A stretch of 64,000 nucleotides of DNA, taken from Lacticaseibacillus yichunensis. GTDB lineage: Bacteria; Bacillota; Bacilli; Lactobacillales; Lactobacillaceae. The notes below the pieces were generated by a model. The model ran no database searches. It had not been told where the DNA came from and saw only the letters and a program-made list of their open reading frames with translations. Where the stretch lies: positions 1-64,000 of the forward strand of contig NZ_RHOG01000007.1 of assembly GCF_003946405.1 (NCBI RefSeq), in the 5' to 3' direction. Positions 1-64,000 of the stretch are shown piece after piece. The first letter of the stretch is position 1; each line of letters begins with the position of its first letter. A program made the position numbers and the translations under genes.

Positions 1-312
1 CTCGACGGCCCTCTGCTTCTCTTTTAGTGAGTACATTTAATATCATACCTGAAGTCCAACTTTTTGTCCGCACGCCCCCGAGAATCAAGAATAATGTGAC
101 GGCGTGACACGACCTTCCATGAGCGTCCGGAGCGGGCCACCGTTGCCTTTTTAATATAGAAGGAAAAATCGAAAAATTTAGCGTCTAAGTCGTCGAAAGC
201 CTTGTCCTATCTACGTTTACAGACCGCTCACTGTGACATTTTTCTGTGCAATTGCGGTGGTGCGCTGCCGATTTTTGCTATAATAAAGCCAAACGACCAC
301 GAAGGAGCAACT
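1..312. other. Intergenic / upstream region, no gene recognised
   Basis: No convincing coding region or RNA gene is visible in these first 312 bases. The only clear signal is a TATAAT at 279-284, a good -10 about 29 bases before the trmK start, without a well-spaced -35. In many Bacillota trmK follows rpoD; nothing here resembles the end of rpoD, so that linkage is either broken or lies outside the window. Confidence 0.5.
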
Positions 313-1029
313 ATGAGCAACGTACATTTATCTAAACGGCTTCAAGCAATTGCCGATCTCGTCGACGGACAGCGCATCGCCGATATTGGCACGGACCACG
401 CGTACATTCCCATCGCGTTGGCGCAGGCGGGGCGGATCGATTTCGCGATTGCCAGCGATGTCGGTGAAGGCCCAGTCACGATCGCCGAAGAGAATGTTCG
501 CGAGGCCGGCTTGACCGCAAAGATCGATGTGCGGTTGGCGGATGGGCTGACCGGCATCACCGCAGACGACGCGATCGACACGGTGGTGATCGCCGGGATG
601 GGTGGCCTCCTGATCTCACGTCTTTTGACGGAAGGAAAAAATCATTTGGATGGCACCGAAACATTGTTGCTCGCGCCAAATCGCGATGTGCTCTTATTGC
701 GGCAATATCTGGCGGCTAACGAGTTCGGTATTTTGGATGAAAAATTGGTAGAGGACGCCGGTCATGTGTATCCGGTGATCGTCGCCGGACAAACGAAACC
801 GGAAGTGCCGTATTCACGCGCAGATCTCCTGCTTGGACCGGTATTGCGACGCGACCGAAGCAGTCTTTTCCTCAAAGAGACCGAACTGGCGCGGCAAAAG
901 ACGATGCTGGTGATTCAGGCGCTTCAGGAAGCTGCAACGCCTGACACGGCCAAGTTGCAGGAAGAACAGGCGGATCTCGCGATCATCAAGGAGGTGTTGG
1001 CAGATGGTGACGGGCAAGACTCTCATTGA
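313..1029 (+). CDS. trmK: tRNA (adenine(22)-N(1))-methyltransferase TrmK
   Basis: 238 aa, the usual length for TrmK, a cytoplasmic enzyme that methylates N1 of adenine 22 in tRNA using SAM. The N-terminal Rossmann domain shows the SAM motif ADIGTDHAYIPIALA near residues 20-35, the acidic end of strand 2 (SDVGEGP), and VVIAGMGG around residue 95, which matches the family's catalytic-loop region. The C-terminal third is helical. The ATG at 313 has GAAGGAG eight bases upstream, so the longer upstream reading from 202 is rejected. The end overlaps the next gene by 26 bases. trmK followed by a Nif3 gene is a common pair in Bacillota. Confidence 0.93.
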   Translation: MSNVHLSKRLQAIADLVDGQRIADIGTDHAYIPIALAQAGRIDFAIASDVGEGPVTIAEENVREAGLTAKIDVRLADGLTGITADDAIDTVVIAGMGGLLISRLLTEGKNHLDGTETLLLAPNRDVLLLRQYLAANEFGILDEKLVEDAGHVYPVIVAGQTKPEVPYSRADLLLGPVLRRDRSSLFLKETELARQKTMLVIQALQEAATPDTAKLQEEQADLAIIKEVLADGDGQDSH

Positions 1030-1798
1030 TCGATTTGAACGATTCGCGCCCCAGTCGTTAGCAGTGCCGGGCGATCCAATCGGCATTCAGATCGGGGATG
1101 CGACGCGCCAGGTGCACACGATGCTGGTGACGCTGGATGTGCGGCCGGAAGTGGTCGAAGAGGCGATCAGGGTCAACGCGGACATGATCTTCGCGCATCA
1201 TCCCGCGGTTTTTCGACCGGCACATAACTTAAATTATGATGACCCACAAAATCGCATGTATGGCGACCTCATGAAACATGATATTTTGGTCTACGCGGCG
1301 CACACGAACCTCGATCGCGTTTCCGGCGGGATGAACGACTGGTTGAGCGCGGCGCTAGGCCTCGATGAGGTGCAGCCGTTCATCGAAAGCGGCGAAGAGG
1401 CGAACATGGGCCGCATCGGGACACTGCCAGCGCCGGTTTCGCTCGCGGATTTTGTCCAGCAGGTGAAAGACACCTTTGCCGTGCGCGGCCTGCGCGTGAT
1501 CGCCCGTGACCTCGATCGGCCCGTTCAAAAAGTGGCGGTGCTGGGCGGCGACGGTGGCAAATTTTTCCGCGACGCCAAACTGGCTGGGGCCGATGTTTAC
1601 GTGACCGGGGACGTGTATTATCACACCGGCCACGACATGTTGGCGGCGGACATGCCGGTGATCGATCCGGGGCACCACATTGAATCGATTATGAAGGATA
1701 ATGTGCGCGCGCTGTTCATCACATGGGCGCAGGCCGAAGATTGGCCGCTACATGTGCTCGCCTCGCAACTGAACACCGATCCGTTCACATTCATGTGA
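1004..1798 (+). CDS. Nif3-like dinuclear metal centre protein
   Basis: 264 aa, the short form of the Nif3/YqfO family without the inserted PII-like domain. Members form hexamers with two metal ions per subunit; the substrate is not settled. Metal-ligand motifs are visible: FAHHPAVF near residue 65, YAAHTNLD near residue 100, and GHHIES near residue 225. It starts inside the end of trmK (26-base overlap), which implies translational coupling and one operon. A strong hairpin terminator follows the stop at once. Family membership is clear; the biochemical role is inferred only. Confidence 0.9.
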   Translation: MVTGKTLIDRFERFAPQSLAVPGDPIGIQIGDATRQVHTMLVTLDVRPEVVEEAIRVNADMIFAHHPAVFRPAHNLNYDDPQNRMYGDLMKHDILVYAAHTNLDRVSGGMNDWLSAALGLDEVQPFIESGEEANMGRIGTLPAPVSLADFVQQVKDTFAVRGLRVIARDLDRPVQKVAVLGGDGGKFFRDAKLAGADVYVTGDVYYHTGHDMLAADMPVIDPGHHIESIMKDNVRALFITWAQAEDWPLHVLASQLNTDPFTFM

Positions 1799-1805
1799 GG
1801 TGAGA

Positions 1806-1855
1806 AAAAAATACGCCGACTCGCGTTTTTTCATGCGAGTCGGCGTATTTTATAT
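1806..1855. terminator. Bidirectional terminator between nif3 and pepD
   Basis: A perfect 14-bp stem (ATACGCCGACTCGC at 1811-1824 with its complement at 1835-1848) is flanked by A-rich sequence on the left and T-rich on the right. It can therefore stop the plus-strand trmK-nif3 transcript and the converging pepD transcript. Confidence 0.9.
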
Positions 1856-1869
1856 TGTCTGGGAAAAAA

Positions 1870-3282
1870 CTAAAGCGCGTCGTCCGTCTTGAAGTTCAGG
1901 GGACTCATGTCGGTCTCTTTTTGGACCAGTTCCATGGTGAACGCTTGCCAAGCCGTTTTCGCGATCTCGGCATTTTCGGCCGTGGCCTTTGTGGCGAGGT
2001 CCGCCAGCGCCGCTTTATCCACGCCGCGACTGGCGACGTCGGTCTTGTCAATATTTGCGCGCAGTTTTGCCTGGGTGCTCATCTGCACATTTTCGAGGTC
2101 ATGGGCAAAAAGGCCAAAGTGGGCGTCAAGCAAGACGCTCGCCAATTTGTATTGCCAATACGCCGAATCCATGGTCGCAGGGAGGCCGCCGCGCTGGTAG
2201 TCGGCCGGCGTGGTCGTGGTGCCGGCGAAAAATGGCACAAATTGGCTCTGCGCGGAAACGCCCATTGCGACCCAGTGTAGATCCGCGATCTCAAACGGCA
2301 GATTCTGCCGCATCTGAAGCACGTGGCTCTCCTGCGTGCGCGCCAAGCTGATTGGGCGGAAGCGGTGGGCCTGCGCGGAGTGGCGGTCGGCCGGATCGAA
2401 TTCCGTTTCATTGAAGTGACTCGCAAGCACGGCGAACGCATCCTCGACAAACAGGGGCCGGTCCGGCTGAAGTGCAAACGGCAGATCGGAATCCAGCGGG
2501 GTGCTGGTGCGGCTCGGCGTCAGGCGGCGCTGGCCATCCCAGACCCGAGGCGTGTTGTAGATGCGATCGAAGTTGCTGTCGGTGCCAAAAATCTGGCGAA
2601 AATTGAAACTGGTTCCAGGCGTCCAAAAATGGTGCTCGGCCGCAAAGTCGAACAGATCTGGCGAGAACAAAAAGTCTGGGCTATCCGGCCGCACCTTTTG
2701 AATGGCGAGCTGGTTGGCGACAACCGCATAGCAATCGTCCGGAATGCGCTGGGCGACCCAGCGATGCCCCGTCGCAACTTCCATGTACCAGGCCTCGTCG
2801 TGATCCGCAAACAGAATCCCGTTGGCTTCACCGGTGCCGTGCTCGGTCACAATTTTCCCCAGCCGCTCAACGCCTTCCTTGGCTGAATGGATGAATGGCA
2901 AAACCACCGTCACCATCGCTTCTTCGATGATGCCGTCGTCGACAAACGGGTCATATCCCAGCACCCGTGCGTTGGCGTACGCACTTTCGGTGGCACTCAT
3001 GCTGACGCCGGCCGCATTGATCCCGGCCTCTTCGAAGAGCCCGTATTGATCGGTCCATTCGGGGGTGGCGGTGTATTTGAGTGCATGCGCCGGCAGGGTC
3101 AGGGAAAACCCGTTTGCCTTTGACTTGAAGAGTGGGGCGTCTGCCGCATCCGTGGCGGGATGGACCACCACGTGTTTTGGCCAGGCCGCGCGTGAATCCT
3201 CATTGCGGCCGATCATAACGCTGCCGTCTGCGCTGGCTTCTTTGCCGATCAAAATACTGGTACATGATGTGCGAGTCTGCAT
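1870..3282 (-). CDS. pepD: C69-family dipeptidase (PepD)
   Basis: 470 aa, typical for lactobacillus PepD dipeptidases of peptidase family C69 (N-terminal nucleophile hydrolases). The start MQTRTSCTSILIGKEAS places a cysteine at residue 7, which in this family becomes the N-terminal nucleophile after processing, followed by the conserved ADGSVMIGRNEDS. There is no signal peptide, so the enzyme is expected in the cytoplasm, releasing amino acids from dipeptides. It is monocistronic, converges on nif3 and diverges from yitT. A TATAAT -10 lies about 65 bases upstream on the minus strand (3346-3351). Confidence 0.92.
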   Translation of the reverse strand: MQTRTSCTSILIGKEASADGSVMIGRNEDSRAAWPKHVVVHPATDAADAPLFKSKANGFSLTLPAHALKYTATPEWTDQYGLFEEAGINAAGVSMSATESAYANARVLGYDPFVDDGIIEEAMVTVVLPFIHSAKEGVERLGKIVTEHGTGEANGILFADHDEAWYMEVATGHRWVAQRIPDDCYAVVANQLAIQKVRPDSPDFLFSPDLFDFAAEHHFWTPGTSFNFRQIFGTDSNFDRIYNTPRVWDGQRRLTPSRTSTPLDSDLPFALQPDRPLFVEDAFAVLASHFNETEFDPADRHSAQAHRFRPISLARTQESHVLQMRQNLPFEIADLHWVAMGVSAQSQFVPFFAGTTTTPADYQRGGLPATMDSAYWQYKLASVLLDAHFGLFAHDLENVQMSTQAKLRANIDKTDVASRGVDKAALADLATKATAENAEIAKTAWQAFTMELVQKETDMSPLNFKTDDAL

Positions 3283-3345
3283 GTGACTGCCTCCATTTGT
3301 TTACGCACGATGAACACATTGCTATCGTCTGCGGAATTATCTCCT

Positions 3346-3351
3346 ATTATA
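3346..3351 (-). promoter_or_regulatory. -10 element for pepD
   Basis: TATAAT on the minus strand, about 65 bases before the pepD start. No well-matched -35 is visible at 16-18 bases. Confidence 0.45.
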
Positions 3352-3474
3352 CAAAATATTTACCGGGAAGGGTGGCATTTCCTGCAAGGGCGTGTATTCT
3401 GGAAAAGATGACGCGTGCGGGCGCTATTTGGCGCGCAAACGGCTGTCTACATTTTATAAACAACGGTGACGAAC

Positions 3475-4425
3475 ATGGCAAAAATCACAGGCTATCATTA
3501 TCACGACACATTAGAGAAGATCGGGGTCGCGGCGGCCAGCGGCTTGATCACGGCGATCGCGCTGAATTTCTTTTTGACGCCGGCAAAGGTCTTTCAATCC
3601 GGTGCCACTGGGATCGCCCAGTTGCTCTCCCTATTTTTGCAAAGCCAAGGCATTGCGCACACAGACCTCACCGGCTGGTTCAATTTACTGTTGAACATCC
3701 CGCTGGCGATCTTGGGCTGGAAAACGCTGGGCAAAACTTTTACCGCCTTCAGTTTTTTAAATAGCGTGCTGATCTCGGCACTGGCGATCATCCTGCCGGT
3801 TCATGCACTGTCGACCAATCCCTTGATGAATGCGATCTTCGGCGGGGTCCTCACCGGCGCCGGCGTCGGCATCGCGCTGCGTTACGGCTTTTCCACCGGC
3901 GGCATGGACATCCTCTCCATGTATCTCTCCAAGCACACGCGGCGAACCGTTGGCGTCTTGATGTTCGTCATCAATTTTGGCATCATCATGGTCGCCGGTT
4001 TTGGCATCGGCTGGGAAAGCGCGCTGTACACGATCATTTCGATCTACTGCATGACGCGCGTGGTCGACACGATTCACACCTCTAATCAGAAGGTCACCGC
4101 AATGATCGTCACTACCGATCCGGACGGCGTCATTGCCGCAATCACGGAGAAAATGGTGCGCGGCATCACCGCATTGCCGAGTCGCGGCGGCTTTTTGGGC
4201 AAGCCAAACACGACGCTGATGATCGTGATCACGCGCTATGAGCTCTACGACCTGACGCAGGCCACGCTCGGCGTGGACAAGGGCGCGTTCATCGACATTC
4301 TCAACACGGTCGACGTCGCAGGCGAGTTCCTGACGTCCGACCAGCAGACCACCAAGCGCGCGTTAGGTCTGAAGCCATCCTTCAACAAAGAACAGCACGA
4401 CGCGGGCCAGCTACCGCACGAGTGA
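3475..4425 (+). CDS. YitT family membrane protein (DUF2179)
   Basis: 316 aa integral membrane protein. The first 200 residues hold about five or six hydrophobic helices (for example ITAIALNFFLTP, FNLLLNIPLAILGW and the segment around ALAIILPVHAL). The C-terminal third is a soluble DUF2179 domain (DGVIAAITEKMVRGITALPSRGG). This is the standard YitT layout; the transported substrate is unknown. The ATG at 3475 is chosen; an in-frame GTG at 3466 is an alternative, since the Shine-Dalgarno is weak for both. An inverted-repeat element lies just downstream (4453-4493). Confidence 0.88.
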   Translation: MAKITGYHYHDTLEKIGVAAASGLITAIALNFFLTPAKVFQSGATGIAQLLSLFLQSQGIAHTDLTGWFNLLLNIPLAILGWKTLGKTFTAFSFLNSVLISALAIILPVHALSTNPLMNAIFGGVLTGAGVGIALRYGFSTGGMDILSMYLSKHTRRTVGVLMFVINFGIIMVAGFGIGWESALYTIISIYCMTRVVDTIHTSNQKVTAMIVTTDPDGVIAAITEKMVRGITALPSRGGFLGKPNTTLMIVITRYELYDLTQATLGVDKGAFIDILNTVDVAGEFLTSDQQTTKRALGLKPSFNKEQHDAGQLPHE

Positions 4426-4452
4426 CATACAATTCTTTTGTTGAGTAAACGT

Positions 4453-4493
4453 CCGGGTGGGCTCCGGCCAGAAACTGGCCGGAGCCCACCCGG
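4453..4493. repeat. Perfect 19-bp palindrome, family-2 repeat (solo)
   Basis: CCGGGTGGGCTCCGGCCAG at 4453-4471, loop AAA, then the exact reverse complement to 4493. No T tract follows on either strand, so it is not an ordinary intrinsic terminator. The GGTGGGCTCCGGCC core is the same as the terminal inverted repeats of the 205-bp element at 19356-19560, which suggests a shared repeat family. Confidence 0.85.
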
Positions 4494-4566
4494 CAGCACC
4501 CCTGCGTGATCCAGTTTGCCTTTTCTATAGAGCTAGGCGTGCCTTTTCTTGCCCCGGCTTTTCTAG

Positions 4567-4572
4567 TATAAT
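4567..4572 (+). promoter_or_regulatory. -10 element for the tautomerase operon
   Basis: TATAAT 38 bases before the tautomerase start; the -35 is poor. Consistent with a promoter for the tautomerase and Fe-S factor pair. Confidence 0.5.
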
Positions 4573-4609
4573 CAAGGCAGTTGATTGAAGATTGAAGGAG
4601 GGGACAGCA

Positions 4610-4795
4610 ATGCCACTGGTCCATATTGATTTGATCGAAGGGCGCAGCCGCGACCAGCTGCGGCAAATGTGCCTCGACGTCACCGAGGCGATCGCCAAAA
4701 ACACTGGCGCGCCCAAAGAACATATCCACATCGTCTTGAACGAAATGGCAAAAGAGCATTACGCAGTCGGCGGGGTCCTCAAAGCCGACGAATGA
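4610..4795 (+). CDS. 4-oxalocrotonate tautomerase family protein
   Basis: 61 aa. The mature protein would begin with proline (MPLVHIDLIEGR), and Pro1 is the catalytic base of this superfamily. GRSRDQLRQMCLDVTEAIAKNTG is the typical helix, and EHIHIVLNEM is the typical second strand region. The ATG at 4610 follows GAAGGAGGGG; a longer in-frame reading from 4592 lacks a ribosome binding site and would bury Pro1. Small stand-alone members of this family in lactic acid bacteria have no assigned substrate. The Fe-S assembly factor gene follows 18 bases downstream. Confidence 0.88.
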   Translation: MPLVHIDLIEGRSRDQLRQMCLDVTEAIAKNTGAPKEHIHIVLNEMAKEHYAVGGVLKADE

Positions 4796-4813
4796 TTGCA
4801 AGGAGGCGCGCCC

Positions 4814-5170
4814 ATGGCAGACAAAGTCGAACAACCAGCCAGCAGCCCGGAAGAGCAGGCCTATTTTGACCAAATGCGCAATAAGTTGGTCAAGGCGCTG
4901 GAGACCGTGATCGATCCTGAGCTGGGTATCGACCTCATCAATCTGGGGCTGATCTACGGCGTTGACTTGGACGAAAATGGCCACTGCGACGTTGAAATGA
5001 CGCTCACCACGATGGGCTGCCCGCTGACCGATGTGCTGGATGATGAGATTCACCGTGCGTTGATGGCGGTGCCCGGCATCAAGAGTGTCGACATCCATTT
5101 GGTCTGGTACCCGCAGTGGGGGCCGGAGCGGTTGAGCCGATACGCGAAGATGGCGCTGGGTATTCATTAA
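4814..5170 (+). CDS. Metal-sulfur cluster assembly factor (MIP18/DUF59, PaaD/SufT-like)
   Basis: 118 aa, a single MIP18/DUF59 domain. The signature runs from VIDPELGIDLINLGLIYGV near residue 35 to the cysteine motif LTTMGCPLTD near residue 70. These proteins help assemble or deliver Fe-S clusters. The ATG at 4814 has a perfect AGGAGG seven bases upstream; a TTG at 4796 upstream is not needed. A hairpin terminator follows the stop directly. Stand-alone copies like this are common in lactobacilli, so the target protein cannot be named. Confidence 0.88.
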   Translation: MADKVEQPASSPEEQAYFDQMRNKLVKALETVIDPELGIDLINLGLIYGVDLDENGHCDVEMTLTTMGCPLTDVLDDEIHRALMAVPGIKSVDIHLVWYPQWGPERLSRYAKMALGIH

Positions 5171-5201
5171 AGACCGCCGCAAGTGGGCGGTCTTTTTATT
5201 T
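5170..5201 (+). terminator. Terminator after the Fe-S assembly factor
   Basis: AAGACCGCC, a short GCAAGT loop and GGGCGGTCTT, then TTTATTT: a classic rho-independent terminator. Confidence 0.85.
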
Positions 5202-5216
5202 GAAAGGGGGCGGCGA

Positions 5217-5951
5217 ATGACTTACTGGGAAAAATTAACAGCGTTAGCCGCGCCCTATCCAGCTCTGAAGCCGCAACTGGCGGCGATGGCCGCGGTGCGT
5301 GACGCGCTGGCCGAACCGGGCCTGCCCAAAAACGCGTTGCCACCACTTGGCCTGACGCCGGATCTGTTTGCCGACTTGCTTGAGGATCACCCGGATGATT
5401 ATAGCCAGTTGGTCGCGGTGGATCATTTGCTTCGAAATTTTCGCCGAGCCTGCGCGTTTGAGTTTGGCATGTGGGCGTTTGTGCATGAGGATATGTTCGC
5501 GCAATGGCAGGCGTTGTTTGGCCCGCTTCGGTATCTGGAATTGGCCGCGGGCAACGGCTATGTGTCGGCGGGGCTGGCGGCGCAGGGCAATCGGGTGATT
5601 GCCACGGACTCGTTTGCCTGGAAACAGGCAAGTGAGACGGGCCGGACGCCGCTTTTGCCTGTTGAGGCGTTGCCGGCTGCGGCGGCGTTGCATCGGTACG
5701 GTGATCAAGTCGATGCGGTGGTGATGGCCTGGAGCCCCGATCGTGATCCCAATGACGTGCATGTGCTGCAGGTGTTGCGGACCTATTTTCCCCACCTGAA
5801 GTTCTTTGTGATCGGTGAGCGCTTTGGGGCTACCGACAGCCGGCTGTTTTGGCAACTGGCGAAATTTGTGCCGGATAAACGGCTGCTGGCGCTGAACCGG
5901 GCGCTGGGCCGCTTTGATGCGGTGAATGAACGACTCTATTTGATGCGCTGA
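5217..5951 (+). CDS. Predicted SAM-dependent methyltransferase, substrate unknown
   Basis: 244 aa soluble protein. A class I methyltransferase-like motif is visible at about residues 106-125 (YLELAAGNGYVSAGLA, then RVIATD), preceded by a helical N-terminal region of about 100 residues. After the motif come PVEALPA and a strand-like VDAVVMAWSPDRD that could be motif IV. I do not recognise the specific family. Start ATG at 5217 follows GAAAGGGGGCGG. It opens a tight three-gene unit with the MacB-like membrane protein (10 bases later) and rsmF. Confidence 0.65.
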   Translation: MTYWEKLTALAAPYPALKPQLAAMAAVRDALAEPGLPKNALPPLGLTPDLFADLLEDHPDDYSQLVAVDHLLRNFRRACAFEFGMWAFVHEDMFAQWQALFGPLRYLELAAGNGYVSAGLAAQGNRVIATDSFAWKQASETGRTPLLPVEALPAAAALHRYGDQVDAVVMAWSPDRDPNDVHVLQVLRTYFPHLKFFVIGERFGATDSRLFWQLAKFVPDKRLLALNRALGRFDAVNERLYLMR

Positions 5952-5961
5952 AGGAGGGCCT

Positions 5962-6924
5962 ATGAAACGCTTTTTCGTGATCGATCTCTTGTGGGTCGTG
6001 ATGATCGTTCTTGCCGGCTGGACATGGTCTTGGCATGATCAAAATGAATATGCGGATCGCCTGGCCCATTTTGGCTTGAGCGAGGACGGCCAGGTCTTCA
6101 AGACGGATTCAGCCGAAACGCTTCAAGCCGTCGCGGAAAAATTGACGCAAAGCGATGTGCAAAATGTGCAGGTTCAGTTTCAAGATGGCAAGCGTATCTA
6201 CGTCTGGGGCAATACCAGCAATCTGCCACTTCAAGATGGCCAGTGGTTCACCCAGGCGGATCTGACCTCGGCGCTGCCGGTCGCGGTGGTCGGCCAAAAT
6301 CAGACCGCAACGCTGGTGCAGGGCAATAATCAGCAATACCTCAAGCAGGCCGGGCGTTTTATTCCGGTAATCGGCACAGTTGGGACCCACGGCAATAATG
6401 CGCTCAATGACGTCACGTTTTTCAATGCCAGCGCGACCGATGAGGCGGCCCCGCGACTCAATGCGGTGACGATCATCGCGGATGGTAGTGGGCTGGCAAA
6501 GGCAAAGTCAAAATTGCAGGCCATTTTTTCCGCCACCTCCGACCGTGGGTATTCGTATCAGCTGACTTCTGGCAATAGCTGGTGGGCGGATAATGGGCCG
6601 ACCATTTTGCGCTGTGCCGGCATTGGCGTGCTGGCCTTGATCATTGCCGGCCTGACGATCTGGCTCATGGTGCCATCGTCGCTGTTGGGCATGGACCGGC
6701 AGCTGCACGCCCAACTGCGCCGCGGGCTGTGGACGCAGACGGTGACGCACACGCTTTTTGCCACCGTGATCGGCGTGACGATCGACTGGTGGTGGCTCTA
6801 CTTGACTAACCGCGTCCGCCTGGTGATCTTCGCCGCCGGACTGTGGCTGGGTTATCTCTTGATCGTGCGGGCCGGCGTGTCGCTGCGCTACCGCAAAGGA
6901 GGCACGTTTGATGACATTTCCTGA
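5962..6924 (+). CDS. MacB-like membrane protein, no ATPase partner nearby
   Basis: 320 aa. One hydrophobic helix at residues 4-22 (FFVIDLLWVVMIVLAG) is followed by an extracytoplasmic region to about residue 215, then three helices (around 220-240, 265-285 and 290-310). The middle region carries WFTQADLTSALPVAVVGQ and later RFIPVIGTVG, a pattern typical of the MacB periplasmic core of FtsX-type permeases. The spacing of helices also fits a single short permease half. No ABC ATPase is adjacent. The stop overlaps the rsmF start by 14 bases, so the two are translationally coupled. The assignment is by pattern only. Confidence 0.55.
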   Translation: MKRFFVIDLLWVVMIVLAGWTWSWHDQNEYADRLAHFGLSEDGQVFKTDSAETLQAVAEKLTQSDVQNVQVQFQDGKRIYVWGNTSNLPLQDGQWFTQADLTSALPVAVVGQNQTATLVQGNNQQYLKQAGRFIPVIGTVGTHGNNALNDVTFFNASATDEAAPRLNAVTIIADGSGLAKAKSKLQAIFSATSDRGYSYQLTSGNSWWADNGPTILRCAGIGVLALIIAGLTIWLMVPSSLLGMDRQLHAQLRRGLWTQTVTHTLFATVIGVTIDWWWLYLTNRVRLVIFAAGLWLGYLLIVRAGVSLRYRKGGTFDDIS

Positions 6925-8245
6925 TGGCTTTGAGGAAAAATACCGCGCGCTCCTTGGCAATGAGGCGGACGCCTTTTTTGCCAGCTTCGCGCAACCGGCG
7001 CAAAGTGGCTTTCGGGTCTCGCCATTGCGGCCGCCGCTTGCGATGAATGAAAATGGGCCGGCGATTCCCTGGAGCCCAACCGGCGAATATGGGAAGGTCG
7101 ATGGCAATGGCATCGATCATGTCAGTGGCTATGTTTACAGCCAGGAACCCAGCGCGCAATTCGTGGCGGCCGTCTGTGCGGCCACGCCCGGCCAGCGGGT
7201 GCTGGACCTCTGCGCGGCACCTGGGGGCAAGACCACCCAGCTCGCCGGTCAGCTTCAAGGAGCGGGCTTGTTGGTCGCAAACGAGATCAATGCCGGCCGG
7301 GCCAAGATTCTGGCAAGCAATTTGGAGCGCTTCGGCGTGCAAAATGCGGTGGTGACAAACAACGCGCCAGCTGAATTGGCGGCGCAACTGCCGGAGAGCT
7401 TTGACCTGATTTTGGTAGATGCGCCTTGTTCCGGGGAAGGCATGTTTCGCAAGGATCCCGACGCCATGCAATATTGGTCGCCGGACCTGGTGGCGCAGTG
7501 CGCGACCCGCCAGCGCGAAATCGTGACCGAGGCAGTGAAAATGCTGCGCCCGGGTGGGACATTGGTTTATTCCACCTGCACCTTTGCGCCGGAAGAGGAT
7601 GAGCAGCTCGCATTTTGGGCGGCTCAGACCTTGCCGCTGACCCTCCAGCCCATCGTAAAAGTCGGCGGGATTCAAGATGGTCGGGCGGCTTTTGCAGGCG
7701 GTGACGAAGCCGTGTTGGCAACGGCGCGGCTGTGGCCCCATGCCCTTGCAGGGGAAGGCCATTTTGTCGCCAAGTTCATCAAAGACGGCGACGCGCCGGC
7801 TCAATCTGGCAAGCGACTGGCGGCCAGCAAGTTGACCGCCCCGCAGCAACAGGACTTGCGCGCCGGCCTCACTGCGTTGACGGATGCGACCTGGCCGCAA
7901 AGCCGGCTGGTGCTTCGCCGCGATCAATTGTTCGCGATGCCGGAAGCCACGCCGCAATTGGCCGGGCTGCATGTCGTGCGCCCGGGACTTCATCTGGGCA
8001 CCTTCAAGATCCATCGCTTCGAGCCGAGCCACAGTTTAGCGACGGCCTTGTCGCCCGCGAGTTTTCATCAGGTGATCGAGGTCACCGAGGCGGATTACGC
8101 GCGCTATCGCCATGGGGAGACCCTGACGGTGCCAACAAGCGGCCGTGGCTGGGTGCTTTTGACGCATCAAGGCAAGGGTTTTGCGCTGGGCAAGCAGGTC
8201 GATCACGTGATCAAAAATGCGTATCCGAAAGGGCTGCGCGTGTAG
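6911..8245 (+). CDS. rsmF: RsmF-type rRNA cytosine-C5 methyltransferase (NOL1/NOP2/Sun)
   Basis: 444 aa, two-domain bacterial form. The N-terminal catalytic domain shows the SAM motif VLDLCAAPGGKTTQLA near residue 97, the PC motif LVDAPCSGEGMFRKD near residue 172, and YSTCTFAPEEDEQ near residue 220 with the catalytic cysteine. The C-terminal region is the RNA-binding (PUA-like) part found in lactic acid bacterial members. The ATG at 6911 is preceded by AAAGGAGG and lies within the end of the membrane-protein gene. Which 16S position is methylated cannot be read from the sequence. Confidence 0.9.
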   Translation: MTFPDGFEEKYRALLGNEADAFFASFAQPAQSGFRVSPLRPPLAMNENGPAIPWSPTGEYGKVDGNGIDHVSGYVYSQEPSAQFVAAVCAATPGQRVLDLCAAPGGKTTQLAGQLQGAGLLVANEINAGRAKILASNLERFGVQNAVVTNNAPAELAAQLPESFDLILVDAPCSGEGMFRKDPDAMQYWSPDLVAQCATRQREIVTEAVKMLRPGGTLVYSTCTFAPEEDEQLAFWAAQTLPLTLQPIVKVGGIQDGRAAFAGGDEAVLATARLWPHALAGEGHFVAKFIKDGDAPAQSGKRLAASKLTAPQQQDLRAGLTALTDATWPQSRLVLRRDQLFAMPEATPQLAGLHVVRPGLHLGTFKIHRFEPSHSLATALSPASFHQVIEVTEADYARYRHGETLTVPTSGRGWVLLTHQGKGFALGKQVDHVIKNAYPKGLRV

Positions 8246-8290
8246 GTGTGCATGGGCGGTCGGCTGACGCGCCAGTTGTCGCCATTCAAA

Positions 8291-8333
8291 AAGGCGGGCT
8301 AGGACATTTTTGTCCCGGCTCGCCTATTTATTT
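8291..8333. terminator. Terminator between rsmF and fni
   Basis: AGGCGGGCTAGGACA, loop TTTT, then TGTCCCGGCTCGCCT with one internal mismatch region, followed by ATTTATTT. It serves rsmF and possibly also the convergent mevalonate operon. Confidence 0.8.
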
Positions 8334-8347
8334 GCAGTCAATTCGAA

Positions 8348-9376
8348 TCAGATCGTGAGCCCGCGCGCCTCGGCGTAGTGGGTCAAGTCCGGCCCAAGCA
8401 CGATCGGCACCTGGCGCAAGGCGCAGAGGTCTTTTGCCCCTAGCATCGCCATGAGCAGAGCGAGTTGGTCTTGCCAGGCCTGAAGATGAGCGATGGCGGC
8501 GGCTTCGCCTTCCTGGACCAGCCAGTGCAGGACCTGTCCGGCGATGCCGACCGCACTGGCGCCGAGCCGCAGCGCCTTGAGAATATCCAGCGGGGACCGC
8601 ACGCCCCCGGTTGCCAGGATGGTGAGGCCGTCAACAGCCGTGGCTTCAAGCAGCGATTCGCAGGTGGTCTGGCCGAAGTCTTGCAGATACGCGAAGTCGC
8701 GAGCCGGCCGCCGCAGATTCTCAACTTGGGCAAAATTGGTCCCGCCGCGCCCGCCGATGTCGACATACCGGACACCAAGCGCTTGCAGCTTCGCGAGGCC
8801 GTCGCGGGTCATGCCAAAGCCGACTTCCTTGGCGATAACGGGCACGGAACTGGCATCCACAATTGCCGCAAGTTGCGCCGCCCAGTGAAAATCGCGTTCG
8901 CCCTCGGGCATCACCGTTTCCTGCACGGCATTGAGATGGACTTCCAGCGCGTTGGCCTGCAGCATCGCCACCGCCGCCGCCCCGGCATCGACCCCATGGC
9001 TGGTGCCGATGTTCGCCAGCAGAAAGCCGTCTGGGTCATTTTCGCGCAAGGTCGAGAAGGTGGGCGCCAGCGCTGGTTCCGCTAATGCGACGGTTTGAGA
9101 GCCGCTGGCCAGCGCCAGGCCGGTCGCGCGCGCGATGCGGCCGAGCTTCGCGTTCAGCTGCCCAGTCTGTGCAGAGCCGCCGGTCATCGCGTTGATGAAA
9201 AATGGCCAGCGCCAGCCAAACAGGTCCGGCTTCAGATCGACTTCTGCCACCGCCGTTTCCGGCAGTGGATCATGGCAGAAGCGAACCTGATCGAACCCCG
9301 CCGTCGCCGTTTGCTGGAAAGTTTTTTCCGCGAGAAAGACATGTTCGTCCTTGCGGTGTGAGCGTTCAGATTGCAT
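8348..9376 (-). CDS. fni: Type 2 isopentenyl-diphosphate delta-isomerase
   Basis: 342 aa FMN- and NADPH-dependent isomerase interconverting isopentenyl and dimethylallyl diphosphate. Visible family signatures: RKDEHVFLAEK near residue 7, FFINAMTGGS near residue 58, IGTSHG near residue 121, VDIGGRGGTNFAQVE near residue 207, and the C-terminal flavin-phosphate site ATGGVRSPLDILKALRLGA. The start lies inside the last 11 bases of mvaD, so it is coupled as third gene of the mevalonate operon. Phosphomevalonate kinase, which usually sits just before fni in lactobacilli, is absent. Confidence 0.93.
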   Translation of the reverse strand: MQSERSHRKDEHVFLAEKTFQQTATAGFDQVRFCHDPLPETAVAEVDLKPDLFGWRWPFFINAMTGGSAQTGQLNAKLGRIARATGLALASGSQTVALAEPALAPTFSTLRENDPDGFLLANIGTSHGVDAGAAAVAMLQANALEVHLNAVQETVMPEGERDFHWAAQLAAIVDASSVPVIAKEVGFGMTRDGLAKLQALGVRYVDIGGRGGTNFAQVENLRRPARDFAYLQDFGQTTCESLLEATAVDGLTILATGGVRSPLDILKALRLGASAVGIAGQVLHWLVQEGEAAAIAHLQAWQDQLALLMAMLGAKDLCALRQVPIVLGPDLTHYAEARGLTI

Positions 9377-10346
9377 CGCTTGCCTCCTTGAGAATGCGGG
9401 CAGCTGGCCCTGGCCCCGTGGTCAACAGGCGGCCGGCAAAGGAATCGGCCAGCGCGGTCACCACTGCGTCGACATAAGGCGCCAGGGTCAAGATCTTGAC
9501 GTTCGGGCCGGCATCCATCGTCGCATACGCCGGCACGCCGCTTGCCCGCAGCGCTTGCACCTTTTGCCAGGCGACCAGGGTCTCCGGTTCAAAATAAGTG
9601 AAGGAGGGCTCACTGGCCATGATCGCGGCGTGCATCTGCATGCTGCTGGCCTCGGTCAAGGCGCCGACTTGGGCAAAATCGTTGGCGGCCAAGGCGCGGA
9701 CCATTTTTTCCGCAGCCGCTTCATTGTGCTGGACCCAGGCCGGAAAATACGGGCTGGTGGCGATGGTCGCGGTCATCATTTGGCGGGAGCTGATTGCCTT
9801 GCGTCCCTGATCGACCAGCACCACGACCATTTTCAGCGGAAGCGTGGTCGCCGGCAGGGGTTCGGCAAAAGAGGTCGTGTCATCGCTGCCGCGGTGCCAG
9901 ATCGCCAGCCCGCCGAAAATCGAGCGAGAGGCAGACCCAGACCCCCGGCGTGCCAACCGCGACAGGTCCGTCGGCGTCAAGGCCAGGCCGGCTGCGCGGC
10001 TGGCGGCCAGGGCCAAGGCGGCAAAGGCCGAGGCGGAACTGGCGAGTCCGGCGGCGGTCGGGACGTGGTTGAGTGAGCGGACATGGGCATGAGCAGTTGT
10101 CCCGCTTTGGGCGCGGACGAGATCCAAAAACGCGCTGATCTTGCCGGCTGGTCGCACCTCGCCGTTCAGTGAAAACGTGTCTGCAGCAAGGGTCGGGTCG
10201 AATTCGACGGTCGTATCGGTGTACAGGTCAGCCAGGGTCAACGAGACAGAGCTGGTGTAAGGCAAGATCAGTTTCGCATCCCGTTTGCCCCAGTATTTGA
10301 TCAAGGCGATATTGGTGTGGGCGCGAGCCGTTACGGCGTGGGTCAT
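9366..10346 (-). CDS. mvaD: Diphosphomevalonate decarboxylase
   Basis: 326 aa GHMP-superfamily enzyme making isopentenyl diphosphate from mevalonate diphosphate with ATP. Signatures: AHTNIALIKYWGKRD at residue 9, VPTAAGLASSASAFAALA near residue 90 (ATP-binding loop), and a C-terminal ATMDAGPNVKIL with the catalytic aspartate region. Its ATG overlaps the mvk stop as ATGA, and its stop overlaps the fni start. Both joins are tight, leaving no room for another gene. Confidence 0.95.
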   Translation of the reverse strand: MTHAVTARAHTNIALIKYWGKRDAKLILPYTSSVSLTLADLYTDTTVEFDPTLAADTFSLNGEVRPAGKISAFLDLVRAQSGTTAHAHVRSLNHVPTAAGLASSASAFAALALAASRAAGLALTPTDLSRLARRGSGSASRSIFGGLAIWHRGSDDTTSFAEPLPATTLPLKMVVVLVDQGRKAISSRQMMTATIATSPYFPAWVQHNEAAAEKMVRALAANDFAQVGALTEASSMQMHAAIMASEPSFTYFEPETLVAWQKVQALRASGVPAYATMDAGPNVKILTLAPYVDAVVTALADSFAGRLLTTGPGPAARILKEASDAI

Positions 10347-11293
10347 GACGGATCCTCACTTTCTACAAGGTCGTATTGCCAGGTGGTGGTTGCCCCGGCG
10401 GCTTCAAGGGCGCGGCGCAAGTGGACGGCTTGGGCAGGCGCTTTGGTTAAGGCAATCATGCAGCCGCCTTGTCCGCTGCCGGTGAGCTTGGCCCCAAGCG
10501 CCCCGGCATTGAGGGCGGCCGCCACCAGTTGATTGAGGGCGGGAGAGCTGACGCCGAGCTGACGCAATGCGTTTTGGCTGATTGTCAGCTGCCGGCCAAG
10601 CAGCGGCAAGTCATCCTGGGCAAGCGCAAGCGCCGCCTGGCTGGTCGCCTGACCAATCGCCTCGATCAGTGGCTGATAGTGCGCTGGGTCCTGAGTCAAT
10701 TTGGCGGCGACACTGGCGACGGCAGTTTTGGTTTGGCCGGGCACGCCGGTATCGGCGATCACCAGGCTCCCTGTTGTAGGAAAATCGATCGGCGTTGGCG
10801 CCTGGCCGCGCACAAACCATTGCGGGGCTGTGGCGCTGGCCGTGGCGGCGTCCAGCCCGCTGGGATTGCCGTGGATGATGCGCTCGGAGACGTTGGCCCA
10901 GTTGAGCAGGCTGTCGTGGGGCAACGGGGCATCGAAGGCCTGATACACGGCGCGGATAATGGCGACGGCGGTGGCTGCGGACGACCCCATCCCGCGTTCG
11001 GGCGGGAGCATACTGCTGATGGCCAGGTCAAACCCTTGCGCCGGCGCCTCAAAAAAGGTCAACAGGCGCCTGATCAGCGTCGCGATACCCGCAAATGGGG
11101 TCTGCGCGGCGTCGGCTAAACTGCCTTGATAAAAGATCGAGGCGATCTGCTGGCGGTCGTCCGTTCGTGGGATCAGCGTTGCGGTGACCGTCAGTGAGCG
11201 AATCGGCAGGGCGATCGCGGGTTGTTGATAGACCACCGCGTGTTCGCCGATCAATATGATTTTTGCATACGAGATACCTTGGCTTTTTCTCAT
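10343..11293 (-). CDS. mvk: Mevalonate kinase
   Basis: 316 aa GHMP kinase, first gene of the minus-strand mevalonate operon; it phosphorylates mevalonate at the 5 position. Signatures: KIILIGEHAVVYQQPAIA near residue 10, PPERGMGSSAATAVA near residue 93, HGNPSGLDAA near residue 139, and LTGSGQGGCMIAL near residue 273. These are mevalonate kinase and not phosphomevalonate kinase patterns (for example EHAVVY and NPSGLD). The ATG is preceded by AAGGAGCAGCTG. It diverges from rexB across 151 bases that hold a TATCAT -10 candidate on the minus strand. Confidence 0.93.
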   Translation of the reverse strand: MRKSQGISYAKIILIGEHAVVYQQPAIALPIRSLTVTATLIPRTDDRQQIASIFYQGSLADAAQTPFAGIATLIRRLLTFFEAPAQGFDLAISSMLPPERGMGSSAATAVAIIRAVYQAFDAPLPHDSLLNWANVSERIIHGNPSGLDAATASATAPQWFVRGQAPTPIDFPTTGSLVIADTGVPGQTKTAVASVAAKLTQDPAHYQPLIEAIGQATSQAALALAQDDLPLLGRQLTISQNALRQLGVSSPALNQLVAAALNAGALGAKLTGSGQGGCMIALTKAPAQAVHLRRALEAAGATTTWQYDLVESEDPS

Positions 11294-11444
11294 CAGCTGC
11301 TCCTTATTTGTCGCTTTAAATGATACCCCAAAGGCCGCGTAGACTCTAGCAAGTTATGCTACACTTAAACCAAACTCAACCTACTGCGGCGCAATTTATG
11401 GACGACCGACGCGGCCGCAGCGAGGCCGAAACGAGGGTGGCAAA

Positions 11445-14400
11445 ATGACGGAACCAAATGCCTTACAATTGATCATTGGCACCGCGGCGGCGGATCATGA
11501 ACGGGCGATCGCCGATGACGTGGCCAACGTACTGGCGGCGCATCCCCATGCACGGATTTTTTACCTGGTGCCCAATCATGTGAAATATGAGGCGGAGATC
11601 GCGCTGCTAAAGCGCTTGCGCGGAAACAACACCGGGGTCTTTGCCTCCGACGCAGTGCAGACGCTGTCGTTTTCGCGCCTGGCGTGGTTTTTTCTCAAGG
11701 ACAGTCCGGCGTATCGCCAGCCCCGGCTGGATGCCACCGCAAACACGATGATCGTGGCCGACATTTTGGCCAGCCACAAGCAGGCGCTGCAGGTCTATCC
11801 AAGTGAGATCAGCAAACCCGGCTTTGTCGCGCAGCTGGCCCAGCAATTGGGTGAGCTGCAAATGGGCCGCATCACCGCCGATGTGCTCACCGCAGTCGAA
11901 GCCGGCGTCGACACGCAGCATCAGGCGAAAATTCATGACCTTGCGCTACTGCTCCGCGCCTATGAACAGCAAACGGCGACCTACACGACCAATGCGGGGC
12001 TTTTGAATGTATTGATCGCGGATCTGCGCAAGCGCGATCTGTCGCAGACCTATTTTTACCTGGATCACTTTAATGAGCTGGCGGCAAGCGAATTGCAACT
12101 GGTGCAGACGCTGATCGCCCGTGCGGCCAAGGTGACCGTGGCGCTGACAATGGCGGATGGCCAGTTGACGGCCGCCCAACAGAGCCTGTTTCGGCCGGCG
12201 CTGACGCTGCGCCGGCGCCTAGTCGCGGGGCTGCCAGACGGAATGGGCGTCGCCACCACTGTTGCGCCACTGCGCGATGATCTGAGCGCTGGTATCCTGC
12301 AGCTGGATCAGTTCTGGCAGGCACCGGGGCAACGGGCGACCCAGCCGGCCCATGACAACATTCAGGTGGTCAAGGCAACGGATGCCTATCAGGAACTGCG
12401 GACAGTCGCGCGCAAGATTCAGCAGGCGGTGCATGGCGGCAAGCGGTACCGGGACTTTTTGATCATCGCGCGGCGGCTGGCCCCATACCGCGATATCATT
12501 GCGCCAATCATGCAGGATTATCAGATTCCTTATTTTGCCGACCGTGAGCACCCGATGACAGACCATCCCCTGGTTGCACTGATCGACAGTGTGTGTGACC
12601 TCTTTTTGAATGGCTTTCAGTATCAAGATGTGATGCGCTTTTTGCGGACGGAGCTTGTGCGCCCGGGTGACTTGTCTCTGGCGGCCTATCGCGAGGCGGT
12701 CGACATCACGGATAATCACCTGCTGCGCACGGGCATCAGCGGCCGGCGCGCCTGGTTTGACGACAAGCCTTGGCGCTATTTCAACCGCCCACCGAAGGAC
12801 GAAGATGAGGCGGCGGAGCAGGCAGACCCTGAGGCGGAAAAAACGGCGCAGCTGGCGGCCATCCATCAGCATCTTCGCACAGTGCTCACCCCGCTGGCAG
12901 ACTTGTTGAAGCAGCCTGAGTTGACCGGGCTTCAGCTGGCTCAGGGACTGATGAATTGGCTCGTGGATGTTGGCGTCACCGAGCGGCTGGCGGAATGGGC
13001 CGGTGCGGCCGAGGAACGCCTGGATCCAGCGTCGGCTGCGGCGGGGCAGCAGGCCTGGCAGACCTTCACCGGCATCGTGGATGCGTATGCGGCAATCGCC
13101 CAGACCTCAGCGGATGTGGCGGCGCTGACGGCAGGCGACGCGCCTGGCGAGACCGGTGATGCGGCTGTCGGCACCTCTGGCAAGGCGACGGCGCTGCTGG
13201 CCAGTTTTCAGACGTTGCTTGACGCCGGCTTCAGTGGCGCCAGTTTCACCCAGATTCCGGCGACGCTTGATCAGGTGACGATCTCTGAGACCGCCATGGC
13301 CCGGCGCGCCAAATTTGACACGGTGTTCGTGATCGGCGCCACGGATGCGGCCATGCCCGAGGTGCCAAGCGACACCGCGGTGCTCAACGCCGCCGATCGT
13401 CAGGCCCTTCAGCAGGGACTGGATGCGCTGCAGGCCAGTGATGCGGAGAATAGCCAGCTCCAGTCCGTCTTTTTGCCCGAGACCGGCGCCAGCAAAGCCC
13501 TTGGCGATCCGTTCATCAACTATGTGGCGGAAATGGCGGCGACCCGCAACTTGATCATGTCCTACTCGACCAACGGGGAAGAGGCCAACAACGCCTCGCC
13601 ATATCTACTGCAGCTGGCGGCCAGCCAAGGCATCGATGTGAAAAAGGGCCTGCCGGTTTGGGGCGAGCTCACGCCAGCCACCGGCGTCGCAGAGGCGGCG
13701 GGGACCGCGCGGAGTTTGCTCAGCGACTGGGTCGTGATCGCACGGCAGGCCCCACATGCGATTCCACAGGCATGGGAAACGGCCTACCATGCGATCGCCG
13801 CGTGGTTGGCCCAAGCTGGCGCGCGTCAGACGGCAGAGCTGCCTGTGTCATTGCCGGGGCAGCTGCGCGAGGCGATCGCGTATCAAAACGCGGTCCAGAA
13901 TCTCCGTCCGGAAACGGCGCGGGCCCTTTATTCCACCGAACTGAACGCCTCGATCTCGCAACTTCAGTCGTTTTACAGCAATCCGTATGAATACTTTTTG
14001 ACGTATGGCTTGCGGCTTCAGGAGCGGCCTGAGTTTGAATTGACGCCGGCGGATTATGGCAGTTTTTATCATGCCGTGATGGATGGTGTGATGAAGGCGT
14101 TGGCGGATAAAAAAATGCTGCTGACACTGGACGACGCTGCGCTGAAACAGGCGATCGCCGTGCAGATCACCCAGATCATTCAGGATTTTCCCGTGTATCG
14201 TATTTTCACCGATGAGGGCTTCACGAACAGCCGGCACATGGCTTATTTAAAGGCGCACATCGCCGAGATGTTGCTGCGGGAATTTAAGGTGATTCAATTC
14301 CAGCTGGCCAGCTCTGGCTTCACCAATTGGAACACGGAGATTCTGTTTGCCCCTCGAGGCCGGCAGCCGCTTCTGCCGCCGGTCACGTTGACCACGGAAA

Positions 14401-15248
14401 AAGGCCGGCGCGTCGCCGTGCGCGGCAAAATCGACCGACTCGACACGAAAGTTTTTGATGATGGCACCGGGGCGGCCCGTTATTTGGTGCTGGATTACAA
14501 GAGTTCGACCCACGATTTCACGCCTTACGAAGCGTATTACGGGCTGAATCTGCAGCTGTTGACGTATCTGGATGCTGTCGAGTCGGCAGTCGCCAAGGGA
14601 AAACTGCCAGCGCTGGCTGATAGCCGACCCGGCGGCGCCTTTTACCTGATGTTCGACCAGCCGCTGATCAAATACGCGGATCTTAAGGACCTTGCGCCGC
14701 TCAGCGAACAGGCCCAGCGCCAGACGCAATTGCTTGAGGCCGCGGCCCCGCAGACGCAAAAGCAATACCGGTTGAAGGGGTTTGTGGTCCTGCCAGATGA
14801 GATCGCGAATCAAGACGAGGCGCTGGCTAGTTACCTCAGCAATTTTGCCGATGATCTCGTGCCTGGCAGTACCTCGCTGGTCGTGCCGCTTTCGCTCAAT
14901 CAAGACAAGACGATCAAGGGGGCCACGGTCAAGGATGGGTCGCGTGGGGCGAAGATTCACACCTTTTTCACCCAACGCGAGCTCGACCGCTGGATCCAGC
15001 ACGATCGCAAGCTGATCACCCAGGCCGCCGACAACATCCTGGACGGCGTCATCACGCTGGCGCCGCTGGACATCAATGGCTCCGGCGCCCGGTTTATCGC
15101 GCGCAGCCCGTATCAAGCGGTCATGCGCTTTGATGCCGCGACCGGGGCGGACCATTACAACACCCAGCCGGCGAAAAATACGGTGCAGATCCTCGAGTTA
15201 CTGAAGCAAGAAAGCGCTGGAAAGGACGGCGAAGACGATGGCCAATAA
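11445..15248 (+). CDS. rexB: ATP-dependent helicase/nuclease subunit RexB (AddB type)
   Basis: 1267 aa, the AddB/RexB partner of the double-strand-break end-processing enzyme. The N-terminal UvrD-like region starts with LQLIIGTAAADHERAIADDV and YLVPNHVKYEAEIALL; in the RexB branch the Walker A here is degenerate (GTAAADHERA rather than GxxGxGKT). The C-terminal nuclease motif is KIDRLDT followed by YLVLDYKSS near residue 1020. There are no obvious Fe-S cysteines, as expected for RexB of lactic acid bacteria. It overlaps rexA by 11 bases. A TACACT -10 candidate lies at 11360-11365. Confidence 0.94.
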   Translation: MTEPNALQLIIGTAAADHERAIADDVANVLAAHPHARIFYLVPNHVKYEAEIALLKRLRGNNTGVFASDAVQTLSFSRLAWFFLKDSPAYRQPRLDATANTMIVADILASHKQALQVYPSEISKPGFVAQLAQQLGELQMGRITADVLTAVEAGVDTQHQAKIHDLALLLRAYEQQTATYTTNAGLLNVLIADLRKRDLSQTYFYLDHFNELAASELQLVQTLIARAAKVTVALTMADGQLTAAQQSLFRPALTLRRRLVAGLPDGMGVATTVAPLRDDLSAGILQLDQFWQAPGQRATQPAHDNIQVVKATDAYQELRTVARKIQQAVHGGKRYRDFLIIARRLAPYRDIIAPIMQDYQIPYFADREHPMTDHPLVALIDSVCDLFLNGFQYQDVMRFLRTELVRPGDLSLAAYREAVDITDNHLLRTGISGRRAWFDDKPWRYFNRPPKDEDEAAEQADPEAEKTAQLAAIHQHLRTVLTPLADLLKQPELTGLQLAQGLMNWLVDVGVTERLAEWAGAAEERLDPASAAAGQQAWQTFTGIVDAYAAIAQTSADVAALTAGDAPGETGDAAVGTSGKATALLASFQTLLDAGFSGASFTQIPATLDQVTISETAMARRAKFDTVFVIGATDAAMPEVPSDTAVLNAADRQALQQGLDALQASDAENSQLQSVFLPETGASKALGDPFINYVAEMAATRNLIMSYSTNGEEANNASPYLLQLAASQGIDVKKGLPVWGELTPATGVAEAAGTARSLLSDWVVIARQAPHAIPQAWETAYHAIAAWLAQAGARQTAELPVSLPGQLREAIAYQNAVQNLRPETARALYSTELNASISQLQSFYSNPYEYFLTYGLRLQERPEFELTPADYGSFYHAVMDGVMKALADKKMLLTLDDAALKQAIAVQITQIIQDFPVYRIFTDEGFTNSRHMAYLKAHIAEMLLREFKVIQFQLASSGFTNWNTEILFAPRGRQPLLPPVTLTTEKGRRVAVRGKIDRLDTKVFDDGTGAARYLVLDYKSSTHDFTPYEAYYGLNLQLLTYLDAVESAVAKGKLPALADSRPGGAFYLMFDQPLIKYADLKDLAPLSEQAQRQTQLLEAAAPQTQKQYRLKGFVVLPDEIANQDEALASYLSNFADDLVPGSTSLVVPLSLNQDKTIKGATVKDGSRGAKIHTFFTQRELDRWIQHDRKLITQAADNILDGVITLAPLDINGSGARFIARSPYQAVMRFDAATGADHYNTQPAKNTVQILELLKQESAGKDGEDDGQ

Positions 15249-18200
15249 TATTTCACCAGAAAAGATTCCCGCGATCTTGCATGGGACCTTCAAACCAGGA
15301 GACCCGCAGCACCGTCATGACGTGCTCGTCTCGGCATCGGCTGGCAGTGGGAAAACGTTTGTGCTTGTGCAGCGTATTTTGCGGCAGCTGATCGATGGGG
15401 CGGAGCTGGACCGTATGCTGATTGTGACGTTCACCAAGGCCGCTGCCGCGGAAATGCGCACGCGTATCGAAAAGGAGCTAAAGGCCACGCTGCGGGCATC
15501 GGATGAAACCGCTCGGGCTGGCAAGGTCGTGCCGGAAACAGAGACGCAGGTCGGCCTGCCGCTGACTGAGGCGCAAAAGAGCCACATCCAGGCGCAAATC
15601 GACAAAATGACCAGCAGCTGGATCATGACCATCGACGCCTTTTCACAGCGCGTGGTGCAAAGCTACTATTATGTGATCGGGCTGGACCCGAGTTTTCGTA
15701 TTCTCAGCGACGAAACGGAAGAGGCGATGCTCAAGCAGCGTGTTTGGGAACAGACTCGCGACCATTTTTATGAGGCAGATGGCGTTGCGGCGCATCCATT
15801 CGCGGATCTTGAGGCCAATTTTTACAGCAAAGGCGACGCGGGGCACGATGGGCTGGGCGGCATCGTTGATCAGCTTCTGACGTTTGCGATGAGCACCCAG
15901 CAGCCGACCAACTGGCTGGCGCATCTCGCGGATGGCTATCAGCCGGAAAAAGTCGCGGCGCAGTTTCAAAATGAACTGTGGCCTGCGATTCACGAGATCC
16001 TGACCGGCGCGGTCGCCAAGCTCAATGTGTTGCGCACGGAACTGGCAGACGCTTTTGCGGACCGTAAGCCGACCGACACGATGAAAGCCGCGGTTGAAGG
16101 AATCCAGCGCTTTGCGGGGATGGTCGCGGGGCTGCCGGATCAGCCGGATTACGCGACGGTGTGGACCGCGCTGCATCCGGCCGCTACGTATTTTTCCACT
16201 TGGCCCTATGGCACGAAAAAGGATGAGACCCGCAAAGCGTTGCTCGCGGGGCAAAAAGCGCGACGCGACGCGATCGCGGCGGAACTCAAGACCATCACGG
16301 ATGGCCCGCTTCAATTGGCGCCGGCCGACCGCGATTACGTGGCCGGGCCTGCCGCCGCGCTGATGACCACCCTGGCGGATGTCGCGTTGTGGTACGCCGA
16401 TGCCTTACTCAAGGAAAAAGAGCGCCAGCATCTCGCCGGGTTTGGCGACATTGAGCAATATGCGCTGCAGATTTTAACGGTCAGTGACACGGTCGCGCAA
16501 AATTACCAGGCGCAATTTGACCTCGTCATGATCGACGAATATCAGGACACCAATGGCCTCCAGGAAGCGCTGCTCAGCCGGGTGGCGGCCCAGAAGCCGG
16601 GCAATCGCTTCATGGTCGGGGATGTGAAGCAGAGCATTTATGGGTTCCGGTTGGCGGATCCGAGCCTGTTTATGACCAAGTATCAGTCGTATCCCAAACT
16701 TGCCGCGGATCAGCCTGCTGACAATGAACTGATCTTGCTGCCGAGCAATTTTCGCTCGACAAATAACGTGCTGACCTTCATCAACATGCTGTTTGCCCAG
16801 ATCATGGATCAGGAAGTCGGCGAGCTGGATTACGACCAGGACGCTGAGCTGAAATTCGGGAGCAGTGACTCGCTGCCGACCGATCTGGCAGGGGATGCCC
16901 AGGCGAAGGCCACGTTGCTGTTGGTCGCCCAGGAGGATTCGGCCGAAGACGACCCGAACGCTTCGACGGCTGCGGGTTCCGAGGATGCCGCGAGCGCCGA
17001 GACTGCCGATGCGGATGCGGCGGACGACAACGCCGAAGATGCGGCGGCCATCGCCAAGGATCAGGCGCAGGCTCAGGCGGTGATCGCAAAGATCCTGACG
17101 ATCGTCCACAACCCGGAATATCAATTGTATGACCGTGTGGATGACCCAGCCGCAGAGCTGACGGCGCAGAATTGGCCACATCGGGAGGTCGACTACAAAG
17201 ACATCGCTATTTTGGCCTCGACGCGTGGCAACAATATCACCCTGCAAAGCGAATTTGCGAAGGCAGGGGTGCCGATTTTGATTCCGGATGCGAAGAACTA
17301 CTTTAAGACCACCGAGCTGATGGTGATGCTGTCGCTGTTGCGCATCATCGACAACCCGAAACAGGACATCCCGCTGGCTGCGGTGTTGCGCTCGCCGCTT
17401 GTCGCGCTGTCGGCCGATGAAATGGCCACGATTCGCTTGGCAGCCAAGGCGCGCCCGTATTATTACGACGCGCTGGCTGTTTTCCAAGCGGATCCGGCCA
17501 CGCAGGAGACACCGCTGGGCAAAAAGTTGACTCGGTTCTTTGCGCTACTCGCGGATCTTCGCGATTATGCGCGGGAACATGCGCTGGTCGACCTGATCTG
17601 GCACATTTATTCACTGACCGGCTTCCTCGATTACGTCGGGGGTATGCCGGGCGGTAATCAGCGCCAGGTCAATCTCCGCGCACTGGCCAGCCGCGCCGCC
17701 GCCTATGAAGCAAATGGCTTCAAGGGCTTGTTCGCGTTTGTCCGGTTCATCGAGCAGATGCAGAAAAAGGACAAGGACCTCGACACCCCGGTCAGCTTAG
17801 CAGACGGTGAAGACGCAGTGCGCCTGATGACCATTCATGGGTCAAAAGGGCTGGAATTTCCGATCGTCTTTTTGCTAGATGCCGACCACGGCTTCAACAT
17901 GCGCGACACCACGGCGCCAATCATCGCGACGAAAAATGCGGTCGGGTTGAAATTCAATGATCCCGCGACCCAGATCACCTTCACGACACCGCAATATGCG
18001 CAGGCCGCCGAAGCCAAACGCAAGCAGCTGTTGGCTGAGGAAATGCGCAAGCTCTACGTCGCGTTGACGCGGGCGGGCCAGCGCCTGTTCATCGTCGCGA
18101 TGGGCAAGAAGGAAAAATTGTTGCCCAAATGGCGGGCTGCGGCAGAGGCCAGTGAGGAGAGCTTGCTGCCAAGCCTGCAACGCGGCACCGCCAAAAACTT

Positions 18201-19170
18201 CATGGATTGGATCGGCCCGGCCTTGGCGCGCTGTGCGGACAGTGAGGACGGCGCCAAAACGCTGCCGGCTTTGACCCCGTATTTTCCAGCGGCTGGCTTC
18301 ACCATTGAAGAAGTCGTGCCAAAGCCAAGCCAAGCCGGCACGACCGCCGATGAAAAGCTGGTCGTCGATGAGGCAGCCCCGATGCCAGGGCTCACGGACT
18401 GGCTGAATTTCCGCTATCCGTTTGCGCAGATGACGACCACGTCCGGCTTCCGCAGCGTGACGGAGATCAAGCGCGCAGTCGAGGATCCGGACCTGGAAGA
18501 AGCCGCGGCTGCCAGCGGCATCCTCACTTTGGAAAATCGTGCGCCGGCTGAGGCCACCGCGCAGGTCGTCAAGCAGTGGACCGCGGACGATTTTCACCTG
18601 CCTGCGTTCATGGCGGCGGAAGGCCAGCCCCACGTCTCCGCCACAGATGTCGGGACCGCCACGCACTTGGTCCTTCAGCGCATCGATCTGAACGGGCCGG
18701 TGGATGAAAAGGCGATTCGCGCCTTCATCCAGCAACTGGTTCAAGCCGGCCTCCTGACCGCCCCGGTCGCCCAGCGCATTCGTGTTGGCCAACTGGCAGC
18801 CTTTTTCCAGACCATCCTGGGCCAACAGCTCCAAGCCGCCGCCCATGTCGAACGCGAAGCCGCCTTTTCCATGCTGCTGCCAGCCAGCCGCATCGCTGGC
18901 AGCCAAGTCGAAGACGACCAGGCCGACGTATTGGTGCACGGCATCATCGACGGCTATTTCGAGGAAAATGGCGCACTGACCCTGTTCGACTACAAAACGG
19001 ACCGCATCGGCGACTCAGTGGCCCCGATTCTGGCACGCTACCGCGGTCAGCTGAACAGCTACGCCGAAGCCCTCAACGCCATGCACCCAACCGGCCCCAA
19101 AGTGGCGCACGCCTGGCTGATTCTCCTAAACCAAAACGGCGACGCCCACGACGTCCTGGACACCCACTAA
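15238..19170 (+). CDS. rexA: ATP-dependent helicase/nuclease subunit RexA (AddA)
   Basis: 1310 aa UvrD-family helicase with a C-terminal nuclease. Walker A SASAGSGKTFVLVQRIL is near residue 31, motif Ia FTKAAAAEMRTRI near residue 64, Walker B IDEYQDTNGLQ near residue 430, motif III GDVKQSIYGFR near residue 461, motif V TIHGSKGLEFPIVF near residue 865, motif VI LYVALTRA near residue 940, and the nuclease LFDYKTDRI near residue 1250. Residues about 566-612 are a low-complexity Ala/Asp/Glu stretch, an expanded linker in the helicase core. It forms an operon with rexB. Confidence 0.95.
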   Translation: MANNISPEKIPAILHGTFKPGDPQHRHDVLVSASAGSGKTFVLVQRILRQLIDGAELDRMLIVTFTKAAAAEMRTRIEKELKATLRASDETARAGKVVPETETQVGLPLTEAQKSHIQAQIDKMTSSWIMTIDAFSQRVVQSYYYVIGLDPSFRILSDETEEAMLKQRVWEQTRDHFYEADGVAAHPFADLEANFYSKGDAGHDGLGGIVDQLLTFAMSTQQPTNWLAHLADGYQPEKVAAQFQNELWPAIHEILTGAVAKLNVLRTELADAFADRKPTDTMKAAVEGIQRFAGMVAGLPDQPDYATVWTALHPAATYFSTWPYGTKKDETRKALLAGQKARRDAIAAELKTITDGPLQLAPADRDYVAGPAAALMTTLADVALWYADALLKEKERQHLAGFGDIEQYALQILTVSDTVAQNYQAQFDLVMIDEYQDTNGLQEALLSRVAAQKPGNRFMVGDVKQSIYGFRLADPSLFMTKYQSYPKLAADQPADNELILLPSNFRSTNNVLTFINMLFAQIMDQEVGELDYDQDAELKFGSSDSLPTDLAGDAQAKATLLLVAQEDSAEDDPNASTAAGSEDAASAETADADAADDNAEDAAAIAKDQAQAQAVIAKILTIVHNPEYQLYDRVDDPAAELTAQNWPHREVDYKDIAILASTRGNNITLQSEFAKAGVPILIPDAKNYFKTTELMVMLSLLRIIDNPKQDIPLAAVLRSPLVALSADEMATIRLAAKARPYYYDALAVFQADPATQETPLGKKLTRFFALLADLRDYAREHALVDLIWHIYSLTGFLDYVGGMPGGNQRQVNLRALASRAAAYEANGFKGLFAFVRFIEQMQKKDKDLDTPVSLADGEDAVRLMTIHGSKGLEFPIVFLLDADHGFNMRDTTAPIIATKNAVGLKFNDPATQITFTTPQYAQAAEAKRKQLLAEEMRKLYVALTRAGQRLFIVAMGKKEKLLPKWRAAAEASEESLLPSLQRGTAKNFMDWIGPALARCADSEDGAKTLPALTPYFPAAGFTIEEVVPKPSQAGTTADEKLVVDEAAPMPGLTDWLNFRYPFAQMTTTSGFRSVTEIKRAVEDPDLEEAAAASGILTLENRAPAEATAQVVKQWTADDFHLPAFMAAEGQPHVSATDVGTATHLVLQRIDLNGPVDEKAIRAFIQQLVQAGLLTAPVAQRIRVGQLAAFFQTILGQQLQAAAHVEREAAFSMLLPASRIAGSQVEDDQADVLVHGIIDGYFEENGALTLFDYKTDRIGDSVAPILARYRGQLNSYAEALNAMHPTGPKVAHAWLILLNQNGDAHDVLDTH

Positions 19171-19184
19171 ATAATTGCTAAATC

Positions 19185-19246
19185 AAAAGAGCCGCAAGCC
19201 GCGAGCGTAGTTTATCAACTACAATGGAGGCAAGCGGTTCTTTTGC
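19185..19246 (+). terminator. Terminator-like hairpin after rexA
   Basis: CAAAAGAGCCGC pairs with GCGGTTCTTTTG, with an inner GTAGT/ACTAC hairpin in the loop. The T run is interrupted (TTCTTTTGC), so termination efficiency is uncertain. Confidence 0.6.
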
Positions 19247-19355
19247 TTACGCGGCGTCTGATGTGGTGAAGGCAGAGGGTAGTGACGAACCATTTTGATG
19301 CAGTCCCGTATCTGTGCTGCCAATTCGACTGTGAACAACTCAACGCAGGATGTGA

Positions 19356-19560
19356 GGGTGGGCTCCGGCCGAAAATGGCTCGCTTCGCATGTCTGGGCGT
19401 AAGGCATAAATGTCTAACGCCCAGAGCAAGCCCCCTCGTCGGCGTTGGCGGCAAAGCCGCTTACGCCGAAAGCAAGCTTGGAGACCGCGAACTTTGCGGG
19501 CTCAAAGTTGCTTGTCCGCTCTACTACGGTCGCCAGCCAATTTTCGGCCGGAGCCCACCC
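19356..19560. repeat. 205-bp MITE-like element with 25-bp terminal inverted repeats (family 2)
   Basis: The left end (19356-19380) begins GGGTGGGCTCCGGCCGAAAA and the right end (19535-19560) is its reverse complement apart from one extra base. Inside are three further hairpins: TCTGGGCGT/ACGCCCAGA (19392-19425), a stem around GGCGTTGGCGGC (19441-19467), and AACTTTG/CAAAGTT (19490-19508). An open reading frame crosses it but has no ribosome binding site or recognisable protein. The arms match the solo palindrome at 4453-4493. No clear target-site duplication is visible. It lies between rexA and dinG. Confidence 0.75.
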
Positions 19561-19664
19561 GGGGGCCAACACCTCCAGGCACCGTTGATTTTCCAGCAAA
19601 ATTGGCGCAACGGGCGGATACATAGTAAACTGGAACCAACTACAACGGAATTTTGGTGAGTAAA

Positions 19665-22496
19665 ATGGGATCTGACACCATCTATGCGGTGATCGATCTA
19701 GAAACAACTGGCACGTCGATCGAAGACGGCGACCGCATCATTCAATTTGGCTGTGCGCTCCTGCAGCACGGCAAGATCATCCAGACTGTCTCGCAGCTGA
19801 TCAACCCCGAGCGTTCCGTACCCGAGGCGATTCAGCAACTGACCGGCATCCGGCCCGCAGACCTGACCGCGGCGCCGTATTTTGATGACGTCGCCAGCAC
19901 GATCAGCGGCCTGCTCGAAGGCACCGTGATCGTCGCACACAACATTAATTTCGATTATCCATTCCTCAGCGCTTCTCTGGCCGAGGTGGGGGAGCCCGTG
20001 CTGATCCAGCCAGGCATCGACACCGTTGAATTGGCGCAGATTCTCCTGCCAACGCAGGCGAGTTTTCGGCTCAGCGACCTGACCACCGTGCTTGCAATTC
20101 GCCATGACAATCCGCACCGCGCAGATAGTGATGCAATCAGCACGGCGAAATTATTGCTGGCGCTGGCCGACCGCTTTCGGGCGTTGCCGACTGTCACCCA
20201 GCGGCATTTGGCGCAGCTGGGGAAAAATCTACTGCGCGACACCGGCGACTTTCTGGCTGGCTTGGTGCAGCCGCTGCGTCCGCTGGCTCATGATCAACGC
20301 CAGGTCGGCCCGTTTATTTTGCGCCAGTCTGCCCAGCCGGTTGCGACGGGTGTTTCTGCGACCGATTTTCCGTTGACGGATCGCGCGAAAAAAGCGTTGC
20401 TCACGCCGACATTGCGGTTTCGCAAGGGGCAGGCGGAGATGATGGATGCCATCTATCAAAATGCTTGCGGCCCGCGCCAGCCGCTGATGATCGAAGCCGG
20501 CACGGGCTTGGGCAAGTCACTGGGCTATCTGCTCCCGTATGCGTTTTTGACGGATGCCGCGCAGCAGGTCGTCGTCGCCACATCCACCAATGTGCTGCAG
20601 GCGCAGTTGGTGAACGAAACAATTCCGCTTTTGGGCCAGCTGCTGCAGCATCCGGTATCTGCTGTGTTGCTCAAAAGTCCGCGCCATTATCTGGACCTTG
20701 CGAAGTTTGATGCGACGCTTGCCGTGCGCGAGCCCAATCGGTTGACGCGGCTACTTCAAATGAAATTGATCGTTTGGCTGACTGAGACCACGACCGGCGA
20801 TCTGGATGAGCTGCATCTGACAAATTATCGCGCCCCGCTGTTTGCGCAGGTGCGCTCGACAGGCGAGCCGCTGCCGGCCAATGATCCGTATCGCAGTGTT
20901 GATTTTTACGGCCAGGTCCAGCACGCCCTGGCGTCTGCGCAGGTGATCGTCACCAACCATGCTTATTTGGCGCGACACAGCGATCTGCTCGCCAGCCACG
21001 GCCGGCCATATCTGGTGGTGGATGAGGCGCAACATTTTGCCGATCAAACGGCGGCGGCTTTTTCGCAGAAGATCGATCTGCGCCGGTTGCACCAACTGCT
21101 GGGCAGCGTGTTGGCCACGATCGATCATGGCGGCACCCGGCGGGATCTGACGCAGATCTTTGCCGATGACGCGCTGATGCGGTATCAGCTGAGCAGTTTT
21201 CAGACACTAGTTCGCGCGGCAAGCGAGTTGGTGGAAGACCTTCAGCAAACCTTGTATCACCATTTCGACCTCGGGCGGAGTCAAACGCCCGGCTTCATTC
21301 AGGTGCCGCTTCGTCCGGACCAAGTCTCCTGGTTGCTGGATCACGTTAAGCAACCACTGGGCAAACTGAAAAATCAGCTTGCTGGCATCGTCGCAGGTGG
21401 CGCGGCGCTTGGGGCTGGGTTTCAGGCCGAGCCAGACCGGTTTTTGGTCGGTGATGCGCCGGCGTTTCAGGTACTGGATGGGTTGCTGGAACGGCTGAGT
21501 GAGCAGGCTGGCGCGATCAATGAACTGGATCCTGCGGCGATGCAGGCCGGAGAAGACGGCGTGGTGTGCCTGACTTTGCTCAATCGCAGTGATGTGTCCA
21601 GCCTGCAGATCACCTGGGACCTATTTTTCGCGGGGCATCAGATTCAAGCGCTGCTGAGTCATTTCAGGGCGCCGGTCTTTGTGGGGGCGACGTTGCGCGT
21701 CGACCGCAATTTCCAGTATTTGACGGCCCAGCTCGGCTATTCGCAACTTGACGGCTCACAGGAATTTGTTTTCCGCAGTCCGTTTCATTATCACCAGCAG
21801 GCACAGTTGTTTGTCGCCGATGATGCGCCGCAGCCCCAGCCGACCGTGCAAAATGAGTTGGCGGATTATTACGCCAAGGCCATCAGCCAGCTCGCGGATG
21901 ACGACCACCAGACGATCGTGTTGTTCACGTCGCTTGCGATGATCAAAAGCGTGTACATCCGGCTGTTACATCAGCCAGTTGCCAGGCGCAAGGAACTGCT
22001 GGCCCAAGGCGTCACAGGCTCCGCGGAAAAGATTGCCAAGCGGTTTGCCATCGCGGATAATAGTTTGCTGCTGGGGGCGGCGAGTTTCTTTGAAGGCATC
22101 GATTATCCGGATCGTCGGCTGGAACGCGTGATCTTGACCCACTTGCCATTTGATGCGCCGGATGATCCGGTGGTCAAGGCGCGTGGGGCGCAGCTTCAAG
22201 CAGCGGGCCGCTCGCCATTTGAGGCGGACAGCCTGCCGCGCGCGACACTCAGGCTGCGCCAAAGTTTTGGCCGGCTCATTCGTACGGAAACGGATCGCGG
22301 TGTTTTCATCGTGTTGGATCCGCGGTTGTTGTCGACTGCCTATGGGGCACGCATGTTGAAGGCACTGCCGGCGGTGCGACCGCTGACATTACCGACCGCC
22401 CAGATCGGGGCCTATGCGCGCTCCTGGCTGGAACATCGCCCCATGACAAAAAAGGAGGCATCTCATGCGTCAAGCACGTCGTCCGACCTGGCATAA
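19665..22496 (+). CDS. dinG: ATP-dependent helicase DinG with N-terminal 3'-5' exonuclease domain
   Basis: 943 aa, the Bacillota DinG form with a DnaQ-like DEDDh exonuclease fused before an XPD-like helicase. Exonuclease motifs: VIDLETTG near residue 9, AHNINFDYPFL near residue 90, and HRADSDA near residue 150. Helicase motifs: Walker A EAGTGLGKSLGYLLP near residue 280, VVDEAQHF near residue 450, and C-terminal QSFGRLIRTETDRG near residue 865. The four Fe-S cysteines of XPD/E. coli DinG are not apparent, as usual for this branch. The ATG at 19665 with GGTGAG just upstream is preferred; in-frame TTG 19653 and GTG 19656 are alternatives. The end overlaps tseB by 32 bases. Confidence 0.93.
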   Translation: MGSDTIYAVIDLETTGTSIEDGDRIIQFGCALLQHGKIIQTVSQLINPERSVPEAIQQLTGIRPADLTAAPYFDDVASTISGLLEGTVIVAHNINFDYPFLSASLAEVGEPVLIQPGIDTVELAQILLPTQASFRLSDLTTVLAIRHDNPHRADSDAISTAKLLLALADRFRALPTVTQRHLAQLGKNLLRDTGDFLAGLVQPLRPLAHDQRQVGPFILRQSAQPVATGVSATDFPLTDRAKKALLTPTLRFRKGQAEMMDAIYQNACGPRQPLMIEAGTGLGKSLGYLLPYAFLTDAAQQVVVATSTNVLQAQLVNETIPLLGQLLQHPVSAVLLKSPRHYLDLAKFDATLAVREPNRLTRLLQMKLIVWLTETTTGDLDELHLTNYRAPLFAQVRSTGEPLPANDPYRSVDFYGQVQHALASAQVIVTNHAYLARHSDLLASHGRPYLVVDEAQHFADQTAAAFSQKIDLRRLHQLLGSVLATIDHGGTRRDLTQIFADDALMRYQLSSFQTLVRAASELVEDLQQTLYHHFDLGRSQTPGFIQVPLRPDQVSWLLDHVKQPLGKLKNQLAGIVAGGAALGAGFQAEPDRFLVGDAPAFQVLDGLLERLSEQAGAINELDPAAMQAGEDGVVCLTLLNRSDVSSLQITWDLFFAGHQIQALLSHFRAPVFVGATLRVDRNFQYLTAQLGYSQLDGSQEFVFRSPFHYHQQAQLFVADDAPQPQPTVQNELADYYAKAISQLADDDHQTIVLFTSLAMIKSVYIRLLHQPVARRKELLAQGVTGSAEKIAKRFAIADNSLLLGAASFFEGIDYPDRRLERVILTHLPFDAPDDPVVKARGAQLQAAGRSPFEADSLPRATLRLRQSFGRLIRTETDRGVFIVLDPRLLSTAYGARMLKALPAVRPLTLPTAQIGAYARSWLEHRPMTKKEASHASSTSSDLA

Positions 22497-22956
22497 AACC
22501 GCCTGGATCGCGGGCATCATCGTCTTCGTCGCGATCATCTTCGCCATATTCTATCGCGCAACTTCCCCGATACGCCAAGTCCGCAGCGAAGCGGAATCCA
22601 TTGCCGCCAAGCAGGCAGGCGTTGCCGACCCCACGGCCTTTTACTGGGACCGCCAGCGCGAGTCCTATCTGACGGTCGGCGGCAAGCAAAAAGATGGCCA
22701 AGCGGTCTATGTCGTCATTCGGCAAAAAACTGGCAAGGTCACTGTTTTGCCGACCAACACCGGCATCTCGGCGGCGAAGGCCAAGGCACAAGCCACCGCG
22801 ACTTTTTCACCGAAAAAGATCGTCAACGTGGGGCTGTCAAAAAGAGGAAAGAAATTTGTTTGGGATGTTGGCTACCAGCTGAAGTCTGGTAAACTGGGGT
22901 ACGTGACCTATGCCTTCAGCGATGGCGAGCAATTGCAATCCATCCGCGGGCTGTAG
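22465..22956 (+). CDS. tseB: TseB/YpmB-like membrane-anchored protein (DUF5590)
   Basis: 163 aa. One N-terminal transmembrane helix (residues 13-30, AWIAGIIVFVAIIFAIF) precedes an extracytoplasmic domain of two PepSY-like halves. In B. subtilis the homologue in the same location (dinG-ypmB-aspB-asnS) is TseB, a modulator of the elongation penicillin-binding protein PBP2A. The ATG at 22465 has AAAGGAGG upstream and sits within the end of dinG. Assignment rests on domain layout plus conserved gene order. Confidence 0.82.
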   Translation: MRQARRPTWHKTAWIAGIIVFVAIIFAIFYRATSPIRQVRSEAESIAAKQAGVADPTAFYWDRQRESYLTVGGKQKDGQAVYVVIRQKTGKVTVLPTNTGISAAKAKAQATATFSPKKIVNVGLSKRGKKFVWDVGYQLKSGKLGYVTYAFSDGEQLQSIRGL

Positions 22957-22977
22957 TCAACAGAGCGTGAAGAAGGC

Positions 22978-24165
22978 ATGCGTGTGCAGGTAGCAAAAAA
23001 GATCGCGGCGATCACGCCAAGCGCAACACTGGCTGTTGCGGCGCAGACCAAGGCCATGAAGGCCCAGGGGCAGACCGTTTCTGACTTGTCGATTGGCCAA
23101 CCGGATTTTGCCACTCCGGCGTTCATCGATGCGGCGGCAAAAGCGGCCATCGATGCAAACCAGGCCAGTTTTTACTTGCCTGCAACGGGCTTGCCGGCCT
23201 TGAAGAAGGCAATCGCGACGCATCTTGCCGCGCGCGGTGGGGCGACGTATGACCCAGATCAGATCGTCGTGACGACCGGGGCTAAGTTTGCGCTTTACAG
23301 CCTGTTTTCGGTGTTGCTTGAGCCGGGAGACGAGGTGCTGGTGCCGATACCAGCCTGGGTCTCTTACATCGAGCAGATCAAATTGGCAGGCGGGCGGCCG
23401 GTTTTGGTGCCGAGCACGACGACGTTCAAGGTGACGCCGGCGCAACTGGAAGCCCAGCGCGGGCCGGCCACCAAGGCAGTGATCATCAACTCGCCGCAAA
23501 ATCCGACCGGGGCCGTTTATTCGCGGGCCGAGCTTGAGGCGATCGGCGACTGGGCCGTGGCCCATGGGGTGCTGCTGATCGCGGATGACATTTACCGCGA
23601 CCTGATCTATCACGGCGTGGCGTTCACCTCACTGACTGAGTTGACACCGGCCATTTTCGCCAATACCGTGTTGATCTCGGGGGTCTCGAAGTCTTATGCG
23701 ATGACCGGCTGGCGCATTGGATTTGCGGCGGGGCCGCGCTCGTTGATCCAGGCGATGGCGACCTTCATCGGCCACACTACCGGCAACGCAACGGCGGTGG
23801 CCCAATATGCAGCGCTGGCCGCGTATACAGGCGATGATCGAACCGTTTTTCAAATGCGCGATGCCTTTGAAAAACGGCTGGATCTTGTCTGGCCACGGCT
23901 CGGTCAGCTGCCAGGCTTTCACCTAGAGGAGAAACCACAAGGTGCATTTTACCTGTTTCCGCGCGCTATCGAAGCGGCGCAGATGACCGGATCTTCCACG
24001 GTGGATGACTTTGCGGCGGCGCTGTTGGCGAAAACAGGGGTGGCAGTGGTGCCGGGCCGCGCGTTTGGTATGCCGGACCACCTGCGCATCAGCTATGCGG
24101 CAAGCGAGGCGACGCTCATGGCCGCGCTTGATCGCATGCAAGCATTTATTGAAAAATATAGGTAA
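22978..24165 (+). CDS. aspB: Pyridoxal-phosphate aminotransferase, aspartate aminotransferase type
   Basis: 395 aa class I/II (fold type I) aminotransferase. The start [24 protein letters not shown] and LSIGQPDF are typical of the Ib aspartate aminotransferases. [12 protein letters not shown] near residue 165 and [10 protein letters not shown] near residue 200 bind the cofactor; the PLP lysine is in [17 protein letters not shown] near residue 235. The ATG at 22978 follows AGAAGG. It lies 21 bases after tseB and 14 before asnS, the Bacillus order, and could supply aspartate or asparagine precursors. Confidence 0.9.
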
Positions 24166-24179
24166 GGGGATCAGATCCA

Positions 24180-25478
24180 ATGACAGAAATCATTCGCATC
24201 AAAGACGCAAAAGACCATGTTGACGAGGTCGTCCAGATCAATGGCTGGCTGACTGACAAACGGTCTTCTGGCAAGATCGCATTTTTACAGCTGCGTGATG
24301 GCTCGGCCTATTTCCAAGGCGTGGTCGTCAAAAGTGCCGTCAGCGAGGAAGTCTTTGAGACCGCCAAAACGCTGCGCCAGGAAACAAGCCTGAGCATCAC
24401 CGGGACCATTCATGAGGACACGCGCAGCCACTTCGGTTATGAGATCGAAGTACAGGATCTGAAAGTGGTCGGCGATTCCGGCGACTACCCGATCACCCCG
24501 AAGGAACACGGCATCGAATTTTTGCTCGATCATCGTCATCTTTGGTTGCGGTCCAGCCGGCAGTTTGCCATCCAGCAGATTCGCAACGAAATGATCCGGA
24601 CGACGTATGAATTCTTCAACCAGGAAGGCTTCATCAAGATGGACAGCCCGATTCTGACGGGCTCCGCTCCGGAAGGCACCACCGAGTTGTTCCAGACCAA
24701 GTATTTTGATGAAAAGGCGTATCTGAGCCAATCCGGCCAGCTGTATGCTGAAGCCGGCGCCATGGCTTATGGCAAGGTCTTCACATTTGGCCCAGTCTTT
24801 CGCGCGGAGAAGTCGAAAACACGCCGCCATCTGACCGAATTTTGGATGATCGAGCCCGAAATGGCCTTCACCCATCAGGAAGAGAGCCTGCAGGTCCAAG
24901 AGCGCTACATCGCCACGCTGGTCCAAAATGTGATCGACAACTGTGCCTATGAGCTGACGCTGCTGGATCGCGATATCGACCAGTTGCGCAAATACACCCA
25001 GCTGCCATATCCGCGCATTCGCTATGACAAGGCGATTGAAATGCTTCAGGCGGCGGATTTTGACGTCAAATGGGGCGATGATTTTGGCTCGCCGGAAGAG
25101 ACCTATCTGTCCGATCAATTCGAGCAGCCGGTCTTTGTCCTGAACTATCCAAAGGCCATCAAGCCGTTTTACATGTTGCCAGAAGAAGGCCGCGACGATA
25201 CTTATGTCTGCGCCGACATGCTGGCCCCAGAAGGCTACGGTGAGATCATCGGCGGGTCCGAGCGTGAATGGGACTATGACAAGCTTCAGGCAGCAATCGA
25301 AGCGAAGGGCCTGGATATGAATGAATACGGCTGGTATCTGGATCTGCGCAAGTATGGCAGTGTGCCGCATACCGGTTTTGGCCTTGGCCTTGAGCGCGCG
25401 ATCACGTGGATCTGCCACCTCGATCATTTGCGCGAAGCGATTCCGTTCCCGCGGATGCTCAACCGCCTCAAGCCGTGA
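24180..25478 (+). CDS. asnS: Asparagine--tRNA ligase
   Basis: 432 aa class IIb synthetase that charges tRNA-Asn. The N-terminal OB-fold anticodon domain (about 1-110, [24 protein letters not shown]) is followed by the catalytic core: motif 2 region [27 protein letters not shown] near residue 205 and motif 3 [13 protein letters not shown] near residue 400. [25 protein letters not shown] is typical of AsnRS. ATG at 24180 follows AGGGGATCAG. A hairpin terminator follows. Confidence 0.95.
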
Positions 25479-25544
25479 TCGCATCACGCACGAAAGGGGA
25501 CTGGGGCGAAGTGTTTTGTCCCACTTCCTACAGCAAAAGCTGGG

Positions 25545-25572
25545 CGCAGGCTCAGCTTTTTTGTCAAAATAA
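25545..25572 (+). terminator. Terminator after asnS
   Basis: AAAAGCTG and CAGCTTTTTT with a GC-rich loop; positioned between asnS and dnaD. dnaD may need its own promoter or readthrough. Confidence 0.75.
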
Positions 25573-25589
25573 AGTCAGGAGGACTGGTC

Positions 25590-26210
25590 ATGAACAATGA
25601 GTTGAATGCCTACTTGGCAGCCGGTCAGGTATCGCTGTCAAATGCGCTTTTCAGCGGCTTTGCGGCCAGTGATCTGACCCAACATGAGCTGATCGTCTAC
25701 CTGTTTTTGACGCAATGGGCCAGCCAGCATGATGAGGCGCCGGCACTCGATACGTTTGCGCAAAGCATGAAGCTGGCAAAAAATGAGACGTATAACGTGA
25801 TTGCCAGCTTGATCAAAAAAGGGGCGGTGCAATTGGTCAGCCGGCAAGATGAAGCAGGCCGTGCCGTCGATCAGTACGACGTGACCCCGCTACTGGCAAA
25901 GTTGTTGACCGCGCCGACCGTGCAGCCAGCCAACATCCAGGCCCTCAATGCCGGACAGCAGATCTTCAATGAGATCGAGGTCGAATTCGGCCGGCCGCTG
26001 TCGCCGATCGAGCAACAGACGATCGGCGATTGGCTGAACGTGGATCATTACGAGCCGGCCGTGATCAGTTTGGCGCTGCGCGAGGCCGTGCTCAATCAGG
26101 CGTATTCGCTGCGCTACATGGATCGCATTTTGATCAACTGGGAGCGCCGCCACCTGACGACGGCCGCGCAGGTCCAAGCAGATTTGAAGCGGCAAAAAAA
26201 CGGACTCTAA
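25590..26210 (+). CDS. dnaD: DnaD-type replication initiation protein
   Basis: 206 aa with the DnaD layout. The N-terminal winged helix spans about residues 1-110 (LTQHELIVYLFLTQWASQ, then SMKLAKNETYNVIASLIKKGAVQLV). The C-terminal DnaD domain includes RPLSPIEQQTIGDWLNVDHYEPAVISLALREAV and YSLRYMDRILINWERR, the family's conserved end (YxxxILxxW). DnaD helps load the replicative helicase at oriC and during restart in Bacillota. ATG at 25590 has AGGAGG upstream. nth follows 12 bases later, as in Bacillus. Confidence 0.92.
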   Translation: MNNELNAYLAAGQVSLSNALFSGFAASDLTQHELIVYLFLTQWASQHDEAPALDTFAQSMKLAKNETYNVIASLIKKGAVQLVSRQDEAGRAVDQYDVTPLLAKLLTAPTVQPANIQALNAGQQIFNEIEVEFGRPLSPIEQQTIGDWLNVDHYEPAVISLALREAVLNQAYSLRYMDRILINWERRHLTTAAQVQADLKRQKNGL

Positions 26211-26222
26211 CGGAGGCATGCA

Positions 26223-26888
26223 ATGGCAAAAATGACGGTGGCGCAGGCCCGCACATTGATGGGGCTGGTGTTGAAGCTGTATCCAGAGGCGCAACCCACG
26301 CTGAATGCCGAGTCGCCATTTCAGATTCTGGTTGCGGTGATGCTCTCGGCCCAAACGACGGATGTGGCGGTCAACGCCTGCACGCCGGCGCTGTTTCGCG
26401 CGTATCCGACCCCGGCGGCCATGGCAACCGCCACCCCGGCTGAGCTGGAACCCTACATCGACCGCCTCGGACTGTACCACAACAAGGCCAAGTACCTGCA
26501 GGCATTGAGTGCCGCGCTTGTGGCTCAATTTGGCGGCGTGGTGCCGCAGACCTATGCGGAATTGACCCAATTGCCAGGGGTCGGGCGGAAAACAGCGACC
26601 GTGGTGCGCACCGATGCATTCGGCGTGCCGGGCATCGCCGTCGATACCCATGTCAGCCGCATCATCAAAGGCTTTGGGCTGGTGCCTCAGCGCGCCACAC
26701 CCACGCAGATTCAGGCCTATTTGGAACATTTGATGCCACCTGACACCTGGATCAATTTGCATCGGGCGCTGATCAGACTCGGCCGCGAGTGGCTGTCCGC
26801 GCGCCGTCCTGAGTTGCCACCGGGTGCGGATTGGCAAGCGTTTGCCGGTTATTATCGACCGCTACAAAGGAGACCAACCAATGAGTGA
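26223..26888 (+). CDS. nth: Endonuclease III family DNA glycosylase without Fe-S cysteines
   Basis: 221 aa helix-hairpin-helix glycosylase for oxidised pyrimidines. LVAVMLSAQTTDVAVN near residue 37, the HhH motif LPGVGRKTATVV near residue 117 with the catalytic lysine, and the catalytic aspartate in GIAVDTHVSRI near residue 137 are all present. The C-terminus differs: after LHRALIRLGREWLSARRPELPP there is not one cysteine, so the four-cysteine Fe-S cluster loop (C-X6-C-X2-C-X5-C) of canonical Nth is missing. The start overlaps nothing; the stop overlaps comEB by eight bases. Confidence 0.92.
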   Translation: MAKMTVAQARTLMGLVLKLYPEAQPTLNAESPFQILVAVMLSAQTTDVAVNACTPALFRAYPTPAAMATATPAELEPYIDRLGLYHNKAKYLQALSAALVAQFGGVVPQTYAELTQLPGVGRKTATVVRTDAFGVPGIAVDTHVSRIIKGFGLVPQRATPTQIQAYLEHLMPPDTWINLHRALIRLGREWLSARRPELPPGADWQAFAGYYRPLQRRPTNE

Positions 26889-27348
26889 TGAGATCGTTCC
26901 TTCTGCACGTCACGCGGCCCGCGAAAGTTGGGCGCAGTACTTCATGAAATTGGCGACCACCGTGGCTGCCCGGTCCACTTGTGAACGGGCAACGGTCGGC
27001 GCTGTTTTGGTCCAGGACCATCGCATTATCGCGACCGGCTACAACGGCAGCATCTCGGGTGACCCGCACTGCGATGAGGCCGGTCATTTGATGCGCGACG
27101 GGCACTGCATTCGCACGCTGCACGCGGAAATGAATGCGATCTTGCAGTGCGCCTTGAACGGGGTATCCACCCGCGGGGCAAGTGTCTATGTCACGTATTA
27201 TCCTTGCCTGAATTGCACCAAGGCGCTGATTCAATCCGGCGTGAAGGCGATCTATTACGCGCATGACTACAACAACGACCCATACGCCGTGGCGCTGCTC
27301 AACAGCCACGCCATCAAGGTCGTCAAGGTGGCATTGCCGGAAGACTGA
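26881..27348 (+). CDS. comEB: ComE operon protein 2-like deoxycytidylate deaminase
   Basis: 155 aa zinc cytidine/deoxycytidylate deaminase family. SARHAARESWAQYFMKLA starts the domain; zinc and catalytic residues are in LHAEMNAILQ near residue 80 and TYYPCLNCTKALI near residue 105. TVGAVLVQDHRIIATGYNGS is the usual substrate loop. It converts dCMP to dUMP, feeding dTMP synthesis. The ATG lies inside the nth end, preceded by AAAGGAGACC. In Bacillus the slot between nth and ponA is held by ypoC, so this gene is a local substitution. Confidence 0.9.
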   Translation: MSDEIVPSARHAARESWAQYFMKLATTVAARSTCERATVGAVLVQDHRIIATGYNGSISGDPHCDEAGHLMRDGHCIRTLHAEMNAILQCALNGVSTRGASVYVTYYPCLNCTKALIQSGVKAIYYAHDYNNDPYAVALLNSHAIKVVKVALPED

Positions 27349-27390
27349 TCGCGGGTTGGTTGGGCTTCTCTGGTAGACGACGAGAACGGG

Positions 27391-27416
27391 AGGTCGGCGT
27401 CAGTGCCGGCCTTTTT
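27391..27416 (+). terminator. Terminator after comEB
   Basis: AGGTCGGC, loop GTCAGT, GCCGGCCT, then TTTTT. Confidence 0.8.
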
Positions 27417-27448
27417 GCGTGACATTGAAAACGTGGGCGGGCGGACGC

Positions 27449-27493
27449 AAAAAGATCCGGCAAGCATTGCATATCGTGCTTGCCGGATCTTTT
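27449..27493. terminator. Bidirectional terminator, mainly for pbp1A
   Basis: AAAAGATCCGGCAAGCA and its exact complement flank a 10-base loop, with A runs on one side and T runs on the other. Strong and symmetric; it lies 30 bases past the pbp1A stop. Confidence 0.88.
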
Positions 27494-27522
27494 GATTGGC
27501 GCAAAACTATTTTGACGCGAGG

Positions 27523-29910
27523 TCAGTCGCCGGGTGGGGTGCCTTCGTCGGTGTTTTGGCCCTCGTTGTTCCCACTGCTACTGCTCGAACTGGTACTGGA
27601 ACTGCTGCTTTCCGTCTCTGTGCCACCGCCTTCGTCTGTTCCTGGTGCGGTCTCGTTGTCAGTCCCAGAGGAACTCGATGAGGAACTATCCTCCGTTTCG
27701 GAATCGGACGTTTCATCGGGCTTTTCGCTACTGCTCGAGGAACTGGACTTTTCAGAAGACGACGAGGAAGCGGAAGAGGAGCTGCTGCTTTCCTTTTCGG
27801 TCTTGACCGTGGTCTGGGTGGTTGGGCCGTAGCCGCGCACATACAGCTCGCGGGTCGTGTTGGCCGTGTTACCGGTGACGGCGGTGCCGGGGTTGGAGCC
27901 GCGCAAAATATGTTCGACCAGGACCGAATCGGGCTTTGTCCAATCCTCATTTTTGAGGTTCTGGGCCTCAATGTCGTAAGTCATCAAAGCTTTATAGATC
28001 TGCTGGGAAATGGTCTGTTGGGAATAATTTAACCCGGCTTCCGTTGCCTTATCGTAACCGGTCCAAACGGAGATCACACGCTGGCGGGTGTAGCCCGTGA
28101 ACCAGGCGTCTTTGGCGATGCCGGTCTGGTTGAGGGCGGGATTTGCGGCCAGTTCGGCTTCGCTGTAATCCGTGGTCCCGGTCTTACCGGCCTGATAAAG
28201 TCCGCTGATCGCCGCGGAGGTCGCGGTGCCACTACCACTGAACACGCCCTTGAGCATGTCTGTGATCATGTAGGCAGTGCTGGATTTCATGGCGCGATTA
28301 CCATTGGCGGTAAAATCAACCGTGGTCCCATCCGGCTTCACGACTTTGCGGATATAAGTCGGCTCGTAATACGTCCCGCCGTTGGCAAAAGCCCCATATG
28401 CGGCGGCCTCTTCCTCTGTTGTGACCGAGGCGCCGATCGCGCTTGAGCCATACTGCTCGTCTTTTGGCAGATCGATGCCGAGGCCCTTGAGGAAGTTGAC
28501 GGCTTTGGACATGCCGACTTCTTCCAGCGTGCGCACGGCCGGGACGTTACGGGACTGGACCAGCGCCGCACGCATTGACATCATGCCAAGATAGGTGCGG
28601 TCCCAGTCATACAGCTGGGTGCTGGTGCCAGGGTAGATGTACTTGCTGTCATCGAGCTGCTGGTAGGTGGAATAATTCAGATATTCGATTGCGGGGCCGT
28701 ACGCCATCAGCGGCTTCATGGTCGACCCGTTGCTTCGGGTGTTGCGGGTCGCGCGGTTGAAGCCGAGCCGGACATCCCCAGTTTTGCGGCCGCCGATCTG
28801 GGCGATCACATTCCCGGTGTTTGGATCCGTCATGGTGACGGCCACCTGCATCTTATTATCCGGGAAGGTGACGTAATCGTCTGAATTGACGATCTCATAC
28901 AACCGCTTTTGCGCCTTCATATTTAAATTGGTGTAGATTTTCAGGCCATCCGTGTAAGGGTTGGCGTTCATCTTTTTCTTCACTTCGGCGATGACTTCCG
29001 TTAAATAGGAATCAATCACCTTGTCAGTTTCTGTTTCATTTTTCGCGGCGGTCTGCTTGACCAGACCATCTGTGATCGGCGTGGCCGTGGCCGCTGCTGC
29101 TTGGGCCTTGGTGATCTTCTTGTCGCGCAGCATCGCCGCAAGCACGGCATCGCGGCGGGTCTTTGCGGCTTCCGGATGCTCATAGGGGTCATAGCCGACC
29201 GGCGACTGCGGCATTCCGGCGATCAGCGCGGTCTGCGCCAGTGTCAGCTGCTTGAGGTCCTTCCCGTAATAGTATTTGGCGCCGGTGGCCATTCCGTACT
29301 GACCATTGTCCATGTAGACTTTATTGATGTAGAATTCCAGAATTTGTTCCTTGGAGTAGGTCCGCTCGACTTGCATCGCAAGCCAGGCTTCCTGGGCCTT
29401 GCGCCGGAATGTCTGATCCGAGGCCTTGGTGGAAAAGACGGACAGTTTGACCAGCTGTTGGGTGAGGGTCGAGCCCCCTTCAAGCCCGGAGCCATTGCCC
29501 GTGAGCTTGCCGACCACGTTGTTCAGCGCCGCGCCACCGATACGAATCGGGTCGATGCCGAATTTTTCCTGGTAAAAACGCCGGTCTTCGATCGACACCA
29601 CGGCCTGTTTCAACTGAGTCGGAATATTATTGGCACTGACGTAGACGGTATTTTTTGTGCCCAGGGTCGCGAATTCTTTATTGTCGGCGGCGTAAAGAAT
29701 GGCGCTACTGCCGTCGATCAAGTCGGCCTTGGTCAGTGTTGGGGCGTCTTTTGCATAATAAGCAAAAAGTCCGACGCCTGCTGCCACCGCGGCCAAAAAC
29801 AAAATGACCAGCCACTTCAAGACGGACAGGAACCGGTTGCGTTTTTTCTTCGGCTTGGTTGGCCGCTGGCGCCGTTTGGCCATGCGTGATGGCGCAGATT
29901 GATTAGCCAT
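27523..29910 (-). CDS. pbp1A: Class A penicillin-binding protein 1A
   Basis: 795 aa bifunctional peptidoglycan synthase. A basic cytoplasmic tail and one membrane helix (about residues 32-55, LKWLVILFLAAVAAGVGLFAYY) precede the glycosyltransferase domain (SIEDRRFYQEKFG, GGSTLTQQLVK) and the transpeptidase domain (SNGSTMKP with the active serine, SRN, AGKTGTTDYS). The last 100 residues are a low-complexity Ser/Glu/Asp/Thr tail. The start is placed at ATG 29910 (AGAGGT upstream) rather than an upstream TTG at 29931. It overlaps recU by eight bases, the usual recU-ponA pair. Confidence 0.93.
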   Translation of the reverse strand: MANQSAPSRMAKRRQRPTKPKKKRNRFLSVLKWLVILFLAAVAAGVGLFAYYAKDAPTLTKADLIDGSSAILYAADNKEFATLGTKNTVYVSANNIPTQLKQAVVSIEDRRFYQEKFGIDPIRIGGAALNNVVGKLTGNGSGLEGGSTLTQQLVKLSVFSTKASDQTFRRKAQEAWLAMQVERTYSKEQILEFYINKVYMDNGQYGMATGAKYYYGKDLKQLTLAQTALIAGMPQSPVGYDPYEHPEAAKTRRDAVLAAMLRDKKITKAQAAAATATPITDGLVKQTAAKNETETDKVIDSYLTEVIAEVKKKMNANPYTDGLKIYTNLNMKAQKRLYEIVNSDDYVTFPDNKMQVAVTMTDPNTGNVIAQIGGRKTGDVRLGFNRATRNTRSNGSTMKPLMAYGPAIEYLNYSTYQQLDDSKYIYPGTSTQLYDWDRTYLGMMSMRAALVQSRNVPAVRTLEEVGMSKAVNFLKGLGIDLPKDEQYGSSAIGASVTTEEEAAAYGAFANGGTYYEPTYIRKVVKPDGTTVDFTANGNRAMKSSTAYMITDMLKGVFSGSGTATSAAISGLYQAGKTGTTDYSEAELAANPALNQTGIAKDAWFTGYTRQRVISVWTGYDKATEAGLNYSQQTISQQIYKALMTYDIEAQNLKNEDWTKPDSVLVEHILRGSNPGTAVTGNTANTTRELYVRGYGPTTQTTVKTEKESSSSSSASSSSSEKSSSSSSSEKPDETSDSETEDSSSSSSSGTDNETAPGTDEGGGTETESSSSSTSSSSSSGNNEGQNTDEGTPPGD

Positions 29911-30517
29911 GTTGGTGGGACCTCTTTTCAATAAGTTGATCGACAGCGCCTAAATACGGAATCAGCGGCTGCAGGGCAGGGTGGATCTCAAACCCGTTGG
30001 CCTCGATCTCCGTCAGCGGAATCGACTTGCGCCCGTCATCTTGCGCCGCCCGCCAGTATTCCAGCAAGGCGGAGGCTGGATAAACGAACAGGCGCTTGAG
30101 CGTGACAAAGCGAATCAGGGCAAAGCAGATGCCGTCTTGCGCGAGGCATGCCTTGAAATGCGCGACTTGATGCGGGTGAAAATTCTTGAGCGGAAAACTT
30201 TGCTTGTTCTTCGTTTCCTTGGCATCAAAATCGAGATAATACCCTTGATAAACGCCATTATAATCTGTGGTCGACGGGGTCTTGAAATAAGCCTCGCGAA
30301 TCACAGCTTGGCTGCGCTGGGGGTAATCGACTTTGACGATCTGAATCGGCGTCGGCTTTTTGTGGACCACCGCCAGCCCCGCCTGCAAGTAATAGGCGTT
30401 GCTGTCGTTGAGTTCCTCTTCAAGCGTCATGCCGCGGCCGCCGTATGTGGTCGCGGCCTGGCGCGTGGTTTGCACGCCGCCTTGGTATGGCTTACCATTA
30501 GGGTAATGGATGGGCAT
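29903..30517 (-). CDS. recU: Holliday junction resolvase RecU
   Basis: 204 aa, normal for RecU. Conserved N-terminus HYPNGKPYQ and the PD-(D/E)XK nuclease core: GRGMTLEEELNDSNAYY near residue 28, then YYLDFDAKETKNKQSFPLKNFHPHQ near residue 93, which carries the D-x13-E-x-K metal site. It resolves recombination intermediates and helps chromosome segregation. First gene of the recU-pbp1A operon; a TATAAT (30538-30543, minus) sits 20 bases upstream with a TTAGGC -35 at 18 bases. Confidence 0.94.
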   Translation of the reverse strand: MPIHYPNGKPYQGGVQTTRQAATTYGGRGMTLEEELNDSNAYYLQAGLAVVHKKPTPIQIVKVDYPQRSQAVIREAYFKTPSTTDYNGVYQGYYLDFDAKETKNKQSFPLKNFHPHQVAHFKACLAQDGICFALIRFVTLKRLFVYPASALLEYWRAAQDDGRKSIPLTEIEANGFEIHPALQPLIPYLGAVDQLIEKRSHQHG

Positions 30518-30537
30518 AAGATCACACTCCTACCGCT

Positions 30538-30567
30538 ATTATAGCAATTACACGCGCCTGCGCCTAA
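30538..30567 (-). promoter_or_regulatory. Promoter for recU-pbp1A
   Basis: TTAGGC, 18 bases, TATAAT on the minus strand, close to the recU start. The -10 is perfect and the -35 weak. Confidence 0.5.
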
Positions 30568-30609
30568 TCAGGCCATTGCGCTAATTTTTCGAAAAGGAGG
30601 GCCTGTAAA

Positions 30610-31179
30610 TTGGGCAAACGCCTATGGGTCACAGGTTATCGCAGCTGGGAACTCAATGTGTATGGGCCCCAGGACCCAAAACTTGCGGTGCTTAAATATA
30701 TGTTAAAAAGCCATTTGCAGACCTTCCTGGATGACGGCGGCGAATGGGTCATCACAGGCGGTGAAATGGGCATCGAGCAATGGGGCGCCAGCGTCGCATT
30801 GGCGATGAAACCGCAGTGGCCTTCACTCAAGGTGGCCGTGATGGTGCCTTTTGCGGATTTTGGTAATCGCTGGAATGAGGATAATCAGGCGACGCTGGCG
30901 ACTCTGCGCCAACAGGTGGATTTTTCCGCCTCGACCTCAAGTGGGCCATATAAGCAACCGGCGCAATTGTCCGGCTACACCCGCTTCATGGTTCAGCACA
31001 CCGATCAGGCGCTGATTGTGTATGATCCGGAGTTTGAGGGCAAGTCCAAGTTTGCCTATGAGGCGGCTGTCGCGGAAGGCAAAAGGCGGGACTATCCGAT
31101 CGACTTGGTGACCATGCCGGATCTGGAAGAGGATGCGCGAAATTACGGGGAGCAGCAAGCCGCGCAGCAGGATGAATAG
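30610..31179 (+). CDS. ypsA: DUF1273/YpsA family protein (SLOG fold)
   Basis: 189 aa. Family start KRLWVTGYRSWELNVYG, then EWVITGGEMGIEQWGASVAL near residue 46, which is the glycine-rich nucleotide-binding loop of SLOG proteins, and TDQALIVYDPEFEGKSKFAYEAA near residue 133. B. subtilis YpsA affects cell division, fitting its place upstream of gpsB, but its ligand is not established. The start is TTG at 30610, nine bases after AAAAGGAGGG. It is divergent from recU. Repeat cluster A separates it from gpsB. Confidence 0.85.
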   Translation: MGKRLWVTGYRSWELNVYGPQDPKLAVLKYMLKSHLQTFLDDGGEWVITGGEMGIEQWGASVALAMKPQWPSLKVAVMVPFADFGNRWNEDNQATLATLRQQVDFSASTSSGPYKQPAQLSGYTRFMVQHTDQALIVYDPEFEGKSKFAYEAAVAEGKRRDYPIDLVTMPDLEEDARNYGEQQAAQQDE

Positions 31180-31202
31180 GTAGGACGAGAAGCAGAAGGG
31201 TC

Positions 31203-31494
31203 AAGACCTAGCTGTCCACCCCTAAAACGCTCGGCTACGCACCCTCAAGTTGGGCTTCGCGGGGCAGTGGTGGCACATCTAGTCGTCCCAGCCACTCGAT
31301 GGCCGAGTGCGCCATCAAGTGTCTAGGCCGCACTAGCTGTCCACCCCTGAGCGCCCCGCTACGCACCCTCAAGTTGGGCTTCGGCCCGCATGGCGGGGAT
31401 ATCTAACTGTCTCGTCCACTCGTTGGCCAAGTGCGCCACCAAGCACCCGAGCCAAGTTAGCTACCCCGCCATCCCGCGGGCCTACGCACCCTGA
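31203..31494. repeat. Structured tandem repeat, family 1, cluster A (2 full units plus a partial)
   Basis: A right half-unit (about 31203-31245) is followed by two full units with a 124-base period (AGTTGGGCT at 31248 and 31372). Each unit folds as a long interrupted hairpin. Core hairpins lie at 31298-31316 (GATGGC-CGAGTGC-GCCATC) and 31422-31440. Middle stems CTAGT/ACTAG and CTAACT/AGTTAG, and outer stems GGTGG/CCACC and GGCGGGG/CCCCGCC, differ between units while pairing holds. No ribosome binding site or protein pattern is visible. It fills the space between ypsA and the gpsB promoter. Confidence 0.85.
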
Positions 31495-31525
31495 CAAACT
31501 TGTCATTCTCAACGGGCAAATTATA

Positions 31526-31534
31526 TGTTACAAT
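31526..31534 (+). promoter_or_regulatory. Extended -10 promoter for gpsB
   Basis: TGTTACAAT (TGn plus TACAAT) 39 bases before the gpsB start, directly after repeat cluster A; no good -35 at the usual spacing. Confidence 0.5.
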
Positions 31535-31573
31535 CAATCTATCCTGTGCTTTAGATCAACGAGGTGTTTCCTT

Positions 31574-31984
31574 ATGGATAGCAATACAAACAACAACGCG
31601 ACCGGTTTTTCCATCCTCTATAGTCCCAAGGATATTCTGGATAAGCACTTTAAAAACAAGGTTCGCGGTTATGATCAAGATGAGGTCGATGAGTATCTCG
31701 ACGGCATCATCAAGGACTATGAGAGTTTCACCGCCGAGATCGACCGGTTGAATGAGGAGAACGCGCGTCTGTTCAGTCGCGTTGATGAGCTGACCAAACA
31801 GCTCAACGTCTCTAAGAGTGTTGCGGCCCAAACGCCGCAGCAGCCGACAGCGAACGTGACGAACTACGATATTTTGAAGCGCTTGAGCAACCTTGAGCGC
31901 CACGTGTTCGGCAGTAAGCTTTCTGATGGCGGCCAAAGCAATAACGCCGATAGCAACAATGGCGGCGGGATCGACCAATATTAA
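31574..31984 (+). CDS. gpsB: Cell division regulator GpsB
   Basis: 136 aa DivIVA-related protein that links penicillin-binding proteins to the division site. The N-terminal lipid and PBP-binding domain is visible: YSPKDILDKHFKNKVRGYDQDEVDEYLDGIIKDYESF at residues 16-52, then a coiled coil with heptads (EIDRLNEENARLFSRVDELTKQL). A Gln/Thr/Asn linker leads to the short C-terminal oligomerisation helices (YDILKRLSNLERHVFG) and a disordered tail. The gene order ypsA-gpsB-rnpB-ypsC equals that of B. subtilis. Confidence 0.94.
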   Translation: MDSNTNNNATGFSILYSPKDILDKHFKNKVRGYDQDEVDEYLDGIIKDYESFTAEIDRLNEENARLFSRVDELTKQLNVSKSVAAQTPQQPTANVTNYDILKRLSNLERHVFGSKLSDGGQSNNADSNNGGGIDQY

Positions 31985-31990
31985 ACCAAT

Positions 31991-32366
31991 TTGTAAATCT
32001 CGAGTGATCGCGGTCTGCATCTGCAGGCTGAGGAAAGTCCATGCCCGCACAAGCTGAAATGCTTGTAGTGTTCGTGCCAGGCCCAATAAGCCTGGGCACC
32101 CAGTAATGGGTGACGGCAGTCGATGGCGCTAAGGGCAACTATGTGCCGATCGACTCTAAGGTGCCACAGTGACGATACGTAGCTGGAAACGGCTGCGGTG
32201 GAACGGGTAAACCCCGCGAGCGAGTAACCCAAACTTTTGGTAGGGGCGCTATGCCATGGGAATCAAACCAACGGCAAAGCAGCGGTAACGCTGAGATAGA
32301 TGATCACTGAAGGGACGTCTGCCTGAAGGCGTTCTGGAACAAAACATGGCTTATAGAGATTTACAA
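31991..32366 (+). ncRNA. rnpB: RNase P RNA (bacterial type B)
   Basis: P1 is TTGTAAATCTC (31991-32001) pairing perfectly with GAGATTTACAA (32356-32366). The universally conserved GAGGAAAGTCC block is at about 32030 and the matching 3' block ACATGGCTTATAGA at 32344. The length of about 376 nt and conserved blocks identify the catalytic RNA that matures tRNA 5' ends. It starts six bases after the gpsB stop with no obvious own promoter, so processing from the gpsB transcript is possible. Confidence 0.95.
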
Positions 32367-32372
32367 ACAGGC

Positions 32373-32403
32373 ACAGCTCGGGGCGACCCGGGCTGTTTTT
32401 TTG
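32373..32403 (+). terminator. Terminator of rnpB
   Basis: ACAGCTCGGG, loop GCGA, CCCGGGCTGT, then seven T's. Confidence 0.9.
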
Positions 32404-32557
32404 AACAAGAACCCGGCAACGCATGAGCGGCGCCGGATAAAAATGTTTTCCAAGCGTCGGTGATCCAGCGAGCCCGATTTCGCGGAACCGCGTCAGAGGT
32501 TTTCAGTTTCAGCAGTTGTCTCTTCCACTTTTCGCGTTTATACAAAGGAGCACTCCC

Positions 32558-33682
32558 ATGCAATTTCATCTTCTCGCCACCATGGCGGCTGGGCTCGAGA
32601 GCCTGACCACCAAAGAGTTGCAAGACCTCGGCTACAAGACCCGCACCGAAAATGGCAAAGTCTACTTCGACGGCGATGAATCGGCGATCGCCACGGCCAA
32701 CATCTGGCTGCGGACCGCGGATCGCATCAAGATCGTGGTCGGCCAGTTCCAGGCGCTTTCCTTTGACGACCTGTTTGAAGGCGTCAAGGCCTTGCCATGG
32801 GATCAATATTTGCCGATGGACGCTGCCTTTCCTGTGGCCGGCCGAGCGGTGCGCTCCAAGTTGCACTCCGAGCCCGATGCGCAGGCAATCACGAAAAAAG
32901 CGATCGTTGAAAAGTTAGCAGGCGTGTACCATCGCCGCGGTCGTTTACCAGAAACAGGGGATCTGTACCCACTTGAGGTGTCGATCTTAAATGACGTTGC
33001 GACCCTGACCATCGATACGACGGGCGACAGTTTGTTCAAGCGCGGCTACCGAATCGCCAAAGGGGATGCGCCGTTGAAGGAAAACTTCGCGGCCGCGTTG
33101 GTCATGTTGACGAATTGGCATCCCGACATGCCATTTTATGATCCGACCACGGGCTCGGGCACCATTCCGATCGAAGCCGCGCTGATCGGCCACAACATCG
33201 CGCCGGGCTTGCAGCGGCATTTTACCTTTGAGCATTTCTTCTTCATGCAGCCGCAAGTTCTGGCGGACGCCAAAGACGCCGCGATGGATCAGGCGGATTT
33301 TGACCGCGAGCTCGACATACTCGGCGCTGACCTGGACCAAAATATGATCGAGACCGCCCGCGTCAATGCCAAGCAGGCCGGCCTGCTGCACAGCATTCAG
33401 TTCAAGCAGCTAGCGGTCAAGGACTTCCGCACCGACAAGCCCCGCGGCGTGATCGTCTCCAACCCGCCATACGGGAAGCGGCTGAATGACTTGGCCGCCG
33501 CGCGTCGCCTGTACAAGGAAATGGGTGACGTTTACCGCCCAATGACCGGCTGGAGCAAGTATATTCTGACCGCCGATCTGGAATTTGAAAAGTCATTCGG
33601 GCAACGGGCCACCAAGCGGCGCAAACTCTATAACGGGGCCATGCGCACGGATTATTTTCAGTATTGGGCCACAACTCGATAA
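32558..33682 (+). CDS. THUMP-domain class I SAM-dependent RNA methyltransferase (YpsC/RlmL-like)
   Basis: 374 aa. Residues 1-60 are the ferredoxin-like start (FHLLATMAAGLESLTTKELQDLG), followed by a THUMP domain to about 160 and a methyltransferase core: FYDPTTGSGTIPIEAAL near residue 192 binds SAM, and the catalytic VSNPPYGKRL near residue 303 marks an N2-guanine type enzyme. The family includes RlmL, which methylates a 23S rRNA guanine; the exact target is not proved for YpsC proteins. ATG at 32558 has AAAGGAG upstream. It follows rnpB, as in Bacillus. Confidence 0.88.
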   Translation: MQFHLLATMAAGLESLTTKELQDLGYKTRTENGKVYFDGDESAIATANIWLRTADRIKIVVGQFQALSFDDLFEGVKALPWDQYLPMDAAFPVAGRAVRSKLHSEPDAQAITKKAIVEKLAGVYHRRGRLPETGDLYPLEVSILNDVATLTIDTTGDSLFKRGYRIAKGDAPLKENFAAALVMLTNWHPDMPFYDPTTGSGTIPIEAALIGHNIAPGLQRHFTFEHFFFMQPQVLADAKDAAMDQADFDRELDILGADLDQNMIETARVNAKQAGLLHSIQFKQLAVKDFRTDKPRGVIVSNPPYGKRLNDLAAARRLYKEMGDVYRPMTGWSKYILTADLEFEKSFGQRATKRRKLYNGAMRTDYFQYWATTR

Positions 33683-33690
33683 AGACTACC

Positions 33691-33725
33691 AGCGTTCCGC
33701 ATTCGAGGCGGAACGCTTTTTTTTT
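33691..33725 (+). terminator. Terminator after the RNA methyltransferase
   Basis: AGCGTTCCGC, loop ATTCGAG, GCGGAACGCT, then a run of nine T's. Confidence 0.92.
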
Positions 33726-33740
33726 AACCCAACACAGGGC

Positions 33741-33746
33741 TATAAT
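33741..33746 (+). promoter_or_regulatory. -10 element for the hydroxyacid dehydrogenase
   Basis: TATAAT 23 bases before the chosen start, just after the preceding terminator. Confidence 0.5.
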
Positions 33747-33768
33747 GGGCAAAAAAGGGAGGGCCGCT

Positions 33769-34695
33769 ATGAAAACCCTAACATTGTTCGCATTGCCAGA
33801 AGGTGGGCGCCAGACGCTGGAAAAGGCTGGGGTCACCGTGCTCGATGAGGCGCAGTATGACCCGAGCCAGGCCGGGTCTATCGACGCGATTCTCGGCTGG
33901 AACGACACCGGGCGCGCGCTGGTCGAAGGGCCAAACCAGGTGCAATTCATTCAGACCATGTCCGCCGGGGTCGACTATTTGCCGTTGAAGGCGCTGGCGG
34001 CGCAACACATTCTGGTGGCCAACACCGCCGGCATTCACGCGGTGCCGATCGCCGAAAGTGTCACAGGGATGATGTTGGCATTTGCTCGCGGCCTGTATCC
34101 GCTGGCAGCGCAGTGGGAGACAACTGCCCGCGACAGGATGTGGACCGCCGCAGGGAAAACTGCCGTCGTGTTTGGCACCGGGCACATCGGGCAAGCCATC
34201 GCCCAGCATTTGGATGCGCTTGGCATGACGGTCAATGGGGTCAGTCGGCATGGCGAGGCTAAGCCCGGATTCGCCCAGGTCGCAACGACTGAAAGTGGGC
34301 GCGCCCTTTGCCAAAACGCGCAGGTGATCGTCAACGTGATGCCGCTGACCCCGGCGACGCATCATTATTTTGATCATTCCTTTTTCGCTCATCTGACCAG
34401 CCACCCCCTGTTCATCAATGTGGGACGCGGGCCTTCTGTGGATACGGCGGCGTTGATCGAGGCGCTTGAGAACCACTGGGTGAGTGGGGCGGCGCTTGAC
34501 GTTTTTGAACAAGAGCCGCTGCCGGCGGATTCGGGCTTGTGGACCCGGCCGGACGTGCTGGTCACACCGCATTTGTCCGGAACGGTTGAACAATTGCGCC
34601 AGCAAGTCTTCAATATTTTTTGGCCAAATCTTCAACAGCTGATGGCGACGGGGACTTTAAGGAAGAATCAAGTGGATCTGGCTGCGGGGTATTGA
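33769..34695 (+). CDS. D-isomer-specific 2-hydroxyacid dehydrogenase
   Basis: 308 aa NAD(P)-dependent dehydrogenase. The NAD-binding loop VVFGTGHIGQAIAQHL is near residue 131, the catalytic arginine is in NVGRGPSVDTAALIEAL near residue 219, and the glutamate/histidine pair is seen in EQEPLPADSGLW and TPHLSG. The short length and sequence are closer to the phosphoglycerate dehydrogenase-like or hydroxypyruvate reductase group than to D-lactate dehydrogenase; substrate unknown. ATG 33769 has AGGGAGGG upstream. A TATAAT at 33741-33746 overlaps an upstream in-frame ATG, which supports the later start. Confidence 0.87.
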   Translation: MKTLTLFALPEGGRQTLEKAGVTVLDEAQYDPSQAGSIDAILGWNDTGRALVEGPNQVQFIQTMSAGVDYLPLKALAAQHILVANTAGIHAVPIAESVTGMMLAFARGLYPLAAQWETTARDRMWTAAGKTAVVFGTGHIGQAIAQHLDALGMTVNGVSRHGEAKPGFAQVATTESGRALCQNAQVIVNVMPLTPATHHYFDHSFFAHLTSHPLFINVGRGPSVDTAALIEALENHWVSGAALDVFEQEPLPADSGLWTRPDVLVTPHLSGTVEQLRQQVFNIFWPNLQQLMATGTLRKNQVDLAAGY

Positions 34696-34717
34696 TGCAT
34701 TTTTGTCCCGGAACGGT

Positions 34718-34723
34718 TATACT
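34718..34723 (+). promoter_or_regulatory. -10 element for the small protein gene
   Basis: TATACT 43 bases upstream of the start at 34766; -35 not convincing. Confidence 0.4.
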
Positions 34724-34765
34724 AAAAATGTAATCGGTTTCAGCAAACAAAAGGAGGTCCTGCTC

Positions 34766-34993
34766 ATGGCGCAACGCACCACTGAGATCATCAGCTTACT
34801 GGAGGATGCTTTACTGACAAAAAGGCCGGTCAAGATACACACGATCGACCGCAAGCAATTGCATGGGATCATTTCCGGCATCACCCCAGGGCTGGTCAAA
34901 CCCTATCAGGAGCGAAGCACGGTCACCGTTGCCACCGACAAAGGCGACAAGCGTGTGCAGGAATATGCCATCACCAAGATCGCTTGGGCGTGA
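34766..34993 (+). CDS. Small beta-rich protein, function unknown
   Basis: 75 aa, well supported as a gene by AAGGAGG seven bases before the ATG, its own -10 and its own terminator. The first 18 residues are helical (QRTTEIISLLEDALLTKR). The rest alternates short strands: VKIHTIDRKQLHGIISGI, then STVTVATD, then EYAITKIAW. That helix-plus-five-strand pattern resembles Sm-like small barrels such as YolD, but no family is recognised with confidence. It is monocistronic, next to a probable noncoding RNA. Confidence 0.7.
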   Translation: MAQRTTEIISLLEDALLTKRPVKIHTIDRKQLHGIISGITPGLVKPYQERSTVTVATDKGDKRVQEYAITKIAWA

Positions 34994-35017
34994 CATCAAA
35001 ACTAAATAGCAAGAAGG

Positions 35018-35051
35018 CGCAGGACGAGATCAACGTCCTGCGTTTTCTTTT
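35018..35051 (+). terminator. Terminator after the small protein gene
   Basis: CGCAGGACG, loop of seven bases, CGTCCTGCG, then TTTTCTTTT. Confidence 0.88.
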
Positions 35052-35077
35052 GGGGAGCCGCATAAATGTTAAGTTTT

Positions 35078-35092
35078 TCGTAAGCGTTCACA
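35078..35092 (+). promoter_or_regulatory. Candidate CcpA (cre) site upstream of the ncRNA
   Basis: TCGTAAGCGTTCACA matches the cre consensus WTGNAANCGNWNNCA at all but one position. It lies about 40 bases upstream of the ncRNA -35. A second, weaker match (TATAAGCGTTAACA) lies inside the RNA at about 35327-35340. Confidence 0.4.
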
Positions 35093-35130
35093 ATGTCGGC
35101 ATAGCGGCGTTTCGTCGCAAACTGAAACCG

Positions 35131-35159
35131 TTGACAAAAAGTAAGCATCTGACTATACT
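35131..35159 (+). promoter_or_regulatory. Near-consensus promoter of the ncRNA
   Basis: TTGACA at 35131-35136, exactly 17 bases, TATACT at 35154-35159. It is among the best sigma-A matches in the window. No coding start follows, which points to an RNA gene. Confidence 0.85.
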
Positions 35160-35165
35160 GATCTC

Positions 35166-35554
35166 GTTAACTCGATTGCAGGTGTGGGCCTTGCTAACCC
35201 GCTGATCTCCTGTCCAATTCCTTCGGTGGTCCTGCCGGCCGAGTCCGGTTGCCGAACGATCGTAGCTTTCCCTTGAGTCTCATGGGGCCTGTCTCACCGG
35301 CGCTGGCGCGTGTTCGGCGATTCGGGTATAAGCGTTAACAACGGATGCCATTTTCATCTGGTGTTCAAAATGGGTCGGATGGATCACCGTGTGCCATCAC
35401 AGCGGGTAGCACACGGTACATAGGGCGCGGCACCGACTCCCGCGCAGACAGCGGCACGTTCGTAACTGAAAATTTCAAAAATGGGGCCTCTCGAGGCCTC
35501 TTTAGTGTGTCTTGAGGCGCCAACTGACGAAATTTTGCCGGTTGGCGTTTTTTT
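35166..35554 (+). ncRNA. Probable noncoding RNA of about 390 nt, family not recognised
   Basis: Bounded by a near-consensus promoter and an intrinsic terminator, with no plausible coding sequence between. Internal pairing is abundant: GTTAAC at 35166 with GTTAAC at 35335 could close a 5' domain; GCCGAAC/GTTCGGC, CCATTTT/AAAATGG (35348-35373) and a perfect ACCGTGTGC/GCACACGGT hairpin (about 35387-35418) follow, then GCGCGG/CCGCGC and GGCCT-CTCG-AGGCC. It lacks tmRNA, SRP, T-box and RNase P signatures. 6S-like function is possible but the length is about twice that of 6S RNA. The downstream gene lplA is on the other strand, so it is not a leader. Confidence 0.65.
35518..35554 (+). terminator. 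Terminator of the ncRNA
   Basis: CGCCAAC pairs with GTTGGCG across a 16-base loop, followed by seven T's. Confidence 0.85.
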
Positions 35555-35658
35555 GCGATGAAAAATTTTTTGCCAAAAGCTTCGTAGCGACCAAAATATT
35601 GAGGCAAATGAATTGGATCTGGTGTCTAATTGCTGCCAACTGGAAGATCCAGACAAGC

Positions 35659-35693
35659 AAAAAGGGCCAGGACAAATTGGCTTATCCTGGCCC
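35659..35693 (-). terminator. Terminator of lplA
   Basis: On the minus strand GGGCCAGGA, a 12-base loop, TCCTGGCCC, then five T's. Confidence 0.88.
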
Positions 35694-35710
35694 CGGTTCG
35701 CGTGACTCGG

Positions 35711-36727
35711 TTATGTCCTGGTCAACAAGGCGATCAGATCTTCCTTTGGCACACCGGTAAAGAAGGCGTTTGTATCGACATCCTTGAGCGCTTCAGTGAG
35801 GTGCGCTGTGTCGTAAACGGTGCCGATCAAGGCCTGGGCCAGCTCATCCGCATTTTTCGCGCCAAAGAAATCGCCGAAGAAATGGAGATCAGTGATCTTG
35901 CCTTCGTTGGTGGTCAGGCGCGCGTCGATGGTGCCCATGTCAAAGTGCTGGCGCTTCTGCTGGGTGTAGGCAGGGGACTGGCCATAGACCCAATCCCAAT
36001 TGCTGTAGACCTCGTTGTAGATCTGATCGACCGCGGCCTGGTCTTCCGGCGTGATCTGAACTTCGCGGTCCTTGATCGCGTCCAGCGAGTCCACGTCAAA
36101 CAGGCGCTTCAGGAGGATGTCGCGGAATTCCGGCACGGTGAGATCCTGGTACTGTGGATCCAGGTATGGACGCAGGTTGGTCACGCGGCTGCGCACGCTT
36201 TGAATGCCCTTGCTGGCGATCTTGTCGGCTGGCACGTTAAGCACCTTGGGCACAACGCTCATGTCGACATCAAGCATCAGGGTGCCATGGGAAAAAGTCT
36301 TCCCGTTTCGCGTATACATCGCGTTGCCGGAAAACTTTTTGCCATCGACCAAAATATCGTTGCGGCCGGAGACTTCTGCCGTGGTGGCGCCCATGCTGTG
36401 GAGCGCATCGACGATCGGCTGCGTGAAGCTCTTGAAATCGCCGAAATCACTGGCGTTTGCATCGACCACAAAGGAAAAGCAGAGGTTGCCAAGGTCATGA
36501 TAGACCGCGCCACCGCCGGAAAGCCGGCGGGTCACAACAATATCATGCGCGTCGATGTAGTCTTGATTGAGTTCCTCTGCGGTATTTTGGTTGCGGCCGA
36601 CAATGACACTAGGGCCTTCATAGTAAAAAAGAAGCAGCGGGGCATCAAACGAGCGATTGTTCATCAGGTACTGCTCAGTAGCCAAGTTCATCCGAATATC
36701 ATGGGATTTCATCACGACATAGTACAT
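35711..36727 (-). CDS. lplA: Lipoate--protein ligase
   Basis: 338 aa, the long LplA form with N-terminal catalytic and C-terminal accessory domains. Catalytic signatures: EGPSVIVGRNQNTAEELN near residue 37, VTRRLSGGGAVYHDLGNLCFSF near residue 64, and GRNDILVDGKKFSGNAMY near residue 120 with the lipoate-binding lysine. It activates free lipoate with ATP and attaches it to E2 or GcvH lysines. ATG at 36727 follows CTAGGAGGC. It is monocistronic and divergent from pepO across repeat cluster B. No lipoate-dependent complex is encoded in the window. Confidence 0.94.
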   Translation of the reverse strand: MYYVVMKSHDIRMNLATEQYLMNNRSFDAPLLLFYYEGPSVIVGRNQNTAEELNQDYIDAHDIVVTRRLSGGGAVYHDLGNLCFSFVVDANASDFGDFKSFTQPIVDALHSMGATTAEVSGRNDILVDGKKFSGNAMYTRNGKTFSHGTLMLDVDMSVVPKVLNVPADKIASKGIQSVRSRVTNLRPYLDPQYQDLTVPEFRDILLKRLFDVDSLDAIKDREVQITPEDQAAVDQIYNEVYSNWDWVYGQSPAYTQQKRQHFDMGTIDARLTTNEGKITDLHFFGDFFGAKNADELAQALIGTVYDTAHLTEALKDVDTNAFFTGVPKEDLIALLTRT

Positions 36728-36802
36728 GGTTTTTGCCTCCTAGGTGAGATGGGAACAATTTTATTGTAAGCGTTTCATACGGGTTTGGCTAGTCTGGAGG
36801 AG

Positions 36803-37231
36803 CCGCAATTCCGCCCACCATGGCGTGGCCCGCCGCACCCTTTTTGAGTTGGGCTCTGGGCCGCATGGTGGAAGTATCTAGGCGACTCATGCACTCGATG
36901 GCAAAGTGCGCCATCAAGCACATAAGCCGACCTAGCTATTCCACCATAAACGCGGCCCGTCGCACCCTTTTATAGTTAGGCTCCGCCGAGCAGGGGTGGG
37001 ACATGTAGTCGGCCTTGTCACTCGGTGGCAAGGTGCGCCACCAAGCGCCCAGGCCGAACTACCTGCCTACCCCTAAACGCTCGGCTTCGCACCCTTTTAT
37101 AGTTGGGCTCCGCCGAGCAGGTCTGAGGCGTCTAGCAGTCTTGGGCGCTTGAGGCGAAGCGCGCCTCAAGCGCCCAAGCCAAGCTAGTCGCTCAGACCTA
37201 AACGCTCGGCTCCGCACCCTCGCACCCTTTT
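36803..37231. repeat. Structured tandem repeat, family 1, cluster B (3 full units plus a partial)
   Basis: Three units repeat with a 127-base period (AGTT at 36847, 36974 and 37101) after a right half-unit. Core hairpins are at 36897-36915, 37024-37042 and 37151-37167. Outer stems are ATGGTGGAA/TTCCACCAT, AGGGGT/ACCCCT and AGGTCTGAG/CTCAGACCT; middle stems are CTAGG/CCTAG, GTAGT/ACTAC and CTAGC/GCTAG. Unit 3 has a perfect 15-bp inner stem (37141-37155 with 37163-37177). Linkers keep CGCACCCTTTTATAGTT and CTCGGC/GCCGAG. It occupies the whole divergent lplA-pepO interval. Confidence 0.88.
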
Positions 37232-37317
37232 ATAACGACACTATGAATAAGAACGCGTTTGGATTAGAATAATAGGGTAGTTAAATTCCGGTGAGAACCG
37301 GCAGGAGGAGTGATCAT

Positions 37318-39222
37318 ATGGCGGACACAACACCGCGCGTACAAGATGACCTTTATGAAGCCGTGAACGGCGAATGGGCGAAGACAGCCGAGATACCGGC
37401 AGACAAGCCGTCGACAGGGGGGTTCCAGGACCTGGCAGACGAAGTGGAAAAGAAATTGCTGGCGGATTTTGACACCGTCGCCGCTGATAGCAGCAAGGCC
37501 CCAGATGCCTTTTTTGCCCAGGCCGTAACTCTGTATCAGATCGCCAAGGACTATGACAAGCGCGATGCGGAAGGGATTCAGCCCGCATTGGACCGCTTGG
37601 CTGAATTGCAGGCCGTGACCGATTTTGCCAGCTTCAACGACAAAGCGGCACAGCTTGAAGCGGATCTATTCCCGCTGCCATTCAACACTGGCGTTGACCC
37701 GGATATGAAGAACACCAAGATCAACCGCGTTGAATTGGTCGGCCCGGGCACCATTTTGCCTGACACGACTTACTATGCGGCAGATAACGAGCAGGGCAAA
37801 AAGCTGCTGGCCGTTTGGCGCGACATGGCGGAAAAAGTCATCGCGCTGACCGATCTCGATGAGGCCGAGCAAAAGGCGACCATCGAAGACGCCTTGGCGT
37901 TTGATGCGGCAATCGCGACGCACGTCAAGAGTTCTGAAGAATGGGCCGACTATCCAAAGGGCTACAACCCGCAGTCCCTGGAAGAAGTCGATGCGCAGTT
38001 TGGTGACTTCGACTTTGCGGGCTATGCCAAGGCCGCGTTCCCGGTGGTGCCAGACACGATCATCGTGGGCGATCCGCGTTTCTTGAAGGAATTCACCCAG
38101 TTGTTTGATGCCGCGCATTTCACGCAGTACAAGCACTGGGCTTACATCAATGAGCTGTTGTCGCTGACCGGCTACCTCAGTGAGGACCTGCGTCAACTCG
38201 GCGGGACATTTGGCCGCACGCTTTCCGGCTTGCCAGAAGCCCCAAGCCAGGTCAAGGCTGCGTATCGCTTGGCCAACCGCTTCTATTCCGAACCGATCGG
38301 CATCTATTACGGCCGGACCTATTTTGGCGAAGCCGCAAAAGCCGATGTCACCAAGCTGGTCAAAGAGATGATTGCGACGTACAAGCGCCGTCTGAGCAAT
38401 TCCAGCTGGCTGTCGCAATCGACCAAGGAAAAGGCCGTGGTGAAGCTCGACACGATGGTCCTCAAGATGGGCTATCCAGACAAGGCCAATGAAGTCTACG
38501 ACCGCCTGCATGTTGATGCGGACGCAAACTTGCTGACCAACGTGATCGCGTTGAGCCAAGCGCGCCACGCCTTCAATGTCGAACAACTCACGAAGCCAGT
38601 TGATCGCAACACCTGGAACATGCCCGGTCATTTGGTGAACGCGTCCTATGACCCGTCCCGCAATGACATCACGTTCCCGGCGGCGATCTTGCAGGCGCCG
38701 TTCTATTCACTCGAGCAATCCGCAAGCCAGAACCTCGGCGGCATCGGCGCGGTCATCGCGCATGAGATCTCACATGGCTTTGACAACAACGGCGCGCAGT
38801 TTGACGAGTTCGGCAACATGGTCAACTGGTGGCAGCCGGCCGATTATGACCACTTCAAGGAACTGACCCAGCAAATGATCGATGAGTTTGAGGGTCAAGA
38901 AACGGAAGCGGGCAAGGTCAACGGCAAGCTCGTTGTGTCCGAAAATATTGCGGATGCTGGTGGCCTCGCTGCGGCGCTTGAAACGGCGCAAAATCTGCCA
39001 GACACCGATCTGCATGCCTTCTTCCTCAACTGGGGGGAGATCTGGCGGCAAAAGGCGCGCATTCCGTACCAGCAGCTCTTGCTGTCGGTCGACGTGCACG
39101 CCCCGGCCAAATTGCGGGCCAACATTCAGCCGCGTAACTTGGATGAATGGTACACCACGTTTGACGTCAAGCCAGGCGACGGCATGTACATCGCCCCGGA
39201 AAAACGCGTCCACATCTGGTAA
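37318..39222 (+). CDS. pepO: M13 family metallopeptidase (oligoendopeptidase PepO)
   Basis: 634 aa, as for lactic acid bacterial PepO (neprilysin family). The zinc site HEISHGFDNNGAQFDEFG is near residue 482 and the third ligand is in ENIADAGGL near residue 543; NAYYDP-like NASYDPSRNDITFPAAILQ is near residue 440. There is no signal peptide (start MADTTPRVQDDLYEAVNGEW), so it is a cytoplasmic peptidase cutting medium-length peptides. ATG 37318 follows a perfect AGGAGG by nine bases; the earlier in-frame start at 37291 lacks one. A terminator follows the stop. Confidence 0.93.
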   Translation: MADTTPRVQDDLYEAVNGEWAKTAEIPADKPSTGGFQDLADEVEKKLLADFDTVAADSSKAPDAFFAQAVTLYQIAKDYDKRDAEGIQPALDRLAELQAVTDFASFNDKAAQLEADLFPLPFNTGVDPDMKNTKINRVELVGPGTILPDTTYYAADNEQGKKLLAVWRDMAEKVIALTDLDEAEQKATIEDALAFDAAIATHVKSSEEWADYPKGYNPQSLEEVDAQFGDFDFAGYAKAAFPVVPDTIIVGDPRFLKEFTQLFDAAHFTQYKHWAYINELLSLTGYLSEDLRQLGGTFGRTLSGLPEAPSQVKAAYRLANRFYSEPIGIYYGRTYFGEAAKADVTKLVKEMIATYKRRLSNSSWLSQSTKEKAVVKLDTMVLKMGYPDKANEVYDRLHVDADANLLTNVIALSQARHAFNVEQLTKPVDRNTWNMPGHLVNASYDPSRNDITFPAAILQAPFYSLEQSASQNLGGIGAVIAHEISHGFDNNGAQFDEFGNMVNWWQPADYDHFKELTQQMIDEFEGQETEAGKVNGKLVVSENIADAGGLAAALETAQNLPDTDLHAFFLNWGEIWRQKARIPYQQLLLSVDVHAPAKLRANIQPRNLDEWYTTFDVKPGDGMYIAPEKRVHIW

Positions 39223-39243
39223 TTGAATCTGGTCATTGCGTGA

Positions 39244-39283
39244 AGAAGCCTGACTCGGGCAACCTGAGTCAGGCTTCTTTTGC
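39244..39283 (+). terminator. Terminator of pepO
   Basis: AGAAGCCTGACTC, loop GGGCAACCT, GAGTCAGGCTTCT, then TTT. Confidence 0.9.
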
Positions 39284-39284
39284 G

Positions 39285-39342
39285 CAAAAAAGGGGACCGC
39301 CGTAGCAAGCCACATCTCTGTGTGTGTTGCGCGTCGGTCCCA
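39285..39342 (-). terminator. Terminator of nrdF (minus strand)
   Basis: On the minus strand GGGACCG and CGGTCCC enclose a long, partly paired loop and are followed by CTTTTTTG. Confidence 0.65.
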
Positions 39343-39364
39343 CTATTTTTAGATCCGGAGATCC

Positions 39365-40321
39365 TTAATCAAACTTGTAATCGTCGTCGCTCATCGCTTC
39401 GACCTCGCCCAAGCGATAGCCGTTGCCGACCTGCGAGAAGAAATCGTGGTTGGCAGTCGACGTCGAGATCCCGTTCATCACGATTGGATTCACATCCGCC
39501 GCGGTGTCTGGGAAAAGTGGGTCCTGGCCGAGGTTCATCAGCGCCTTATTCGCATTGTAGCGCAGGAACGTCAACACTTCCTCCGTCCAATCCGTCTTGG
39601 CGTACAGGTCATTGGTGTAGCCTTCCTCGTTGCTATAAAGATCGTAGACCAGATCGTACATCCAGTCCTTGAGCTTGTCCTGCTCGTCTTGCGGCAGTTC
39701 GTTGAACCCGAGTTGGAACTTATAGCCGATATACGTTCCATGAACGCTTTCATCGCGAATGATCAATTTGATGATCTCAGCGACGTTGGTCAATTTGTTG
39801 TTGCCGAGGTAATAAAGTGGGGTGAAGAACCCAGAGTAAAACAGGAACGTCTCAAGAAAGACGGACGCGATCTTTTTTTCCAGCGGGCTGCCGGTCTGAT
39901 AAATATCGTTGATGCGGTTGGCCTTGTATTGCAGATGCTCGTTGGAGTTGGTCCAGTCAAAGATCTCATCGATCTCGCTGGGCGTGTTCAGCGTGGAAAA
40001 AATGGTGGAGTATGACTTCGCGTGGACGCTTTCCATGAACTGAATGTTGTTGAGCACCGCGCGTTCCTGTTGGGTGCGGATGTTGTCCATCAAGCTGCGC
40101 ATCCCGTCTTGGCTCTGCAGGGTGTCCAGCAGGGTGAGGCCGCCGAAGACATGGCCGACCACCCACTGTTCGTCCTTGGTCAGGCTGCGCCAGTCATCCA
40201 AGTCGTTGGAAACGGGAATTCGCGTATCCAGCCAAAATTGTTCCGTCAATTTTTCCCAGGTTGCCTTGTCGATCTGGTCTTCGATCGCGTTCCAGTTGAT
40301 CGCGATATAATTCTCTGCCAT
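39365..40321 (-). CDS. nrdF: Ribonucleotide reductase class Ib, beta subunit NrdF
   Basis: 318 aa di-metal/tyrosyl-radical subunit. The start AENYIAINWNAIEDQIDKATWEKLTEQFWLDTRIPVSNDLDDW is typical of NrdF. Metal-ligand helices are seen at NIQFMESVHAKSYSTIF near residue 95, VFLETFLFYSGFF near residue 156, and IIRDESVHGTYIGYKFQ near residue 187. The ATG at 40321 with AAGGAGT upstream replaces a longer reading from 40360. It is the last gene of nrdHEF, separated from nrdE by a 180-base gap holding a family-3 repeat. nrdI, the usual flavodoxin partner, is not in this operon. Confidence 0.95.
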   Translation of the reverse strand: MAENYIAINWNAIEDQIDKATWEKLTEQFWLDTRIPVSNDLDDWRSLTKDEQWVVGHVFGGLTLLDTLQSQDGMRSLMDNIRTQQERAVLNNIQFMESVHAKSYSTIFSTLNTPSEIDEIFDWTNSNEHLQYKANRINDIYQTGSPLEKKIASVFLETFLFYSGFFTPLYYLGNNKLTNVAEIIKLIIRDESVHGTYIGYKFQLGFNELPQDEQDKLKDWMYDLVYDLYSNEEGYTNDLYAKTDWTEEVLTFLRYNANKALMNLGQDPLFPDTAADVNPIVMNGISTSTANHDFFSQVGNGYRLGEVEAMSDDDYKFD

Positions 40322-40423
40322 GTTCGGACTCCTTTTTCTATGTATGGCGCCGCCTTGCAAATGAGAGGTGGCGCCGCGGCTAGTCGCAGTTTCAATCTAG
40401 CTCACCAATGTGACTGCAGTGTC

Positions 40424-40534
40424 GTGGGCCAAATGTCAGGGTCCGAGCCGCTCAGGTCGTATCACCTGGTCCAAAAGGCGGACCTGGCGCTTGGCACCCT
40501 TACCTGTCGGACCCAAAAACGACATTTGGCCCAC
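40424..40534 (-). repeat. Structured repeat, family 3, copy 1 (between nrdE and nrdF)
   Basis: Perfect 14-bp outer arms GTGGGCCAAATGTC (40424-40437) and GACATTTGGCCCAC (40521-40534) enclose a second stem GGGTCCGA/TCGGACCC (40439-40446 with 40507-40514) and inner hairpins such as CAGGT/ACCTG. On the minus strand it reads GAAGTGGGCCAAATG and contains AAGCGCCAGGTCCG, both shared with the copy at 49681-49747. It lies inside the nrd transcript and could affect the nrdE:nrdF ratio. Confidence 0.8.
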
Positions 40535-40542
40535 TTCTGCTT

Positions 40543-42732
40543 TTAGATCGAGCAGGATTCGCAAGCGTTTGAGCCGATCTCCTCTTGGTCATCCGTGTAC
40601 GTGCGGATGTAGTAGATCGACTTGATGCCCTTGTGATGCGCATAGTTGCGCAAAATGTTGAGATCGCGCGTGGTCATCTTGGTGGTCCGCCCGTCTTTCC
40701 ACGGGTACAGGCCAGCCGGAATGGTCGAACGCATGAAGAAGGTGAGGGACATGCTTTGGTCAACATGCTGCTGCGCGGCCGCATAGACGTCGATCTCTTT
40801 GCGCATGTCGATGTCATAGGCGCTTTGGTAATATTTCATATTATCATTGGCGAGACCCGGCGCCGGATAGTAGATCGTGCCGATCTTCTTTTCCTGGCGA
40901 TCTTCGATGCGGTTGACGATCGGCTGAAGCGACGCAGAGGTGTCGTTGATGTAGCTGATCGAGCCGTTCGGGGCAACGGCCAGCCGGTTTTGATGATACA
41001 GGCCAGTCGCCATCACATCATCGCGAAGCGCCGCCCAGTCTGCCTGCGTCGGAATGTGGATGTCTTTGAACAGCCCTTGGACCTTGGCTGTTTTTGGTGC
41101 CCACGCCTCATCGATATATTTATCAAAATAGGAGCCGTCCGCATATTTGCTGGCTTCAAAATTATGAAAGACTTGGCCGCGTTCCTGGGCGATCTTGTTG
41201 GAGGCCTTCAAGGTGTAGTAATTCAATAGAAGGAAATAAATATTCGTGAAGTCCAGCGCTTCTTCATCCCCATAATACATGTGGTTCAGCGCAAAATAGG
41301 TATGCAACCCCATGGCCCCAAGTCCGATGGAATGGGCGAGCTCATTGCCATGCTGGACGGACGGCACGACATCGATGTTGGAGTGATCGGTGACATAGGT
41401 GAGGGCGCGGACCATCGCCTCGACGCTTTGGCCGAAGTCTGGGCTGGTCATCAGGTTCGGAATGTTGGTGGACCCCAGGTTGCAGGAAACGTCGCTGCCT
41501 AAGACATCGTATTCCTGCTTGTTGTTGATGGCAGACGGCACCTGGACCTGCATGATCTCCGAGCACAGATTGCTCATGATGATCTTGCCGGCGATCGGGC
41601 TGGCATTGTTGGCCGTGTCGATGTTCACGACGTAAGGATAGCCGGATTCCTGCTGGAGCTTTGAGATCTCGTTTTCCAGGTCGCGCGCGCGAATCTTGGT
41701 CTTCTTGATCGCGGGATTGGCGACCATGTTGTCGTATTCCTTCGTGATGTCGACATACGAGAACGGCTCGCCGTATTCCCGCTCAACGCTTTGCGGGGAA
41801 AATAGATACATGTCGGCGTCTGCCTTGATCAACTCATAGAACTTGTCTGGGACGATCACCCCGAGGCTCAAGGTCTTCACCCGGTATTTTTCGTCGGCGT
41901 TTTCCTTTTTCGCCCCTAGGAAGCTGATGATGTCTGGGTGGAACACGTTCAGGTAAACGACGCCGGCACCTTGGCGTTGGCCGAGCTGGTTGGAATAGGA
42001 AAAACTGTCTTCCAGCAGCTTCATCACAGGCAACACGCCACTGGCGGCGCCGTCGATGCCCTTGATTGGGGCGCCGGCTTCACGCAGGTTGGACAAGGTG
42101 AGGCCAACGCCGCCGCCGATCCGGGACAATTCAAGGGCTGAGTTGATTGCCCGGCCGATCGAGTTCATGTCGTCGGTGATCTGAAGCAGAAAACAGGAGA
42201 CCAGCTCCCCGCGGCGTGCGCGGCCCGCATTCAAGAAGGATGGGGTGGCAGCCTGGTAGCGCTGGTGAATCATTTCATCGCCAAGTGCAAGGGCCAGGTC
42301 CTCGTTGCCATCCGCAAAATACAGCGCGTTGGCAAAAACGCGGTCGGTAAAGTCTTCCAGGTAATACGCATTGTCATCTGTTTTCAGCGCGTACTGGGCG
42401 TAAAACTTGTAGGCGGCCATGAAGGACTTGAAATGAAAATCCTGGGCATGCAAATGATCGTTGAGCTTATTCATGAACGTCAGCGAATACTTGTCCAACA
42501 TCGCCTTTTCATAGTAATCATGAGTGGTCAGATAATCCAGCCGGTCCTTGAGCGACGGGAACTGGACCGTGTTTGGCTGGACATTTTCCTTGAGAAAGGC
42601 GGCCAGCGCCTCTTTGTCCTTGTTCAACGGAATCTGGCCATTGACCGGGATGTTGATCTCGTTGTTCAGCGCGTAATAGGTGACATCCTCAGGCTTGAGG
42701 GTCTTGAGAGATGGTTTTGCAGATACTGTCAT
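40543..42732 (-). CDS. nrdE: Ribonucleotide reductase class Ib, alpha subunit NrdE
   Basis: 729 aa, the class Ib length without the N-terminal ATP cone of class Ia. Conserved segments: TPSFLNAGRARRGELVSCFLL near residue 165 with a redox cysteine, RIGGGVGLTLSNLREAGAPI near residue 203, DVSCNLGSTNIPNLM near residue 415 (catalytic site region), and LYHQNRLAVAPNGSISYIN near residue 575. The C-terminus ends in NACESCSI, the swinging cysteine pair re-reduced by NrdH. ATG follows CAAGGAGGCG. Second gene of nrdHEF. Confidence 0.96.
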   Translation of the reverse strand: MTVSAKPSLKTLKPEDVTYYALNNEINIPVNGQIPLNKDKEALAAFLKENVQPNTVQFPSLKDRLDYLTTHDYYEKAMLDKYSLTFMNKLNDHLHAQDFHFKSFMAAYKFYAQYALKTDDNAYYLEDFTDRVFANALYFADGNEDLALALGDEMIHQRYQAATPSFLNAGRARRGELVSCFLLQITDDMNSIGRAINSALELSRIGGGVGLTLSNLREAGAPIKGIDGAASGVLPVMKLLEDSFSYSNQLGQRQGAGVVYLNVFHPDIISFLGAKKENADEKYRVKTLSLGVIVPDKFYELIKADADMYLFSPQSVEREYGEPFSYVDITKEYDNMVANPAIKKTKIRARDLENEISKLQQESGYPYVVNIDTANNASPIAGKIIMSNLCSEIMQVQVPSAINNKQEYDVLGSDVSCNLGSTNIPNLMTSPDFGQSVEAMVRALTYVTDHSNIDVVPSVQHGNELAHSIGLGAMGLHTYFALNHMYYGDEEALDFTNIYFLLLNYYTLKASNKIAQERGQVFHNFEASKYADGSYFDKYIDEAWAPKTAKVQGLFKDIHIPTQADWAALRDDVMATGLYHQNRLAVAPNGSISYINDTSASLQPIVNRIEDRQEKKIGTIYYPAPGLANDNMKYYQSAYDIDMRKEIDVYAAAQQHVDQSMSLTFFMRSTIPAGLYPWKDGRTTKMTTRDLNILRNYAHHKGIKSIYYIRTYTDDQEEIGSNACESCSI

Positions 42733-42774
42733 GCGTGCGCCTCCTTGAATTTGGGTCGAAAAAAGCCGGCTGTA

Positions 42775-43005
42775 TTAGCCAGCCAGCTGCTTCAGTGCCT
42801 CAGGACGGAACCCGTAAAACGAAGCGAGACCGTCCGCTTCAAGAACAGGCACAGCCTGGAATCCCTTGTCCTTCAGATAGGAGATGTATTGCGGCTCGTC
42901 GTTGATATTGTGTTCAGTGAAGGGGATGTTGTGCGTCCGCAGGTAGTTTTTGGTCATGCGGCACTGCGGGCAACCGTTTTTCGTAAATAAGGTGATATTC
43001 TTCAT
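42775..43005 (-). CDS. nrdH: Glutaredoxin-like NrdH redoxin
   Basis: 76 aa thioredoxin fold. Active site TKNGCPQCRMTKNYL at residue 8 (the usual CxQC motif, here CPQC), the cis-proline VPVLE near residue 52, and the NrdH-type end FYGFRPEALKQLAG, which replaces the glutathione site. It takes electrons from thioredoxin reductase and reduces NrdE. ATG follows AAAGGACTG. First gene of nrdHEF, with promoter and putative NrdR boxes upstream. Confidence 0.95.
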   Translation of the reverse strand: MKNITLFTKNGCPQCRMTKNYLRTHNIPFTEHNINDEPQYISYLKDKGFQAVPVLEADGLASFYGFRPEALKQLAG

Positions 43006-43037
43006 GGCGATCAGTCCTTTGTTTTTCGTATGGCCTA

Positions 43038-43066
43038 AGCATACACACGATTTTGTGGGGTGTCAA
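43038..43066 (-). promoter_or_regulatory. Promoter of nrdHEF
   Basis: On the minus strand TTGACA, 17 bases, TATGCT; transcription would begin about 25 bases before the nrdH start. Confidence 0.75.
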
Positions 43067-43073
43067 TCAAAAA

Positions 43074-43121
43074 GCACTACATCATGTAGTTACTTTGCGT
43101 AACCCCCACAACATAGTGCTT
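43074..43121. promoter_or_regulatory. Pair of candidate NrdR boxes upstream of nrdHEF
   Basis: Two copies resembling the NrdR core CWATATATWG lie 32 bases apart: CTACATCATG at 43077-43086 and CAACATAGTG at 43109-43118 (about 7 and 8 of 10 positions). Roughly three-turn spacing is characteristic of NrdR operators. Their outer flanks AAAAGCACTA and TAGTGCTTTT are also a perfect inverted repeat. They sit immediately upstream of the -35. Confidence 0.55.
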
Positions 43122-43198
43122 TTCCCGATTGCTGTACAATTAGTATACCAGAGCTTGTCCATCATTTTGTCCAACATCGGCAAAAAGATCTTCAGAGT

Positions 43199-43228
43199 TT
43201 GGCACTGGCCGGCGCAAACGCCTATACT
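43199..43228 (+). promoter_or_regulatory. Promoter of the 108-aa hypothetical gene
   Basis: TTGGCA, 18 bases, TATACT, ending 37 bases before the start. Confidence 0.55.
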
Positions 43229-43265
43229 AATGGCGTAGCCGAAGCTGTAAAGGAGCTGAGAAAAA

Positions 43266-43592
43266 ATGGCACGCGATAAGAAAATGGACGACGCGGTGAT
43301 CATTGATATGAACGATGGGCTGATCGGCAACGCAGCCAATCACGACATCAAGACCGATGATCTGGCGAAGCGACTGGCAAAGGCAGCCACGCCGAGTCTG
43401 ACTGGCCTGGATGAGCTGTTGAACGATGGCGGGGCCGCCCGCCGGGACTATCAGGCGATCGCCACTGGGTATCTGGTCGACCGCTACCAGCTGGAAGGCG
43501 AGGAACTGACCGCGGCGCGCGATGAGCTGGTGGTCGCCGCCGTCAAATATCTGGCGGCGCATCCCAAGCAATTTGATCAGTGGCAACGGTAG
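43266..43592 (+). CDS. Hypothetical soluble protein
   Basis: 108 aa, charged and mostly helical by eye: DAVIIDMNDGLIGNAANHDIKTDDLAKRLAKAA, then DELLNDGGAARRDYQAIATGYLVDRYQLEGEELTAARDELVVAAVKYLAAHPKQFDQW. There is no signal peptide or membrane helix and no family I recognise. It is real by context: AAAGGAGCTGAG before the ATG, a plausible promoter and a strong terminator after. It is monocistronic and convergent with cls. Confidence 0.7.
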   Translation: MARDKKMDDAVIIDMNDGLIGNAANHDIKTDDLAKRLAKAATPSLTGLDELLNDGGAARRDYQAIATGYLVDRYQLEGEELTAARDELVVAAVKYLAAHPKQFDQWQR

Positions 43593-43645
43593 CGGTGCGC
43601 CTTAGCTGCCCGGACCCGGGCAGTCGGCCGACGACAGAAGTTAAT

Positions 43646-43690
43646 GCAAAATGGCTCAGCTGACAACTCGTGTCGGCTGAGCCATTTTGC
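43646..43690. terminator. Bidirectional terminator between the hypothetical gene and cls
   Basis: Perfect 15-bp stem GCAAAATGGCTCAGC (43646-43660) with GCTGAGCCATTTTGC (43676-43690) and a further TGACA/TGTC pair in the loop. The pairing A/T runs serve both converging genes. Confidence 0.85.
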
Positions 43691-43710
43691 GTCTTGTTGC
43701 CAAGTTTCGC

Positions 43711-45168
43711 TTAGAGTATCGGCGAGAGCAGGCGGGAAAAATCCTGCTTGAATCGCAACCAGCGTCCCTGTTGGGCGATGATCGCAGGCGTGAGTTCCAG
43801 GCTTTCCTTCAAGTCGGCTTCAAAGATCGTCTGCAGCTCTTTGGCAAGTCCTTCGTCGTATAAAAAGGCGTTGACCTCAAAATTCAACTTGAAGCTGCGA
43901 ATGTCAAAATTCGCCGAACCCACACTGGCATAGCGGCCATCGACCACCATCGTCTTGGCATGCAGGAAACCATTTTGATAATGGTAGATCTTGACGCCTG
44001 ATTCAACCAGGAGCCGGGCGTAATACTGACTCGCGCGGAAAATAAAGGGGTGGTCAGGCATGTCCGGGATCATCACCCGCACATCCACGCCGGCCAGCGC
44101 CGCGGAGATCAGCGCATCCAGCATCGTGTCATCCGGAATGAGATAAGGCGTTTGGAGCCACACCGAATGCCGGGCCGCCGAGATCATTTTGGCATAGCCG
44201 AACTTGATCTGCTGGGCCATCGTGTCCGGGCCGCTGGCGACGATCTGCATCGGCAGGTGGCCGCGATCGGCGAGACGCTCGGGCTGGACGTTCTCGACTT
44301 GATACGGCACCATTTGATCATCCGGCACAGTGGCGTTCCAGTCCATTAGAAATTGAACTTTCAGCGCCAGCGCGGTGGCGCCGATGATGCGCAGGTGGGT
44401 ATCGCGCCAATAACCAAACTTCTTGTCGCGGCCGACGTACTGGTCGCCGACGTTGAACCCGCCGATGAAGCCGATCTTGTCATCGATCACCACGATCTTG
44501 CGGTGCAGGCGATAATTCAAGCGAAAATCCAAAAACAAATGACGCGAGGAAAAAAAGGTCTCCGCCTTGCCACCCGCATCGGCGAGGGGCTGCCACCAGC
44601 GCGCCGAGGCGCCGAGGCTACCCCAGGCATCATAGAGGACCTTCACATCGACGCCTTCCTTGGCCTTAGCGACCAGGTGGCGCTGGAGCTCGTTGCCCAG
44701 CTCATCATTATAAATGGTGTAATACTCGACGAAGACGTGATCTTTGGCCGCATCGATATCGGCGAACAGCTGGGCGAATTTTTCCTTGCCATCAGTGAAA
44801 ATATGGACCTCGTCATTGGCCAACACAGGGGCCTGGTCGGTATTGAGCAGGAGGGTCGCCAATTCCTGGGCGCCAGGCGCGGTCGAATTTTCCGGCAACA
44901 GGCGGCCGTGGGCATTCTCCCGTTTTTGCAGGGCGACAAAGGCGTGGACCCCTTTGCGGTACTCGGCGCGGATCTGTTCGAGTTTTTTGCTTGAAAGGCC
45001 GCGGCCGGCAAACAGGTAAATGCCAAACCCGATGACCGGCAAAAAGATCAACACAAGTAGCCACGCCCAGGTGGTCGGAATATCGCGGACCTCGCGCAGT
45101 ACGGTGAAAATCGCGCCGATGGTGTTCAAGATGAGCAGGCCGATAATGACCCAACCGACGATCGACAT
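43711..45168 (-). CDS. cls: Cardiolipin synthase
   Basis: 485 aa phospholipase D-superfamily membrane enzyme joining two phosphatidylglycerols. Two N-terminal helices (residues 3-20 and 33-53) lead to the two HKD sites: HRKIVVIDDKIGFIGGFN near residue 221 and HAKTMVVDGRYASVGSANFD near residue 398. Length and layout match Bacillota ClsA. It is monocistronic. The start ATG follows AGGAGGCG. The 80 bases upstream are shared with the nitroreductase promoter. Confidence 0.94.
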   Translation of the reverse strand: MSIVGWVIIGLLILNTIGAIFTVLREVRDIPTTWAWLLVLIFLPVIGFGIYLFAGRGLSSKKLEQIRAEYRKGVHAFVALQKRENAHGRLLPENSTAPGAQELATLLLNTDQAPVLANDEVHIFTDGKEKFAQLFADIDAAKDHVFVEYYTIYNDELGNELQRHLVAKAKEGVDVKVLYDAWGSLGASARWWQPLADAGGKAETFFSSRHLFLDFRLNYRLHRKIVVIDDKIGFIGGFNVGDQYVGRDKKFGYWRDTHLRIIGATALALKVQFLMDWNATVPDDQMVPYQVENVQPERLADRGHLPMQIVASGPDTMAQQIKFGYAKMISAARHSVWLQTPYLIPDDTMLDALISAALAGVDVRVMIPDMPDHPFIFRASQYYARLLVESGVKIYHYQNGFLHAKTMVVDGRYASVGSANFDIRSFKLNFEVNAFLYDEGLAKELQTIFEADLKESLELTPAIIAQQGRWLRFKQDFSRLLSPIL

Positions 45169-45190
45169 AAGACGCCTCCTGAAAAAAGCC

Positions 45191-45219
45191 TTTACTTACT
45201 AATTATTAGTTGGTACGAT
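45191..45219 (+). promoter_or_regulatory. Nitroreductase promoter with embedded palindrome
   Basis: TTTACT, 17 bases, TACGAT. Between the two boxes lies ACTAATTATTAGT (45198-45210), a 13-base near-perfect palindrome placed where a repressor would block RNA polymerase; such sites often bind MarR/HxlR-type regulators, but no regulator gene is adjacent. Confidence 0.55.
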
Positions 45220-45249
45220 GAAAGTACATTGATGATAAAGGTGGTTATC

Positions 45250-45855
45250 TTGTTGAATAATGATCTGTTGAACCTGTTGAAGCAGCGCCGCTCGATCTAC
45301 GCGCTGGGCAAAAACGTCAAACAGTCCAAGGAAGAATTGGTGGACTTGCTGGAAACAGTGATCGAAGAGACCCCAACGGCCTTCAATTCCCAAACGACCC
45401 GCGCCGTCTTCCTGTTTGGGGACAAGCACGACCAGTTGTGGGACATCGTGGTCAAACGGCTGAAGTCCGAAGTCCCAACGGAAGCGGCTTATGCCAAGAC
45501 CCAAGAGAAGATCGCCAGCTTCAAGGCGGCTTACGGCACCATTTTGTACTTCACCGATACCGCAGTGGTCCATCAGCTTGAACACGATTTCACGTTGTAT
45601 GCTGATAATTTTGCCACTTGGGCGGAGCAAGCACAAGGTTCGGCGCAACTCAACGCCTGGGTGACGATGGCCAACAACGGTATCGGCGCGTCCCTTCAGC
45701 ATTACAATCCGATCATCGACGAATTGGTCGCGGATGCGTTCGACATTCCTGCCAACTGGACCCTGCGTGCGCAGATGCCATTTGGCTCGATCGAAGCGCC
45801 GGCCGGCAGCAAGGACTACATGGCCCGCGAAGATCGCTTCAAGGTCCTGGATTAA
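45250..45855 (+). CDS. Nitroreductase family protein
   Basis: 201 aa FMN-dependent oxidoreductase. The family start LLNLLKQRRSIYALGKNV with the FMN-phosphate arginines is clear, as are NSQTTRAVFLFGDKHDQLWDIV near residue 42 and NNGIGASLQHYNPIIDE near residue 143. The end LRAQMPFGSIEAPAGSKDYMAREDRFKVLD is typical of the NfrA/Frp-like subgroup in lactobacilli. The likely start is TTG at 45250, eight bases after AAAGGTGG; an ATG at 45229 lies within or before that Shine-Dalgarno. Natural substrate unknown. Confidence 0.88.
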   Translation: MLNNDLLNLLKQRRSIYALGKNVKQSKEELVDLLETVIEETPTAFNSQTTRAVFLFGDKHDQLWDIVVKRLKSEVPTEAAYAKTQEKIASFKAAYGTILYFTDTAVVHQLEHDFTLYADNFATWAEQAQGSAQLNAWVTMANNGIGASLQHYNPIIDELVADAFDIPANWTLRAQMPFGSIEAPAGSKDYMAREDRFKVLD

Positions 45856-45873
45856 CACATATTAGATAGAAAA

Positions 45874-45908
45874 GAAATGTCGGTGCAGCGATGCGCTGGC
45901 ATTTTTTT
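45874..45908 (+). terminator. Terminator of the nitroreductase gene
   Basis: AAATGTCGGTGC and GCGCTGGCATT pair with two mismatches, followed by seven T's. Confidence 0.7.
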
Positions 45909-46013
45909 GTTGGCGAGGGCCGGTGCGGGACGCGTCGTGCGGTGACTGTGATCGCAAGGCCAACTTCTTTTTACCAAAGTTGACCATTTGCCGCCTCGCT
46001 TTGAGCATATTAT

Positions 46014-46042
46014 TTGGGCGTGGTGAGACAAGGGACTATGCT
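46014..46042 (+). promoter_or_regulatory. Promoter of the esterase gene
   Basis: TTGGGC, 17 bases, TATGCT, ending 23 bases before the start. Confidence 0.6.
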
Positions 46043-46065
46043 TAAATCAAAAGGAGTGTGATCAC

Positions 46066-46860
46066 ATGACAAGCCGAATTTTGATCAATGCAGTGTATGA
46101 GCCGATTCATGAGCTTAAGGTGGATGTCTATTTGCCAACAACACCGGTGAAGGCTGGCATCATCGACATTCACGGCGGTGGGTGGTTTCGCGGCGATAAG
46201 CAAAAAGACGCGGATTGGGCGACGCGGCTGAACGATCTGGGCTATCTCGTGTTCGTGCCAAATTATCGCTATGCGCCCGCGGTCCATTACTCAACGCCGC
46301 TGACCGATGTCGAGACGCTGGTTGAATGGATCGGGGATCAATATGCGCTGCCAACCACGCAGCTGGCCGCAGTCGGCGGTTCGGCCGGGGGCAACATGGC
46401 CGTCGAGCTCGCGCTAAAATACGGGATGCCAGCCGTTTCCTTATCTGGCATCTTGGATATCGAGCAGTGGCTGGCGACACACAAAGACGTGGTGGCCAAG
46501 CAAGGCGACACGAGTCTGTTCAACGTCACGGCCAGCGCGTCAATCAACCAAAGTGGCAGCGATGATCAGTTCTACAAATGGTTCGTGACGAATTATTTTG
46601 CCGAGCAATCTGTCGCCAATTACCACGCCGCCACCCCGAGCACCCGGGTGACGGCCGAAACGGGCCCGCTGTATCTCGCGAACTCGCTAGCCGAATTTGT
46701 GCCGAGCAGTGGGGTCCTGCAGATGGCCGCCGCACTCACCGCCAATCAGGTGCCTTTTACGATGCGCCTGCTAGCAGGTCGCCGCCATGCAAAAGGGTAT
46801 CTGGCCGATGTCGACGCGGATGTGGTCGCCTTCTTGCAGCGAAATCTGCCACCAGCGTAA
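46066..46860 (+). CDS. Alpha/beta hydrolase (carboxylesterase type)
   Basis: 264 aa. The oxyanion-hole motif IDIHGGGWFRGDK near residue 32 identifies the hormone-sensitive-lipase/BD-FAE group, the nucleophile serine is in AVGGSAGGNMAVEL near residue 103, and the catalytic histidine is in RRHAKGY near residue 241. Expected to hydrolyse small esters in the cytoplasm; no substrate can be named. ATG at 46066 has AAAGGAGTG upstream. It is monocistronic, with a terminator and repeat cluster C downstream. Confidence 0.87.
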   Translation: MTSRILINAVYEPIHELKVDVYLPTTPVKAGIIDIHGGGWFRGDKQKDADWATRLNDLGYLVFVPNYRYAPAVHYSTPLTDVETLVEWIGDQYALPTTQLAAVGGSAGGNMAVELALKYGMPAVSLSGILDIEQWLATHKDVVAKQGDTSLFNVTASASINQSGSDDQFYKWFVTNYFAEQSVANYHAATPSTRVTAETGPLYLANSLAEFVPSSGVLQMAAALTANQVPFTMRLLAGRRHAKGYLADVDADVVAFLQRNLPPA

Positions 46861-46870
46861 TGGTCGGGGA

Positions 46871-46896
46871 AGCCGTCTTCTGGGCGGTTTTTTTGG
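46871..46896 (+). terminator. Terminator of the esterase gene
   Basis: AGCCGTC, loop TTCT, GGGCGGTT, then seven T's; two wobble pairs. Confidence 0.65.
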
Positions 46897-46905
46897 TTAC
46901 TTCGC

Positions 46906-47181
46906 TCAGACCTAAACGTTCGGCTTCACCCCCTATAGTCGGGTTCCGCCGAGCAGGTCTGGGTCAGATAGTCGTCCCAGTCGTTCGATGGCAAAATACG
47001 CCATCAACCGCCCAGGCCGAACTATCTGCTCAGACCTAAACGCTCGGCTTCACACCCTACAGTCGGGTTCCGGTCCGCATGGTGGGGACATCTAGGCAAC
47101 TCAAGCATTTGACGGCAAAGGACGCCATCAATTGCTTGAGCCGGCCTAGCTGCCCCACCATCCCGCGTACCGCCACACCCT
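46906..47181. repeat. Structured tandem repeat, family 1, cluster C (2 full units plus a partial)
   Basis: Two units with a 124-base period (AGTCGGGTTCCG at 46937 and 47061) after a right half-unit. Core hairpins are at 46987-47005 (GATGGC-AAAATAC-GCCATC) and 47111-47129. Outer stems are AGGTCTG/CAGACCT and ATGGTGGGG/CCCCACCAT; middle stems AGATAGT/ACTATCT and CTAGG/CCTAG; unit 2 adds ACTCAAGCA/GCTTGAG. The last bases touch the stop of the RNase H-like gene. This is a convergent intergenic site, unlike clusters A and B. Confidence 0.86.
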
Positions 47182-47557
47182 ATGCTTCGCGCAGTCCCTG
47201 TTGCGCTAACCCATGCGCGCTGTTTTCTTTATCCGGCACCCACTGGGCAAAAACGGTGAAGGGGGCCATCGCGTCGAGCAGGCGGGCGATTTCCGCCCCG
47301 TAATGTTTTGCGTAAGCTTTGTTGATGGCGTCGATGACGATCTTTGAATCGCTATAATAGGAAACAAGACCACTGAGCCCGGCGGCGGTGAGGGCAGAAA
47401 AACCCGCGATTGCCGCCTCAAACTCGGCCTGGTGGTTCGACATTTCGGGCAGTGCGCGGTGTTGCTGGCGCTGGTTGCCATCTGTCAGGATCAAAATGCC
47501 GATTCCGCTCGGTCCGGGGTTGCCCTTTGTCGCTGCATCTGTGTATAGTTTAATCAT
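47180..47557 (-). CDS. Ribonuclease HI family (reverse-transcriptase-like) protein
   Basis: 125 aa single RNase H fold. The start IKLYTDAATKGNPGPSGIGI carries the first catalytic aspartate, SNHQAEFEAAIAGFSAL the glutamate, and YYSDSKIVIDAI the second aspartate. The end WVPDKENSAHGLAQQGL has the usual late-helix pattern. It resembles B. subtilis YpeP/YpdQ-type stand-alone proteins. The ATG at 47557 follows TAGGAGATAG; a longer upstream reading is unsupported. It ends at the edge of repeat cluster C and diverges from the EbsA-like gene. Confidence 0.82.
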   Translation of the reverse strand: MIKLYTDAATKGNPGPSGIGILILTDGNQRQQHRALPEMSNHQAEFEAAIAGFSALTAAGLSGLVSYYSDSKIVIDAINKAYAKHYGAEIARLLDAMAPFTVFAQWVPDKENSAHGLAQQGLREA

Positions 47558-47581
47558 TCTATCTCCTAAGGAAGTGTGCGT

Positions 47582-48001
47582 GTGGCTGAAACAAGACGCC
47601 GGTTTTTCGTCCAGCCCGGTTGGGTCGATTTTATCATTTTTTGGGGGCTGATCACCGCCGGACTTTGTCTTTCCGTGATCTTGCAAATGGAGCTCGTCGG
47701 TTATGGCTGGCCCTCCCCAGTTTTCATCGGCTTGTTGGTCCTGGTGATTGCCTTGGCGCTGGTCCAGATCTTGCGCACCCGCCTGGTGATCGAGCCTGGG
47801 CGCGTGGTGATCGACCACCTGCTGCCGAGCAGTCGCACCATCATTGCGCCGACTGACGCCACGCTGACCGTCCGCGGCCACCAACTGACGCTTGTCGCCA
47901 AGTCCTGTGGCACGGTGCGGTTGGTCTATCTGAAAGATCCGGCGCCGCTTGCCGCTGCCTTAGAAGCTGTCGGGGTCACTGTCAAAATGGAAAAGGGGTA
48001 A
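47582..48001 (+). CDS. Two-helix membrane protein, probably EbsA family
   Basis: 139 aa. Two adjacent transmembrane helices (about residues 15-35 and 47-63; [18 protein letters not shown] and [19 protein letters not shown]) precede a beta-rich cytoplasmic domain resembling a PH-like fold ([38 protein letters not shown]). Size, layout and location beside an RNase H gene fit the EbsA family of lactic acid bacteria, whose function is unclear. GTG at 47582 is seven bases after AAGGAAG; GTG 47576 is too close to it. fhs follows five bases later. Confidence 0.55.
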
Positions 48002-48006
48002 CCAGG

Positions 48007-49680
48007 TTGTCAGATATTGAGATCGCACAACAAAATGAAGCAGAAGAAATGCAGCCGATCGTGAAAGTCGCCGCAACGGTTGGTTTGTCCGAGGATGATC
48101 TAGAGCTATACGGCAAGGCGAAGGCCAAGCTCAGCCTGCCGACACTCAAACGCCTGCAGAATCATCCGCAGGGCAAATTGGTGTTGGTCACGTCGATCAA
48201 CCCAACGCCTGCCGGTGAAGGCAAATCCACGGTCACCATCGGCCTTGGGGATGCGCTTCGCCTGCGCGGGCAAAATGCGGTGATCGCGCTGCGCGAACCC
48301 TCGCTTGGCCCAGTGATGGGGATGAAAGGTGGGGCGACCGGGGGCGGTTATGCCCAAGTTGTGCCGATGGAAGACATCAACCTGCATTTCACCGGGGACA
48401 TGCACGCGCTGACCACCGCCGTCGATACGCTGGCGGCCCTGATCGACAACCATCTCCAGCAAGGCAACGCCCTCAACCTGGATCCGCGGCGCATCACTTG
48501 GCGGCGGGTCCTAGACATCAATGACCGTTCGCTGCGCCATGTGGTTCTCGGTTTGGGCGGCGCCACCTCTGGCACCCCGCGTGAAAGCGAATTTGATATC
48601 ACCGTTGCCAGCGAGCTGATGGCTGTTTTGTGCCTCGCCAGCGACCTGGCAGATCTCAAAGCACGCATCGCTAAGATTGTGATCGGCTACACCTATGACC
48701 GCCAGCCCGTCACGGTCGGCGATCTGCAGGTCACCGGGGCGATCGCGATGCTGCTAAAAGACGCGATCAAGCCGAACCTCGTGCAGACGCTGGCCCACAC
48801 GCCGACGCTCATTCATGGCGGCCCATTTGCCAACATTGCACATGGCTGTAATTCCGTCATCGCCACCCGGGCGGCCCTGGCGCTGGGCGACATCGCCATC
48901 ACCGAGGCGGGATTTGGCGCGGATCTCGGCGGTGAAAAATTCATGGACATCAAGACCCCGGTATTGGGCAAACACCCAGACGCCGTGGTGATCGTCGCGA
49001 CCGTGCGCGCGCTGAAATACAATGGCGGCGTGAAGCTGGCCGACCTGACCGCGGAAAATCGGGCGGCGCTGGCCACCGGGTTTGCCAACCTGAAGCGCCA
49101 CATCGCAAATATGAAACGTTACGGCGTGCCAGTGGTGGTCGCGATCAATGCCTTCACCTCCGACACCGAGGCGGAGCTGTCAGACCTCAAACAACTGTGC
49201 GAAGCGAGCGGGGCAACGGCCGTCGAAGCCGATGTTTGGGCACGCGGCGGGGAAGGCGGCCTCGCGCTGGCCGATGCCGTCACCGCGGCCCTGAACCAGC
49301 CGGCTGACTTCACCCCATTATATGACCCAGCGGCTTCGGTCAAGGATAAGATCGCAACGATCGTGACCCAGATCTATGGGGGCGGCGAGGTCGTGTACGA
49401 CCACAAGGCAGACCTTGCACTGCGCACCATTGCCAAAAACGGCTGGGCGAACTTGCCGATCTGCATGGCCAAGACCCAGTATTCACTGTCTGATGATCCC
49501 AAGAAACTCGGCGCGCCCACCGGTTTTGCGATTCACGTGCGCGACATCGTGCCACGGCTGGGCGCCGGCTTTTTGGTCGTGATGACAGGGGATGTCCTGA
49601 CAATGCCGGGCTTGCCGAAGCATCCCGCGGCCCTGGATATGGATGTGTCCGCAGACGGCGTGATCTCGGGACTGTTTTAA
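48007..49680 (+). CDS. fhs: Formate--tetrahydrofolate ligase
   Basis: 557 aa, the usual bacterial length. The ATP loop [18 protein letters not shown] is near residue 66, the FTHFS signature [24 protein letters not shown]-type block near residue 113, and [11 protein letters not shown] near residue 308. It makes 10-formyl-tetrahydrofolate for purine synthesis and initiator tRNA formylation. The start is TTG at 48007, after AAAAGGGG and overlapping nothing. It lies in line with the EbsA-like gene and lspA. Confidence 0.96.
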
Positions 49681-49747
49681 CGAAGTGGGTCAAATGCTGG
49701 GTTTGGGTTCGCCAGCTAAGCGCCAGGTCCGTATTTGACCCACTTCG
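49681..49747 (+). repeat. Structured repeat, family 3, copy 2 (between fhs and lspA)
   Basis: Perfect 15-bp arms CGAAGTGGGTCAAAT (49681-49695) and ATTTGACCCACTTCG (49733-49747) around a 37-base interior containing AAGCGCCAGGTCCG. Relative to copy 1 the arms change GGGCC to GGGTC with the matching change on the other side, a compensatory pair. It begins right after the fhs stop and ends seven bases before the lspA Shine-Dalgarno. Only a short T run follows (TTTT at 49750). Confidence 0.82.
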
Positions 49748-49764
49748 ACTTTTGGAGGAAAATT

Positions 49765-50226
49765 GTGCTCATTTATCTTATCTTAGCGGTGGTCCTGATC
49801 GCCGCCGACCAGCTCATCAAAGCCTGGGTGGTCGCCCACATCGCACTCGGCGCGACTCAGCCATTTATTCCAGGCATCTTGAGTCTGACTCACATTCACA
49901 ACAACGGCGCCGCGTTTTCCATTTTGGAAGGCAAACAGTGGTTCTTTTACATCATCACCGTGGTGGCCCTAGTGGTCGTGGCGGCGCTGTGGCGTGATTC
50001 AAAAGGCGCACCTTGGTATCGCCTGGGGCTGACCTTGATCTTTGCCGGGGCGATCGGTAACTTCATCGATCGCGTCCGGCTCAAATATGTGGTCGACATG
50101 TTCCAATTCGACTTCATGAATTTTGCCATCTCAAACTTTGCGGATTGGTGCCTGACCGTGGGCGTGGTGATCGTCGTGATCTACCTCCTGTTTTTTGACA
50201 AGGGGGACTCGAAACGGAAACGCTGA
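49765..50226 (+). CDS. lspA: Lipoprotein signal peptidase (signal peptidase II)
   Basis: 153 aa, four membrane helices. Conserved boxes: AADQLIKAWV near residue 14, THIHNNGAAFSIL near residue 43, GAIGNFIDRVRLKYVVDM near residue 97 with the first catalytic aspartate, and MNFAISNFADWCLTVG near residue 121 with the second. It cleaves prolipoproteins after lipidation. The start is GTG at 49765, six bases after GGAGG. It overlaps the rluD start region. Confidence 0.93.
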   Translation: MLIYLILAVVLIAADQLIKAWVVAHIALGATQPFIPGILSLTHIHNNGAAFSILEGKQWFFYIITVVALVVVAALWRDSKGAPWYRLGLTLIFAGAIGNFIDRVRLKYVVDMFQFDFMNFAISNFADWCLTVGVVIVVIYLLFFDKGDSKRKR

Positions 50227-51137
50227 CGTTCACCATCCAGGCAGAAAGCGGGCGGCTCGATAAGGTGATCGCCGACCATGAGCCGGATATCACGCGCTCT
50301 CAGGCGCAAAAGTGGCTGGAGGCTGGCCACGTGCTGGTGAACGGCCAGGCGCAAGCGCCGAAATACAAGGTGCATGCCGGCGATGTGGTGGCCATCACGC
50401 CGCCTGAGCCGACGCCGCTTGAAGCCGTGCCGCAAGACATTCCGCTGGACATTGTCTACGAGGACGACCAGGTGATCGTCCTCAACAAGCCCCAGGGCAT
50501 GGTGGTCCATCCAGCCCCGGGGCATCCCGATGGCACCTTGGTCAACGGCCTGCTTTTTCACGTGGATCTGTCCGCCATCAATGACGTGATTCGCCCGGGT
50601 ATCGTGCACCGTATCGACAAAGATACCAGTGGCTTGTTGATGGTGGCCAAGACCCCGCTGGCCCAGCAGAGCCTGTCCGCCCAACTCAAGGCGAAGACCA
50701 CCGACCGAGAATATCTGGCGATCGTGCATGGCACCTTCAAGGAAACGGAAGGGCGCATCGATAAGCCGCTGGGCCGCGACCCCAAGGACCGTAAACGCCA
50801 GGCGGTGGTCGCAAATGGGCGGCATGCTGTCACGCATTTTCACGTGCTCGAGCAATTCGCGCATTACGCGCTGGTGCGCTGCCGCCTGGAAACAGGCCGC
50901 ACCCACCAGATCCGTGTCCACATGGCGTCGATCGGGCACCCGCTGGCCGGCGACCCATTATACGGGCCGAAACGCACACTGCCGGGCAACGGCCAGTTCC
51001 TGCATGCCGCGACGTTGGGCTTCACCCAGCCCGCGACAGGCGAGCGTCTCGAATTTTCCGTCGAACCGCCTGCGCTTTTTCAAAAAACCTTGGCGGATCT
51101 TGAAGCGGGGATTGACAAGACTCGACTGGTCCGCTAA
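50223..51137 (+). CDS. rluD: RluD-type ribosomal large-subunit pseudouridine synthase, apparent CTG start
   Basis: About 304 aa. The S4 RNA-binding domain (residues 1-65; SGRLDKVIADHEPDITRSQAQKWLEAGHVLVNG) is followed by the RluA/RluD catalytic domain with HRIDKDTSGLLMVAKT near residue 137 carrying the catalytic aspartate, and TGRTHQIRVHMASIGHPLAGDPLYG near residue 225. The only ordinary in-frame start, GTG 50265, would delete the conserved GRLDKV of the S4 domain. A stop at 50196 bounds the frame, leaving CTG at 50223, overlapping the lspA TGA as CTGA. This implies coupled non-AUG initiation. Confidence 0.85.
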   Translation: MTFTIQAESGRLDKVIADHEPDITRSQAQKWLEAGHVLVNGQAQAPKYKVHAGDVVAITPPEPTPLEAVPQDIPLDIVYEDDQVIVLNKPQGMVVHPAPGHPDGTLVNGLLFHVDLSAINDVIRPGIVHRIDKDTSGLLMVAKTPLAQQSLSAQLKAKTTDREYLAIVHGTFKETEGRIDKPLGRDPKDRKRQAVVANGRHAVTHFHVLEQFAHYALVRCRLETGRTHQIRVHMASIGHPLAGDPLYGPKRTLPGNGQFLHAATLGFTQPATGERLEFSVEPPALFQKTLADLEAGIDKTRLVR

Positions 51138-51140
51138 AAT
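51112..51140 (+). promoter_or_regulatory. Promoter of the pyr operon
   Basis: TTGACA at 51112-51117, 17 bases, TAAAAT at 51135-51140, overlapping the rluD stop. Transcription would begin about 51147, giving a leader of about 160 nt. Confidence 0.85.
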
Positions 51141-51146
51141 TCAGAT

Positions 51147-51852
<706 letters not shown>

Positions 51853-51853
51853 A

Positions 51854-53161
51854 ATGGCTTATCACAATGATGACGCAGTTCTGGACATCCACGACCGCCC
51901 GGGCTTCGGCCAGTGGGTGGGGCTTTCCATTCAGCATCTGTTCGCCATGTTCGGCTCGACTGTCCTAGTGCCAATCTTGGTCGGCCTGGACCCAAGCATC
52001 GCGCTGTTTTCAAGCGGTGTCGGCACGCTGATCTACATTCTGATCACCCGCGGGAAGATCCCGGCCTACATGGGCTCGAGCTTTTCCTTCATCGTGGTCA
52101 TGACGTCCTTGATGAAAACAGCGGGTTACCCGGCCATCGCACAGGGGACCGTCGCAGTCGGCCTGGTTTATCTGATCGTCGCCTTGATCGTCAACTTCGC
52201 TGGCTCGGCCTGGATCGATAAGGCGCTGCCGCCGATCGTTGTCGGCCCGATCGTGATGGTCATCGGCCTGTCGCTGGCCGGTACCGCGGCCACAGATGCG
52301 ACCATGCGCGCCGTCTCTGCGACCAAGTCCGTTTACGACATCAAATACTTCATCGTCGCGATGGTCACCTTGGCTGCAACGATCATCTACAACATGTATT
52401 TGAAAAAATTCATCAGCCTCCTGCCAATTTTGCTGGGACTGATCACGGGTTACATCGTTGCCATTTTTGCCGGCATCGTGGACTTCACCCCGGTGGTCAA
52501 GGCCGCCTGGTTCTCGCTGCCAAACTTCCAGATTCCATTCCTCACGTACCAACCGAAATTATACTTAGGCGCGATCTTGTCCATGGCGCCGATCGCGTTT
52601 GTCACCATGACCGAACATATGGGCCACATCATGGTCCTCAATGAAATGACGCACCGCAACTTCTTCAAGGATCCCGGCCTGAACCACACCCTGGCAGGGG
52701 ACGGTACCGCCTCGATCATCGCCGGCTTTGTCGGTGGCCCGCCAGTCACGTCTTACGGTGAAAACATCGGCGTGATGGCCATGACCAAGGTCCACTCCGT
52801 TTACGTCCTGGGTGGCGCCGCGTTCTTCGCCATTCTGTTCGCCTTCATCGGCAAGCTTTCCGCCTTGATCCACACCATTCCAAGTCCCGTTATCGGCGGC
52901 ATTTCCTTCCTTCTGTTTGGGGTCATTGCCTCAAACGGCTTGAAGGTCCTGATCGATAACAAAGTGGACTTCAATAAGAAGCGCAACCTGATGATTGGCT
53001 CGACGATCTTAGTCATCGGCATCGGCAATGCCCAGCTCCAAGTGGCCGGCATGACCTTTTCCGGCCTGGCGATCGCCACAGTCATCGGCATCTTGATGAA
53101 CTTCATTCTGCCGCAAAACGCAGCCAACGAGGAGGCGCCGGTCGATGCCAAACACAATTGA
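51854..53161 (+). CDS. pyrP: Uracil permease PyrP (NCS2/UraA family)
   Basis: 435 aa with about 12-14 hydrophobic segments. Family features: start [44 protein letters not shown], the TM3 motif [10 protein letters not shown], and the signature [20 protein letters not shown] near residue 295, which contains substrate-contacting residues. It imports uracil with protons. GGAGG at the end of pyrR serves the ATG at 51854. It overlaps pyrB by 17 bases. Confidence 0.95.
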
Positions 53162-54101
53162 GCACTTTGTGGCCGCCGATCAGGTGACACCTGAACTGGC
53201 GGGGCAACTGATCGACCGGGCGGAAGCCTTTAAGAACGGCGCGATCGCCAACATCGAGCTGCCGACCTATGCCGCCAACCTGTTTTTCGAAGCGTCGACG
53301 CGCACGCACACGTCCTTTGAAATGGCGGAGCGCAAACTCGGCATGACCGTTCTGCCATTTGATCCCGCGCACAGCTCGGTGACAAAGGGCGAAACGCTGG
53401 GCGACACCCTGCGGACGCTGGCCGCGATCGGCGTGCAGGTGGCGGTGATTCGCCATCCTGCCGACGATTACTACAAACCGCTGATTGAAGAGGGCCTGCC
53501 GCTGCATTTGATCAATGCCGGCGATGGCGCCGGCCAGCATCCCAGCCAAATGATGTTGGACCTGATGACCATTCACGAAGCATTCGGCCACTTCAAGGGC
53601 CTGAAAGTCGGCATCGTCGGCGACCTGGCGCATTCGCGGGTCGCGCGCAGTGACATGCAGATCTTGACGAAGCTCGGCGCCAGCGTCGCGTTTTCCGGGC
53701 CAAAAGCCTGGTATACTGACGACTTCAAGGCATATGGTCCATATGTCCCGCTCAAGGACCTGGCCCCAGCCGTGGATGTGTTGATGTTGCTGCGGGTGCA
53801 GCTTGAGCGCCTGTCCGATGCGGAAAAAGCGGAGTTCTCAGCCGCCACGTATCACGCGCGCTTCGGGGTCACCCAAAGCATTTACGACAGCATGCAGCCC
53901 CGCGCGATCATCATGCATCCAGCCCCAGTCAACCGCGATGTTGAGCTGGCCAGCAATTTGGTGCAAGCCAGTCGCTCCCGTATTTTTGACCAGATGCAAA
54001 ACGGGGTCTTCATGCGCATGGCGATGCTCGAGCTGGTCTGCCACAGTCCGTTGACCGATAAAGGAGACTTCCCACATGCAAACGCTGATTCAAAACGCTG
54101 A
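53145..54101 (+). CDS. pyrB: Aspartate carbamoyltransferase catalytic subunit
   Basis: 318 aa. Carbamoyl-phosphate site [20 protein letters not shown] near residue 48, [13 protein letters not shown] near residue 75, [18 protein letters not shown] near residue 127, and the aspartate-binding LRVQLER and MHPAPVNR regions near residues 215 and 255. There is no pyrI regulatory gene, as usual in Bacillota. ATG 53145 lies in the pyrP end with GAGGAGG upstream. It makes carbamoyl aspartate, step two of UMP synthesis. Confidence 0.96.
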
Positions 54102-55341
54102 CCTGCTCGGCGAAGGCACCCTGCTCGATATTCTCATTGAAAATGGCGAGATTGTCGCGCTGGGCCGCGGCCTCGCGCATCAAGACGGGGCGACCATTCT
54201 CGACGCCAATCGGCAAACGCTGCTGCCCGGGTTGATCGATGTGCACGTGCATTACCGCGAACCGGGCTTTGAGCAAAAAGAGACGATCGCCACCGGGGCG
54301 GCCGCGGCCGCACATGGCGGCTTCACGACGACCTTGGCGATGCCAAACCTCGACCCGGTGCCGGATACTGTCGACCACCTGATGCCGTTGCTGGCGAAAA
54401 ATGCCAGCGACGCCAAGATCCATGTGCGCCAATTTGCCTCGCTCACCCAAGGCCGAAGCGGCGACACGCTGGTGGATTTCCAGGCGCTTCATGACGCCGG
54501 CGCGATCGGCTTTTCCGATGATGGGTCGGGCATTCAAAACGCGTTGACGATGTATCAGGCGATGCAGGCGGCCGCCAAAGTGGACGCCCCAATCGCCGCG
54601 CACATCGAAGACGCCAGCCTCATGCAAGGCGGGGTGATGAACGCCGGTCGCATCGCCGATGAACTGGGCCTCAAGGGCATCATCAACCAAAGTGAAAGCA
54701 GCCAGCTGGCCCGCGACCTTGATCTGGCCGCCGCCACTGGGGTCCACTATCATGCCTGCCACATTTCCACGCGCCAAAGCGTCGAGTTGATCCGCGCCGC
54801 GAAAAAACAGGGCGTCAACGTCACCGCCGAAGTCTCACCGCATCATTTGCTGCTGGATGAGACTGACATTCACAAAGACGACCCCATGCTAAAAATGAAT
54901 CCGCCACTTCGCAGTCGCGCCGATCATCTGGCCCTCATCGAAGGGCTTGCGGATGGGACGCTCGATCTGATTGCCACGGATCACGCGCCGCACACCGCCG
55001 CGGATAAGGCCGGCTCAATGGCGACCGCCGCGTTTGGCATCGTCGGCAGCGAGACCGCCTTTGCGACGCTGTACACGCAGTTTGTGGCCAGCAAGATGTT
55101 CACCTTGGCCCAGCTCATCAACTGGATGAGCACGAATCCGGCCACATTGTTCAACCTGCCAGGCGGGCGCATCGCAGTTGGCGCCCCGGCGGATCTGACC
55201 CTGGTCGACTTGACCACACCGTACACGATCGACGCCGCCGACTTTTTATCCAAGGGCAAAAACAGTCCGTTCATCGGGCGCGAGGTGCGGGGGAAGGTGC
55301 GCCTGACACTCGCCGGGGGTCAGATCGCGTATCAGGCGTAG
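54076..55341 (+). CDS. pyrC: Dihydroorotase
   Basis: 421 aa class I dihydroorotase (amidohydrolase fold). Zinc motif [17 protein letters not shown] near residue 54, later metal histidines in AHIED and [11 protein letters not shown], and the catalytic aspartate in [13 protein letters not shown] near residue 302. The start overlaps pyrB by 26 bases with AAAGGAG upstream. A 120-base gap without a gene or terminator separates it from carA; it contains a direct repeat of ATCCGTATCC. Confidence 0.96.
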
Positions 55342-55461
55342 GGCCTGCTCGACGCAAACCAGCGCCAGAATCGTAGCCAGTCCACATCCGTATCCTACCC
55401 AGATCCGTATCCAAGATCCGCACTCATTTTTCCAGCATGACCAATCAGAGGAGGGAACCAG

Positions 55462-56553
55462 TTGAAACGCTATTTGATCCTAGAAGACGGCAGTGTTTTT
55501 CCAGGCGAGGGATTCGGTGCAAAAACCGTGACCACCGGTGAGATCGTCTTCAACACCGGCATGAGCGGCTATCAAGAGACCATCACTGACCAAAGTTACA
55601 ACGGCCAGATCATCACCTTTACCTATCCACTGATCGGCAATTGCGGCATCAACCGCGACGATTACGAAAGTATCAACCCCACAGCAAAAGGGGTGGTGGT
55701 CCGTGAAGTGGCCCGCGTCACCGGCAACTGGCGCGCGCAAATGAGCCTGGATGAATTTCTGCGGCGCAAGCACATCCCCGGCATTGCCGGCATCGACACC
55801 CGGGCGCTGACCAAGCGGCTGCGGGAGGCCGGCACCATGAAGGCCAGCATTGTGGACGCCGCCGACGCCCATGCCTTTGACCAACTCAAGGCGCTGGTCC
55901 TGCCGAAAAATCAGGTGCTGCAAGTGGCCACGACCCATGCGTTTCCCGCGCCTGGCAGTGGCCGCAATGTCGCGGTGATCGACTTTGGGCTGAAGCACAG
56001 TATTTTGCGCGAGCTCGCCAAACGCGACTGCAACTTGACGGTCCTGCCGCCAACCACCACCGCCGAAGAATTGCTCGACCTGGATCCGGATGGCGTGATG
56101 CTGACCAACGGCCCTGGCGACCCTAAGGATGTGCCGGAAGCGCTGACCATGATTCGCGGCATCGAGGGGAAAATTCCGCTGTTTGGCATTTGCCTCGGCC
56201 ATCAATTATTCGCGCTGGCCAATGGCGCCAACACTTTTAAGATGAAATACGGGCACCGCGGCTTCAACCATCCGGTGCGCGAGATCGCGACCGGCCGCAT
56301 CGACTTCACCAGCCAAAATCATGGCTATGCCGTCGACCCGCAGTCGATCGACCCCGATCAATTGATCGTCACCCATGAAGAGATCAACGACCACACCGTC
56401 GAGGGCCTGCGCCACCGGCTGTACCCGGCCTTTTCCGTCCAGTTCCATCCGGATGCGGCGCCGGGTCCCCATGACGCCGACCATCTCTTCGACGAGTTTA
56501 TGGAAATGATGGATGCTTTCAAGCTGCGAGGAAAGGAAGTTCACAATGCCTAA
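55462..56553 (+). CDS. carA: Carbamoyl-phosphate synthase small (glutaminase) subunit
   Basis: 363 aa. The N-terminal CPSase domain includes [18 protein letters not shown] and [14 protein letters not shown]. The C-terminal class I glutaminase has its nucleophile cysteine in [16 protein letters not shown] near residue 237 and the His/Glu dyad in [15 protein letters not shown] near residue 322, where PD replaces the usual PE next to the histidine. The start is TTG at 55462 after GAGGAGGG. It overlaps carB by eight bases. Confidence 0.95.
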
Positions 56554-59500
56554 GCGTCAAGATATTCACAAGATCCTGGTCATCGGGTCCGGCCCGATCA
56601 TCATCGGCCAGGCCGCCGAATTCGATTACTCCGGCACCCAGGCCTGCCTGGCGCTCAAGGAAGAGGGCTACGAGGTCGTGCTCGTCAACTCCAATCCCGC
56701 GACCATCATGACCGACAAAGAGATCGCCGATCAAGTCTACATCGAGCCGCTCACCGTCGAATTCGTCTCGCAGATTTTGCGCAAGGAATTGCCGGATGCG
56801 ATCTTGCCGACGATTGGCGGGCAGATCGGCCTCAACTTGGCGATGGCACTGGCGAACTCTGGCATCCTCGAGCAGCTGCACATCGAACTGCTGGGCACCA
56901 AGCTCACCGCGATCGATCAAGCCGAGGACCGCGAGCTGTTTAAAAATCTGATGCAATCACTCAACGAACCGATTCCGGAATCCACCATCGCGCATAATTT
57001 TGACGACGCCAAGGCTTTCGCGGAAAAAATCGGTTACCCGGTCATCATTCGGCCAGCCTTCACCATGGGCGGCACAGGTGGCGGCATTGCGAAAAACGAG
57101 ACCGACCTCGCCACCATCACCGAAAACGGCCTGAACCTCAGCCCCGTCAACCAGGTGCTGGTCGAGCGCTCGATCGCCGGATACAAAGAGATCGAATTTG
57201 AAGTGATGCGCGACGCCGCAGACAACGCGATCGTCGTCTGCAACATGGAAAACTTCGATCCAGTCGGCGTCCACACCGGCGACTCGGTGGTGTTTGCCCC
57301 GGTTCAGACCCTGACGGACAAGGAAGTGCAAATGCTGCGGGACGCTTCGCTGAAGATCATTCGTGCCTTGAAGATCGAAGGCGGCTGCAACGTGCAGCTG
57401 GCGCTTGACCCGAATTCCTTCAAGTACTACATCATCGAAGTCAACCCGCGGGTGTCTCGCTCCTCTGCGCTGGCCTCTAAGGCGACCGGTTATCCGATTG
57501 CGAAAATGGCGGCGAAGATCGCAGTCGGCCTGACACTTGATGAGATCAAAAACCCGATCACCGATGCGACCTTTGCCGAATTTGAGCCGATGCTGGATTA
57601 CGTCGTCTGCAAGATTCCGCGCTTCCCATTTGATAAATTCGAACACGGCGACCGCCGCCTCGGCACGCAGATGAAGGCCACTGGTGAAGTGATGGCGATC
57701 GGCCGCACGATCGAGGAAAGTCTGCTCAAGGCCGTTCGCGGGCTTGAAGTGGGCGCCGTGCATCTGTGGGGCCAGCCGTATGCCGACAGCACCGACGAGC
57801 AGCTGTCGACCAACATTATCCAGGCCAACGACATGCGCCTGTTTTACATCGCCGAAGCCTTCCGCCGCGGCTTTACAATCGAGGAGATCGCAGAACTGTC
57901 CGGCATCAACCCATTTTTCCTCGACAAGATTCTGCATATCACCGAGCTGGAAACTGAGTTGAAAAACCAGCCAGGGGACGTGGACTTGCTGCACATCGCC
58001 AAGCGCAACGGCTTTGCCGACGCGACGATTGCCAAGCTCTGGAACCAGTCGGCCGATGACATTCGCGACCTGCGCAAGGAAAATGGCATCGTGCCGGTCT
58101 ACAAGATGGTCGATACCTGCGCCGGCGAGTTTGCTTCGAGCACCCCGTATTTCTACAGCACCTATGAGACCGAGACTGAAAGCACGGAAGACGGCCGCGA
58201 AAGCATTCTGGTGCTGGGCTCCGGGCCGATTCGCATCGGCCAAGGCGTCGAGTTCGATTACGCGACGGTCCATTCCGTCAAGGCGATTCAAAAGGCAGGC
58301 TTTGAGGCCATCATCATGAACTCAAATCCCGAGACCGTGTCAACCGACTTTTCCATTTCGGATAAGCTGTACTTCGAGCCGCTGACCGAAGAGGACGTCC
58401 TAAATGTGATCGACCTCGAACAGCCCCGCGGCGTGATTGTTCAATTCGGTGGGCAGACCGCCATCAATTTGGCCGCGCCACTGGAAAAACACGGGGTGAA
58501 GATCTTGGGCACCAGCCTTGACGACCTCGATGCCGCCGAGGACCGCGACCGTTTCGATGCAATCATCAAATCGCTGAACATTCCCCAACCAGTCGGGGAC
58601 ACCGCCACGGACAAGGCCGGCGCGCTGAAAATTGCGGCGCGCATCGGGTATCCAGTGCTGGTCCGCCCGAGTTATGTGCTGGGCGGCCGGGCGATGGAGA
58701 TCGTGCATGACGAAGACGAGTTGGCGCAATACATCAACGAAGCCGTTTCGGTGTCGCATGATCATCCTGTTTTGATCGACCAGTACCTCGTCGGCAAGGA
58801 ATGCGAAGTCGACGCGATCACGGATGGCGAGACGGTCGTCATTCCGGGCATCATGGAACACATCGAGCGCGCCGGCGTCCATTCCGGCGACTCGATGGCC
58901 GTTTACCCACCGCAGGATTTTAGCCAAAAAGTGATCGATCAGATCGAGCATCAAACCATCGCCCTTGCGCATGCGCTGCACTGCATCGGCATCATGAATG
59001 TGCAATTCATTGTCCGCGACGAACAAGTCTACGTGATCGAAGTCAATCCGCGGGCGTCTCGCACCGTGCCATTCTTGAGCAAGGTGACGGGCATCGCGAT
59101 GGCGCAAGTCGCCACCCAAGCAATTTTAGGCGCGAGCCTGAAAGACATGGGCTTCACGACTGGCATTTTGCCAGTGCGCCCAGGCGTGCATGTGAAGTCG
59201 CCGGTGTTCTCATTCTCCAAGCTCAACGAGGTCGATAGTGCGCTCGGGCCGGAAATGAAATCCACCGGGGAAGTCATGGGCAGCGACACGACGCTTGACA
59301 AGGCGCTGTACAAAGCCTTCGAAGCCAGCCACACCCATCTGCCGCGATACGGTACCGCGCTGTTCACGGTCGCCGATGCGGATAAGAAGGAGGCCGTGGC
59401 CTTGGCCCGCCGCTTCCGTGAAGTTGGCTACCAGATCGTCGCAACGGCAGGCACCGCCGCCGCATTGCGCGACGCCGGCATCACCGTTTCCACCATCACC

Positions 59501-59725
59501 AAGCTCGGCGAAAGCGGGGAGAATGCAATCTTGGATGCCATCGCGGACCGCAAGTTGCAGGTCGTCATCAACACGACGTCCGGCGACAAGGCAACCACCA
59601 GCGACGGCTACCGCATTCGCCAGGCCGCGATCATGCATGGTGTGCCGCTGATGACGAGCCTGGATACCGTGGGCGCCATTCTCGGCGTGCTCGAGTCCCG
59701 CGCGTTCACCACGCAGCCTTTATAA
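56546..59725 (+). CDS. carB: Carbamoyl-phosphate synthase large subunit
   Basis: 1059 aa with two homologous ATP-grasp halves. First half: [33 protein letters not shown] at residue 10, [12 protein letters not shown] near residue 169, and [23 protein letters not shown] near residue 299. Second half repeats these: [17 protein letters not shown] near residue 553, [14 protein letters not shown] near residue 706, and [18 protein letters not shown] near residue 832. The C-terminal MGS-like allosteric domain begins near residue 935. ATG 56546 has GGAAAGGAAG upstream and lies in the carA end. Confidence 0.97.
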
Positions 59726-59856
59726 TAGAAGAAAAATTGCGCCAGCGTGTCAGTCATGCGCTGTGGCGTCAAGTGCCATGCGGTTTTGTGGCGCGCTTGT
59801 GCTGGTTTTGTGGGTTGGAGTTGTTGCTGTTGTTGTCAGTTGAAAAGGAGTTTGTC

Positions 59857-60570
59857 ATGCCACCGATCATTGCGCTCGATTTTCCAGATTTTGATCAAGC
59901 CAAACAGTTTCTGCGTCAATTTTCACCCAGCGAGGAACTGGTCGTGAAAATTGGGATGGAGCTGGTCTACGCGGAAGGGCCGCAATTGATGGCGGACATT
60001 GAGGCCGTGCATCCCGCCCAGGTCTTCTTGGACCTCAAGCTACACGACATCCCGCACACCGTCGAGCAGGCCGCGTTTCAGCTCGGCCGCCTCGGCGCGG
60101 CAATGACCACCGTTCATGCGGCAGGCGGGTCGGCGATGATCCAGGCGGCCAAACGGGGCTTGCTGGCCGGCGCCCAAGAAGCAGGGAAGGCGGCGCCGAG
60201 ACTGCTTGCGGTGACCCAGCTGACCTCGACCTCACAGGAAATGCTGAACAACGAACTGCAGATCCCAGGCACCCCAGCCGAAAGCGTTGTGCACCTGGCA
60301 AAATTGGCCGCCGCAGCTGGCGCCGATGGGGTCATCGCCAGTCCGCTGGAAGCAAGCCTGATCCGCGCGGCAGTCGGTGGTGATTTTCTCATCGTCACCC
60401 CGGGCATTCGCCCAGCCGGTGCCGCAATCGGCGATCAAAAGCGGGTCACCACCCCAGGCGACGCCAAACGCCTCGGCAGTTCGGCCATCGTGGTCGGCCG
60501 GCCGATCACGCAAAGCGCCGATCCCGTTGCTGCTTATCACGCAATTGCCAAAGAATGGAGCGAAGCATAA
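59857..60570 (+). CDS. pyrF: Orotidine 5'-phosphate decarboxylase
   Basis: 237 aa TIM barrel, type 1. The catalytic K-D motif FLDLKLHDIPHTVEQA is near residue 57, VHAAGGSAMIQAA near residue 87, and the phosphate loop VTPGIRPAG and VVGRPITQ near residues 180 and 212. ATG 59857 follows AAAAGGAG; an in-frame reading from 59737 has no site. The 131 bases between carB and pyrF are where pyrD usually stands; they hold no gene. Confidence 0.95.
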   Translation: MPPIIALDFPDFDQAKQFLRQFSPSEELVVKIGMELVYAEGPQLMADIEAVHPAQVFLDLKLHDIPHTVEQAAFQLGRLGAAMTTVHAAGGSAMIQAAKRGLLAGAQEAGKAAPRLLAVTQLTSTSQEMLNNELQIPGTPAESVVHLAKLAAAAGADGVIASPLEASLIRAAVGGDFLIVTPGIRPAGAAIGDQKRVTTPGDAKRLGSSAIVVGRPITQSADPVAAYHAIAKEWSEA

Positions 60571-60573
60571 ATC

Positions 60574-61206
60574 ATGGAAGAACTTGAAACGACCATTGCG
60601 CAGGACTTACTGAAGATCAACGCCGTCACCCTGCGCCCAAATGACCCATTCACTTGGGCGAGCGGCATCATTTCGCCGATCTACACCGACAACCGCCTGA
60701 CGATCTCGTATCCCGCGGTCCGCACCGCGATCGCGGATGGGCTGGCGGCGTTGATCAAGGCTAAGTTTCCAGACGTTGAAGTGATCGGCGGGGTGGCGAC
60801 GGCCGGCATTCCGCATGCCAGTTTGGTCGCCGAACGCCTGGGCCTGCCGCTGATCTATGTCCGCAGCAAGCCCAAGGATCACGGCCAGGGCCGCCAGATC
60901 GAAGGCGCGCTTCAGCCTGGGGCAAAAGTCGTCCTGATCGATGACCTTCTGTCGACCGGTGGCTCTGTGCTGAAAGCCGCCGAAGCCGCAACCAAGGACG
61001 GCGCTAATGTGATCGGCGTTGCAGCCATTTTTTCCTATCAGCTGCCGGCTGCGGAAACAAATTTCGCAGCGGCAGGCATCCCGTTTGCCACGTTGACGAC
61101 TTACACCGCCCTGATCCACACGGCGGAGGCGCAGGGGACGATCACCGCCAGCGAGCGCGACCTGCTTGCAACCTGGCGCGAAGATCCAACCGCTTGGGGA
61201 AAATAG
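60574..61206 (+). CDS. pyrE: Orotate phosphoribosyltransferase
   Basis: 210 aa. Type I PRTase: [17 protein letters not shown] near residue 22 binds orotate, [37 protein letters not shown] follows near residue 70, and the PRPP motif [20 protein letters not shown] is near residue 115. It couples orotate to PRPP, so it needs a dihydroorotate dehydrogenase encoded elsewhere. It starts four bases after pyrF and ends the operon, followed by a terminator-like hairpin. Confidence 0.96.
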
Positions 61207-61215
61207 GGTGACGCG

Positions 61216-61352
61216 TTTGAGCAAATGAGACGCAGTGAGGGGAGTTCGGACCAGCTATGGTTGGTGCCGGGCTCCTTTTTGATTCAGGGTGCGGCGCCGA
61301 GCGCTCGGCGAAGCCCAACTTGGATTTTGGAGAATGCACGTCTCTGCTCAAA
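61216..61352. repeat. Composite inverted-repeat element after pyrE (family-1 related)
   Basis: Outer arms TTTGAGCA..GAGACG (61216-61232) and CGTCTCTGCTCAAA (61339-61352) enclose a terminator-like hairpin with T run (61240-61280) and the 16-base palindrome CGCCGAGCGCTCGGCG (61295-61310). The stretch 61286-61322 is the reverse complement of the family-1 linker (AGTTGGGCTTCGCCGAG and CGCACCCT). No core heptaloop hairpin is present, so it is a relative or a remnant, not a full unit. Confidence 0.6.
61240..61280 (+). terminator. Probable terminator of the pyr operon
   Basis: GGAG-TT-CGG and CCGGGCTCC pair across a partly paired loop, followed by TTTTTG. It is embedded in the composite repeat. Confidence 0.6.
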
Positions 61353-61416
61353 AACACGACGGCGTATTCCCGGCGAGTGCCGCGCCCCATCTATTTAGAA
61401 AAAAATCAAAACAGTC

Positions 61417-61454
61417 TTGACCTCGCCGCCAAAAGGTCTATATTCTAGTTAGAA
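61417..61454 (+). promoter_or_regulatory. sdpRI promoter with overlapping palindrome
   Basis: TTGACC at 61417 and TATATT at 61439 (16 bases) or TATTCT at 61441 (18 bases). The palindrome TTCTA-GT-TAGAA (61443-61454) overlaps the -10 and start point, a plausible operator for autorepression by the ArsR-type regulator. Confidence 0.6.
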
Positions 61455-61479
61455 AGTTTTCGAAATAGGAGGCGAGCCC

Positions 61480-61764
61480 ATGGCGATGAGTGAGACGCTG
61501 AAGGCAATCTCGGATCCCGCACGACGACAGATTCTGAACTTGCTGAAGACAGGACCGCAATCGGCCGGCGATATCGCGGCGCATTTTGACTTGAAGGCCG
61601 CAACAGTCTCGTATCATCTGAAACTGCTGAAAGAAGCCGGCCTGATCTCTGAACGGCGCGAGAAGAATTTTATCTATTACGACTTAAATGCCAGCGTATT
61701 CGAGGAAGTGTTGAGTTGGCTTTATAGTTTAGGAGCGGGGGAGAATAATGATGACAAAAAATAA
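61480..61764 (+). CDS. sdpR: ArsR/SdpR-type autorepressor
   Basis: 94 aa winged-helix repressor. AISDPARRQILNLLKTGPQSAGDIAAHFDLKAATVSYHLKLLKEAGLISERREKNFIYYDLN is a complete ArsR domain in which SYHLKLLKEAGL is the recognition helix and wing approach. No metal-binding ELCVCDL-type cysteines occur, as in SdpR and not ArsR. ATG 61480 follows AGGAGG. It overlaps the SdpI-like gene by 17 bases, the sdpRI arrangement. Confidence 0.85.
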   Translation: MAMSETLKAISDPARRQILNLLKTGPQSAGDIAAHFDLKAATVSYHLKLLKEAGLISERREKNFIYYDLNASVFEEVLSWLYSLGAGENNDDKK

Positions 61765-62395
61765 ATGGCGAACGTTGATGCTCACAAGTTTAGTGATTCT
61801 CTCGACAATGATCTATGGGGCCAGTCAGTATGCAAGTCTACCGAAGACGATCGTTACCCACTGGGGCATCGACAACGAACCCAATGGCTGGATGCCAAGA
61901 GCCGCCGTGGTGTACGGCTTGCCACTTTTAATGTTGGCATTTCATCTGCTCTGTGTCGGCGTGACCTATGCGGCGGCGGCGCGCGGCCCGAAAGCCCCCA
62001 AGCTTGAGCGCGTGATCGCGTGGATCTTCCCAGTGATCACTGTGGTGGCCTATGTCACAACGATTCGCTATGCCCAAGGCGCCAACGTCGACACCCGGTT
62101 GTGGGCCGTGACACTGATCGCCGCGCTTTTGATCGTGCTCGGGAATTATTTACCCACCGCGCCGGTCAAAACGGGCTGGGTCGGGTTCGGCATTCGCGTG
62201 CCATGGTCGACCAATGCGCAGGCGGCTTCGCAAAAATTGGCCCGCACGCTTGGCTACACCATGGTCGGCAGTGGGGTCGTGATCCTCCTGACATTATTTT
62301 TCCCGCCCATGGTGACCTGGATCGCGATACTGGCCTTCATCGCCGCCATGTTGCTCGAGCTGGCAGTCGCGTATTTTCGCCAAAAACGTCACTAA
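61748..62395 (+). CDS. sdpI: SdpI family immunity-type membrane protein
   Basis: 215 aa with six hydrophobic helices. The SdpI pattern is clear: the N-terminal SLPKTIVTHWGIDNEPNGWMPRAAVVYGLPLLM (DUF1648 region) and the C-terminal LGNYLPTAPVKTGWVGFGIRVPWSTNAQAASQKLARTLGY. In B. subtilis SdpI confers immunity to the SDP cannibalism toxin and sequesters SdpR at the membrane. No sdpC-like toxin gene is adjacent, so here it may sense or resist foreign toxins. The start may be ATG 61748 or 61751. Confidence 0.88.
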   Translation: MMTKNKWRTLMLTSLVILSTMIYGASQYASLPKTIVTHWGIDNEPNGWMPRAAVVYGLPLLMLAFHLLCVGVTYAAAARGPKAPKLERVIAWIFPVITVVAYVTTIRYAQGANVDTRLWAVTLIAALLIVLGNYLPTAPVKTGWVGFGIRVPWSTNAQAASQKLARTLGYTMVGSGVVILLTLFFPPMVTWIAILAFIAAMLLELAVAYFRQKRH

Positions 62396-62429
62396 AAAAG
62401 CGCTGGAGCCCAACGGCCCCAGCGCTTTT
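62394..62429. terminator. Bidirectional terminator between sdpI and rqcH
   Basis: AAAAAAGCGCTGG and CCAGCGCTTTT flank a short GC loop; A and T runs on opposite sides suit both converging genes. Confidence 0.88.
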
Positions 62430-62478
62430 GGCGATTCACGCCGATTTTTTCTTCTATTATAATAGCGCACGCCAACCG

Positions 62479-64000
62479 CTAAAGCGTCGGCTTTACCCGG
62501 AGTTTCGCCACCGTCTTTTCTTCTGGTGTCACCGCCACCGTCCGTTGCCCCTCGTACACGACAAAGCCCGGCTTGGCCCCATTTGGTTTGCGAATCTTCT
62601 TGACCTCGATCCAGTCGACCCAGACATTTGAGCCGTCGCGGTTCTTGGAAAAATAGGCCGCCAGCGTGGCTGCTTCCAGAAGTGTTTTGTCACTCGGCTT
62701 CGCGCTGTCAATGATCACATGGCTGCCAGGGACATCCTTGGCATGCAGCCAAATGTCCGTCTTCTGGGCCTTGCGCAAGGTGAGCTGGTCGTTTTGCAAA
62801 TTATTCTTGCCGACCCAGATGCGCGTGCCATCCGACGCATAGAACTCATCCGGCGCGCTGACCTTCACACGCTTCTCCGGCTTCTTGCCCTTTTTTTGCA
62901 CCTTGAGATAACCGCCTTGCTGAAGCTCCGTCTTGATATCCGCCAGGTCCTTCGGCGACGCAAGCTCGATCTCCGTCATGATGCCCGTTAAATAATCCAA
63001 CTCCTCCTGATTTTTCGCCATTTGCTCGTGCACAAACGCGACCGCATTCCGCAGCTTCTGGTACTTGGCAAAATACTTCTGCGCGTTTTGCGACGGGGAC
63101 AGCTGGTTGGACAGGGCAATCGTCAGCGGCTTCTCCTCATCATAAAAGTTCGGCAGCGTGACCGCCGTCTCACCGCGCTGCACCTGATGCAGATACGTCG
63201 TGAGCACCTCGCCGCGGATCCGGTAATCATCCGCTTTCTCCGTCGACTTCAGCGTCTGCGCAAGTTTCTTCTGCTTCTTTTCATCCTTATCGATCAGATT
63301 TTTCAGCACATGGATCAAGTTGCCACCCTGCGTCTGCACCCGATCGTGCTCGGCCTTGCCCGCATAGAACGCATCGAGCATCGCCGACAGGGTCGGGTAC
63401 TGCGTCTGCGCGCCGGCCAGCGTCTCATAAGGAATCGCGGAAAATTGTAACTGTTTGCCGGCCGCGATCGTTGCCGCCGGCTGCCGCAGTGCCTCAAAGA
63501 AACCATCCCACGCTGCGTCCGCATCCCCGTTTTGCAGGCGGGTCGCCAGCTCCTGCGCCGAATCCCGGCCGAGGCCCTGGTAGTGGCGCTGCAGCAATTT
63601 TTCCAGCGGCAGGTCGCTGGTCTTCATCAATTCGCGATAGCCGCGCGAGTCGTCCTTGAACGGATCGACCACATCCTGCTTTGGCGGGTCAACATACTGC
63701 GCGCCCGGCATCAAGAGGCGATAGCGATTCTGATCGGCGCCGACATGGCGAATGAGATCCAGAATCTTGCCGGTATTCAAGTTGACCAGCGTGATGTTGG
63801 AATGCCGGCCCATCAATTCGACCACTAGCCGAAGCGACAGGTCATCCCCAAGTTCGTCGCGGGTCGCAAAGTCCAGGTGCAGCACGCGGTCATTGTCGAC
63901 CTGTTCCAATTTTTGCAGGGAAGCGGCGGCCAGATATTTGCGCAGACTCATTGTGAAGTTCGTCGGCACGGCCGGATTTTCAAAAGGAATCTGGGTGATC
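62479..64000 (-). CDS. rqcH: RqcH/NFACT family ribosome quality-control protein (partial)
   Basis: At least 507 residues; the N-terminus lies beyond the window, because the reading frame stays open to base 64000 and upstream residues (IPFENPAVPTNFTMSLRKYL) continue the NFACT-N domain. After that come a long coiled coil (about 63250-62950) and the C-terminal NFACT-R domain (EFYASDGTRIWVGKNNLQNDQLTLRKAQKTDIWLHAKDVPGSHVII), ending FVVYEGQRTVAVTPEEKTVAKLRV. RqcH binds stalled 50S subunits and adds C-terminal alanine tails; older annotations call it fibronectin-binding protein. Confidence 0.93.
   Translation of the reverse strand, partial: ITQIPFENPAVPTNFTMSLRKYLAAASLQKLEQVDNDRVLHLDFATRDELGDDLSLRLVVELMGRHSNITLVNLNTGKILDLIRHVGADQNRYRLLMPGAQYVDPPKQDVVDPFKDDSRGYRELMKTSDLPLEKLLQRHYQGLGRDSAQELATRLQNGDADAAWDGFFEALRQPAATIAAGKQLQFSAIPYETLAGAQTQYPTLSAMLDAFYAGKAEHDRVQTQGGNLIHVLKNLIDKDEKKQKKLAQTLKSTEKADDYRIRGEVLTTYLHQVQRGETAVTLPNFYDEEKPLTIALSNQLSPSQNAQKYFAKYQKLRNAVAFVHEQMAKNQEELDYLTGIMTEIELASPKDLADIKTELQQGGYLKVQKKGKKPEKRVKVSAPDEFYASDGTRIWVGKNNLQNDQLTLRKAQKTDIWLHAKDVPGSHVIIDSAKPSDKTLLEAATLAAYFSKNRDGSNVWVDWIEVKKIRKPNGAKPGFVVYEGQRTVAVTPEEKTVAKLRVKPTL

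Follow-up and report, generated by a model that had tools for sequence, protein, structure and literature searches.

The DNA analysed here, which we call the window, is a stretch of 64,000 nucleotides from Lacticaseibacillus yichunensis (NCBI RefSeq assembly GCF_003946405.1, contig NZ_RHOG01000007.1, positions 1 to 64,000), and it carries three overlapping genes of the mevalonate pathway on its minus strand. Using NCBIfam equivalog models with curated cut-offs, we assigned these as fni, for a type 2 isopentenyl-diphosphate isomerase of 342 aa (positions 8348-9376; TIGR02151, 346.7 bits, cut-off 281.3), mvaD, for a diphosphomevalonate decarboxylase of 326 aa (positions 9366-10346; TIGR01240, 301.3 bits, cut-off 171.35), and mvk (mvaK1), for a mevalonate kinase of 316 aa (positions 10343-11293; TIGR00549, 258.5 bits, cut-off 163.05). 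A sequence-only reading of this locus had reported overlaps of 4 and 11 bases among the three genes, none of which read as a phosphomevalonate kinase. Both statements held: the open reading frame coordinates give overlaps of 11 bases for fni/mvaD and 4 bases for mvaD/mvk, and none of the three genes reaches the cut-off of the phosphomevalonate kinase model TIGR01220 (165.7 bits), the nearest being mvk with 43.2 bits. Because of the 11-base overlap, there is no space for an mvaK2 remnant between mvaD and fni. By its model score and its nearest solved relatives, of which the best by sequence is the mevalonate diphosphate decarboxylase 5v2l (E 8e-84), MvaD is predicted to be of the ordinary diphosphomevalonate decarboxylase type. 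The operon is bordered by rsmF beyond fni and, at the other end, by addB (Pfam ADDB_N), which is divergent from mvk. No tRNA that might mark an insertion site was found within the window, and a plasmid search with the operon as query returned 5 records, 0 of them covering 80% of the query.

A profile search of the source genome (2,558,704 bases in 73 contigs, 100% complete) located the gene that is absent from the operon. The only match over the TIGR01220 cut-off was mvaK2, encoding a phosphomevalonate kinase of 364 aa on the plus strand of contig C7 (G000:C7:50126-51178), with 470.7 bits against a cut-off of 165.7; the second match in the genome was the window's mvk, which at 26.4 bits fell under the cut-off. 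The reading frame on C7 is free of internal stops, with a GTG start as given by the ORF tool, and the protein scored alone obtained 471.1 bits. MvaK2 is 99% identical to the MvaK2 of Lacticaseibacillus mingshuiensis strain 117-1 (L101), and we read the source genome as close to that species. Its solved relatives named phosphomevalonate kinase are 1k47 (E 3e-38) and 3gon (E 4e-38), and a closer solved relative is Lin0012 (3k17, E 1e-76). In a control set of 14 genomes that holds no positive, 0/14 matched TIGR01220 over the cut-off and 6/14 matched below it. On C7, mvaK2 is flanked upstream by map, for a type I methionine aminopeptidase, and downstream by a TMEM175-family gene. Scans of the operon and mvaK2 loci revealed no promoter-like site, and terminator-like sites there were not commoner than in shuffles; these null scans are uninformative about mvaK2 transcription. 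The sequence-only reading had called for a genome search for mvaK2 and had named a standard gene elsewhere as the outcome that would make its observation a simple relocation. That is what the search returned, and of the two explanations offered, that the gene has moved was the one borne out.

mvaK2 is present throughout the sampled genus. All 30 Lacticaseibacillus genomes encode mvaK2 over the TIGR01220 cut-off, the gene being cut by a contig end in G024, and in 29/30 (the exception being G016) a weak TIGR01220 match also marks mvk. Among those 29 genomes, mvk and mvaK2 lie 273-498 kb apart on the same contig in 8 and on different contigs in 21; it is the 8 same-contig genomes that demonstrate the separation, because different contigs of a draft assembly can still be adjacent in the chromosome.

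Compared to the genus, the wider family mostly keeps the genes together. Across 151 sampled Lactobacillaceae genomes, mvaK2 was over the cut-off in 142 and mvaD in 151. Taking "beside" to mean the same contig with match starts less than 4 kb apart, mvaK2 lies beside mvaD in 134/151 genomes (35 genera), where 7 of the 134 calls rest on below-cut-off or partial mvaK2 matches (G030, G069, G081, G057, G092, G121 and G169) and a few more reach the cut-off only jointly with a neighbouring piece (G076, G132, G038 and G106). The two genes are apart in 14/151, from four genera (g1, g11, g12 and g21), of which g12 is taken to be Agrilactobacillus and g11 the genus to which Lactobacillus selangorensis belongs. 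Three genomes were left unclassed, since mvaD of G036 and mvaK2 of G091 (65% complete) and G146 were not among the matches listed. Named relatives give a similar picture: among the loci of the best 80 of 531, the order mvk-mvaD-mvaK2-fni occurs in 61/80, and no mvaD is present in the DNA retrieved around mvaK2 in 19/80. These 19 split loci comprise 15/15 from Lacticaseibacillus, 3 from Agrilactobacillus (including a metagenome-assembled genome that bears the title Lactobacillus sp., isolate UW_MP_AGRLAC1) and 1 from L. selangorensis; the flank of mvaK2 is short on at least one side in L103, L105 and L109. The sequence-only reading's statement that mvaK2 lies between mvaD and fni in most lactobacilli agrees with these samples.

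A separate observation concerns genus g29 (G057, G092, G121, G146 and G169), in which no mvaK2 match is over the TIGR01220 cut-off. In the four of these genomes with an mvaK2 match among those listed (not G146), the start of a partial mvaK2 match lies 0.8-1.3 kb from that of the mvaD match. Judged from these positions, g29 probably retains a divergent phosphomevalonate kinase inside the cluster.

The site of the three remaining genes looks like the old one. By tblastn, rsmF adjoins fni in 8/9 split genomes (L192-L197, L199 and L200), an rsmF match being absent in L198, and it also does so in both intact genomes examined (L201 and L202). This shared border suggests, as a gene-order inference, that mvaK2 left and the cluster stayed. 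At the new site, flanks of 1.5 kb around mvaK2 (less for a few loci) contain map in 11/30 genus loci, and map also occurs in the DNA retrieved around mvaK2 for 7/19 split named loci, including that of L. selangorensis. In 4/5 longer Lacticaseibacillus stretches (L181, L183, L190 and L191; not L182), the genes near mvaK2 include map and two others, one of the BrkB family and one flavodoxin-like, and all three are also near mvaK2 in the L. selangorensis stretch L184. The genes downstream of mvaK2 in L184 are read as putative exopolysaccharide genes, and they recur downstream of mvaK2 in 2/3 g12 stretches (L185 and L186; not L187). Finally, one of the three g12 stretches (L185) shares with the two g21 stretches (L188 and L189) an antiporter-like gene located upstream of mvaK2. 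In these comparisons the non-overlap ORF filter missed mvaK2 in L182 and both mvaD and mvk in L193, all of them real genes that tblastn recovers.

These neighbourhoods bear on whether mvaK2 left the cluster more than once within Lactobacillaceae, with the rest of the cluster staying put each time. The chain of shared neighbours that links Lacticaseibacillus to L. selangorensis, L. selangorensis to g12 and g12 to g21 favours one exit followed by rearrangement, and neighbours shared at the new site make repeated escape less likely. On the other side, we compared small single-gene midpoint-rooted trees of 40 MvaK2 and 40 MvaD sequences, all from Lactobacillaceae. Split-genus sequences, nine in all from four genera, form no single clade in either tree; their common ancestor spans 18/40 leaves for MvaK2 and 40/40 for MvaD. 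Trees that do not unite the split genera count against a single exit. Weighing the two, we consider more than one departure of mvaK2 unlikely.

The scatter of the split-genus sequences in these small trees (18/40 and 40/40 leaves) would also be compatible with a foreign gene, that is, with mvaK2 on C7 having been gained by transfer from outside the family once the resident gene was lost, as opposed to the resident gene having moved. Against this, Lacticaseibacillus MvaK2 is placed among the Lactobacillaceae, adjoining Latilactobacillus, in the midpoint-rooted tree, which contains the family only. Furthermore, pairwise identities of MvaK2 and MvaD are correlated (r = 0.87; 780 non-independent pairs with shared taxa). 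Acquisition from outside the family is therefore regarded as improbable.

The rest of the pathway was also sought in the source genome. HMG-CoA synthase is encoded on contig C48 (TIGR01835, 471.2 bits, cut-off 360.35) and adjoins there a gene for an HMG-CoA reductase homologue (L098), which gave 229.1 bits with TIGR00532 (E 6.9e-68), under the cut-off of 259.95. The three genes mvk, mvaK2 and mvaD are all present over the cut-offs of TIGR00549, TIGR01220 and TIGR01240, respectively. With mvaK2 located elsewhere in the genome, as in relatives, the pathway looks complete and ordinary in its predicted gene content.

The remaining explanation offered by the sequence-only reading, another route to the diphosphate, is unsupported. 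The archaeal isopentenyl phosphate kinase model, a search for which had been proposed, gave a best match of 21 bits in the source genome against a cut-off of 120, so an isopentenyl phosphate kinase route is unsupported; the same model matches 14/14 control genomes, 3/14 over the cut-off. DXR (TIGR00243), the sole enzyme of the MEP pathway that was sought, had no match in the source genome at E 0.001, compared to 9/14 control genomes over the cut-off, and the MEP pathway is likewise unsupported. In a bypass of phosphomevalonate kinase of the archaeal or Chloroflexi type, phosphomevalonate would be decarboxylated by MvaD or by some other enzyme, and IPP would then be produced by isopentenyl phosphate kinase. 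Such a bypass would fit the three-gene operon as it stands in the window, and MvaD does match the phosphomevalonate decarboxylase model NF040704 at a lower score (183.1 bits, cut-off 475), but the bypass is extremely improbable in a genome where a full-length MvaK2 removes the need for it, no isopentenyl phosphate kinase is over the cut-off and MvaD exceeds that of the diphosphomevalonate decarboxylase model.

Together, these results indicate that the window almost certainly holds part of an ordinary mevalonate pathway of the bacterial type, in a Lacticaseibacillus whose mvaK2 lies at a separate genomic site and not between mvaD and fni. Judging by the family to which each protein is assigned, Mvk would convert mevalonate to 5-phosphomevalonate, MvaK2, encoded at its own locus, would convert 5-phosphomevalonate to the diphosphate, MvaD would decarboxylate the diphosphate to IPP, and Fni would isomerise IPP to DMAPP. 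Compared to the mvk-mvaD-mvaK2-fni cluster that most of the sampled Lactobacillaceae carry, the genome has the same four genes, the remaining three stand in the same order and rsmF likewise adjoins fni (as in L201 and L202), whereas mvaK2 is missing between mvaD and fni and sits on C7 near map.

Relocation of the phosphomevalonate kinase gene in Lacticaseibacillus is an already known arrangement. According to a 2022 paper (PMC9160967), mvaK, mvaD and fni of Lacticaseibacillus rhamnosus form one operon and pmvaK has its own locus, L. acidophilus keeps all four genes together, and earlier work cited there describes a single operon in most Lactobacillales. L. yichunensis, a different species of the same genus, resembles L. 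rhamnosus in having an mvaK-mvaD-fni operon with the phosphomevalonate kinase gene at its own locus, and the paper's passages on these genes describe nothing by which the two arrangements would differ. The genome has the pathway genes, and no alternative route is called for. For annotation, the locus is a reminder that the mevalonate operon does not include the phosphomevalonate kinase gene in Lacticaseibacillus and in at least three further genera.
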